Origin: Gammaproteobacteria bacterium
GTDB taxonomy: Bacteria > Pseudomonadota > Gammaproteobacteria > JAADGQ01
Assembly: GCA_021648145.1 (NCBI GenBank)
Contig: JAKITI010000004.1
Span: 127,848 to 172,714 of the forward strand
Length of the DNA stretch: 44,867 nt
Direction: 5' to 3'
Shown: in pieces, positions 1 to 44,867 of the stretch
Position numbering within the stretch: the stretch's first letter is position 1
How the letters are laid out: each line of letters opens with the position of its first letter
Program-made: the position numbers and the translations under genes
The notes under the pieces: model-generated
What the model saw: the letters and a program-made list of their open reading frames with translations, nothing else
Database searches by the model: none
Told to the model about the DNA's origin: nothing

Positions 1-1
1 G

Positions 2-391
2 GATGTTCAGCAACGTCTGGGAAGCCCTGAAGGGGAGCTTGCTGTGGCACAAGCGCTGGTTTATATGGCCAGTGCCGCGAAGAGTAATGCGGTTTATATG
101 GCCTATAAAGCAGCGATGTCTGATGCAAAAAAACTCGGTTCGCTGGAAGTACCGATGCATATTCGAAATGCTCCTACTTCGCTGATGAAAAACCTAGACT
201 ATGGGAAAGGGTATCGCTACGCACATGATGAGCCTGAGGCTTATGCAGCGGGGGAGAACTATTTTCCCGAAGAGATGGGGAACCCTGTTTATTACCACCC
301 TGTGGCGCGTGGGCTGGAAATCAAAATTGGTGAAAAATTAAAACACCTGCGTACATTGGATCGCAACCAAAAAGGCCGACAGTCGTCATGA
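2..391 (+). CDS. rarA: Replication-associated recombination protein A (RarA/MgsA), C-terminal part
   Basis: The reading frame is open from the left edge to the TGA at 389-391 and gives about 129 residues of the C-terminal domain of RarA, the AAA+ clamp-loader-like ATPase that acts at stalled replication forks. The family signatures YMASAAKSNAVYMAYKAA, LEVPMHIRNAPTSLMK and GYRYAHDEPEAYAAGENYFP are plain, in the tetramerisation/C-terminal region. The ATPase domain lies outside the window, so the gene is 5'-truncated only by the window. It overlaps crcB by four bases (ATGA), which suggests translational coupling. rarA next to crcB and serS is a common gammaproteobacterial order. Confidence 0.93.
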   Translation, partial: DVQQRLGSPEGELAVAQALVYMASAAKSNAVYMAYKAAMSDAKKLGSLEVPMHIRNAPTSLMKNLDYGKGYRYAHDEPEAYAAGENYFPEEMGNPVYYHPVARGLEIKIGEKLKHLRTLDRNQKGRQSS

Positions 392-765
392 TGATGCAGT
401 CGGTTGCCGTTGCAATGGGAGGTGCATTCGGAGCAGTGATGCGCTTTTGGGTTTCGGGCTGGTTCCACAGTATGTTTGGCCGCTCTTTTCCTTACGGCAC
501 ACTGTTCATCAATGTTACAGGCTCACTGCTGATGGGGTTTTTATACGTACTTATTGTAGAGCGCTCTTCGCTGAGTGAAGAGTGGCGAGCCGTGATATTG
601 ATCGGTTTTTTAGGAGCGTTTACAACATTCTCTACATTTTCAATTGAAACACTGAGCTTGATTGAGCAAGGCGAGCGTTTTAAAGCAATACTAAATGTCG
701 TATTGAGTGTCGTGCTGTGCCTCTTTGGAACGTGGATTGGAACGCTGCTTGGGCGACAGCTATGA
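388..765 (+). CDS. crcB: Fluoride channel Fluc/CrcB
   Basis: This 125-residue, four-helix inner-membrane protein forms the dual-topology dimeric fluoride exporter. Signatures seen are GGAFGAVMRFWVSGW near the N-terminus, PYGTLFINVTGSLLMGF (the conserved Asn of the pore) and GFLGAFTTFSTFSIE with the Phe-box and the Thr/Ser-rich sodium/fluoride region. Length is normal for the family. The start codon lies inside the rarA stop (ATGA); three consecutive ATG-like choices (388, 391) cannot be told apart. I see no obvious fluoride riboswitch, since there is no leader between the two genes. Confidence 0.95.
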   Translation: MMMQSVAVAMGGAFGAVMRFWVSGWFHSMFGRSFPYGTLFINVTGSLLMGFLYVLIVERSSLSEEWRAVILIGFLGAFTTFSTFSIETLSLIEQGERFKAILNVVLSVVLCLFGTWIGTLLGRQL

Positions 766-786
766 AGTTGATATACTCGCCTCGAT

Positions 787-2457
787 ATGTATTGTGACTA
801 CTTTGGATTACGTGAACCCCCGTTCACCATAACGCCTGACCCAAGTTACCTCTATATGAGTGAGCGGCATCAGGAGGCACTGGCTCATCTGCTTTTTGGT
901 GTGAAAGATCAAGATGGATTTGTACAACTTACCGGCGAGGTGGGCACGGGCAAGACAACTTTGATTCGTGCGCTGATGGCGCAGCTACCTGATGGTATTG
1001 ATCTGGCACTGATTTTTAATCCCAAGCTTTCCGTATTTGAGTTTGTTGCATCCATTTGCGATGAACTTCATATCAAATACCCCACTGAAACCGACAGCGT
1101 TAAAGTGCTGGTTGATGCGCTTAACCTATATCTTCTGGATGCATACAGCCAAGGGCGGCGTGTGATTCTTGTGGTGGATGAAGCGCAGAATTTGCATTTC
1201 GATGTGCTGGAGCAGATCCGACTGCTCACCAATCTGGAAACTGCTAAACACAAACTGTTACAGATTGTTCTTGTAGGACAACCAGAGCTGCGTGAAGTAC
1301 TCGGGCAGGTTAACCTTCGCCAACTCTCACAACGGATAACCGCACGTTATCACTTGGCACCCATGACACTGCGCGAAACGCAGGGATATGTTGCTCATCG
1401 CCTTAAGGTTGCCGGTGCGAAAAGAAACCTTTTCACTCGTGGTGCAATCGATCAGGTTAAGCATCTTTCAGGTGGGGTTCCCCGTCTGATCAACGTGCTG
1501 TGTGATCGTGCATTATTAGGCGCTTACGTGAGAGAAGAGTCTCAAGTATCGGAATCTATTGTAAAAAAAGCAGCGACAGAGGTTTATGGCAAGCTGAATA
1601 CCCACCGGGGAGGAGTGAAGCCCGCGTTGTGGTTGCCAGTGGTTGCCGTGTTTGTTTTGATTCTTTTGGGTGTTTTTTGGAAATTTGGTTCTGCATGGCT
1701 ACCGAGTGCTTCTTCTGTTGCTGTTAATCAAAACGCGGTGGCGAGACTGCCTTCCGACCCTGCGGCGCTTGCTGATGATGCCTCGGCTGCTATGGCATCA
1801 ATTAAGTCCGAGGATGAGCTGAAACGGGTACTGCAAACATCACCTGAGAGTAAGAGCATCGGTCTGGCGTTCTCAGGGCTGTTTGCCTCTTGGCGACTGG
1901 AGTATGGAAAAACGGTGGGCGTAACCGGTTGTGAGCGAGCGATGAGTCAGCGACTGCAGTGTTACTGGGGGGTTGGAACGTGGGATGAGTATTTGGCTCT
2001 GAATCGTCCGGCAATTATCTGGGTGAATGCGGGTGCTCTGGGGGGGAAACAGTACGTTGTGATTAAGTCCTTGCGAGGTGGCGTGGGTGTGGTAGAGATT
2101 TCGGGCACACTTTATCGTGTTTCTGAGCAAGTTCTCAGAAAAATGTGGTCGGATCGTTACTTGCTGTTTTGGCAACCACCTACGTTGGGAAAACACTTGA
2201 TAAAGCTGGGTGATCGCAGTGAAGCGGTGGTGTGGTTGCGTCGTAGCATAGAGAAAATTTTGGGCCGAAATATGATCAATAGAGATGTTGATCTATACGA
2301 TAAAGCGCTTGAAGGGCATGTGAAAATTCTTCAGCGTAAACATGGCCTGATTGATGATGGAATCGTCGGCATTAAAACTTTGATTGTGATCAACTCATTG
2401 AGTGGTGAAGAGGCCATACCCATACTCAATCACAAGGGAAGCGAATCTTCGGGATAG
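787..2457 (+). CDS. exeA: ExeA/GspA-like AAA ATPase of type II secretion, with periplasmic peptidoglycan-binding domain
   Basis: In type II secretion ExeA pairs with ExeB/GspB to place the secretin in the peptidoglycan layer. The N-terminal cytoplasmic AAA domain carries Walker A GEVGTGKTT (residues 50-58) and a Walker B-type VILVVDEAQNL (about 124-134). A single membrane segment follows near residues 280-306 (PALWLPVVAVFVLILLGVFW). The periplasmic part contains a C39-peptidase-like region and ends with a PG_binding_1-type motif (KILQRKHGLIDDGIVG) near 515-545. The stop is three bases before gspB, so the two genes are co-transcribed. Length (556 aa) fits GspA. MSHA-type MshM proteins share the ATPase but lack this C-terminal half. 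Confidence 0.88.
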   Translation: MYCDYFGLREPPFTITPDPSYLYMSERHQEALAHLLFGVKDQDGFVQLTGEVGTGKTTLIRALMAQLPDGIDLALIFNPKLSVFEFVASICDELHIKYPTETDSVKVLVDALNLYLLDAYSQGRRVILVVDEAQNLHFDVLEQIRLLTNLETAKHKLLQIVLVGQPELREVLGQVNLRQLSQRITARYHLAPMTLRETQGYVAHRLKVAGAKRNLFTRGAIDQVKHLSGGVPRLINVLCDRALLGAYVREESQVSESIVKKAATEVYGKLNTHRGGVKPALWLPVVAVFVLILLGVFWKFGSAWLPSASSVAVNQNAVARLPSDPAALADDASAAMASIKSEDELKRVLQTSPESKSIGLAFSGLFASWRLEYGKTVGVTGCERAMSQRLQCYWGVGTWDEYLALNRPAIIWVNAGALGGKQYVVIKSLRGGVGVVEISGTLYRVSEQVLRKMWSDRYLLFWQPPTLGKHLIKLGDRSEAVVWLRRSIEKILGRNMINRDVDLYDKALEGHVKILQRKHGLIDDGIVGIKTLIVINSLSGEEAIPILNHKGSESSG

Positions 2458-2460
2458 CTT

Positions 2461-3168
2461 ATGTCTTATATTCTTGATGCATTAAAAAAATCAGAAAAAG
2501 AGCGGGAAATTGGTAAAGTACCGACGCTGCATAGTGTTGATGGCAGTGGATTGGCGCATACTTCAAAGTCTTTTCCAATACTGTGGATCATTGTAGTCGT
2601 ACTCTCAATTATCGTTACAGTTTTACTCTATTTTCAATTCAAAGAAATAGCGGTTGAGGTGCACGAGGAGAGTCTACTGGATGAGACCGCACATGTTGAT
2701 CTGTCTCTGCCAATAGCTGTGGTGGAGGTGGAAGCTGGTGTCACACAAATTCAAAGCACAGCCGAAACTGTTGTACCGCAGGATGTTATCGAAGTGGTTG
2801 CGCAGGAACAGGTGCAAAAACGACTGCCGCAAAAGGAGCTGGCACCTGAGCAATCTAACGAAGTGTTACTCAAGGAGGGTGAGATCCTTATCACCCCGAC
2901 ATCACGCAGAGAAGCAGCAGAAACACCTGACGAGACCTCCGTTCCACTGTTAAGTGAAACAGAGTACGATTTTCAGGATCAGTTGCCTGAAATGCACCTT
3001 GATGTGCATGTATACAAAAAGCACCCTGAAAGTCGATTTGTGCTGATCAATATGGACAAATACCGTGAAGGACAGAAGATGCCTAGCGGTGTTGTTATTG
3101 AAGCGATTGTGATTGATGGTGTCATGATGAACTATCAGGGGCAGCGCTTTTTAATGCCTCTAGATTGA
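2461..3168 (+). CDS. gspB: General secretion pathway protein B (GspB/ExeB-like)
   Basis: The N-terminus MSYILDALKKSEKEREIGKV is the classic GspB start. It is followed by a membrane helix at about residues 40-60 (ILWIIVVVLSIIVTVLLYF), a long acidic, low-complexity periplasmic linker, and a C-terminal T2SSB domain (EMHLDVHVYKKHPESRFVLI ... YQGQRFLMPL). GspB is the partner of the ExeA/GspA ATPase immediately upstream in secretin assembly. The 235-residue length is normal. No other gsp genes are in the window, so this AB pair is detached from a main gsp operon, as is common. Confidence 0.9.
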   Translation: MSYILDALKKSEKEREIGKVPTLHSVDGSGLAHTSKSFPILWIIVVVLSIIVTVLLYFQFKEIAVEVHEESLLDETAHVDLSLPIAVVEVEAGVTQIQSTAETVVPQDVIEVVAQEQVQKRLPQKELAPEQSNEVLLKEGEILITPTSRREAAETPDETSVPLLSETEYDFQDQLPEMHLDVHVYKKHPESRFVLINMDKYREGQKMPSGVVIEAIVIDGVMMNYQGQRFLMPLD

Positions 3169-3197
3169 AAAATTCTGAAAAAATGGAGAACAGATAA

Positions 3198-4487
<1,290 letters not shown>

Positions 4488-4490
4488 ATA

Positions 4491-5885
4491 ATGAACTATT
4501 TTCCGATATTTCTAAAAGTTAAGCAGCAACGCTGTTTAGTTGTGGGGGGTGGAGAAGTTGCTGCGCGTAAGATTGCTTTACTGCTACGTGCAGAGGCAAC
4601 AGTGACTGTGGTGGCTCCTGAACTTAATGAGCAAATTAAGGCGTGGGCTGATGCGGGCAAGATTGCAGCTTCCACCGATGTTTTTTCTATTGATCAACTT
4701 GAAGGTTCTCGGCTCGCCATTGCTGCGACGGATGATCCATCATTCAACGAGAGTCTTGCTGAAATTTGTCAGCAGTTGAATATTCCTGTGAATGTGGTCG
4801 ATAGCCCCGAGCTGAGTTCGTTTATTGTACCTTCGATTATTGATCGCTCACCCGTGATTGCAGCGATTTCAAGCGGTGGAACTTCACCGACTTTGGCGCG
4901 ATTGCTTCGCGCTAAACTTGAAGCCATGATTCCCGTCAATATTGGGAAATTAGCCGAGCTGGCAGGGCGAATGCGTGAACAGGTTCAGCAAAAATTACCT
5001 TCGATGACAGCACGCCGACGTTTTTGGAATCAGACACTCGAAGGCCCAATTGCCGAGCAGTTTTATGCAGGTCAGGAACAGCACGCCGAAACAGCTCTGC
5101 AAGAAGCATTGGATCTTTACAGTGCCGGAGAGATGGACGAGTCTTTTATAAAAGGTGAAGTTTATCTCGTGGGTTGTGGGCCTGGTGCGCCGGATCTGAT
5201 TACATTTCGTGCGCTGCGCTTGATGCAACAAGCGGATGTGGTGCTTTATGATCGTTTGATTCCGAGTGAAGTGCTTGATTTGGTGCGGCGTGAAGCTGAA
5301 CAAATTTATGTGGGTAAAAAACGAGCTTATCACTCGGTTCGCCAAGAAGAGATCAGCCAGCTATTAGTTGATTATGCCAAGCAAGGTAAACGGGTGCTGC
5401 GTTTAAAAGGGGGTGATCCTTTTATATTTGGGCGCGGCGGTGAAGAGATTGCAATGCTGGCCAAACACGGCATTCCTTTTCAAGTGGTGCCGGGCGTGAC
5501 TGCGGCGGCAGGTTGTGCCAGTTATGCAGGCATTCCACTGACGCATCGTGACTACTCGCAATCGGTAATTTTTGTAACAGGGCAATTAAAAGATGGCACG
5601 GTTGACCTGAACTGGAAAGCATTGGCTGAGCCACAGCAAACAATTGTGGTTTATATGGGAATGATGGGTTTGAGCGTATTGTGTCAACAATTGATTGCAC
5701 ATGGTCTGTCGCCACAAACTCCTGCCGCATTGATACAAAAAGGAACCACGCCCGAACAAAAAGTGTTTACGAGCCACTTGCAGGCACTGCCTGATATTGC
5801 AAAAAATAACGAAATTCATGCACCGACTCTGATTATTATTGGTGAAGTGGTGAAACTGCGCGCTGAAATGGGTGTGTTTGGTTAA
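4491..5885 (+). CDS. cysG: Siroheme synthase (CysG, fused dehydrogenase/ferrochelatase and uroporphyrinogen-III methyltransferase)
   Basis: Trifunctional enzyme making siroheme for sulfite/nitrite reductases. The N-terminal CysG_N Rossmann domain shows CLVVGGGEVAARKIALLLRA and the SSGGTSPTLARLLRAKLE motif. The C-terminal SUMT domain shows VYLVGCGPGAPDLITFRALR (about residue 222 on), LKGGDPFIFGRGGEE and VVPGVTAAAGCASYAGIPLT. Length 464 aa matches E. coli CysG. The serS-cysG order is common in gammaproteobacteria, for instance in pseudomonads. The gene continues almost directly into the MOSC gene (5-base gap). Confidence 0.97.
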   Translation: MNYFPIFLKVKQQRCLVVGGGEVAARKIALLLRAEATVTVVAPELNEQIKAWADAGKIAASTDVFSIDQLEGSRLAIAATDDPSFNESLAEICQQLNIPVNVVDSPELSSFIVPSIIDRSPVIAAISSGGTSPTLARLLRAKLEAMIPVNIGKLAELAGRMREQVQQKLPSMTARRRFWNQTLEGPIAEQFYAGQEQHAETALQEALDLYSAGEMDESFIKGEVYLVGCGPGAPDLITFRALRLMQQADVVLYDRLIPSEVLDLVRREAEQIYVGKKRAYHSVRQEEISQLLVDYAKQGKRVLRLKGGDPFIFGRGGEEIAMLAKHGIPFQVVPGVTAAAGCASYAGIPLTHRDYSQSVIFVTGQLKDGTVDLNWKALAEPQQTIVVYMGMMGLSVLCQQLIAHGLSPQTPAALIQKGTTPEQKVFTSHLQALPDIAKNNEIHAPTLIIIGEVVKLRAEMGVFG

Positions 5886-5890
5886 GACGA

Positions 5891-6688
5891 ATGCCTGAAT
5901 TAAAAGTCAGTGAACTGGCGATTTATCCTGTTAAATCATTTGCACAAATAACATTGAATAGTGCCTTTGTCGATCGCTTTGGTTTGAGTCAGGATCGTCG
6001 CTGGATGGTGGTTGATGAAAGCGGCCAGTTTGTTACACAGCGGCAATATCCAAAAATGTGTTTGGTTCAACAAGTGCTGACTGAGCATGGCATTCAAATT
6101 TCTGCGCCCGGCATGTCTGACTTGGTTGTTTCAAAATCATCTCATACGATAAGGCAGAAGGTCACAGTTTGGGGTGATCATTGCAATGCACAGGACTCGG
6201 GTGATAAAGCCGCAGAGTGGGTCAGTCGCTTTCTTGGTCTCACATGTCGTTTGGTTTTTTTTCCTGAAAATGAATTTCGCCAGGTTGATTTGAGCTATGC
6301 CCAAGCGGGCGATCAAACGGCATTCAGTGATGGCTTTCCATTGTTATTGATTTCACAAGCATCACTGGATGACCTTAATGAACGGCTTGAAGTGCCGATT
6401 GAAATGGCACGTTTTAGGCCAAATTTAGTGGTCGATGGTTGTGATGCTTTTGCCGAAGATGGTTGGAAGCGGCTGAGAGTGGGGCCGGTCACTTTTCGTG
6501 TTGTTAAGCCGTGCAGCCGCTGTGTGATTCCATGTATTGATCTATTAACAGGTAAGCGGGGACAAGAGCCTTTGCGTACTCTGAGTCGTTACCGTCGGCG
6601 AGATAATCAAGTCTATTTTGGGCAGAATCTGATTGCTGAGAGTATTGGGGCAATTGAGGCCGGAATGGTTGTTGAGGTTTTGGAGTAG
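5891..6688 (+). CDS. MOSC-domain protein with MOSC N-terminal beta-barrel (YcbX-like)
   Basis: The 265-residue protein begins with a MOSC_N beta-barrel (VSELAIYPVKSFAQITLNSA; FGLSQDRRWMVVD) and ends with a MOSC domain (ARFRPNLVVDGCDAFAEDGW; VVKPCSRCVIPCIDLLTGKR). The Cys of KPCSRC is the family's molybdenum-cofactor/sulfur-carrying residue. Relatives such as YcbX reduce N-hydroxylated compounds with Moco. It lacks the C-terminal ferredoxin domain of E. coli YcbX, so an outside electron donor would be needed. Its place after cysG suggests co-transcription, but a functional link is not evident. Confidence 0.88.
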   Translation: MPELKVSELAIYPVKSFAQITLNSAFVDRFGLSQDRRWMVVDESGQFVTQRQYPKMCLVQQVLTEHGIQISAPGMSDLVVSKSSHTIRQKVTVWGDHCNAQDSGDKAAEWVSRFLGLTCRLVFFPENEFRQVDLSYAQAGDQTAFSDGFPLLLISQASLDDLNERLEVPIEMARFRPNLVVDGCDAFAEDGWKRLRVGPVTFRVVKPCSRCVIPCIDLLTGKRGQEPLRTLSRYRRRDNQVYFGQNLIAESIGAIEAGMVVEVLE

Positions 6689-6700
6689 CTTTTCTGGTTT

Positions 6701-7201
6701 TTAATCTTTGTTTGATTCAATAAAGATTAAAGCATCTCCATTATTACAGTACCTCTTTTTAGTGGGTGCAGGGCCATCTTTAAATACATGGCCATGGTGG
6801 CCTTCGCATTGAGCGCAGTGATACTCTGTTCTGGGTAAGATCATTTTGAAGTCAATTTTGGTTTCCAGGCGACCAGAAATAAAGTCGTAGAAACTGGGCC
6901 AGCCCGTACCGCTGTCGTATTTCATTTCAGAAGTAAATAGTGGCAGATCACAACCGGCACAAGCATATATACCCGTCCGTTTTTCATCATTTAACAGGCT
7001 GCTAAACGGCCGTTCTGTTCCTTCTTCCCGGAGGATGAAATATTGCTCAGGTGTGAGGCGCTTTTTCCATTCATTATCACTGAGTTCCAGTTTTTTAATA
7101 TTCATATTCTCTTGATGAGCTGGTTTAGCATGAGTGTGTCGTGGAATGATGGGTGTCACAAGAAGAGACAATCCAGCGAATAAAAATTTTCTGCGTTTCA
7201 T
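6701..7201 (-). CDS. msrB: Exported peptide-methionine (R)-S-oxide reductase MsrB
   Basis: MsrB reduces methionine-R-sulfoxide in proteins. The zinc-binding cysteines are C81, C84 (CAGC), C129 and C132 (CAQC), and the catalytic Cys is C152 in KKRYCNNGDALIF. The N-terminus MKRRKFLFAGLSLLVTPIIP has a twin-arginine-like start and a hydrophobic stretch, so the protein is probably exported, possibly by Tat, to repair periplasmic proteins. Cytosolic MsrB lacks this extension. The gene converges on the MOSC gene and diverges from ada across 119 bases that probably hold both promoters. Confidence 0.93.
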   Translation of the reverse strand: MKRRKFLFAGLSLLVTPIIPRHTHAKPAHQENMNIKKLELSDNEWKKRLTPEQYFILREEGTERPFSSLLNDEKRTGIYACAGCDLPLFTSEMKYDSGTGWPSFYDFISGRLETKIDFKMILPRTEYHCAQCEGHHGHVFKDGPAPTKKRYCNNGDALIFIESNKD

Positions 7202-7320
7202 AATTAAAAAATACTACATAGAAGTCAATATACTTGTCAATTTTTCGGTAGCAGGAAAATCTGAATGCGCTAATATCTATATTTAACCGAATACAAAACT
7301 GAAGCGGCGGCACAATACGC

Positions 7321-8376
7321 ATGAAAAAAATATTAACATTTGAAGAGAAATATGAAGTGATTGGTCGCAATAATGCTCTCTATGAGGGGGTATTCATCAC
7401 AGCGGTTAAAACAACAGGTATTTTTTGTCGCCCATCTTGCCGTGCCAGAAAACCAAAATCTGAAAATGTTATCTTTTATGATACTGCTCAGGAAGCCATA
7501 CAAAATGGTTTCAGGCCATGTAAAGTCTGCAAACCCATGGAAAAAATGGATGAAACACCTGATTATGTCAAAAATATCATCAAAGAGCTGCATGAAAATC
7601 CCTATTTGAGAATTAAGGACTACGGTTTAAAAGAAAGGGGAATTGAGCCTAGCCAGATAAGACGATGGTTTAAAAAGAATCACAACATAACATTTCACTC
7701 CTACCAACGAATGTTGCGTATTAATTCAGCGTTTAATAGTATCAAAAAAGGCGAGACAGTCACGAGCTCGGCATTTGATAGTGGTTATGGTTCACTCAGT
7801 GGGTTTAATGAAAGTTACCGCTCTATTTTTGGTGATTCAGCTACATACTCTAAAGGTAAGTCCATAATAAATATTGTTCGTTTTACAACGCCCATCGGGC
7901 CTATGTTTGCCTGCGCCAGTGAACATGGAGTTTGTCTGCTGGATTTTACTGACAGACGAATGTTAGAAACAGAATTTAAAGATTTATGTAAAAAATTGAA
8001 TGCTGTGATCTTGCCGGGTGCTAATTCGTATTTAGAGCAGGTTCAATCTGAATTATTAGAATACTTTTCAGGAAAACGAAAAAAATTTACGGTGCCACTG
8101 CACGCTCCAGGGACTGATTTCCAGCAAGCCGTCTGGAAAATATTACAAGATATCCCTTATGGCGAAACTCGTTCATACAAGCAGCAAGCCATTGCAATGA
8201 ACAATCCAAAAGCGATACGAGCGGTCGCATCTGCCAATGGTTATAATCGTATCGGAATCATCATTCCTTGCCATCGTGTGATCGGCTCTGATGGTCGTTT
8301 GGTGGGTTATGGTGGAGGGTTGCACCGGAAAAAATGGTTGCTTGATTTTGAATTATTAAACATTAAAACAGCCTGA
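7321..8376 (+). CDS. ada: Ada: methylphosphotriester-DNA methyltransferase / AraC-type activator / O6-methylguanine methyltransferase
   Basis: All three parts of Ada are visible. The N-terminal zinc domain has C36, C40, C67 and C70 (GIFCRPSC; FRPCKVC), where the first Cys accepts a methyl group from DNA phosphotriesters. A central AraC-type helix-turn-helix spans about 85-180 (DSGYGSLSGFNESYRSIFG). The C-terminal MGMT domain has the active-site IIPCHRVIGS with C317. Length 351 aa is normal. It repairs alkylation damage and activates its own regulon. The start at 7321 gives the usual N-terminus. It is divergent from msrB, so two damage-repair genes may share a regulatory region. Confidence 0.96.
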   Translation: MKKILTFEEKYEVIGRNNALYEGVFITAVKTTGIFCRPSCRARKPKSENVIFYDTAQEAIQNGFRPCKVCKPMEKMDETPDYVKNIIKELHENPYLRIKDYGLKERGIEPSQIRRWFKKNHNITFHSYQRMLRINSAFNSIKKGETVTSSAFDSGYGSLSGFNESYRSIFGDSATYSKGKSIINIVRFTTPIGPMFACASEHGVCLLDFTDRRMLETEFKDLCKKLNAVILPGANSYLEQVQSELLEYFSGKRKKFTVPLHAPGTDFQQAVWKILQDIPYGETRSYKQQAIAMNNPKAIRAVASANGYNRIGIIIPCHRVIGSDGRLVGYGGGLHRKKWLLDFELLNIKTA

Positions 8377-8515
8377 AGGGTATGGAAGTACATTTCGATG
8401 AAACACTCAAACGGTTAATTCAATGTTTTTGTGACTTGAGTCGCTGAGTCTATGTAACTAACATTGGTTCTAGGTGACTAAACTTATAGCGATCAAAATT
8501 CAGTACGGAGGCAGT

Positions 8516-9445
8516 ATGAAAAAAATTACCATCGTAGGTGTTGGGCGAGTGGGTGAATCTACAGCTCAAATTTTAACGCAAGATGAGCTGTGTCAGGAGC
8601 TTGTTTTACTCGGGCGGCGTGATGGCGTACCTCAAGGAGTGGCGCTGGATATTCATGAGTCGTCTCCTCTTTTTCGGTTTGATGTGAAAGTGACCGGAGC
8701 CACTGATCCTGCTGCCATGGCAGATTCTGATCTGGTGATTATGACTGCCGGTTTGCCACGCAAGCCGGGGATGTCGCGTTCGGATGTGCTGGATGCTAAT
8801 TTGAAAGTGTTATCCGGTGTTGTTGATGATGTACTGCGTTACGCGCCTGATGCAAGTCTGTTAATCGTAAGCAATCCCGTTGATGTGTTGACCTATCATG
8901 CCTGGAAACAGACGGGGTGGGATCGAAGCCGTGTGTTTGGTTTGTCGGGTGTGTTGGACTCGGCACGTATGGCGGGTTTTATTGCACTGGAAACCAATTT
9001 TTCTACCAAGGATATCACTGCAATGGTGTTGGGTGGGCATGGTGACAGCATGGTGCCACTGCCTGATTATACTTGTATTCGCGGCATTCCTATTTCTCAG
9101 TTTATGGATCAAGAGACGATTGACCGTATTGTGAAACGTACGCGTCAAGGTGGGGCTGAAATTCTTGCTTTGAAGCAAAATAGCAGTGCTTACAACGCGC
9201 CTGCGGCTTCAGTCTCTTTGATGGTGGATGCGATCAGTCGCAGGCGACGGCGTATTCTTCCTTGTGTGGTGCCGCTTGAAGGTGAGTATGGGCTCAATGA
9301 TATTGCGATGGGAGTCCCCGTTGTTTTAGGTAAAGGTGGTGTTGAACAAGTGGTTGAGTTGAAACTGAGTCAATCTGAACAGGCGCAATTCCATGCCTCT
9401 TCTGAGCAAATTCGTGCCGACTTAACCAAAACAGTGAAGGGTTAA
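8516..9445 (+). CDS. mdh: Malate dehydrogenase (LDH-like type)
   Basis: NAD-dependent malate-oxaloacetate dehydrogenase of the TCA cycle. The Rossmann motif is [17 protein letters not shown]; the substrate-loop region is [19 protein letters not shown] with Arg residues for the dicarboxylate; [12 protein letters not shown] and the catalytic His in [10 protein letters not shown] follow. I chose the ATG at 8516 because AAAAAATTACC-coded [13 protein letters not shown] is the family start and a GGAGG lies at 8506-8510; the frame is open further upstream to 8474. This gives 309 aa. gltA follows after 5 bases, so the two TCA genes form an operon. Confidence 0.94.
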
Positions 9446-9450
9446 GGAGT

Positions 9451-10752
9451 ATGAATATGCCTAAAAAAACATTGACGTTGACTGATAATTCAACAGGAAA
9501 GCAAGTTGAATTACCTATTTTAGAGGGAACTCAGGGCGCTTCTGTGGTCGATATTGGGCCGATGGTGCGCGAGATGGGTTATTTCACTCTTGATCCTGGT
9601 TTTAAATCTACGGCAAGTTGCTACAGTAGCATTACTTATATTGACGGTGATGAAGGTGTGTTGCTCTATCGGGGTTATCCTATTGAGCAACTTGCAGAAA
9701 AAAGTACATTTATTGAAGTCTCTTATCTGTTGCTTAATGGTGAGTTGCCCAATAAAACTGAGCTGGATTCGTTTCAAAATATTATACTATCTCACACGAT
9801 GATTAATGAAAGCTTGAAAAAACTGTTTGATGGCTTTCACTATGATGCACATCCGATGTCTATTATGGTGGGTGTTGTGGGAGCACTCTCTGCTTTTTAT
9901 CATGACTCGACAGATATTAGTAATGCACGTCATCGGGAAATTGCAGCGCATCGTTTGATTGCTAAAATGCCAACCATTGCTGCGGCCAGTTATAAACACT
10001 CAGTGGGGCAACCCTTTCAGTACCCTCAAAACAACTTAAGCTATTGTGGCAATTTGCTGCACATGATGTTTTCCACCCCTTGCGAAGAGTATGAAGTCGA
10101 TCCTGTGGCTGAAAAAGCACTTGATTTACTGTTTATATTGCATGCGGATCATGAACAAAATGCCAGCACATCAACGGTGCGTTTGGCAGGCAGTTCTGGG
10201 GCGAATCCATTTGCTTGTATCTCTTCAGGAATTACCGCGCTTTGGGGGCCTGCCCATGGCGGAGCCAATGAAGCGGCTTTGAATATGCTCAGTGAAATTG
10301 GCGATGTGAAAAATGTTGATAAATATATCGCCAAATCAAAAGATAAAAACGATCCTTTTCGTTTAATGGGGTTTGGTCATCGTGTTTATAAAAATCATGA
10401 CCCACGAGCGCGCGTGCTTCGAGATATGTGCCATAACGTGCTTAAACATAATGGTAGTAATGGTGATCCGCTGTTTGAGCTAGCTTTGCGCCTGGAAGAG
10501 ATCGCATTGAAGGATGACTATTTTATTGAGAAAAAACTCTATCCTAATGTCGATTTTTATTCCGGTATTATTTACAAAGCTTTAGGAATTCCCGCGAATA
10601 TGTTTACAGTAATGTTTGCCATTGCGCGCACCGTAGGCTGGGTCGCACATTGGCAAGAGATGATTGCTGATCCTGCGGTCGTTATCGGTCGGCCACGGCA
10701 ACTGTATCAGGGTGCTGCCAAACGTGACTATGTTGGACTGAATCAACGTTAA
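9451..10752 (+). CDS. gltA: Citrate synthase (type II, hexameric form)
   Basis: Condenses oxaloacetate and acetyl-CoA. Catalytic regions are visible: [20 protein letters not shown], the [12 protein letters not shown] His, and [19 protein letters not shown] with the second His. The catalytic Asp is in the [10 protein letters not shown] segment. Length 433 aa and the N-terminal beta-domain ([20 protein letters not shown]) match the NADH-sensitive gram-negative type. The start is preceded by AAGGAG. It lies directly after mdh and ends convergently with comM; I see no strong terminator in the 26 bases between. Confidence 0.97.
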
Positions 10753-10778
10753 TATAAACAGCTACACTCTTTGTTTTA

Positions 10779-12290
10779 CTACAAGGTTGCCTTGCGATCA
10801 ATGCGCCGGTAACCGATGGCTTCACTTAAATGGGACGTATTGATTGTTTCACTTTCATCAAGGTCCGCAATAGTTCGCGCGACCTTTAAAATACGGTGAT
10901 AGGATCGGGCGGATAGCTGGAGCTTCTCTATGGCATTTTTCAGTAGCTTTTTATTGTTGGCATCCAGCGGACAATATCGTTCTATCTCTTTGACACCCAA
11001 AGCATGATTGGCTTTGTTGCAACGTGTGAGTTGATATTGCCTGGCCTTTTCAACACGTTGTTTTACCGTTTCACTTGACTCAATGTCTTTGGTGGGGGCG
11101 TGCAGTACTTCATGAGGCACGTTGGGTACATCAATATGCATATCAATTCGATCCAGTAGTGGGCCAGAAATTTTGGCTCGATAGCGTTGAACTTGTATTG
11201 GACTGCAACTACAGCGTCCGCTGGACTCTCCAAGATAACCGCAAGGGCAAGGGTTCATCGCAGAGATGAGTTGAAAGCGTGCGGGATATTCTGCTTGGCG
11301 TGTAGCGCGTGATATTGTAATTCGGCCGGACTCCAGAGGCTCTCGCAACACTTCCAGTACATTGCGCTTAAACTCCGGCAGCTCATCAAGAAACATGACA
11401 CCATTGTGTGCCAGTGAAATCTCTCCAGGGCCAGCGGCGCTGCCGCCTCCGACTAATGCAACACCTGATGCAGTATGATGAGGTGAGCGAAAAGGACGTT
11501 TTTTCCAGTTTTTAAGTGAAAAGCCATGATGACTGATGGAGCAGATTGCGGCGGATTCTAATGCCTCTTCTTCAGTCATTGAGGGCAAAATTCCTGGTAA
11601 CCTTGTTGCCAGCATACTTTTTCCTGTGCCGGGAGGCCCAACCATAAGCAAACTGTGGCCCCCTGCGGCGGCGATTTCCAAAGCACGTTTAGCCTGGTGC
11701 TGTGCTCTAATATCGGACAAATCAGGGCCACTGTATTGTGGTTGTTGTATGGTTTTTGGCTGGTAAGCCGGTAGTGGGGATTGATTGTTCAAGTGAGCAC
11801 AAATATCAAGCAGATGGTTGGCGGCAAGTATATTAACGTCACTGACGAGCGATGCTTCATCGGCATTGTTTTGAGGAATGACTAACGTACGCTGTGCTTT
11901 TCGTGTTTGCAGCGTTGCGGGCAGTGCGCCACGTATACTGCGCAGCGCTCCTGTTAGAGCCAGTTCCCCGATAAATTCATACTGATCCAGTGAATTTTTT
12001 GGAATTTGATTGGATGCGGCAAGAATGCCGAGTGCGATGGGAAGGTCGAAGCGTCCACCTTCTTTGGGCAGATCAGCAGGAGCTAGATTGATTGTAATGC
12101 GTCTGGCAGGGAACTCAAAGTTTGAGTTGAGCAGTGCACCTCTGACTCGATCCTTGCTCTCTTTGACTGCGGTTTCAGGCAGACCCACAATAGAGAGGCT
12201 GGGTAAACCGTTAGAGAGGTGAACTTCAACGGTGACTAATGGTGCGCTCATGCCAGTTTGTGCCCGGCTGTAGATCACTGCGAGAGACAT
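10779..12290 (-). CDS. comM: ComM/YifB-family Mg-chelatase-like AAA+ ATPase
   Basis: ComM is a hexameric branch-migration helicase that helps natural transformation in competent gammaproteobacteria. The N-terminal Lon-S5-like domain shows VEVHLSNGLPSLSIVGLPET. The AAA core has Walker A VGPPGTGKSMLATRLPGIL, RSPHHTASGVALVGGGSAAG and the Walker B-like NGVMFLDELPEF. A CPCGYLGESSGRCSC cysteine cluster follows, and the C-terminus is typical (SARSYHRILKVARTIADL). Length 503 aa is normal. ubiK lies 49 bases upstream in the same direction, as in many relatives. Confidence 0.95.
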   Translation of the reverse strand: MSLAVIYSRAQTGMSAPLVTVEVHLSNGLPSLSIVGLPETAVKESKDRVRGALLNSNFEFPARRITINLAPADLPKEGGRFDLPIALGILAASNQIPKNSLDQYEFIGELALTGALRSIRGALPATLQTRKAQRTLVIPQNNADEASLVSDVNILAANHLLDICAHLNNQSPLPAYQPKTIQQPQYSGPDLSDIRAQHQAKRALEIAAAGGHSLLMVGPPGTGKSMLATRLPGILPSMTEEEALESAAICSISHHGFSLKNWKKRPFRSPHHTASGVALVGGGSAAGPGEISLAHNGVMFLDELPEFKRNVLEVLREPLESGRITISRATRQAEYPARFQLISAMNPCPCGYLGESSGRCSCSPIQVQRYRAKISGPLLDRIDMHIDVPNVPHEVLHAPTKDIESSETVKQRVEKARQYQLTRCNKANHALGVKEIERYCPLDANNKKLLKNAIEKLQLSARSYHRILKVARTIADLDESETINTSHLSEAIGYRRIDRKATL

Positions 12291-12339
12291 ATCCTATTCC
12301 TTGGTTATTTTAAGTTGGCAGCCTTGCCGTTTAATTTAT

Positions 12340-12579
12340 TTATTTTGTTTCCAGTTCTTTGACCTGTTTTTCTAATATCTCAAGCTTGGCACGAGTGCGT
12401 GCCAGTACTTCGCTCTGCACATCAAATTCTTCGCGACTGACGAGATTAAGCTTGGAAAAAGTGCTTTGTAAAATTGTACGAAAATTATGCTCTAAATCTT
12501 TTTGTATTGCACCGATGCCAGAAGGGGTGAGTTTTGAGAGGTTACGTGCCAGATCATCCAGTAATTTTGTATCAATCAT
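12340..12579 (-). CDS. ubiK: UbiK/YqiC-like accessory factor (BMFP family)
   Basis: A 79-residue protein of the BMFP (YqiC) family, an accessory factor of aerobic ubiquinone synthesis that trimerises through a C-terminal coiled coil. MIDTKLLDDLARNLSKLTPS at the start and the heptad-like VLARTRAKLEILEKQVKELE near the end are characteristic. Transcribed towards comM. The upstream 300 bases on this strand contain only the glnK promoter region of the opposite strand. Confidence 0.85.
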   Translation of the reverse strand: MIDTKLLDDLARNLSKLTPSGIGAIQKDLEHNFRTILQSTFSKLNLVSREEFDVQSEVLARTRAKLEILEKQVKELETK

Positions 12580-12795
12580 TTAGAGTTATGCCTATATTGC
12601 TTCCCAGATTATTGCGAGTGATGTTATCAGAATTTTAGGTGGCTGTCCGAGAGTGAGAGGTCTTGGTTGTGTGCAAGATAAAGAGGCACCAAAAAAGGGC
12701 GTGCGGCTATGTTGGCGCGCTATATTGGTGCGGGTTATTAGCCTTTGTGACTTGTATCATAGATATGATTGCATAAGAAACCAATAAGTTGTTTG

Positions 12796-12813
12796 TTGGC
12801 ACAATATATGCTT
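12796..12813 (+). promoter_or_regulatory. Sigma-54 (RpoN) -24/-12 promoter for glnK-amtB
   Basis: TTGGCACAATATATGCTT has the invariant GG (12798-12799) and GC (12810-12811) separated by exactly ten bases, and matches the sigma-54 consensus TTGGCAC-N5-TTGC except for one base in the -12 box. Transcription would begin near 12822, leaving a leader of about 77 bases before the glnK ATG at 12899. glnK-amtB operons are classic NtrC/sigma-54 targets under nitrogen limitation. I did not identify NtrC boxes upstream with certainty. Confidence 0.72.
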
Positions 12814-12860
12814 ATTTTTGTTTCTTGAAGGAGCATTAAGTTCTGGTGAAGGATTTAAAA

Positions 12861-12877
12861 TTGGCACGGATATGCTT
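12861..12877 (+). promoter_or_regulatory. Second sigma-54-like motif with shortened spacing
   Basis: TTGGCACGGATATGCTT closely copies the promoter 65 bases upstream, but GG and GC are only nine bases apart instead of ten, which normally weakens sigma-54 holoenzyme promoters strongly. A start from here would leave almost no leader before glnK. It may be a weak or decoy binding site; I consider functional use uncertain. Confidence 0.3.
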
Positions 12878-12898
12878 TGAAATATCGGGAGATAGTAA

Positions 12899-13237
<339 letters not shown>

Positions 13238-13256
13238 TTAAAGCGGGAGTTTCAAA

Positions 13257-14531
13257 GTGGAAAGTAATATTAATAATATTTTTGAATTGCAATATGCACT
13301 GGATACCTTTTATTTCCTGATATGTGGTGCACTTGTTATGTGGATGGCGGCTGGCTTTGCAATGCTGGAAGCGGGTTTGGTTCGTTCTAAAAATACAGCA
13401 GAGATATTGACAAAAAATGTCGCCCTTTTTGCTGTGGCCTGTACGATGTATTTGGTCTGTGGTTATCAGATTATGTATGGCGGTGGCTATTTCCTTTCAG
13501 GTATTAACGGGGGTGAAACACTGGTTGCTGATGCGTTAGCTTCTTCGGCTGAAAGTGGTTTCGGTGGGGATTCAGTTTACGCCAAGGCTTCTGACTTTTT
13601 CTTTCAGGTGGTTTTTGTCGCGACGGCGATGTCTATTGTTTCTGGCGCGGTTGCTGAGCGTATGAAATTATGGGCATTTATTTTCTTCGCAGTAGTGATG
13701 ACTGGTGTTATCTACCCACTAGAAGGCTCATGGACATGGGGCGGTGCTTCAGTTTTTGGTTTATACAGTCTTGGTGACTTAGGTTTCTCTGACTTTGCAG
13801 GTTCAGGCATTGTCCATATGGCGGGTGCAGCTGCGGCACTGGCGGGTGTTATTTTGCTGGGTGCACGTAAAGGTAAATATGCTAAAGATGGCACAGTGAA
13901 TGCAATTCCTGGAGCGAACTTGCCAATGGCAACATTAGGTATGTTCATTTTATGGATGGGCTGGTTTGGTTTTAACGGTGGCTCTGTGCTGAAGTTAGGT
14001 GATATCGCCAGTGCTAATTCAGTTGCTATGGTCTTTTTGAATACAAATGCATCTGCAGCAGGTGGCGTGATCGGTGCGATGATTGTTGCGCGTTTGATGT
14101 TCGGTAAAACGGATTTGACCATGATTCTTAACGGTGCGCTTGCAGGTTTGGTTGCAATCACAGCCGAGCCTTCAACCCCGACTGCGCTTCAGGCTATGAT
14201 GATTGGTGCTGCAGGTGGTGTGATTGTCGTCTTTGCAATTCTAGCTTTCGACAAGATTAAAATTGATGATCCAGTGGGTGCCATCTCGGTTCATGGTGTT
14301 GTAGGAATCTGGGGTTTACTGGTTGTGCCTTTGACTAATGACGGCGCAAGCTTTGTTGGACAAATTGTGGGTGGTTTGACTATCTTTATCTGGGTCTTCG
14401 GTGCGAGCTTTATTACATGGTTTATTATTAAAGCGATCATGGGCATTCGTGTCACTGAAGAAGAAGAGTACGATGGAGTGGATCAGAGTGAGTGTGGTAT
14501 GGAAGCTTACCCTGAGTTTACTAACAAGTAA
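13257..14531 (+). CDS. amtB: Ammonium transporter AmtB
   Basis: Trimeric inner-membrane ammonium channel, about eleven membrane segments over 424 aa. Conserved pieces are MWMAAGFAMLEAGLVRSKNT (with the Trp and Glu of the outer vestibule), the pore histidines in GSGIVHMAGAAAALAGVI and ISVHGVVGIWGLLVV, and NGALAGLVAITAEPSTPT. The GTG start at 13257 follows GGGAG. No cleavable signal peptide is evident at the annotated start. The gene is the second in a glnK-amtB operon and ends at a strong intrinsic terminator. Confidence 0.96.
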   Translation: MESNINNIFELQYALDTFYFLICGALVMWMAAGFAMLEAGLVRSKNTAEILTKNVALFAVACTMYLVCGYQIMYGGGYFLSGINGGETLVADALASSAESGFGGDSVYAKASDFFFQVVFVATAMSIVSGAVAERMKLWAFIFFAVVMTGVIYPLEGSWTWGGASVFGLYSLGDLGFSDFAGSGIVHMAGAAAALAGVILLGARKGKYAKDGTVNAIPGANLPMATLGMFILWMGWFGFNGGSVLKLGDIASANSVAMVFLNTNASAAGGVIGAMIVARLMFGKTDLTMILNGALAGLVAITAEPSTPTALQAMMIGAAGGVIVVFAILAFDKIKIDDPVGAISVHGVVGIWGLLVVPLTNDGASFVGQIVGGLTIFIWVFGASFITWFIIKAIMGIRVTEEEEYDGVDQSECGMEAYPEFTNK

Positions 14532-14564
14532 TCGTAACTGTTCTACTTGTTTTACAAGCAAGTG

Positions 14565-14599
14565 AAAAGGGGTTCCTTAATTGAGGAACCCCTTTTTTT
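14565..14599 (+). terminator. Intrinsic terminator after amtB (bidirectional in form)
   Basis: A 13-base-pair perfect stem (AAAAGGGGTTCCT / AGGAACCCCTTTT, 14565-14577 and 14584-14596) with a six-base loop is followed by a T run. The A run on the 5' side means the hairpin can also end lpxH transcripts coming from the opposite strand. Confidence 0.9.
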
Positions 14600-14601
14600 A
14601 T

Positions 14602-15333
14602 TTAGGCTTCACTCCAGACCTTGAGTTGACAGCCTTGCTGGTCGCAACGTAAAAAACTACCTTGTGTAGGCCAATCTCCTAATACAATTCGGCATGACTC
14701 TTGTTGTTCAGTTTGATTCTTATGAATGGCGGGGCGATGTGTATGGCCATGAATGAGTTGTGTTGTATGATGTTGAGCCATTATTTTTGTTACCGTGGCA
14801 TCGTTTACATCCATAATTTTTTCAGGTTTTTTAGATGATTGAGTGCGACTTTCACTGCGGTAATGGTTGGCAATTGAGGTGCGCTCATCGATTGATTTAT
14901 CAAGAAAGTCTTGTTGCCACTGTGGGTGGCGCACTATATTTCTAAATTGCAGGTACTCTTTATCATCACTGCATAATGTATCGCCGTGCATTAATAGAGT
15001 GGGCGTACCATAAAGATCAATGAGCGTTGGATCATTGATCAGTTGGCAGCCTGTTTCTGTTTCAAAATAATGCCCCATCAAAAAATCACGATTACCGTGC
15101 ATGACATAGAGTCGCGTACCTTGCTCGGCAAGTTGATGCAGGGCGGTGAGCACAATTTGGTGTTCGGGTGCCACAGCATCATCACCTAGCCAGTACTCAA
15201 ACAGATCACCTAAAATGTAGAGTGATTCGCAATGAGGTGCTTCATATCGCAAAAAGCTTAAGAACAGCTTTGTAATTTGCGGTTGATCAGCACTTAAGTG
15301 AAGGTCGGATATAAACAGAGTATGAGGCATCAT
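14602..15333 (-). CDS. lpxH: UDP-2,3-diacylglucosamine hydrolase LpxH
   Basis: Calcineurin-like phosphoesterase of lipid A synthesis that forms lipid X and UMP at the membrane surface. Metal-binding motifs run in order: FISDLHLS, ILGDLFEYWLGDD, MHGNRDFLMG, LMHGDTLC and IHGHTHRPA. Length 243 aa is normal. ATG codons at 15333 and 15330 both fit. The gene is 8 bases downstream of the cyclophilin gene in the same direction, a common pairing in gammaproteobacteria. Confidence 0.94.
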   Translation of the reverse strand: MMPHTLFISDLHLSADQPQITKLFLSFLRYEAPHCESLYILGDLFEYWLGDDAVAPEHQIVLTALHQLAEQGTRLYVMHGNRDFLMGHYFETETGCQLINDPTLIDLYGTPTLLMHGDTLCSDDKEYLQFRNIVRHPQWQQDFLDKSIDERTSIANHYRSESRTQSSKKPEKIMDVNDATVTKIMAQHHTTQLIHGHTHRPAIHKNQTEQQESCRIVLGDWPTQGSFLRCDQQGCQLKVWSEA

Positions 15334-15341
15334 AAATATAC

Positions 15342-15956
15342 TTATTGAATGATTTCTACTTTCTCAATAATGATATCTGAAGAGGGCACATCGCTGTATA
15401 TTTTATAACTTGTGGTGCGGGTGTTTTCAATTGCTTTTACAATTTCCATACCTTCTGTCACCTTGCCAAAAACAGTGTAGCCCCAACCAGAGCTGGTTTT
15501 GCTGGTATGGTCTAATGGTTCTTCATTGTTACCAACGTTAATAAAAAATTGTGCTGTGGCGCTGTGAGGGTCCCCTGTTCGAGCCATGGCAATGGTTCCA
15601 ATTTGGTTTTTCAGGCCATTATTGGCTTCATTTGTAATCGCAGGGTGAGTCTCTTTTTTGTTCATACCCACTTCAAATCCTCCCCCTTGAATCATAAAGC
15701 CAGGAATGACCCGGTGAAAAATTGTGCCGTTATAAAAGCCTTGCTCAGCATAACGAAGAAAATTTTTCACAGTTTTTGGAGCCTTAGCCTGGTTAAGCTC
15801 TAGAGTAATGGAGCCTTTATTAGTGAACATTTTTACTTTAATTATGGGTGAATTTTTGGATTTTATGTCTTTAGTTTCTGATTGTTCTGCACTGACAGTC
15901 AATGTAAAAGATAAAGAAAGTAACAAGATAAGAGTTAAGCGAGACAGAAATTGCAT
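15342..15956 (-). CDS. Periplasmic cyclophilin-type peptidyl-prolyl cis-trans isomerase
   Basis: The 204-residue protein begins with a clear Sec signal (MQFLSRLTLILLLSLSFTLT, cleavage near VSA-EQ), then a cyclophilin domain with FHRVIPGFMIQGGGF, GTIAMARTGDPHSATAQFFI and GYTVFGKVTEGMEIV, covering the Arg and Phe/Gln active-site residues. It should act as a periplasmic PpiA-like folding factor. The pair with lpxH resembles the ppiB-lpxH arrangement of other gammaproteobacteria, but the copy here is exported. Confidence 0.92.
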   Translation of the reverse strand: MQFLSRLTLILLLSLSFTLTVSAEQSETKDIKSKNSPIIKVKMFTNKGSITLELNQAKAPKTVKNFLRYAEQGFYNGTIFHRVIPGFMIQGGGFEVGMNKKETHPAITNEANNGLKNQIGTIAMARTGDPHSATAQFFINVGNNEEPLDHTSKTSSGWGYTVFGKVTEGMEIVKAIENTRTTSYKIYSDVPSSDIIIEKVEIIQ

Positions 15957-16182
15957 TTTTATTTTCCTTTAGTTAGATCTGGAATCTTGGATGATAAAGG
16001 TTTTAGTTCTATCTCGGAAGTCGGTTTTAAAGTTCTTCAGATTTAAAAAAGTGGATACCGGTAAAGCTACAAACTATCAGCTCTTGATAGGCAGCACCAA
16101 ATTCAGCAGCTTGCGCTTCTATATTGCAACCTCCGTATATTTTGTGTGATATCATATGCGCAAAATAATAAAGCCATTTTAA

Positions 16183-17481
<1,299 letters not shown>

Positions 17482-17518
17482 TTCATAATAGTGGTTCGGA
17501 TCGGGAAATTTTTTCAGT

Positions 17519-18274
17519 ATGAAAATTTTAATTAGTAATGATGATGGCTATCTGGCACCAGGCATCCGCTGCTTGGCTGAATTCTTGTCGGAGTTGGGTG
17601 AAATCACAGTCGTTGCACCTGATCGAGATCGCAGTGCTGCAAGTAACTCACTGACGTTAGTGAATCCACTTCGTGCCAATAAAGCGGATAATGGCTTTAT
17701 TTTTGTGGATGGCACACCGACTGATTGTGTTCACTTGGCAATTACCGGGCTGTTCAGTGAAGAGCCGGATATGGTCGTGGCTGGCATTAATGCGGGCGCT
17801 AATCTGGGGGATGATGTTATCTATTCTGGAACCGTGGCTGCAGCAATGGAAGGGCGCTTTATGGGCTTTCCTGCACTGGCATTTTCATTGGTGAGCAGCA
17901 ATCCAACACATTATGAAACGGCTGGAAAGGCAGCTCAAATTTTAGTCAGTCGTTTAGCTAAAAGTTCGTTGCCTGCAGATACAATATTGAATGTTAATGT
18001 GCCTGATGTTCCCTGGTCTGAAATTGCGGGTTTTCAATCAACGCGTTTGGGTCACCGTCATAAATCAGAAGCGGTTGTTAAAATGGAAGACCCTCGTGGC
18101 CGAACGATCTATTGGGTGGGGCCGGCAGGGGCTGAGCAGGATGCTGGGCCAGGCACCGATTTTCATGCAGTGAAAAACAGTTATATTTCAGTGACACCGA
18201 TTCAAGTTGATTTGACCCGTTATAGTGCTTTGCAGCAGACAGCAGACTGGTTGTCTGATATTCAAATATCATGA
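17519..18274 (+). CDS. surE: 5'/3'-nucleotidase SurE
   Basis: Stationary-phase survival nucleotidase. Metal-binding residues are in [20 protein letters not shown] and [38 protein letters not shown] is the other hallmark. Length 251 aa is normal. It overlaps the frame open into pcm by four bases (ATGA at 18271), the usual surE-pcm arrangement. Confidence 0.96.
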
Positions 18275-18297
18275 GGCAGCGCCATGAGGGGATAGGG

Positions 18298-18930
18298 ATG
18301 ACCTCTCGGCGTACTCGTCTCAGATTAATAGATCACCTGAGAGAAGCCGGCATTAAAAATGAAGTGGTCTTAGCTGTGATGCTTGAGATACCGCGGCATA
18401 TATTTATGGGTGAAGCACTGGCAAGCCGTGCTTATGAAAATACGGCATTACCGATCGGTTATGGCCAAACAATTTCCCAGCCCTATATTGTCGCACGTAT
18501 GACGGAAGCGCTTTTATCTGGTGGGGCGCTGGGTAATGTGTTGGAAATTGGTACAGGGTCAGGATATCAAGCAGCAATATTGGCTCGATTGGTAAAAACC
18601 GTTTACACAGTGGAGCGTATTTCCGCACTATTTTATGAAGCAAGCAAGCGCTTTAAAGAACTCGGGCTGGATAATATCAAAATTCAAAACAGTGATGGTT
18701 ATGATGGCTGGCAAGCACACGCTCCATTTGATGGGATTATCGCAACAGCTGCGCCATTTGAAGTGCCGAGCATGCTTTTAGATCAATTGGCTGATGGTGG
18801 GCGCTTAGTTATTCCTATTGGTGATCACTCTCGTCAAGTTTTAAAATTAATTACTCGCCAGGGAGATCAATTCAAGGAAGAGTCGCTTGAAATGGTGAGT
18901 TTTGTACCAATGGTGCCTGGAGGGCGTTAG
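18298..18930 (+). CDS. pcm: Protein-L-isoaspartate O-methyltransferase
   Basis: Repairs isomerised aspartyl residues with S-adenosylmethionine. Seen are PIGYGQTISQPYIVARMTEA and the SAM-binding motif VLEIGTGSGYQAAILARLV, then DGIIATAAPFEVPSMLLDQL and a final FVPMVPGGR. I chose the ATG at 18298 (MTSRRTRLRLIDHLREAG) because that is the family start and a GAGGGG lies just upstream; the frame begins at the ATG 18271 overlapping the surE stop, so a nine-residue extension is possible. Confidence 0.95.
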   Translation: MTSRRTRLRLIDHLREAGIKNEVVLAVMLEIPRHIFMGEALASRAYENTALPIGYGQTISQPYIVARMTEALLSGGALGNVLEIGTGSGYQAAILARLVKTVYTVERISALFYEASKRFKELGLDNIKIQNSDGYDGWQAHAPFDGIIATAAPFEVPSMLLDQLADGGRLVIPIGDHSRQVLKLITRQGDQFKEESLEMVSFVPMVPGGR

Positions 18931-19508
18931 TGCGCATTTTTTCTTATTTTTACGATAAATCTTTAAAGTGGGCGGAGCATCGTCATGCCCCCTATTATTT
19001 GGGAGGGCTCAGCTTTGCTGAATCCTCTTTTTTTCCAATTCCACCCGATGTCATGCTGGCACCCATGGCTTTGGCGCGCCGTAACAGAGCCTGGTTTTAT
19101 GCGCTACTGACAACCGTTGCATCTGTTTTAGGTGGGATTTTTGGCTATGTTCTTGGCTTTTATGGGATGGAAGCGATTGAGCCAATTTTACAAAATCACG
19201 GTTACTGGGATAAATATTTAACCGCTCAGGACTGGTTTGCAGAGTGGGGGTTTTTGGCGATTCTTATTGCTGGGTTTTCTCCAGTTCCCTATAAAGTTTT
19301 TACCATCTCTGCAGGTGCGGCTGCGATGAGTTTTTTACCCTTTGTGATTGCATCACTCATTGGTCGTGGGGCTCGCTTCTTCTTAGTGGCTGGGCTTATT
19401 TGGTGGGGCGGAGAACGTATGGAAAAAACGATACGCTCAAACGTTGATCGTATTGGCTGGTTTCTGGTTGCTGTCATTGTTGTTGCCTACTTTCTTCTCA
19501 GAGGTTAA
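18930..19508 (+). CDS. yqaA: YqaA-family (VTT/SNARE-associated, DedA-like) inner-membrane protein
   Basis: A 192-residue multi-pass membrane protein of the VTT group. Typical motifs are LSFAESSFFPIPPDVMLAPM, the GGIFGYVLGFYGMEA helix and ILIAGFSPVPYKVFTISAGA, matching the glycine/proline re-entrant loop motif of DedA proteins, which are thought to move polyprenyl or phospholipid carriers. The GTG start shares one base with the pcm stop. surE-pcm-yqaA-nlpD-rpoS is the usual order; here the accessory block at 19.5-21.0 kb follows instead. Confidence 0.88.
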   Translation: MRIFSYFYDKSLKWAEHRHAPYYLGGLSFAESSFFPIPPDVMLAPMALARRNRAWFYALLTTVASVLGGIFGYVLGFYGMEAIEPILQNHGYWDKYLTAQDWFAEWGFLAILIAGFSPVPYKVFTISAGAAAMSFLPFVIASLIGRGARFFLVAGLIWWGGERMEKTIRSNVDRIGWFLVAVIVVAYFLLRG

Positions 19509-19615
19509 ATATATACACAACACTCATAAAATAGCTCAGGAATTCTAAATTGAAGGCGAACCTTCAGGAAAACTGACCAACCCTTATGAAATAGATATTC
19601 ACAGGGACAGGAAAA

Positions 19616-19819
19616 ATGATAATGAACAGTAGTAATGGGAAAGATGATCCTGATATTGAGAAGGTTAAAGAAAAACTTACAGGAATAAGCGAAAATGATT
19701 TAATCGGTTATGCACTTATGACTTGAATTCAGGATAAAATATTAAGGGATGCAAAGAAAATTGAGTCTGGCTTTGAATCTTTAGAGCATGCAAAGAGAGC
19801 GAAGGCCAACAAAAATTAA
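19616..19819 (+). pseudogene. Small hypothetical gene broken by an in-frame TGA
   Basis: The frame from ATG 19616 (or 19622) runs to TGA 19724-19726 and reopens at once in the same frame to TAA 19817-19819, giving about 36 plus 30 residues. The halves (MNSSNGKDDPDIEKVKEKLT... and IQDKILRDAKKIESGFESLE) have the same charged helical composition, and a single TGG-to-TGA change would explain the stop. The ATG is preceded by GGGACAGGAAAA. I do not recognise the product. With the flanking bases this accounts for the otherwise gene-free 19509-19921 stretch, which also holds a small hairpin (GAAGG-CGAA-CCTTC near 19552). Confidence 0.5.
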
Positions 19820-19921
19820 GAAATATAGAGTATGAATTATGAAAATCTAACAAAATACCACTTCGCGTGGCCATTGAGGCATGTCTAGGCTCATAATTGA
19901 GTTAATAAGAAGGAGATAGTA

Positions 19922-20566
19922 GTGTTATTTATAGATGAAAATGGATGGGTTGATAATCCAAAAATAAATAAAGAGCACCGTCCTGCCATAGAGCATTCGT
20001 CTATCGTCGCAATTAATGCTGTGGTATTGCACCGTACAAATACTGGGACTGCAACCTCAGTTTTAAATGCGTGGGAAACACAAAAAGAAGGCACACACTT
20101 CTTAATATCAGAGAGAGGTGAAATTTTTCAAACTGCAAGTCTAAAAAAGCAGTGTTGGCATGTTGGCAAGCTTTATTCTAAATGTAGAACTGTGTCATCT
20201 TGTAGCAAAGAAGATGCCAAAACAATAGAAGATATACTTCATAAAAAGAATACAAATTGGGGCAAAAAATTTAGGTTGGTTACAAGGCACGAACTAAAAA
20301 AAGATTATCCAATTAGATTCCCTCATAACCATGACTCATTTGGGATTGAGATTGTTGGTGTTTATTCGAAAGATAAGAGTGCTTATCCGGCACCTAATGA
20401 ACTTCAGCTCGATCCGCTTTTTTGGTTACTTGACGAAATCATTTCAATCCACAGTCTTTCCATCAAGGATATTTATGCGCATGGAGAAATTGCACATAAG
20501 GATAGAAAAAAAACCGAAGGCGCAGCTGCACTGAAAGCTTACGCAATACACAAACAGGAAAAATAG
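19922..20566 (+). CDS. N-acetylmuramoyl-L-alanine amidase-like protein (Amidase_2/PGRP fold), no signal peptide
   Basis: The 214-residue protein has an Amidase_2-type domain over about 30-200. Probable zinc ligands are H37 (AVVLHRTNTG) and H187 (IYAHGEIAHKDRKKTEG), with acidic E199 in the place of the usual third ligand or neighbour; GTHFLISERGEIFQTASL and SFGIEIVG are the fold's core strands. It would cut the bond between muramic acid and the stem peptide. There is no signal peptide, so it is either delivered by a secretion system, is a phage-like endolysin, or acts on recycled fragments. A strong AGGAG (19911-19915) precedes the GTG. The next gene starts 2 bases later and encodes an exported protein, as in effector-immunity pairs. 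Confidence 0.75.
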   Translation: MLFIDENGWVDNPKINKEHRPAIEHSSIVAINAVVLHRTNTGTATSVLNAWETQKEGTHFLISERGEIFQTASLKKQCWHVGKLYSKCRTVSSCSKEDAKTIEDILHKKNTNWGKKFRLVTRHELKKDYPIRFPHNHDSFGIEIVGVYSKDKSAYPAPNELQLDPLFWLLDEIISIHSLSIKDIYAHGEIAHKDRKKTEGAAALKAYAIHKQEK

Positions 20567-20567
20567 A

Positions 20568-20978
20568 ATGAAGTCACGTTTGTTATTTATTACTATACTA
20601 ATTTTTAATATATCATGTACTTCTCATACTATAGCAAATAAAAACTATAATGAATTTCAGTTTTCTAAAATAAAGTCAGATTATCTCCTGACTGATTCTA
20701 ATAACTATGGATGCAAAAAAATTGATAACTCTGTGATTATGCATGTTTTGAAAACAGGGACAGTAGTTACTGATAGAGAAGTCCATGACCACTTTTCTAC
20801 AACAGGGTGCAGTATTAGAGGCTCCATGGTTTTAGATGGTGCCGAAACTGATTTCACCTTTGATTATGGCGGTATTATCTATTTTTCAAGTGGAATGATA
20901 CTAGGTTGTAGCAAGGAATGTTGTGGTGGAAGTTATCTTTATTGTTCATGGGATGGACAGAATTTAAAAGGGTTGTAA
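20568..20978 (+). CDS. Small exported Cys-rich protein, candidate immunity protein
   Basis: I do not recognise the 136-residue family. It starts with a hydrophobic signal (MKSRLLFITILIFNISCTSH) in which NISC could be a weak lipobox. The mature part has several Cys (NYGCKK, TTGCSIRG, LGCSKECCGGSYLYCSWDG), consistent with disulfides in the periplasm. It is tightly coupled to the amidase gene (1 intervening base after its stop). Periplasmic immunity proteins against peptidoglycan amidase effectors have this size, location and gene order; that role is inference only. Confidence 0.6.
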   Translation: MKSRLLFITILIFNISCTSHTIANKNYNEFQFSKIKSDYLLTDSNNYGCKKIDNSVIMHVLKTGTVVTDREVHDHFSTTGCSIRGSMVLDGAETDFTFDYGGIIYFSSGMILGCSKECCGGSYLYCSWDGQNLKGL

Positions 20979-21041
20979 TGGCCTGACGACTAGCTCCATG
21001 AAACACAAAAAAATGCTACTTCGGGCGCCTCCCCACTGAGC

Positions 21042-21827
21042 ATGGCCGATGCAATGAACTCTTTCTGGATCAAAATTATACTGCTGTTGCCTTTGCTGGC
21101 GGGGTGTGGTGGTTTTGTATATCACAAGGTCGAGCTAGGCGATACACTCTCTCATATTGGGGCAAAATATGGTAAAAATTACAAAGATATTGCACGTTGG
21201 AATAATATTGCAGCGCCGTATGTTTTAAGGGAAGGTGAAAGGATACGATTGACCCCGCCGGCATCAGGTCTATTTTCTGATGCTTCGCAAACCATTGTAA
21301 AGGCCAAGGTTGCACCGCCAGTGAGCTCAGTGGCGACTTCTGTTGTTAAAAAAATCAAAGTCGTCGAGCCACGAAAGCCTTCTGTAAAACATGAAAAAAT
21401 TCTACCTAAACCTCAAAAACATTCAGTTTTACCTAAGGATAAATCAATTAAGTTTACGGGGTGGTCATGGCCTACAAAGGGGCGTGTGACGAAGTATTTT
21501 TCATTTCAAAATGAAAAAAAAGGGATCGAAATCAGTGGCCGAGTGGGCCAGCCCGTTCGAGCGACGGCGGCTGGAAGAGTGATCTATAGTGGTAGTGGTT
21601 TAGATAAGTATTATAAAAATCTGATTGTTATTGAACATGAGAACAACTTTTTAAGTACCTACGGACATAATAAAAGCCGCCTGGTAAAAGAGGGTGATTA
21701 TGTGGCAGGTGGTGAATCTGTGGCGGAGATGGGTACATCCAGCACTGGGGGGGCATTGCTCTACTTTGAAATAAGGAAAAATGGAAAGCCAGTTAATCCG
21801 CTGAACTATTTGTCAAAAAAACAATAG
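21042..21827 (+). CDS. nlpD: NlpD-like lipoprotein with LysM and degenerate LytM (M23) domain
   Basis: NlpD activates the septal amidase AmiC. The signal ends in a lipobox (LLPLLAGCGG), then a LysM domain (HKVELGDTLSHIGAKYGKNY...EGERIRL), a basic linker and a C-terminal LytM domain (GRVGQPVRATAAGRVIYSGS...). The zinc ligands of active M23 enzymes are not kept: the HxxxD position reads KGIEISG, the HxH position YGH, and LHFEIR has become LYFEIR. That is expected of NlpD, which is catalytically dead. The start may be the ATG at 21042 or 21054. No rpoS follows; the next genes are convergent. Confidence 0.85.
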   Translation: MADAMNSFWIKIILLLPLLAGCGGFVYHKVELGDTLSHIGAKYGKNYKDIARWNNIAAPYVLREGERIRLTPPASGLFSDASQTIVKAKVAPPVSSVATSVVKKIKVVEPRKPSVKHEKILPKPQKHSVLPKDKSIKFTGWSWPTKGRVTKYFSFQNEKKGIEISGRVGQPVRATAAGRVIYSGSGLDKYYKNLIVIEHENNFLSTYGHNKSRLVKEGDYVAGGESVAEMGTSSTGGALLYFEIRKNGKPVNPLNYLSKKQ

Positions 21828-21831
21828 CGCC

Positions 21832-22158
21832 TTACCTTTGAAAGTCACCTATCGTTTTTATTTCATAAACACTGTACGCAGGTTCTTCGTATGGGTGTGC
21901 TTCTATGAGCGCTTGAAGCGCCTGAGTTATAAATTTTTCCTGGCAAACCAGCTCCAGTTTGTACTCTTCGATTTGCTCAATTTTACCTTTTTCACCAATG
22001 AAAGGGTTACTGCTTTCCAGTGCTCGGAATTGCCCTGAGCCAAGCGTTTGCCAGGCGCAATGGTCGTATTGACCCAAATGCCCAGCACCCGCATTAAATA
22101 GTGCCGTTTTGACCTTATCAATATCCTTTATTGGTACAAAAACAGATATTTGATACAT
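21832..22158 (-). CDS. YqfO/NIF3-like insert-domain protein (CutA-like fold)
   Basis: The 108-residue protein (MYQISVFVPIKDIDKVKTAL ... ALQALIEAHPYEEPAYSVYE) belongs to the small stand-alone family related to the middle domain of NIF3/YqfO proteins, with a ferredoxin-like, PII/CutA-type fold. HPYEEPAY and GAGHLGQYDHCAWQTLGSGQ are its conserved pieces. The biochemical role is unknown. Convergent with nlpD (4 bases apart) and 25 bases downstream of the beta-propeller gene. Confidence 0.78.
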   Translation of the reverse strand: MYQISVFVPIKDIDKVKTALFNAGAGHLGQYDHCAWQTLGSGQFRALESSNPFIGEKGKIEQIEEYKLELVCQEKFITQALQALIEAHPYEEPAYSVYEIKTIGDFQR

Positions 22159-22183
22159 TAAATTGTCAGCAATTTAATATCAG

Positions 22184-24412
22184 TTATTGGCGCTCTGTCA
22201 GCGTGCCTTTGACATTATCCCAGTTTGCAGACCAGACACCATTGCCATTGATGTAGTGAACACCATCATTACGTATTACAGCACGGTCACCCGATGTATC
22301 ACCATAACCATATTTTGTGTTATCGGCTGTTTCTATAATCATTTTTCCTTGCTCTTCAATTGAGGCAGGTTTGCCTTGTGAGCCATCGTTAACATTAAAA
22401 AGATAGAGACCCGTGTGTGTCCACGGTGCCCAGCTAGAGGGCTGTTTTGGGTCAAATAGCTCACCGTTGCTTTGTCCGTGTAATTTGATTGGCAGTGCAA
22501 GCTGTGCTGAGCCATCATCGGCGGCCAGCCAGGTAAAGGCTAGGTGATCTATAAGTGCCTCTGATTGTGTGCCCCGTTGCCCGATGCTCAAGCTTTGCAG
22601 CTCTTTGGGGTTAGCTGGGTCAGCAATATCAAAGAGTGCAAGTTTCAGGCCTTGAACCCAAGCCCCACGTCCATCACCAAACTCTGATGTAGTATCCGCA
22701 ACAGCGTCTTTACCCAAGCCAATCATGAGGTTGTCATTGACTGGATGTAAATAATCTGAGTAGCCAGGAATCTCCAGGTCTCCTGCAATGAATGGATCCG
22801 TTGGATCAGAGAGATTCAGTACATAAAGCGGGTCAGTCATGCGAAATGTTACCAGATAGGCACGATCACCAATGAAACGTGAGGCATACAGGCGCTCTCC
22901 AGGTTTTCCTATGGCAGCGGGGCGCTCTTTGTTTGGTAAGCGAGCAATCTCCTCCAAGGCTAATGCATCCGTTTTTTCGGTTTCACGAAATAGTGTCAAG
23001 CGCGTTGTTGCTGTTGCATTCCAATCATCTCCAAGGGAAGTTGCAATACGTAAAACACCATCATTTTCACCCATACGGAATGATTTTTTATCCTGCTCCC
23101 AACCTAAGTGACCATCAGCAACACCTGAGCCACGATATTCAGGGCCTTGGTCGGTGAAGGAAAATTTATGGATTTCTGTTGTAATTTCTTGTGGGTAGAC
23201 AACGCTACGTATTTCTGGAACGGGTTGAATTCCTGCACCAGGTTGAATGCTGTAATCATAGCGAGTGGTTGCCAGGTACATTGAATCCAGTGAAACATAA
23301 ATAGTTTCTGTCGGGCCGATCATGCAGCTCGTGTTAGGTTTGCTCTCGGGGCGAGTCAAATCAATGGCTACAACGCTGATAATATCTGCACTGCCTCGCT
23401 CATTATGAGTGGGTGCGAGATAGCAGCTTTCGGCGCTTAAAAGGTCTGTTTTTTCAGCATCTCCAATGCTCCACTGTGGAAGCAAGTCTGCCAATGCAGT
23501 TTCATCCAGTAGCGTTTGGTTTCGCGTCTCTTCTTCGGGGGTTGAAGGGTAAGTAATGTAGTCTTTGATATAGGGGTTAAAACGTGTGACCAAATAGAGT
23601 ATTTCACCAATACGACGGCTAGAAACCAGATGGCCGTCAAACTGCAGTGTGGTTTCAATGGTTGGCTCCACCGGATTATCGACCTGGATCAGGTTAATTC
23701 TTGTCGTGCCTGATTGCCACACCCAAGGTGAAGCGAACCAGTCACGGGCAATCGGTTCTTGATATTGACCGACCGTGACTAAAGTATCTGGCAGAGAATC
23801 ATCCCGCTCGTTGAGGAGGTAGGTGCCGTTGATATACTCACCTTTTTTGAGTTTTATTTTAGAAACTTCCTCCGCACTTTGTGGATTATCTGAAAATTTT
23901 AGTATGCGTATATGAGCAAATTCTGGTTCTGAATTTTGTTCAATGGAGGGTTTTAATATCGAAGTCTCAAAAGCAACATCGTCAGATAGTAGGGGTTTGT
24001 ATAAAAAGGGGGTGGGTCTTTGAGCTATATAGAGGTATTGACCGTCAGTTTTAATACGGTCAGCTTCATCGACACCGCTTTCTTGAAGGTTCGTTGCTGA
24101 TACGCGACTTTCAGTTTTTGACCCAGACGCAGCGGGGGCTGCTGCTAAATCAAAATTTTCAACGACACCGTCCTGAATGCCACCTCCTTTGAGGTAAGAG
24201 CCAGAATATTGTTGGGTGATGCCTTTTTTGATGCGCTCTTCCAGTGCATCAGGGGTTGTGAAGTTTTTTAATAGCGCGTTGTTTGCGGGTTCATCCGTTT
24301 CTGGGGAATCGTTATTTTTTTCAAGTTGCTCTGTCAGTTGAGGGCAACCGCTGATGAGTACGATACCTGCAATAATTGTAATAATTTTTACTGTGCGAAA
24401 TGGGGGAGGCAT
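22184..24412 (-). CDS. Secreted beta-propeller lipoprotein (COG4880-like)
   Basis: A large lipoprotein of about 742 aa. I start it at 24412 (MPPPFRTVKIITIIAGIVLI, then SGC lipobox) because AAGGAAG lies at the right distance; the frame is open 51 codons further upstream without signal features. Repeated blade-like segments (LQESGVDEADRIKTDGQYLY; SRRIGEILYLVTRF; LGWEQDKKSFRMGENDGVLR; FIGDRAYLVTFRMTDPLYVL; LALFDIADPANPKELQSLS) match the family of secreted proteins with a C-terminal beta-propeller distantly related to WD40. Function is unknown; outer-membrane or periplasmic anchoring is likely. Confidence 0.82.
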   Translation of the reverse strand: MPPPFRTVKIITIIAGIVLISGCPQLTEQLEKNNDSPETDEPANNALLKNFTTPDALEERIKKGITQQYSGSYLKGGGIQDGVVENFDLAAAPAASGSKTESRVSATNLQESGVDEADRIKTDGQYLYIAQRPTPFLYKPLLSDDVAFETSILKPSIEQNSEPEFAHIRILKFSDNPQSAEEVSKIKLKKGEYINGTYLLNERDDSLPDTLVTVGQYQEPIARDWFASPWVWQSGTTRINLIQVDNPVEPTIETTLQFDGHLVSSRRIGEILYLVTRFNPYIKDYITYPSTPEEETRNQTLLDETALADLLPQWSIGDAEKTDLLSAESCYLAPTHNERGSADIISVVAIDLTRPESKPNTSCMIGPTETIYVSLDSMYLATTRYDYSIQPGAGIQPVPEIRSVVYPQEITTEIHKFSFTDQGPEYRGSGVADGHLGWEQDKKSFRMGENDGVLRIATSLGDDWNATATTRLTLFRETEKTDALALEEIARLPNKERPAAIGKPGERLYASRFIGDRAYLVTFRMTDPLYVLNLSDPTDPFIAGDLEIPGYSDYLHPVNDNLMIGLGKDAVADTTSEFGDGRGAWVQGLKLALFDIADPANPKELQSLSIGQRGTQSEALIDHLAFTWLAADDGSAQLALPIKLHGQSNGELFDPKQPSSWAPWTHTGLYLFNVNDGSQGKPASIEEQGKMIIETADNTKYGYGDTSGDRAVIRNDGVHYINGNGVWSANWDNVKGTLTERQ

Positions 24413-24739
24413 AATTAAATCTTCCTTGTTCTTTATTAAAGATATAAAAATAAAACAAGAGTGCTGAATATTTTCATTATGACATGGATCTTGACTATTA
24501 GTTCGGTTTGTATGTTGGCAATGGAGACAGATAAAATAGTGATGTGCTATGAATAATACTGTCACAGTGATTCAAATAGCGGTATTATCTAGAGTTAAGT
24601 TGTAATTTTTATGGTGATCTCTGGTTTTTTTATTTATTCGTGAGTTTTGCGCGAAGAGCGTATTTTTCACTTGACGGTCAATTGATCAGAGATTGTGTGC
24701 TTGAGTGATACGAAATCAGCTAGTTTAGATGGAGCTTTC

Positions 24740-25510
24740 GTGCAAAGATTTCTATTAATAATTCCTTTTATTGGCCTGGATGTTTTGGGGTCTCACCTAC
24801 TATTTGCATCTGATGAATACACAAAACCTGAAGCTGAGCTGGAAGGTGTTCTTATGCAACAGCAAAGTGGGTCTGATGGGTTGTTAGAAGAGGTGACTGC
24901 ATCCGAAAAAGAAGCTGTAGAGGTGTTGGTGTTTGATTTTGTTGAGCTAGGCCGTTGGAGTCTGACTGATGATGGCGGCGATGAGTCTTGGGAAGGGAGC
25001 TCTCAAGGGTTAGATGCCAGGGTCAAATTGCCTGACGATAATAGCCCAGTATTTGTAGTTGATCGTAATGTTGATCAGATGCGTGACTCATTGCGAAACT
25101 CATTGTCTGCTAAAGGTCGGCCGGGTGATCAGGCACGCAGTATTATTGGCCAATTTCGTGACCAAAACGGCGAAGATCCCGCAGAGCTTTATAATAACGC
25201 TTTGCAGTTTACGAAAAGTGGAGAGGCGATGGATGCTTACCTTTTGTACTATTTTGCAGCTAGAGAAGGGCATATAAACGCCTCTATAGCCTTAGCCAAA
25301 ATGTATGATCCAATCCGCTTTTTAAAAGAGCGCAGCCATATTGAAAAAGCTGATGCCGCATTGGCTTTTAATTGGTACAAAAAAGCAGCAGGCAGAGGAA
25401 GCCGTGTTGCGGCAGACCACCTAGAGTCCCTTCGTCATTGGGTTGAGACATCATTGCCTGACTCTACGCTAGAAAAACAACGTTTACTTTTACTTTGGAA
25501 AAAGCTTTAA
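24740..25510 (+). CDS. Exported Sel1-like repeat protein
   Basis: I begin this at the GTG 24740 (MQRFLLIIPFIGLDVLGSHL) since it gives a signal peptide and has GGAG at 24731-24734; the frame is open to a GTG at 24695. The C-terminal part shows Sel1/TPR-like helices (AYLLYYFAAREGHINASIAL and ALAFNWYKKAAGRGSRVAAD). The N-terminal part is acidic and not recognised. It is first in a close run with the VWA protein (16-base gap), ABC ATPase, permease and lipoprotein, so it is probably a periplasmic protein of the same system. The 327 bases upstream, shared with the divergent lipoprotein gene, hold a 7-bp inverted repeat (ATAATAC 24553, GTATTAT 24582) but no promoter I would defend. Confidence 0.6.
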   Translation: MQRFLLIIPFIGLDVLGSHLLFASDEYTKPEAELEGVLMQQQSGSDGLLEEVTASEKEAVEVLVFDFVELGRWSLTDDGGDESWEGSSQGLDARVKLPDDNSPVFVVDRNVDQMRDSLRNSLSAKGRPGDQARSIIGQFRDQNGEDPAELYNNALQFTKSGEAMDAYLLYYFAAREGHINASIALAKMYDPIRFLKERSHIEKADAALAFNWYKKAAGRGSRVAADHLESLRHWVETSLPDSTLEKQRLLLLWKKL

Positions 25511-25526
25511 TTTTCGGATCAAACTT

Positions 25527-27548
25527 ATGAATTACTCCACTGTTTTTTTTATCATACTTTTTGTTCTTGCGGGTATGATTTTTCAGACATCTCAAGTGAT
25601 GGCCAATACTTCAGACGCTGAATTTTATCAAGAAAAAAAAAGGCCACTGCTACTGCCTGGAAAAAAATCACTTTATCAGCGTGTGCTTGCCCGACCTGGC
25701 GCTATTTTATATAAAAAATTACAAAAAAATTCAGAGACTTTAAATATTGATCCTTTTTCAGTGTTTTATGTTTATGAACGTGTAAAAAAGAGAAGCGCAG
25801 AGTGGTTGCTTGTGGGCTCAAATAGCCATGGATCAATAAAAGGATGGATTAAAAACCGACAATTAATTCAATGGGATCAGGCGCTGACGATCTCATTTCG
25901 AGAGCCTTTGGGGCGTGATCGTACTTTGCTATATCGAGATAAAAACTACTTGAAAAATCTCATTATGGATTATGACCTTAGCGAATATCGAAAACTTTAC
26001 AGGAGTGCAAAAAAAGGCAACATAGATTCAAATTCGCCTGTGATTGCCATTCAGCCCGAATCGTATACAGATATTCAGAATGATTTTTATCTGATTCCAA
26101 TCCTGTCACATGAAGATATCTATTTAGGAGGGGAGCAGGCGCGGATGTTACAGGTCGCGACTGTGCCGTTGGTGCGGCCAGATTCAAAACCTGCAAAAGC
26201 AAACATTAAAGCCACTCCTGCGCCTATTACTGAAGATAGTTACCGTTCAGGTATTGTTTTTGTGATTGATACTACACTGTCAATGGGGCCTTATATTGAT
26301 CGTACACGTGAAGCCGTACGTAGAATTTATGACGAAATTAGTCGTGCAAATTTGACGGATCAGGTCAGTTTTGGTTTGGTGGCTTTCCGTGACAGTTTAC
26401 GCGGTGTGCCAGATCTTGAATATACAGATCGACTTTATGCAGATCTTGGTCAAGGAGAAAATGCAGAGCAATTTTTGCATTTAGTTGATAATGTGCAGCC
26501 CGCCAGCGTATCAAGCCGAGGCTTTAATGAAGACCCATATGCAGGTATCAAGCGAGCCATTGAGGGCGTTGACTGGGACGGCTTTGCCGCACGTTATGTG
26601 GTTGTGATTACTGATGCAGGGGCAAGACAAGGGTATGATGTTCGCTCAAAAACAGGCATGGGTGCTGAAACATTGAGGCAGATGGCAGAAGATAATGGAA
26701 TTGCTCTCTGGACGTTGCATCTATTAACCCCAGACGGCAAAGACAATCATGCCAGTGCAGCCGAGCAATATAAAACGCTTTCCAGATACCCCGGCATTGG
26801 TGATTTATATTACGGTGTTGATATGGGCAATGTTAATGAGTTTGGTCATGTGTTGGAAATAGCAGCTAAACAAATTACACATCAGATACGTATTACCGCA
26901 GAATCCAAACCATTACAGATCACGCCTCCGGTTCAGTTTGCAGAAGATGCCGAATTCACTTCATTTCAGGATAAAGTAGCGACATTGGGCTACGCGCTCA
27001 GAATGCGTTACTTGCAGCGCCAAAAAGGGGTAGAAATTCCCAGCATATTTAGTGCATGGTTGGTGGATCGTGATTTTCAAAGGCCGGAAGTTCCCGCACT
27101 GGATGTCAGAGTTCTTCTGACACGCAGCCAATTGAGTGACCTGCATGTTGTGCTCAAGCGAATATTAGAGGCCGCTGAGGATGGCATTATATCCCCCCAG
27201 AATTTTTTAAATGATTTGAAAAGCCTCGCCGCATCATTGAGCCGTGATCCCACATCGGCAAGCAATAGCACACGAGCAACAAGCAGCTATGGCGGAAATC
27301 TGGCTGATATGGGGTATATGCGTGAATTTATAGAAGGCTTGCCTTACAAAGGTGAAATTATGAACATCTCTCTGGATGACTGGGAAGTGTGGTCGGCGAA
27401 ACAGCAGTTATCATTCATTCATAAATTAGAAGAGAAAATTAACTACTATAGTGCGTTGTATGACAACACTGATTTATGGGTCTCATTGGGTGGCGGGCCG
27501 ATTAATGGTGACTCTGTTTTTCCTATTGCACTTGATATGTTGCCATAG
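25527..27548 (+). CDS. Exported von Willebrand factor A domain protein with SH3-like domain
   Basis: The 673-residue protein has a Sec signal (MNYSTVFFIILFVLAGMIFQ, cleavage near VMA), an SH3_3-like region about 45-120 (SVFYVYERVKKRSAEWLLVG...GSIKGWIKNRQLIQW), and a VWA domain about 243-450. The MIDAS motif is DTTLS (D248, T250, S252) with a second acidic site in VVITDAGARQG. The C-terminal 220 residues are helical. The SH3-plus-VWA order resembles the periplasmic half of PpkA, the type VI secretion kinase, but no kinase domain is present. The ABC ATPase gene starts 9 bases after the stop, so the two are likely partners in the envelope. Confidence 0.8.
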   Translation: MNYSTVFFIILFVLAGMIFQTSQVMANTSDAEFYQEKKRPLLLPGKKSLYQRVLARPGAILYKKLQKNSETLNIDPFSVFYVYERVKKRSAEWLLVGSNSHGSIKGWIKNRQLIQWDQALTISFREPLGRDRTLLYRDKNYLKNLIMDYDLSEYRKLYRSAKKGNIDSNSPVIAIQPESYTDIQNDFYLIPILSHEDIYLGGEQARMLQVATVPLVRPDSKPAKANIKATPAPITEDSYRSGIVFVIDTTLSMGPYIDRTREAVRRIYDEISRANLTDQVSFGLVAFRDSLRGVPDLEYTDRLYADLGQGENAEQFLHLVDNVQPASVSSRGFNEDPYAGIKRAIEGVDWDGFAARYVVVITDAGARQGYDVRSKTGMGAETLRQMAEDNGIALWTLHLLTPDGKDNHASAAEQYKTLSRYPGIGDLYYGVDMGNVNEFGHVLEIAAKQITHQIRITAESKPLQITPPVQFAEDAEFTSFQDKVATLGYALRMRYLQRQKGVEIPSIFSAWLVDRDFQRPEVPALDVRVLLTRSQLSDLHVVLKRILEAAEDGIISPQNFLNDLKSLAASLSRDPTSASNSTRATSSYGGNLADMGYMREFIEGLPYKGEIMNISLDDWEVWSAKQQLSFIHKLEEKINYYSALYDNTDLWVSLGGGPINGDSVFPIALDMLP

Positions 27549-27557
27549 TTTCAGAAT

Positions 27558-28283
27558 ATGTCGATGCTGTATCACCTTGAAGGGGTTGTGAAAATCCGTG
27601 TTGATAATCACTTTGAATTTCGGCTCAATATTCCAGACCTTAAAATTTATAAAGGTGAAAAAATTGCCTTAATTGGTGTCAGTGGCAGCGGTAAAAGTAC
27701 TTTGTTGGATATTCTGGCAATGGTGCTGAGCCCTTCAAGCACTCAACTGTTTCACTTTACATCGCCTGCAGGGACGACCTTTGACCTGAAAAAAATTTGG
27801 CAGCAGCATGACCAGAACCAGTTGAGTGATCTACGTCGTGAACATATCGGTTATATTTTACAAACGGGTGGGTTGTTGCCATTTTTGACCGTACGGCAAA
27901 ACATCATGTTACCACGTACTTTATTAGGCGTTGCTGATGACCAGTCTATTGAATTTATGGCAGATGTTTTGGGAATCAAGCGACAGCTGGATAAACGTCC
28001 CGGTGCACTCTCTGTTGGAGAGCGGCAACGTGTCGCCATTGCACGAACATTAGCCCACCATCCCTCAATTGTTTTCGCAGATGAGCCAACAGCATCACTC
28101 GACCCCATAAATGCAGCTAAAACAATGACACTGCTCACTGAGTTGATTGATGTGCTGGATATCACCATGATTATTGCCAGCCATGACTGGCAATATATGG
28201 AAAAGCTGGGGCTGCGCTGTTTAAAACAGACATTCGAGCAGAGTCATGATGGCACATTAATCGAGTCAACATTTACAGGGTGA
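27558..28283 (+). CDS. ABC transporter ATP-binding protein (LolD/MacB/TagT-like)
   Basis: A 241-residue ABC ATPase of the kind that drives FtsX-type permeases. Walker A is GVSGSGKST (40-48), the Q-loop lies near YILQTGGLLPF, the signature is LSVGERQR (151-158), Walker B is IVFADEP (171-177) and the H-loop is in IIASHDW. It is followed after 12 bases by its FtsX-like permease. Such pairs usually do mechanical work on the envelope rather than move solutes. In context it resembles TagT of type VI secretion threonine-phosphorylation modules, though LolCDE-like or other MacB relatives cannot be excluded. Confidence 0.88.
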   Translation: MSMLYHLEGVVKIRVDNHFEFRLNIPDLKIYKGEKIALIGVSGSGKSTLLDILAMVLSPSSTQLFHFTSPAGTTFDLKKIWQQHDQNQLSDLRREHIGYILQTGGLLPFLTVRQNIMLPRTLLGVADDQSIEFMADVLGIKRQLDKRPGALSVGERQRVAIARTLAHHPSIVFADEPTASLDPINAAKTMTLLTELIDVLDITMIIASHDWQYMEKLGLRCLKQTFEQSHDGTLIESTFTG

Positions 28284-28295
28284 GTTCGGCTAACA

Positions 28296-29513
28296 ATGAG
28301 TACTAAACAGCTACGTCATGTCGCGTGGCTTGCACTAAGAGACTACCTCTACGAATGGCGACTTTCCAGTTGCTTTGTGCTTTCGCTGGCCGCAGTGTTA
28401 GCACCGATGATGATACTGTTCGGCTTGAAGTTTGGTGTTGTAAGCAGCATGGTGGATCAATTGGTGGAAGATCCCCGAAATCAGGAGATTCGCCCTGTGG
28501 GCAGTGGTTACTTTGAGGAAGAGTGGTTTACTAAGATGGCCGCTCGGCCTGATGTTGCATTTGTTATTCCGCGCACTCGAATCCTGTCGGCAACAGTACA
28601 ACTACAACGTCTGGATGGGGGGCGGATTGTTTCAGTTGAGTTGATTCCGTCAGCAAAAGGTGACCCGCTATTGGGTGACTCCATTACAGCGCCACAAGGG
28701 TTTCAATCGGTTGTTTTAACCGCATCCGCTGCTCGCAAGCTCGGTGTGACTGTGGGTGATAAAGTTGACGGCAGTTTGCAACGTCGCTACGAAGGAAAGC
28801 ATCAGCGTGTTCACATGGAAATGGTCGTGACAGCCATCAATCACGAAGGGCTGTTTAACCGTGATGGTGCATTTGTATCACTGGGTGTTGTTGTGGCGAC
28901 AGAAGCATTTCGTGATGGATATGCCGTCCCTCAGCTCGGTTGGTCAGGAAGAGAAGCGACAACAGAACCGAGACTGTTTTCTGGCTACCGTTTATATGCA
29001 CGCTCCATTTATGATGTCGCGCCATTGCAGCAAGCTTTAGAACGTCAAGAGCTGGAAGTGCGATCTAAAACAGCAGATATTGAAGTCGTACAAAATATTG
29101 ATAAAAACCTTTCGGTTCTATTTTGGGTCATTGCGTTAATCGGCATTACAGGAGCCTCTTTTTCATTAGGCGCAAGCCTTTGGGCCAATGTCGATCGTAA
29201 ACGAAAAGAGCTGAGTGTTTTAAGACTGATTGGATTGCGTACAGGCAGTATTGTCTGGTTTCCAACGTTACAAGGTCTCTTTACTGCTATTTCCGGATGG
29301 TTATTAGCCAGCCTGATTTATCTATTTGTTGAGCTTAGTGTTAATTTATTGCTGGCTGATATGTTAAATATGGGCGGCTCAATTTGCCGTCTTTTACCCA
29401 GCCATTTCGCAATTGCGGGTATACTGACTGTTGGAGCCGCGCTTATTGCATCAGCATTAGCAGGTTATCGAGTTTCACGTGTTGAGCCATCCGATGGGTT
29501 GCGTGATTTATAG
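28296..29513 (+). CDS. FtsX-type ABC transporter permease (MacB/LolC/TagS-like)
   Basis: The 405-residue protein has one N-terminal membrane segment (about 25-50, FVLSLAAVLAPMMILFGLKF), a large periplasmic domain (about 50-265) and three C-terminal segments (FWVIALIGITGASFSLGASL; GLFTAISGWLLASLIYLFVE; FAIAGILTVGAALIASALAG), the FtsX/MacB_PCD plan. ELSVLRLIGLRTGSIVWFPT is the coupling region next to the ATPase. It forms the membrane half of the ABC pair with the gene just upstream. Substrate or partner is unknown; the VWA protein is the best candidate. Confidence 0.86.
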   Translation: MSTKQLRHVAWLALRDYLYEWRLSSCFVLSLAAVLAPMMILFGLKFGVVSSMVDQLVEDPRNQEIRPVGSGYFEEEWFTKMAARPDVAFVIPRTRILSATVQLQRLDGGRIVSVELIPSAKGDPLLGDSITAPQGFQSVVLTASAARKLGVTVGDKVDGSLQRRYEGKHQRVHMEMVVTAINHEGLFNRDGAFVSLGVVVATEAFRDGYAVPQLGWSGREATTEPRLFSGYRLYARSIYDVAPLQQALERQELEVRSKTADIEVVQNIDKNLSVLFWVIALIGITGASFSLGASLWANVDRKRKELSVLRLIGLRTGSIVWFPTLQGLFTAISGWLLASLIYLFVELSVNLLLADMLNMGGSICRLLPSHFAIAGILTVGAALIASALAGYRVSRVEPSDGLRDL

Positions 29514-29532
29514 TTCACTATGGGGAGAAAGA

Positions 29533-30063
29533 ATGAAGCGGTACTTATCTGTTATTGCAGTTGTTTTATTATTAACAGGATGTGACGGAAGTAATAAGAA
29601 TAATTCAGCACCAGAGCTTTTTGGTGAATGGAAAACCCAGATCTGTAACTTTGAGATTGGCTCAACCTATTACGATGCAGGGCATTGGAAAGAGGTTATT
29701 TATGACTTCAAACGCGATGAACGCATTATAAAAACCCAGCTTGTTTATGGTGATTCCGAATGCAACGGTGAATTTCAGCGCATTGCCCCTCCTGCTGATA
29801 GCATGGCCGCAGGAAGTTTCCTTGACTTAGGCGAAGCCCAGCTTGAAGAGGGTGTCGATGGTGGCCGTCTACAGGTTGGCTTGATCTTTCTAAGCGAGTC
29901 ATATACCTACGAAGGTTTTTACACAATTTTTGATCATAAAATTTGTTTCTCCGACCTGTTTAATTTTGGCACGATAGCAATTTCAGCTTCAAATAATGGT
30001 CGCACAGCAATTAATTATGAAGACTGCCTTGTGAGAATGAATGAGTCGAAGTCGTCTTTATAA
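29533..30063 (+). CDS. Hypothetical lipoprotein
   Basis: I start this at ATG 29533, where GGGGAGAAAG precedes MKRYLSVIAVVLLLTGCDGS, a clean lipoprotein signal with an LLTGC lipobox; the frame is open upstream into the permease gene. The mature 157 residues are not recognised. Several Cys (QICNF, DSECNG, HKICFS, YEDCLV) and a lipocalin-like alternation of aromatic residues (FGEWKTQICNF...YEGFYTIFDHKICFS) suggest a small beta-barrel. It closes the Sel1-VWA-ABC run and may be its outer-membrane part, a position like TagQ. Confidence 0.65.
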   Translation: MKRYLSVIAVVLLLTGCDGSNKNNSAPELFGEWKTQICNFEIGSTYYDAGHWKEVIYDFKRDERIIKTQLVYGDSECNGEFQRIAPPADSMAAGSFLDLGEAQLEEGVDGGRLQVGLIFLSESYTYEGFYTIFDHKICFSDLFNFGTIAISASNNGRTAINYEDCLVRMNESKSSL

Positions 30064-30119
30064 TTAAAACAACAATTATGATAGTCTTCTGATCTTTGAA
30101 ATAAATAAGGAGAGCCAAC

Positions 30120-30320
30120 ATGGCAATCGCACGAGTGACCGAAATCACATCATCATCCACCGTCAGTTTTGAAGATGCAATGCAACAAGGCATCAAACGA
30201 GCCAGTAAAACACTGCGCAATATAAAATCGGCCTGGGTTCAAGAACAGACCGTGAAAGTTGAGAATGGTGAAATATTAGAATACAGAGTCAACATGAAGG
30301 TTACATTTATCCTAGACTAA
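30120..30320 (+). CDS. Dodecin family flavin-binding protein
   Basis: The 66-residue sequence (MAIARVTEITSSSTVSFEDA ... WVQEQTVKVENGEILEYRVN) has the beta-alpha-beta-beta form of dodecins, which build hollow dodecamers storing flavin. The Trp of SAWVQEQ is the residue that stacks on flavin. GGAG at 30110-30113 precedes the ATG. It is monocistronic in appearance. Confidence 0.88.
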   Translation: MAIARVTEITSSSTVSFEDAMQQGIKRASKTLRNIKSAWVQEQTVKVENGEILEYRVNMKVTFILD

Positions 30321-30352
30321 ACTCGTTTCTACCGTGATTTATATATCAATAG

Positions 30353-30724
30353 ATGAGAAAACCAATGAGAGCGCATGAAAAAATAAATTATGTCGAACTT
30401 CCAGCCAAAGATATCAAGGTCGCAAAATCATTCTTTAAGTCTGCTTTTGGGTGGTCTTTTGTTGATTTCGGGGATGAATATACAGCCTTCTCAAATGCTG
30501 GAGTAAACGGTGGATTTTTCAAGTCCGACCGACCCGCTTTAACATCTAATGGCAGCGCTCTTATTGTTCTATACAGTGAAAATCTAGAAAAAACGCAACT
30601 AAAAATAGAGAGCCTTGGCGGTTCAATTATAAAGCAAACTTTCGCATTTCCAGGCGGTCGTCGTTTCCATTTTTGTGATCCAAATGGCAACGAATATGCC
30701 GTGTGGTCGGATAAAGGTGCATAG
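30353..30724 (+). CDS. VOC-family (glyoxalase/bleomycin-resistance-like) protein
   Basis: A single-domain, 123-residue VOC protein: NYVELPAKDIKVAKSFFKSA opens the first beta-alpha-beta-beta-beta unit and GGRRFHFCDPNGNEYAVWSD closes the second. The start could also be the ATG at 30365 (MRAHEKINYVELP), which fits relatives better. Substrate is unknown. It is not clearly tied to its neighbours. Confidence 0.8.
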   Translation: MRKPMRAHEKINYVELPAKDIKVAKSFFKSAFGWSFVDFGDEYTAFSNAGVNGGFFKSDRPALTSNGSALIVLYSENLEKTQLKIESLGGSIIKQTFAFPGGRRFHFCDPNGNEYAVWSDKGA

Positions 30725-30771
30725 CAAATAGCCCTAATGGATCATGCCATTATATTGCAATTGAGAATTCA

Positions 30772-31104
30772 GTGGCCTATTTATATCTTGCAGTAGCAAT
30801 AGTGGCTGAAGTCATTGCGACGAGTGCATTAAAAGCATCGGAAGAGTTCACGAAGCTGTATCCGAGCCTAATCGTTGTGATCGGGTATAGTATCGCATTC
30901 TACTTTATGACACTGGTGTTGCGAACCATACCAATAGGAATTACGTATGCAGTTTGGTCTGGTTTAGGTATTGTTCTGGTAACTATTATTGGCATAGTGC
31001 TATACAAAGAGATCCCAGATATTCCCGCAGTGATAGGCATGGGGTTCATTATTGCAGGCGTTGCGATCATTCATATATTTTCTGGGTCGGTGAAACAAGG
31101 TTGA
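30772..31104 (+). CDS. Small multidrug resistance (SMR) efflux protein, EmrE/QacE type
   Basis: A 110-residue protein of four membrane helices with the essential Glu (E13 in YLYLAVAIVAEVIATSALKA), and the family motif GITYAVWSGLGIVLVTIIGI in helix 3. It works as an antiparallel dimer exchanging protons for quaternary cations. The GTG start at 30772 has only a weak Shine-Dalgarno. It is the last intact gene before the CRISPR island. Confidence 0.9.
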   Translation: MAYLYLAVAIVAEVIATSALKASEEFTKLYPSLIVVIGYSIAFYFMTLVLRTIPIGITYAVWSGLGIVLVTIIGIVLYKEIPDIPAVIGMGFIIAGVAIIHIFSGSVKQG

Positions 31105-31207
31105 GAAGGGTGAAGCCTCACCGGCACCTACGCAACATCTAAAGTAAACTCTATAGCCAAAAAATGGACTAAAAAATTAGCTCAGCTCAATAAGGATAGG
31201 AGCCACT

Positions 31208-31366
31208 ATGGATGACATTTCCCCCAGTGATTTAAAAGCAATTCTACACTCCAAACGCGCCAATATTTACTACCTCGAAAAATGTCGCGTCATGCAAAAG
31301 GGCGGTCGTGTTGTTTATCTCACCGAAGAGAAGGTCGAGAAACAATACCCCCCTGTGTCAGGCTAG
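31208..31366 (+). pseudogene. cas1: 5' fragment of type I-F cas1, cut by the IS
   Basis: A good AGGAG (31199-31203) precedes ATG 31208. The first 47 codons (MDDISPSDLKAILHSKRANI; YYLEKCRVMQKGGRVVYLTE) match the N-terminus of type I-F Cas1 as I remember it (MDD-SPS-LK-ILHSKRANLYYL-HCRVL-NGGRVEY). The match ends at the Tyr codon 31346-31348, where I-F Cas1 would continue WNIP; here the frame reads PPVSG and stops at a TAG lying in the IS terminal repeat. The remaining ~280 residues are absent. The intact cas1 at 39835 is a I-C type and unlike this one. Confidence 0.82.
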
Positions 31367-31375
31367 TTGTCGCCT
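31358..31375 (+). repeat. IS left inverted repeat
   Basis: TCAGGCTAGTTGTCGCCT; its TAG supplies the stop of the I-F cas1 fragment. It pairs with 32988-33005 with three mismatches. Confidence 0.75.
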
Positions 31376-31402
31376 CTAATTTTCATATAGAGGTAGAGAG
31401 AA

Positions 31403-31930
31403 ATGAGAAGAAACTTCACAAAATCATTTAAAATTCAGGCCGTAGAAAAAGCACTGGGTCGAAGTGAAGAAACAACGATAAGTGAAATTGCCAGCACATT
31501 GAATATGAGTGAATCAACATTAAACAAGTGGATTATGAAAGCAAAAAGACAAGAGCTAGCAGAAGACTTTCCTGAAGATGGCACAAAGATGTCACAAGAG
31601 AAACGGCCACAGGACTGGACAACAAAAGAACGCCTTAACATGGTAATCACGTGTAGCTCATATGAAGGTGAAGCCTTGAGCTCCTATTGTAGAAAACAAG
31701 GTGTTTACCCACACCATATAGAGCAGTGGAAACTCGACTTTACTCGCGAAAACATTAAAAACACAGGAGTCACTTTCCGCACAGAGATCAAAACGCTGAA
31801 GAGTGAAAATAAAGCACTAAAAAAAGAGTTGACCCGCAAAGAAAAAGCGCTGGCTGAGACAGCGGCGCTATTAGTTCTCCAAAAAAAAGTCGACGAGATC
31901 TGGGGAAAAAACGAGGGCAGCTCACAATGA
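31403..31930 (+). CDS. IS3-like transposase OrfA (helix-turn-helix protein)
   Basis: 175 residues with an N-terminal HTH of the transposase_8 kind (RRNFTKSFKIQAVEKALGRS; STLNMSESTLNKWIMKAKRQ), a second HTH-like region (YCRKQGVYPHHIEQWKLDF) and a C-terminal leucine/lysine coiled coil (TEIKTLKSENKALKKELTRK) for oligomerisation. It binds the terminal repeats. It overlaps orfB by ATGA (31927-31930), implying reinitiation rather than the usual -1 frameshift. It appears intact. Confidence 0.87.
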   Translation: MRRNFTKSFKIQAVEKALGRSEETTISEIASTLNMSESTLNKWIMKAKRQELAEDFPEDGTKMSQEKRPQDWTTKERLNMVITCSSYEGEALSSYCRKQGVYPHHIEQWKLDFTRENIKNTGVTFRTEIKTLKSENKALKKELTRKEKALAETAALLVLQKKVDEIWGKNEGSSQ

Positions 31931-32976
31931 ACAGAGAACGAAAAGAAATTATTGAGTTAATCAATCAGGCGCGGGGCGCAGGAGCCAGGCAAGGGTTAGC
32001 CTGTGAAGTCATCGGAATCAGTACCAAGACTCTTCAGCGCTGGGAAGACCCCGACAATAAACAGGATGGTCGTCCAGCGGCAAAACATGCGCCCACAAAC
32101 AAACTCACTGAACTTGAGAGAAAGCGAGTTCTTAAAGTGGCCAACGAACCAGAGTTTGCTGATTTACCGCCTTGCAAAATAGTACCTAAACTTGCTGATC
32201 AAGGGAAATATATTGCATCACAATCAAGCTTTTATCGTATCTTAAATGAGAATAAGCAACTGAAACATAGAGACAAAAGCAAACCGTCAAGAAAAATGAC
32301 AAAACCACGTGCATTGACAGCGAGCGCAGTGAATCAGATATACACCTGGGATATCACCTATTTGCCGACTCAGATTAAAGGTGTCTACCTCTATCTGTAT
32401 TTAGTACTGGATATTTACAGTCGTAAAATTGTGGGCTGGCAGATTCATGGTGAAGAGCGGAGCCTGCTTGCAGCGGATTTGATCACAGATATATGTCAAC
32501 GTGAAGGGATCAAGCGTAATCAAGTCACGCTCCATTCAGATAATGGCAGCCCAATGAAAGGAGCCACCATGTTGGCGACATTACAAGAATTAGGCGTGGT
32601 GCCCTCATTTAGCCGCCCCTCAGTGAGTAATGATAACCCATATTCTGAGTCTATTTTTCGTACATTAAAATATCGCCCGGAGTATCCAGAAAAGCCATTT
32701 ATAGATATCGGTGCGGCGAGGTACTGGGTCAGCGAATTTGTTCAATGGTATAACCATGAACACCTGCATAGCGGCATTAAGTTTGTGACACCGGATCAAC
32801 GTCATACGGGTGAAGACATTCAAATACTGGCCAATCGAAAGCAGGTCTATGAAAAGGCAAAAGCTCAAAATCCGAGTCGCTGGACAGGTGAGATCAGAAA
32901 CTGGGATCGAATCGGTGAGGTTTATCTCAATCCTGAGAAAGGTAAATCTGAAATTGATCAGAATAAGGCGGCATAA
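31927..32976 (+). CDS. IS3-like transposase OrfB (DDE integrase core)
   Basis: 349 residues with an rve-type catalytic core. The DDE triad is D142 (YTWDITYLPT), D205 (LHSDNGSPM) and E241 (NPYSESIFRTLKYRPEYP), with 35 residues between the second Asp and Glu, as in IS3-family enzymes. The N-terminal HTH-like part is LACEVIGISTKTLQRWED. The C-terminus has FVQWYNHEHLHSGIKFVTPD. No frameshift or stop is seen, so the element could still be active. Confidence 0.9.
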   Translation: MNRERKEIIELINQARGAGARQGLACEVIGISTKTLQRWEDPDNKQDGRPAAKHAPTNKLTELERKRVLKVANEPEFADLPPCKIVPKLADQGKYIASQSSFYRILNENKQLKHRDKSKPSRKMTKPRALTASAVNQIYTWDITYLPTQIKGVYLYLYLVLDIYSRKIVGWQIHGEERSLLAADLITDICQREGIKRNQVTLHSDNGSPMKGATMLATLQELGVVPSFSRPSVSNDNPYSESIFRTLKYRPEYPEKPFIDIGAARYWVSEFVQWYNHEHLHSGIKFVTPDQRHTGEDIQILANRKQVYEKAKAQNPSRWTGEIRNWDRIGEVYLNPEKGKSEIDQNKAA

Positions 32977-32987
32977 ATTTAATCTTT

Positions 32988-33005
32988 AGGCGACAACTCT
33001 CTTGA
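32988..33005 (+). repeat. IS right inverted repeat
   Basis: AGGCGACAACTCTCTTGA, the partner of 31358-31375. Cas3-like coding sequence becomes recognisable only 7-10 bases beyond it (33012-33015). Confidence 0.75.
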
Positions 33006-33023
33006 AAAACGCCGCGTTATGCA

Positions 33024-34562
33024 TTGCATCATGCAAGACAGCATAAGCTGGATCGGATTATCTACATCATCCCGTTTACTTCCATAATTGAGCAGAACGC
33101 CGCAGCCATTAGGGGTGTTGTCGAAGACTCAAAAGACACAAGCCCTTGGGTGCTAGAGCAACATTCGAATCTGGAGCCAGAGCAGCAGAGTTGGCATAGC
33201 AAATTGGTGAGTGAAAACTGGGATGCGCCTATCGTAATGACCACGATGGTGCAGTTTCTTGAGGTGCTGTTTTCAGGAGGAACCAGAGGTGCAAGGAAGC
33301 TGCATCAATTGGCCAATACGGTATTGATATTTGATGAAATTCAAACACTTCCCATAAATTGTACCCACCTGTTTTGTAATGCGCTCAATTTTATCACTAA
33401 CTATTGCAATACCACAGCAGTGCTTTGTACCGCAACACAACCACTGCTTGATCAGCTTAAATCACCCGAGAAAGGCCAATTAATCATCCCACCTGAAAAT
33501 GAGTTGATCAGTGATGTACCTAAACTGTTTGAAAAGCTAAAGCGTGTGAAAGTGAGTAATAAGGTAAGACCTGAAGGTTGGACAACCGAACAGATCGCGG
33601 CACTCGCACTGGATGAGTTTAAAGAACTTGGTAGCTGCCTGATTATTGTCAATACAAAATCCTGGGCGCAGCAGCTTTATCTGGAAATACAAGCCGGTGC
33701 TGAAGTAGATAAAGAGTCGCTGTTTCAACTGAGCACCAGCCTTTGTCCAGCACATCGTAAAGTGATTTTTGCAAAAGTTAAGGCGCGACTGAAAAATAAC
33801 CAACCGGCATTGTGTATTAGCACTCAACTGATTGAAGCGGGTGTTGATGTGGATTTTGCATCAGTTATACGGTTTCTCGCCGGGTTGGACTCCATCGCGC
33901 AAGCTGCCGGGCGTTGCAATCGAAATGGTTTGCGTAAAGAAGCCACGGTGCATGTGGTTAACCCCGCAGAGGAAAATATTGATCTACTAACAGATATCAA
34001 AGTAGGTCGAGACAAGGCGCAGCGTGTTATGGATGAAGGCTTTGATGATTTATTGGCCCCCGATGCCATCAAACAATATTTTAACTATTATTTTTATGAT
34101 CGAGCTGAGGAAATGAGCTACCCCATATCGGCTAAAAAACTGGGTAGGGATGATGATTTACTCAACTTGTTGAGTTGCAATGCAGTAAATATTGGGCGTA
34201 ACAAAAACACATTACTGCTTCAACAATCCTTTATGACCGCTGGCAAAATGTTCAAGGCGATTGACTCGCCAACGCAGGCCGTCATTGTGCCTTATGGTGA
34301 AGAGGGGAAAGATTTAATTGCAGAGCTGGGGCGGGTTGCAAAAGAGTTCGATGTAAAAACCTATCGAGCACTGCTCAAGCAGGCGCAAAAATTCAGTGTT
34401 AACGTATTTCCCAATGTATGGAAACAGCTACAAAATGAAGGTGCTGTTCATGAAATACAGCCGGATGAAGGTATATTTTATCTCGATGAAAAATATTATA
34501 GCGATGAGTTTGGACTTTCAGTTAAACCCTGCAACAAAATGAGTTTTCTAGGAGTGGATTGA
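33024..34562 (+). CDS. cas3: 5'-truncated type I-C cas3: helicase remnant without HD domain and Walker A
   Basis: Cas3 is the nuclease-helicase that degrades targets found by Cascade. Numbering from TTG 33024, present motifs are HKLDRIIYIIPFTSIIEQNA (motif Ia region, 7-26), the DExH-type box LIFDEIQTL (101-109), TATQ (136-139), STQLIEAGVDVDF and QAAGRCNR (293-300, motif VI). The frame is closed by a TGA at 33003-33005 and homology starts about 33012, just after where the GGGKT P-loop should be. The N-terminal HD nuclease and motif I, roughly 250 residues, are gone at the IS boundary. The product (512 aa or less) should neither hydrolyse ATP nor cut DNA. There is no convincing ribosome-binding site. 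cas5c follows directly. Confidence 0.9.
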   Translation: MHHARQHKLDRIIYIIPFTSIIEQNAAAIRGVVEDSKDTSPWVLEQHSNLEPEQQSWHSKLVSENWDAPIVMTTMVQFLEVLFSGGTRGARKLHQLANTVLIFDEIQTLPINCTHLFCNALNFITNYCNTTAVLCTATQPLLDQLKSPEKGQLIIPPENELISDVPKLFEKLKRVKVSNKVRPEGWTTEQIAALALDEFKELGSCLIIVNTKSWAQQLYLEIQAGAEVDKESLFQLSTSLCPAHRKVIFAKVKARLKNNQPALCISTQLIEAGVDVDFASVIRFLAGLDSIAQAAGRCNRNGLRKEATVHVVNPAEENIDLLTDIKVGRDKAQRVMDEGFDDLLAPDAIKQYFNYYFYDRAEEMSYPISAKKLGRDDDLLNLLSCNAVNIGRNKNTLLLQQSFMTAGKMFKAIDSPTQAVIVPYGEEGKDLIAELGRVAKEFDVKTYRALLKQAQKFSVNVFPNVWKQLQNEGAVHEIQPDEGIFYLDEKYYSDEFGLSVKPCNKMSFLGVD

Positions 34563-35279
34563 ATGCATGATAAACCTAAAAACAGTGTCAGCTTCAAAGT
34601 GCATGGACGATATGCCCTGTTTACTGACCCTGTAACCAAAATCGGCGGTGAGAAATGCTCTTACCATTTGCCGACCTATGAAGCCATCAAAGGTGTGCTG
34701 AAGTCTATCTATTGGAAACCAAGCATTATTTGGTATGTGGATAAAGTAAGGGTGATGAAACCATTACGCACGCAAACCAAAGGTACAAAGCCACTGGTGT
34801 GGGGCGGTGGAAACAGTTTGGCTATTTATACTTTTTTGCACCATGTGGAATATCAGGTAGAGGCACACTTTGAATGGAACGAGCACCGCCCTGAATTAGC
34901 TAAAGATCATATTTCTGGCAAACACTTTGCCATTGCCAAGCGTTCAATCGAACGGGGTGGTAGACAAGATATATTTTTGGGGACGCGTGATTGCCAGGCT
35001 TATGTAGAAGCGTGTGAATTTGGCGAAGGTACTGGTGCTTATGATGACATTGAAGAGTTGGGGTTTGGTCTGATGTTTCATGGTTTTGACTACCCGGATG
35101 AGACGGGAAAAAATGAACTGCATAGCCGCTTTTGGAGCGCCACTTTAAAAAAAGGCATTCTGGAATTTCCTCGGCCTAAATATTGTACAGTGAGCCGCTT
35201 TATTCGCCCGATGTTGCCTAAACAATTTGAAGAAGGTGAAAACCTTTTATCTGTAGAAATTGAGGAGGCGAACTTATGA
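34563..35279 (+). CDS. cas5c: Cas5c (Cas5d), type I-C crRNA endonuclease and Cascade subunit
   Basis: In type I-C, Cas5 replaces Cas6 and cuts pre-crRNA in the repeat, leaving an 11-nt handle. The catalytic set known from Bacillus halodurans Cas5d (Tyr46, Lys116, His117) appears here with a constant shift of four: Y50 (KSIYWKP), K120 and H121 (SGKHFAIAKRSIERG). GGRQDIFLGTRDCQAYVEAC is the family signature. Length 238 aa is normal. The start directly follows the cas3 stop; the end overlaps cas8c by ATGA. Confidence 0.95.
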   Translation: MHDKPKNSVSFKVHGRYALFTDPVTKIGGEKCSYHLPTYEAIKGVLKSIYWKPSIIWYVDKVRVMKPLRTQTKGTKPLVWGGGNSLAIYTFLHHVEYQVEAHFEWNEHRPELAKDHISGKHFAIAKRSIERGGRQDIFLGTRDCQAYVEACEFGEGTGAYDDIEELGFGLMFHGFDYPDETGKNELHSRFWSATLKKGILEFPRPKYCTVSRFIRPMLPKQFEEGENLLSVEIEEANL

Positions 35280-37270
35280 GTTGGATGGCGAAGTTGTATG
35301 AAACCTATGAGGCTGGGATGCAGCTTGATTTACTTGACTCAGATAAATTGATGCCGATTAGCCATACACCTCAAAATGCTCACATAAAAATTACCATTGA
35401 TGGCGAGGGAAATTTTAGGCGGGCTGAAATATTACAAAAAACCCAAATTATTTTACCTGCAACAGAAAGATCGGCTGGAAGATCCGGTAGCGGTGCGGCT
35501 CCGCACCCATTGGCAGACAAAATACAGTATGTGGCAAAGGACTACCCAAACTTTGGAGGAAAGAAAAAAACCTTTTTTAATGAGTATTTAAATCAAATTA
35601 ATGAATGGTGTGAATCCTCATATTCCCACCCAAAGGTTAGGTCAGTATTTAAGTATATTGAGAAAGGAACGGTTGTTAGCGATTTGATTGAAAATAATAT
35701 TTTGCAAGTCGGAGAAGATAAATCCCTGTTGTTGTCGTGGCCTAAAGATAGTGAAACTGAGGCACCTCTAATATTTAAAGTTTTGCCAAAAGAAAAAGGA
35801 AAACTTGATCAAGGGAATGCACTCATTTGCTGGAATGTAGAAACGAAAGATGACTTAGTTAGTGAAACTTGGAGAGATCGCAGTTTGCAGAAGGCGTGGG
35901 TTTCATACGATCTATCGAAAAACGAAAAAACAGGGCTTTGTTATATCACCGGTAACCAAGTGCCTTTGGCAATAAACCATCCGGCAAAACTCCGCCATAC
36001 TGGAGATAAGGCAAAGCTTGTTTCATCAAATGATATGTCGGGTTATACCTTTAGGGGGCGATTTACAGACAGTAAAAAAGGCATAGAAAAGTTTGGTGCA
36101 CAATCAGTTGGCGTTTCTTTTGATGTTACTCAAAAAGCTCACAATGCTTTGCGCTGGTTGATTTCGCGTCAAGGATTCAGAAATGGAGACCAAGCAATTA
36201 TAGCCTGGGCTGTGTCAGGCGAAGAGATACCTCAACCCATGGAGGATATTTGGGATGCAATGTCTGATGAAATACAGGAGGTATCCGGCCTGCCTCTATC
36301 GGCGGAAACCCAGGTTGATCACACAAATGATCTTGGCCAGTCATTTTCCATAGCACTGGGTAAATACATGGCGGGTTATCGAACCAAGTTAAAGCCAACG
36401 GATAACATCATCATAATGGGGCTGGATTCTGCAACGCCAGGTCGCATGGCGGTTACCTATTACCAAGAGTTCTTTCCTGATAATTACATTGAGCGTATCT
36501 CAAAATGGCACGAAGAGTTTGCTTGGTATCAACGCCATAAAGTAGAAGAGGATGTAGGTAAGAAAAAACCAATTTCGAAGACCGTATGGCCTGTTTGCAC
36601 GCCATCCCCTAGGGCAATCTGGGAGGCTATTTACGGAAGCATCGTAAATGACTCACTCAAGAAAAATACGATAGAGCGTATTTTGCCTTGCATTGTTGAA
36701 GCACGGCCTTTTCCGCAAGATTTAGTTGAAAAGGCGGTACGGCGTGCCAGTAATCGCAGCTCATATAAATCTGATGAGCAGTGGTTATGGGAAAAACATT
36801 TAGGAATAGCATGTGCCCTGTATCGGGGTTTTTGTAAACGTCATCCAAAGCAGAGTAAGGAGTATATCGTGGGGTTAGAACAAGAGAATAATTCAAGAGA
36901 TTATTTATATGGTCGTCTGCTGGCGATTGCAGAGAGAATTGAAGATATGTCCTTGTATGTGTCGGGTGAAAATCGTTCCACTACTGCTGGGCGTTTAATG
37001 CAGCGTTTTGCCGACCGTCCGGCATCCACTTGGCGTAATATTGAGTTAGCATTGCAGCCCTATATACAGCGTCTCAAAAATAATCGCGCTGGTTTTTTGC
37101 ACAACATTCAAACGTTACTGGATGAGGTTATGTCTAAATTCAAAGAGGGTGAGTTTGTAAGCGACAAATCATTAAGCGGCGAGTTTTTGTTGGCCTATCA
37201 TACTCAGCGGCGAGAACTGCGTGATAAAAAACAATCAAACGAAAAAACAACTACTGGAGATAACGAATGA
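35276..37270 (+). CDS. cas8c: Cas8c (Csd1), large subunit of type I-C Cascade
   Basis: 664 residues; Cas8c recognises the PAM and stabilises the complex. Characteristic segments are the N-terminal YETYEAGMQLDLLDSDKLMP and ISHTPQNAHIKITIDGEGNF, CYITGNQVPLAINHPAKLRH, NDMSGYTFRGRF, KAHNALRWLISRQGFRNGDQ and MGLDSATPGRMAVTYYQEF. It is somewhat longer than many Csd1 proteins but uninterrupted. It overlaps both neighbours by four bases (ATGA), so cas5c-cas8c-cas7c are translationally coupled. Confidence 0.95.
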   Translation: MSWMAKLYETYEAGMQLDLLDSDKLMPISHTPQNAHIKITIDGEGNFRRAEILQKTQIILPATERSAGRSGSGAAPHPLADKIQYVAKDYPNFGGKKKTFFNEYLNQINEWCESSYSHPKVRSVFKYIEKGTVVSDLIENNILQVGEDKSLLLSWPKDSETEAPLIFKVLPKEKGKLDQGNALICWNVETKDDLVSETWRDRSLQKAWVSYDLSKNEKTGLCYITGNQVPLAINHPAKLRHTGDKAKLVSSNDMSGYTFRGRFTDSKKGIEKFGAQSVGVSFDVTQKAHNALRWLISRQGFRNGDQAIIAWAVSGEEIPQPMEDIWDAMSDEIQEVSGLPLSAETQVDHTNDLGQSFSIALGKYMAGYRTKLKPTDNIIIMGLDSATPGRMAVTYYQEFFPDNYIERISKWHEEFAWYQRHKVEEDVGKKKPISKTVWPVCTPSPRAIWEAIYGSIVNDSLKKNTIERILPCIVEARPFPQDLVEKAVRRASNRSSYKSDEQWLWEKHLGIACALYRGFCKRHPKQSKEYIVGLEQENNSRDYLYGRLLAIAERIEDMSLYVSGENRSTTAGRLMQRFADRPASTWRNIELALQPYIQRLKNNRAGFLHNIQTLLDEVMSKFKEGEFVSDKSLSGEFLLAYHTQRRELRDKKQSNEKTTTGDNE

Positions 37271-38106
37271 GCTTACAAAATAAAATTGATTTCGCCCTAA
37301 TTTTTAGTGTTAAAAATGCCAACCCTAATGGTGATCCGCTGAACGGTAATCGCCCACGTACCGATTACGATGGTTTTGGTGAAGTTTCGGATGTCTGTAT
37401 TAAACGCAAAATTCGTGATCGATTGCAAGAGGCGGGTGAACAGATATTTGTTCAATCGGATGAGAAAAAAACTGATGGAATGCCGAGTTTAAAAACTCGT
37501 GCAGAATCAGCAGAATATGGCTTGGGTAAAGATGCCTTTAATGTCAAAAAAACTACACCAGTAGAAACGGCACGTTTAGCCAATGAGAAATGGATTGATG
37601 TTCGTAGCTTTGGTCAGCTGTTTGCTTTTAAGAGTGAGAATAAAGATGGCGTTTCTATTCCCATTCGAGGCCCAGTTTCAATACAATCTGCATTTAGTAT
37701 AGAGCCTGTCAGCATTACTAGCCTGCAAATCACTAAAAGCGTTAGTGGTGAGGGAGATGGCAGCAAAAAAAGCTCAGATACAATGGGCATGAAACACCGA
37801 GTGGATAGCGCTGTTTATGTCACTTTTGGCGGTATGACCCCACAGCTTGCTGAGCGAACGGGTTTCAATGAAGAAGATGCGGACAAAATAAAACAAGTTT
37901 TACCAAAACTATTCGAAGGCGATGCTTCTTCCGCACGCCCAGAAGGCAGTATGGTGGTTGAGAAAGTCATTTGGTGGAAACACAACTGCAAATCTGGTCA
38001 ATACTCATCGGCAAAAGTTCATCGGACGCTCTCCGTGAAAGAGGATGGTAGCTATACACTTACCAACCTGGATGGGCTTGAGCCAGAAGAAATTGATGGA
38101 TTTTAA
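37267..38106 (+). CDS. cas7c: Cas7c (Csd2), backbone subunit of type I-C Cascade
   Basis: 279 residues; Cas7 polymerises along the crRNA spacer. The RRM-type N-terminus IDFALIFSVKNANPNGDPLN and GNRPRTDYDGFGEVSDVCIK are diagnostic; DTMGMKHRVDSAVYVTFGGM and VVEKVIWWKHNCKSGQYSSA lie further on. Normal length and intact. In ordinary I-C operons cas4 follows at once; here a RhuM-family gene stands between them. Confidence 0.96.
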   Translation: MSLQNKIDFALIFSVKNANPNGDPLNGNRPRTDYDGFGEVSDVCIKRKIRDRLQEAGEQIFVQSDEKKTDGMPSLKTRAESAEYGLGKDAFNVKKTTPVETARLANEKWIDVRSFGQLFAFKSENKDGVSIPIRGPVSIQSAFSIEPVSITSLQITKSVSGEGDGSKKSSDTMGMKHRVDSAVYVTFGGMTPQLAERTGFNEEDADKIKQVLPKLFEGDASSARPEGSMVVEKVIWWKHNCKSGQYSSAKVHRTLSVKEDGSYTLTNLDGLEPEEIDGF

Positions 38107-38110
38107 TCTA

Positions 38111-38188
38111 ATGCTCATCTACCAAGCCGAAGATGGACAGAGCCGTTTCTCGTTCCCACGCTCTGCGTGGGAACGCATACGGAGGTAA
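38111..38188 (+). pseudogene. Vestigial RhuM-like N-terminus running into a palindromic repeat
   Basis: Four bases after the cas7c stop, ATG 38111 opens a 25-codon frame: MLIYQAEDGQSRFSFPRSAW then ERIRR. Its first dozen residues resemble the common RhuM N-terminus (IxYQxEDGxxRxEVR), and the rest is the translation of the palindrome at 38151-38175. I read it as the leftover start of a second RhuM-like gene, or of the acceptor site of the insertion. It is too short to be a functional gene. Confidence 0.4.
38151..38175. repeat. Palindromic REP/MITE-like element
   Basis: CGTTCCCACGC - TCT - GCGTGGGAACG is a perfect 11-bp stem with a 3-base loop. Very similar CTCGTTCCCACGC...GCGTGGGAACG palindromes are scattered through many gammaproteobacterial genomes as small non-autonomous repeats. 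It lies just upstream of the RhuM ribosome-binding site and marks the left edge of the insertion in the cas operon. Confidence 0.75.
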
Positions 38189-38192
38189 TGGT

Positions 38193-39188
38193 ATGAAAAA
38201 ACTCATCCGCAACTCCACTGCTGAATTCCTGATCTTCACCTCTCAGGCAGGTGAAGAGAGCATCGAAGTTCGGGTGGAAGAAGAGACTGTCTGGTTAACT
38301 CAAAAGCTGATTGCTGAGCTGTTTGGTAAATCGGTATCCACCGTCAATGAGCATATTAAGAATATTTATACTGACAATGAGCTGGGTGAGACTGCCTCGC
38401 TGAGAAAATTCGGAAATTCCGAATTTTCTACTAAACCGACCAATTTCTACAATCTGGAGATGATTATCTCCGTGGGTTACCGCGTCAACTCAAAACGCGC
38501 CACTCAATTCCGCCAGTGGGCTACCCAGGTGCTACGCGAGTTCGCTATTAAAGGTTTTGTGCTGGATAACAAGCGTCTTGAAAATGGTTCTTTTTTAGGT
38601 GAAGACTATTTTGAGAGATTACTGGCTGAAATCCGCGAAATCCGGCTTAGCGAGCGGCGTTTTTATCAAAAAATAACCGACATTTATGCCACCAGTCTGG
38701 ATTACAACAAGGATGCTAATACGACCAAGATTTTCTTTGCTAAGGTGCAGAATCAACTTCACTTCGGCATACACGGTCACACGGCGGCTGAGTTGATTGT
38801 GCAGCGGGCTGATAGTGACAAAACGCATATGGGATTGACATCTTGGGGCAGTGCGCCCGACGGCAAGATCATTAAAACCGATGTGAGCATTGCCAAGAAT
38901 TACTTGAGCAAAGAGGAGCTGGAATCTTTGGGCAGAATCGTCAGTGCCTATCTGGATTTGGCAGAAGAGCGAGCCAAGCGAAATATCCCCATGACCATGG
39001 ACGACTGGAGCAAGCGGCTTGATCTGTTTCTTGAGTTTGATGAGCGGGATATTTTGCAAGATGCGGGAAAGGTCACCGCTGAAATTGCCAAAGCGTTTGC
39101 TGAAAGCGAATTCGAAAAATATCGCATTGTGCAAGATAGGCTTTTCAAATCAGATTTTGACCGGTTGCTGGAGCAGCAAAAAAAATGA
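38193..39188 (+). CDS. RhuM-family protein inserted in the cas operon
   Basis: 331 residues from ATG 38193, chosen because GGAGG (38181-38185) is placed well and MKKLIRNSTAEFLIFTSQAG leads into the RhuM core; the frame is open to 38133. Diagnostic RhuM segments are VEEETVWLTQKLIAELFGKS (a winged-HTH-like start), FYNLEMIISVGYRVNSKRAT, QFRQWATQVLREFAIKGFVL, YATSLDYNKDANTTKIFFAK and VQNQLHFGIHGHTAAELI. RhuM was named in a Salmonella pathogenicity island; relatives are often in defence and mobile islands, with unproven biochemistry. The stop overlaps cas4 by ATGA, so it is translationally coupled to the adaptation genes. It is not a normal part of type I-C. Confidence 0.88.
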   Translation: MKKLIRNSTAEFLIFTSQAGEESIEVRVEEETVWLTQKLIAELFGKSVSTVNEHIKNIYTDNELGETASLRKFGNSEFSTKPTNFYNLEMIISVGYRVNSKRATQFRQWATQVLREFAIKGFVLDNKRLENGSFLGEDYFERLLAEIREIRLSERRFYQKITDIYATSLDYNKDANTTKIFFAKVQNQLHFGIHGHTAAELIVQRADSDKTHMGLTSWGSAPDGKIIKTDVSIAKNYLSKEELESLGRIVSAYLDLAEERAKRNIPMTMDDWSKRLDLFLEFDERDILQDAGKVTAEIAKAFAESEFEKYRIVQDRLFKSDFDRLLEQQKK

Positions 39189-39838
39189 GTGACGAGCCAC
39201 AAACCATCATGCTCTCTGCATTGCAGCACTACGCTTACTGTCCACGCCAGTTTGCATTGATACATGTCGAACAAGCCTGGGCAGATAACCGCTTTACCGC
39301 CGAGGGAAATATATTGCATGAGCGGGTGGATTCTGGTGCCGCCGAGCAGCGTAAAGGCACACGCTACGAGCGCAGTGTGATGTTGAAATCGCAGCGCTAC
39401 CAGCTTACCGGTAAAATGGATTTGTTAGAGATTGAGCAAGGCGATTCACCGAAATATCTACCGGTGGAGTATAAGCGTGGCAAACCAAAAATTGAGGATT
39501 GGGATCGAATACAGGTATGTGCTCAGGCGCTCTGTATAGAAGAGATGCGCGATACCCATATTAGCGAGGGCGCGATTTGGTATTGGGAGGTGCGTCGTCG
39601 AGAAGTGATTCAGATTGATGATGCATTACGAGCGGCTACTGTTGCGGCCATTGAGGGCGCGCATGCCATATTGGCTTCAGGGAAAACACCCGTTCCAACC
39701 GATAAAACCAAGCGGTGTCGCGCCTGTTCGTTAGTAGATTTGTGCGAGCCTGGTACCTTTCGGCGTGATCATTCCGGTGTTTATATTGAAGGAATTTTTT
39801 TAGATCATAATGTGTATACAATCAGTGAAAAATCATGA
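39185..39838 (+). CDS. cas4: Cas4 exonuclease of type I-C
   Basis: RecB-like Fe-S nuclease that trims and orients prespacers according to the PAM. Four iron-sulfur cysteines are present: C19 (HYAYCPRQFAL), C178, C181 and C187 (RCRACSLVDLC). RecB motifs: H45 (NILHERVDSG), D79 (TGKMDLLE), E95 and K97 (PVEYKRGKPK). Length 217 aa is normal. It overlaps the RhuM gene before it and cas1 after it by four bases each. Confidence 0.95.
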   Translation: MSDEPQTIMLSALQHYAYCPRQFALIHVEQAWADNRFTAEGNILHERVDSGAAEQRKGTRYERSVMLKSQRYQLTGKMDLLEIEQGDSPKYLPVEYKRGKPKIEDWDRIQVCAQALCIEEMRDTHISEGAIWYWEVRRREVIQIDDALRAATVAAIEGAHAILASGKTPVPTDKTKRCRACSLVDLCEPGTFRRDHSGVYIEGIFLDHNVYTISEKS

Positions 39839-40851
39839 AAAAACTACTGAACACCCTCTATATTACGCGTCAAAAAAGCTACCTTCACAAGGAGCGGGAA
39901 ACTATTGTTGTAAAGCTGGATAAAGAAAAGCTCGGACAGTTCCCTGCGCTGACGGTCAGTAATATTCTCTGTTTTGGTCAGGTGAGTGTCTCTCCATTTT
40001 TGATGGGTTATTGTGGTGAAAAGAGTATAGGGCTTTCGTTCTACACGGAATATGGAAAGTTTTTAGCACGCGTTCAAGGCAAACAAACGGGTAATGTGTT
40101 GTTGCGGCGCACACAATACCGGTGGGCAGATGATGAGTTGAAGTCGGTATCTATCGCTCGTTTGATGGTGGCTGCAAAAATTGCGAATGGCCGGTCAGTG
40201 CTGATGCGCGAAGTGCGGAATCATGGTTCAAATGAGCCGATCGAAGCCGCGATTAAACACCTTGCTGCAAGCTTGCGCCGAGTGCGTCATGTCACAACTG
40301 TTCCAGAAATACTCGGAATAGAAGGGGATGCCGCAAACTGTTATTTCGGTGTGTTTAACGCGCTGCTAAAAGGCAATGGTTTTAAGTTTGGAGGGCGCGT
40401 GCGCCGTCCACCGACTGACCCTGTTAACGCATTGCTTTCGTTTGCTTATACATTAATCACGCACGAATGTGCATCGGCATTGCAGGGCGTAGGGCTTGAT
40501 CCTTATGTTGGATTTTTGCATCAAGACAGACCGGGGCGAGTGAGTCTTGCGGTTGATCTGTTGGAGGAGTTTAGAGCGCCTTGGGCGGATCGATTTGTTC
40601 TTACCCTGATTAACAGGCAGCAGGTTAAGCTCAATGACTTTGTGACGGAAGCCAGCGGTGCCGTTCGGTTAACGGATGACGCACGCAAAACTCTATTAGT
40701 TGCATGGCAAGAGCGAAAACAAGTTGAAGTCATGCATCCTTATTTAGATGAAAAAGTACCGGTTGGTCTACTGCCTCATTGTCAGGCTATGTTATTGGCG
40801 CGCCACCTACGTGGTGATACAGAATATTACCCCCCTTATCTGGTGAAATAA
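39835..40851 (+). CDS. cas1c: Cas1 integrase of type I-C
   Basis: 338 residues. Together with Cas2 it integrates new spacers at the leader end. Probable metal ligands are E163 (EILGIEGDAANCYFG), H229 (YVGFLHQDRPGRVSLAVDLL) and D241 in the same stretch. MKKLLNTLYITRQKSYLHKE is the typical I-C start. The gene is intact and overlaps cas4 by ATGA. It does not share the N-terminus of the I-F fragment at 31208, so the two come from different systems. Confidence 0.96.
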   Translation: MKKLLNTLYITRQKSYLHKERETIVVKLDKEKLGQFPALTVSNILCFGQVSVSPFLMGYCGEKSIGLSFYTEYGKFLARVQGKQTGNVLLRRTQYRWADDELKSVSIARLMVAAKIANGRSVLMREVRNHGSNEPIEAAIKHLAASLRRVRHVTTVPEILGIEGDAANCYFGVFNALLKGNGFKFGGRVRRPPTDPVNALLSFAYTLITHECASALQGVGLDPYVGFLHQDRPGRVSLAVDLLEEFRAPWADRFVLTLINRQQVKLNDFVTEASGAVRLTDDARKTLLVAWQERKQVEVMHPYLDEKVPVGLLPHCQAMLLARHLRGDTEYYPPYLVK

Positions 40852-40853
40852 TT

Positions 40854-41147
40854 ATGCTGGTTTTAGTGACATACGATGTAAGTGTTTTAACAAGCGATGG
40901 CAGGCGGCGTTTAAGGAATATAGCCAAGACTTGTTTGGACTATGGAATGCGAGTGCAAAACTCTGTATTTGAGTGCGAAGTTGATCCCGCGCAGTTCACT
41001 ATATTTAAAAATAAATTGATGGAAATTTATAATCCGAAAGAAGATAGTCTTCGTTTTTATTTTCTTGGTAAAAAAGGAAGGAGTAAGGTTGAGCATGTTG
41101 GTGCAAAAGTTACTCTTGATCCGATAAGAGATGCGTTAATTATTTAA
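40854..41147 (+). CDS. cas2: Cas2 of type I-C
   Basis: 97 residues with the ferredoxin-like fold: MLVLVTYDVSVLTSDGRRRL with Asp8, RNIAKTCLDYGMRVQNSVFE and RFYFLGKKGRSKVEHVGAK. It bridges two Cas1 dimers in the integrase. It starts 2 bases after the cas1 stop and is the last cas gene; the leader and array follow on the same strand. Confidence 0.97.
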   Translation: MLVLVTYDVSVLTSDGRRRLRNIAKTCLDYGMRVQNSVFECEVDPAQFTIFKNKLMEIYNPKEDSLRFYFLGKKGRSKVEHVGAKVTLDPIRDALII

Positions 41148-41325
41148 TGCGCTAACCTTGTGCTCTCATGAAATCGTAGAGAAGTTAGCGGGCGGGCTAA
41201 CTCATTGATATTAATTGAATATAATAGTTTGCATTTTGTTTGTAGTTTTATTTGATGAAAAATTATCTCGGATTAGCGGAAAATTATCATTTGTTCTTTA
41301 AAAATTAGTAAGTTAGTATTTAACG
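41148..41325 (+). promoter_or_regulatory. CRISPR leader
   Basis: 178 AT-rich bases between cas2 and the first repeat, at the 5' side of the array as expected for type I-C. It holds a 7-bp inverted repeat (41183-41202) and a TATAAT at 41220-41225 that could be the -10 of the pre-crRNA promoter; no good -35 is placed upstream of it, so that assignment is weak. New spacers should be added at its downstream end, next to position 41326. Confidence 0.8.
41183..41202. repeat. Inverted repeat in the leader
   Basis: AGTTAGC-GGGCGG-GCTAACT: a perfect 7-bp palindrome arm pair with a GC-rich 6-base centre in an otherwise AT-rich leader. A third GCTAAC occurs at 41151-41156. It may be a protein-binding site for adaptation, a regulatory operator, or part of the cas operon's transcription end; there is no T run after it. 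Confidence 0.5.
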
Positions 41326-44300
41326 GTCGCACCCTTCGCGGGTGCGTGGATTGAAACCCCTTTAACTCCTGGACTTTTAACGTGTCAAGCTCGTCGCACC
41401 CTTCGCGGGTGCGTGGATTGAAACGATATTTTTGAAATGCTTTTTGTCGGAATTGGCGTCGCACCCTTCGCGGGTGCGTGGATTGAAACGTCCAGTTTTA
41501 GTATCAAAGCGAGAGACTATACAAGTCGCACCCTTCGCGGGTGCGTGGATTGAAACTAGCTCGTTAATTAAGCAGATGGATTTACCCGCAGTCGCACCCT
41601 TCGCGGGTGCGTGGATTGAAACCCCCCCCCTGCAAAGTGTCTGGCGCAATATCACGGTCGCACCCTTCGCGGGTGCGTGGATTGAAACAAACTCTTTGTA
41701 CCAATCTGCTGCTTTAAGAGACGTCGCACCCTTCGCGGGTGCGTGGATTGAAACTGTACTATTTAAAATGAGGATTAAGTAAATGTCACGTCGCACCCTT
41801 CGCGGGTGCGTGGATTGAAACATGCAGTGCTTAGTTGGCACGTAAACCGTTTCTTGTCGCACCCTTCGCGGGTGCGTGGATTGAAACATTTTTACGTACC
41901 AAATCAATTCTCAATTTAATATGTCGCACCCTTCGCGGGTGCGTGGATTGAAACTCGTGATACCTGCGCACCCACTACAACGGGAATAGTCGCACCCTTC
42001 GCGGGTGCGTGGATTGAAACTTTGAAAGCAGCCATACATTAATTTTGGAGAAAAGTCGCACCCTTCGCGGGTGCGTGGATTGAAACAATCCTTTGCCTTC
42101 GCAGCAATCTCGGAATTCTGTCGCACCCTTCGCGGGTGCGTGGATTGAAACTCCTTGTTTGCTTTGGGTTAATCCCTTAGCTATGGTCGCACCCTTCGCG
42201 GGTGCGTGGATTGAAACAACAAATCCCGCGCCCATTTCTTGTAGGTCTTTGTCGCACCCTTCGCGGGTGCGTGGATTGAAACCTTTACGTGTACTTTTCC
42301 TTCATCAGCGATGCGGTCGCACCCTTCGCGGGTGCGTGGATTGAAACCAGCTTCTTTTGTTGCTTTAATGGCCGCTTCTTGGTCGCACCCTTCGCGGGTG
42401 CGTGGATTGAAACTAATACATATTGATATGCTTAATGTACTTGATGATGTCGCACCCTTCGCGGGTGCGTGGATTGAAACAATAATATTATTGCTTGATA
42501 CACCTGATATTGCGGTCGCACCCTTCGCGGGTGCGTGGATTGAAACGCAGGATGAAATTGATTTGATGAATGAAGGAAAGGTCGCACCCTTCGCGGGTGC
42601 GTGGATTGAAACAAATATCAGAGTAATTGCCTTGAGACTGTCCGAGGTCGCACCCTTCGCGGGTGCGTGGATTGAAACCCTGTATTTCCAGAAAAATTGA
42701 TTTCCAGTGAATGTCGCACCCTTCGCGGGTGCGTGGATTGAAACCTGCGCAGCAAGCCCGTGCAACAGGTTATGGAGCAGTCGCACCCTTCGCGGGTGCG
42801 TGGATTGAAACTGCCGAGCAGGGTCATGAGCAAATGAGCCAGAGAGTCGCACCCTTCGCGGGTGCGTGGATTGAAACCTGATGGATATGATTTTGATTCG
42901 TCATCGAGATGGTCGCACCCTTCGCGGGTGCGTGGATTGAAACAGACCTAACAGTTTGCTGGACACCCGTGGAAATAGGTCGCACCCTTCGCGGGTGCGT
43001 GGATTGAAACGTGCAAGTCATCAAAATCGCACTCACGAATATGTGTCGCACCCTTCGCGGGTGCGTGGATTGAAACTCGCGGGGCCAGTTTGAGTAATGC
43101 TAATATTATCGTCGCACCCTTCGCGGGTGCGTGGATTGAAACTAGACAAGCGATAGTTGTTTCGTTTTCTTTAAAGTCGCACCCTTCGCGGGTGCGTGGA
43201 TTGAAACTTTGCCTGCTGCCATCGCAGCATCATTTGCCTCGTCGCACCCTTCGCGGGTGCGTGGATTGAAACTTTTTGAGTGCTTTATCTCTTTTTGCAA
43301 TATTACTGTCGCACCCTTCGCGGGTGCGTGGATTGAAACTGCTAAGCGCCAACTGGGTTTGCCGTTTGCTTTATGTCGCACCCTTCGCGGGTGCGTGGAT
43401 TGAAACAATTGGTATGTCAGAGTTTATTGACTCCATTGATGTCGCACCCTTCGCGGGTGCGTGGATTGAAACTCAATAAGTTGGCTCGGCGGTTCACTCT
43501 CCGTTTGTCGCACCCTTCGCGGGTGCGTGGATTGAAACTAGGCGAGTGCGAAAATAGAAATATTATTGTTCAGTCGCACCCTTCGCGGGTGCGTGGATTG
43601 AAACATATCAAAGCACTGATTGTTTTTAAATCCAGTCAAGTCGCACCCTTCGCGGGTGCGTGGATTGAAACCAAAAATGATAAAAGACGACGAATGGCCG
43701 AAAATGTCGCACCCTTCGCGGGTGCGTGGATTGAAACTAAAATTTATAAACTTAATTATAATAAGTGTCAGTCGCACCCTTCGCGGGTGCGTGGATTGAA
43801 ACTAATGCTGTTTATTTTGCTGCAGTATGCTAATTCGTCGCACCCTTCGCGGGTGCGTGGATTGAAACTTAATAAAGACCCCAGAAAGATGAACTGGTCT
43901 TCGTCGCACCCTTCGCGGGTGCGTGGATTGAAACATAAAAACGCGGAGCATAGCGGCGGAGAATTTAGTCGCACCCTTCGCGGGTGCGTGGATTGAAACT
44001 TAAAGTCGAAACCAATAGTTCGGATATAGAATGGTCGCACCCTTCGCGGGTGCGTGGATTGAAACTTGACCCCATAAACTTTAAAACCATTGCGTTTTAG
44101 TCGCACCCTTCGCGGGTGCGTGGATTGAAACATTGTCTTAAAAAGGTATGTCATCATCAAAGTCGTCGCACCCTTCGCGGGTGCGTGGATTGAAACGACA
44201 CGTAATTGAGGATTATTTATTGATTCACTTGTCGCACCCTTCGCGGGTGCGTGGATTGAAACGGTTTTTTTATGCAGCAGCGCTTACGGGATTTAGTGTC

Positions 44301-44729
44301 GCACCCTTCGCGGGTGCGTGGATTGAAACATGACCTGCGAGAGCGACGACTAAGTGTAAATACGTCGCACCCTTCGCGGGTGCGTGGATTGAAACCCAAG
44401 CAGCAAATGGAACCTCTTTGCCGCGCTTGTGTCGCACCCTTCGCGGGTGCGTGGATTGAAACTCTAATTGATGGCTTGATGGCTATCCTAAATCAAGGTC
44501 GCACCCTTCGCGGGTGCGTGGATTGAAACAACGCAAAACGAAAGTCAGCAGTCAAGGCACGGGTCGCACCCTTCGCGGGTGCGTGGATTGAAACGAGGGG
44601 GTCGTCCGCAATACTCAGGCAAACGAAGCCAGTCGCACCCTTCGCGGGTGCGTGGATTGAAACAGATATAAACGCACAATCAATCAACCTACGTAAAGTC
44701 GCACCCTTCGCGGGTGCGTGGATTGAAAC
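41326..44729 (+). CRISPR. Type I-C CRISPR array, 52 repeats and 51 spacers
   Basis: The 32-base repeat (first copy 41326-41357, last 44698-44729) begins GTCGCACCC, has a hairpin CGCACCC-TTCGC-GGGTGCG, and ends GTGGATTGAAAC, the standard type I-C form; Cas5c would leave TGGATTGAAAC as the 11-nt handle. I located 52 copies by their starts, with a period of 64-70 bases and spacers of about 33-37 bases, and saw no base changes in any copy. Leader side is left, so oldest spacers are at the right. I saw no duplicated spacers. Spacer 43 (44132-44164) is discussed in the findings. The frames open through the array on both strands are not genes. Confidence 0.98.
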
Positions 44730-44739
44730 GACTTTCGGC

Positions 44740-44836
44740 AGTCGTGGTAGAACGGCCAGTTACCTGACCGCCCCCACACAGATCCGGACGTGCGGAATTA
44801 CCGCATCCGGCTCTTCAATTATATCGTTGCTCGTGT
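44740..44836 (-). other. Group II intron 3' part (domains V and VI), minus strand
   Basis: Read on the minus strand, 44813-44781 begins GAGCCGGATGCGG and ends CCGCACGTCCGGATC. It folds as domain V: an eight-pair lower helix with the AGC triad in GAGCC (one non-canonical pair), a two-base CG bulge and a five-pair upper helix, but with a UAAUU loop instead of the usual GNRA. Next, 44770-44753 folds as a domain VI-like hairpin (CGGTCAG-GTAA-CTGGCCG). The intron 3' end should lie near 44740-44750, about 10-20 bases outside the last CRISPR repeat. The rest of the intron and any maturase would be past the right edge. Confidence 0.55.
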
Positions 44837-44867
44837 AAAGCACCAACCCTCTATGGGTTGGTGCTTT
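44837..44867. terminator. Perfect 13-bp hairpin at the window edge
   Basis: AAAGCACCAACCC - TCTAT - GGGTTGGTGCTTT. The stem has A and T ends on both sides, so it could end transcription in either direction, or be part of domain IV of the neighbouring intron. The window stops exactly at its last base, so a following T run cannot be judged. Confidence 0.5.

Follow-up and report, generated by a model that had tools for sequence, protein, structure and literature searches.

A type I-C cas3 gene very probably split by an IS3-family element next to intact Cascade genes, adaptation genes, and array

Can a type I-C CRISPR-Cas locus keep its Cascade genes, adaptation genes, and a large array beside a Cas3 that has neither nuclease domain nor P-loop, and if so, is this a new kind of Cas3 or a broken one? 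The question arises from a stretch of 44,867 nucleotides (the window) in a draft gammaproteobacterial genome of 31 contigs. We found that the open reading frame at 33006/33024 to 34562 corresponds to the C-terminal 512 amino acids of a type I-C Cas3. It scored 104.2 bits against TIGR01587 (cas3_core; cut-off, 102.45), aligned from profile position 19, and it matched PADLOC Cas3c at 1.6e-146 starting at model position 205 of 612, with the N-terminal third missing. As a sequence-only reading of this DNA had reported, the remnant keeps its later helicase motifs: Ia (PFTSI), II (DEIQ), III (TATQ), V, and VI were all found. Neither an HD domain nor a Walker A motif was found for this gene within the window. 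The start codons available to the 3' part are weak (TTG at 33024), and no in-frame ATG was found near its beginning. The features at this junction are as follows.

31208 to 31348, plus strand: 5' stub of a type I-F cas1 gene, 47 codons, ending exactly at the left end of the insertion sequence (IS)
31349 to 33014, plus strand: IS3-family IS of 1,666 bp, from profile matches and a Shewanella homologue
31403 to 31930 and 31927 to 32976, plus strand: two overlapping transposase open reading frames of the IS3-family element
33015 to 34562, plus strand: 3' part of cas3c (helicase motifs Ia to VI and the C-terminal domain)

The element immediately upstream of the cas3 remnant has the features of the IS3 family. 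Its OrfB carries an rve integrase core (187 bits; IS3 cut-off, 160), its terminal inverted repeats are imperfect (CCCCCTGTGTCAGGCTAGTTGTCGCC / CGGCGTTTTTCAAGAGAGTTGTCGCC), and it is associated with a short target duplication, the 4 bases CGTT, whose right copy lies at 33015 to 33018. The same termini (left, CCCCCTGTGTCAGG; right, CTCTTGAAAAACGCCG) and a 4-base duplication are found in a homologous IS carried by a Shewanella plasmid. Because of the comparison with those termini, we placed the bounds of the element at 31349 and 33014 and the first base of cas3 sequence at 33015. When we searched the genome with the IS, the only matches were the window itself, a 36-base stretch on contig C6, and the last 127 bases of contig C21. 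No copy was found in two other genomes of the family.

The missing part of the gene is on C21. A search of the genome with the HD model of Cas3 had a single strong match, on this contig (109.9 bits; E value, 1.8e-31). The end of C21 carries, in order, an ATG, the HD domain (HDMGK), the P-loop TVPTGGGKTYASLR (TVPTGGGKT, which contains TGGGKT), and then directly the left end of the IS. The 5' part of cas3, with HD nuclease and P-loop, thus comes to 296 codons. The final 127 bases of C21 are identical to positions 31349 to 31475 of the window, the left end of the IS, and identity of this length at a contig end is what a de Bruijn assembler with a k of 127 would leave at an unresolved repeat. The C21 flank reads TTGCGTT up to the IS and the right flank in the window reads CGTTATGC after it; the CGTT common to both is the 4-base target duplication. 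When the flanks were joined without the IS and the duplication, they gave a single open Cas3 frame of 810 amino acids, with motifs as in the relatives, and this frame was colinear with the open frames of 808 to 826 codons in relatives with a complete cas3. Seven relatives (L020 to L025 and L030) align to C21 up to positions 7832 to 7834 of L015 and resume at 33014/33015 of the window, i.e., they switch exactly at the IS. The relatives are metagenome-assembled genomes, and their identity over the 3' part of cas3 is 77 to 95%.

Taken together, these sequence comparisons make it very probable that an ordinary type I-C cas3 was split by an IS3-family element between motifs I and Ia. According to this model, the element would have inserted into an intact cas3 between motif I (Walker A) and motif Ia and duplicated CGTT, which would leave the 5' part upstream of the left end of the IS (on C21) and the 3' part downstream of its right end (in the window). 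The adjacency of C21, the IS, and the window is inferred, not read, because C21 shows only 127 bases of the IS. The apparent Cas3 without HD domain and P-loop, an impression owed in part to the way the contigs were assembled, is thereby explained, and it is not a new kind of Cas3: both parts are absent from the window, as first noticed, but both exist in the genome.

The two parts of cas3 have no stop codons, and their dN/dS values against the relatives are about 0.04 to 0.11, with synonymous sites near saturation in most pairs. The open frames and low ratios fit a recent split. A recent loss had been one of the proposals of the sequence-only reading; its timing agrees with the stop-free halves, the low dN/dS, and perfect array repeats, but the event looks like a clean IS insertion in which the 5' part was not lost. 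One relative stands apart in this comparison. In L030 (6317 to 8317), identity is 95% over the 3' part of cas3 but drops to 77% over the HD part, which suggests that this domain has recombined or is changing fast in the clade.

Some observations speak against pairing C21 with the window. First, what precedes the IS on the window contig is a cas1f stub. This stub scored 53.5 bits against TIGR03637 and 74.4 bits against PADLOC Cas1fv, and apparently a second CRISPR system, of type I-F, was hit by the same IS. Profile searches of the genome's contigs found neither the 3' part of this cas1f nor a further cas1f nor csy3. Second, we looked for a contig bearing the other right flank of the IS, i.e., the 3' part of cas1f, and found none; contig ends were examined through the searches and the few stretches to which those pointed. 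In a sister genome, a short piece homologous to the left region of the window had no evident cas genes when its frames were read by eye. The IS thus has two left flanks but a single right flank, which implies either an assembly join to the wrong flank or recombination between IS copies, and the cas1f stub belongs to a second insertion or to a rearrangement, respectively. In the first case, there would be two IS copies, one in cas1f and one in cas3, the wrong flanks would have been joined, and the other right flank would be unbinned. In the second, real IS-IS recombination would have joined the 5' stub of cas1f to the 3' part of cas3, and the halves of cas3 would now lie far apart in the chromosome. 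We regard such a rearrangement as possible but somewhat doubtful. The continuity of the window contig through the IS, the single right flank in the assembly, and the absence of csy3 and the rest of cas1f are consistent with it. However, the duplication and the reading frame pair C21 with the right flank in the window, the missing type I-F part may just be unbinned, and wrong joins across repeats longer than the reads are a common assembly error. Since the duplication pairs these two flanks, the original insertion would be C21, IS, and cas3 3' part under misassembly and recombination alike. The sequence-only reading had named two things that would undo it, the missing 5' part elsewhere in a form that complements in trans and an assembly error at the junction. 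For the most part these turned up: the 5' part was found and the IS junction is untrustworthy as a join, but a trans-complementing form is not supported. Because a draft genome may be mixed, the IS may also be absent from some cells.

The remainder of the locus follows the cas3 remnant on the same strand.

34563 to 35279, plus strand: cas5c, above its family cut-off
35276 to 37270, plus strand: cas8c/csd1, above its family cut-off
37267 to 38106, plus strand: cas7c/csd2, above its family cut-off and aligned with relatives over all 279 residues
39185 to 39838, plus strand: cas4, above its family cut-off
39835 to 40851, plus strand: cas1c, above its family cut-off
40854 to 41147, plus strand: cas2, above its family cut-off
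41326 to 44729, plus strand: CRISPR array with 52 identical 32-nucleotide repeats and 51 unique spacers
41623 to 41656, plus strand: spacer 5 of the array, matching the genome's own mrcB (PBP1b) on contig C19 at 34 of 34 positions

The genes cas5c, cas8c, and cas7c exceed curated cut-offs and stand in type I-C order, and cas4, cas1c, and cas2 are followed by the adjoining array. What the locus does not have is an intact cas3, with the HD domain and motifs I to VI in one frame. The genome does contain all of the cas3 motifs, but the IS divides them between two contigs, and we therefore describe this as a disrupted type I-C locus. The earlier description of the other six genes as intact held up, in that all scored above their cut-offs and were full length where relatives cover them, as did its statement that no repeat shows decay (52 of 52 are perfect). 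Outside the array, the genome has no copy of this repeat.

Between cas7 and cas4 lies rhuM (38133 to 39188; Pfam Virulence_RhuM; PADLOC candidate PDC-S05), which overlaps the start of cas4 by 4 bases. It is at the same spot in close relatives and is broken in L021 and L022. By eye, the same gap holds a short frame resembling a zinc-finger antitoxin in L024 and different small genes in L028 and L029. Given this varying content (L020, L021, L022, L024, L028, and L029), the cas7-cas4 gap looks like a hotspot for type I-C accessory genes. A frame that by eye resembles Bro-N/DinD lies between cas4 and cas1 in L021 (12193 to 13068), and a similar one begins in the cas7-cas4 gap of L029. The 3' end of a group II intron (44741 to 44815, minus strand; Rfam RF00029, 41.1 bits) directly follows the final repeat of the array, close to the contig end, and the repeated nature of this intron probably explains why the contig stops there.

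Spacer 5 raises the question of whether the insertion was selected. Among the 51 spacers queried against the genome, in a search effective for the about 42 that recovered their own array position, it was the one with a second match, on C19 at 3695 to 3728, inside mrcB (TIGR02071 PBP1b, 827.8 bits). Being fifth from the leader, it was probably acquired recently. A search of IMG/VR with six spacer patterns gave no match, and a comparison of the first 23 spacers with phages gave a single weak one. Under a scenario of release from autoimmunity, Cas3 directed by this self-targeting spacer would have harmed its own cell, and selection would have favored the IS insertion. The exact match to a housekeeping gene and the leader-proximal position of the spacer are consistent with this, and mutation of cas genes is a known way to escape self-targeting (PMC10810201). 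However, the protospacer is flanked by CAA on its 5' side and CTC on its 3' side, with TTC on neither, and characterized I-C systems use a 5'-TTC PAM (PMC8406640, PMC10810201), which may not be the PAM of this system. Moreover, gain of spacer 5 after the loss of Cas3 fits equally well. Because the 5' flank is CAA and not TTC, autoimmunity as the cause is possible but unsupported by the PAM, and we consider it unlikely.

What could the locus still do? If cas3 was split as we propose, cells with the insertion would make no working Cas3 and target degradation would be off; interference in cis should thus be off in these cells, and the Cascade genes, adaptation genes, and array would still be present because the insertion is recent. 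It had been suggested that a Cas3 elsewhere works in trans. We found no second cas3 above the cas3_core cut-off in the genome, and complementation in trans therefore seems to be lacking; apart from the remnant, the one cas3-like piece is the gene's own 5' half. Matches to cas3_core on C8, C1, C4, C11, C5, and C18 were rejected as far below the cut-off, an HD match on C29 was rejected as weak (21.7 bits), and a match on C24 (L008; 5095 to 8265) was rejected as a larger helicase. A DUF1837-like frame comes before the L008 helicase frame, and by eye the two resemble a Hachiman defense pair.

The predicted Cascade could at most bind its targets, a role that the sequence-only reading had also raised, provided that the downstream genes are transcribed. 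Promoter-like sites at the right end of the IS and the start of the cas3 3' part were no more frequent than in shuffled sequences. We think it very unlikely that Cascade without Cas3 is kept as a binding-only silencer, with spacer 5 repressing mrcB. The Cascade genes and crRNA array are intact, the self-match is exact, and there are precedents: in Xanthomonas, an I-C Cascade that lacks Cas3 binds and represses its target, blocking transcription (PMC10810201), and crRNAs are still made without Cas3 in I-C (PMC8406640). If Cascade had such a role, one would expect related strains to have kept it and to lack Cas3 stably, but close relatives have a complete cas3, and no sister strain without cas3 was found. 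The CAA flank of the protospacer, the recent look of the insertion, an operon severed from whatever promoter precedes cas3, and the lack of any sign of selection for binding also argue against it. Still less credible is that the two fragments work as a split Cas3 (an HD and P-loop piece and a helicase piece): both frames are open, and other CRISPR subtypes do have Cas3'' and Cas3' as separate proteins, but the break interrupts the first RecA domain, with motif I on one side and motif Ia on the other, and the 3' part would have to begin at a weak start.

We return to the preferred reading, a cas3 cut by an IS. The case suggests a caution: when a draft genome shows a shortened effector gene next to an IS, the ends of its other contigs should be inspected before anyone infers new biology. 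In gene order, family matches, and array position, the locus is like type I-C (cas3-cas5c-cas8c-cas7c-cas4-cas1-cas2), and several metagenome-assembled genomes carry related type I-C loci with uninterrupted cas3. Unlike the usual arrangement, cas3 here is interrupted by an IS and rhuM lies between cas7 and cas4. CRISPR-associated transposons and Cas3-less silencing Cascades likewise do without a working Cas3; unlike in those binding-only type I systems, we saw no transposition genes or other effector beside the locus, and the loss of Cas3 looks like a fresh gene disruption. IS-disrupted cas loci are on record in mycobacteria (PMC10333696), and a cas3 interrupted by IS186 is on record in E. coli (PMC8148099). 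The latter shares with our locus a mobile element within cas3, but the host and the IS differ, and it kept only cas2 among the other cas genes, whereas all are intact here. Inactivation of cas3 by an IS is thus already documented. Our locus adds a type I-C case to that record: a mobile element has apparently switched off the CRISPR system, but the Cascade genes, adaptation genes, and array are still intact, and one of the spacers matches the cell's own DNA exactly.
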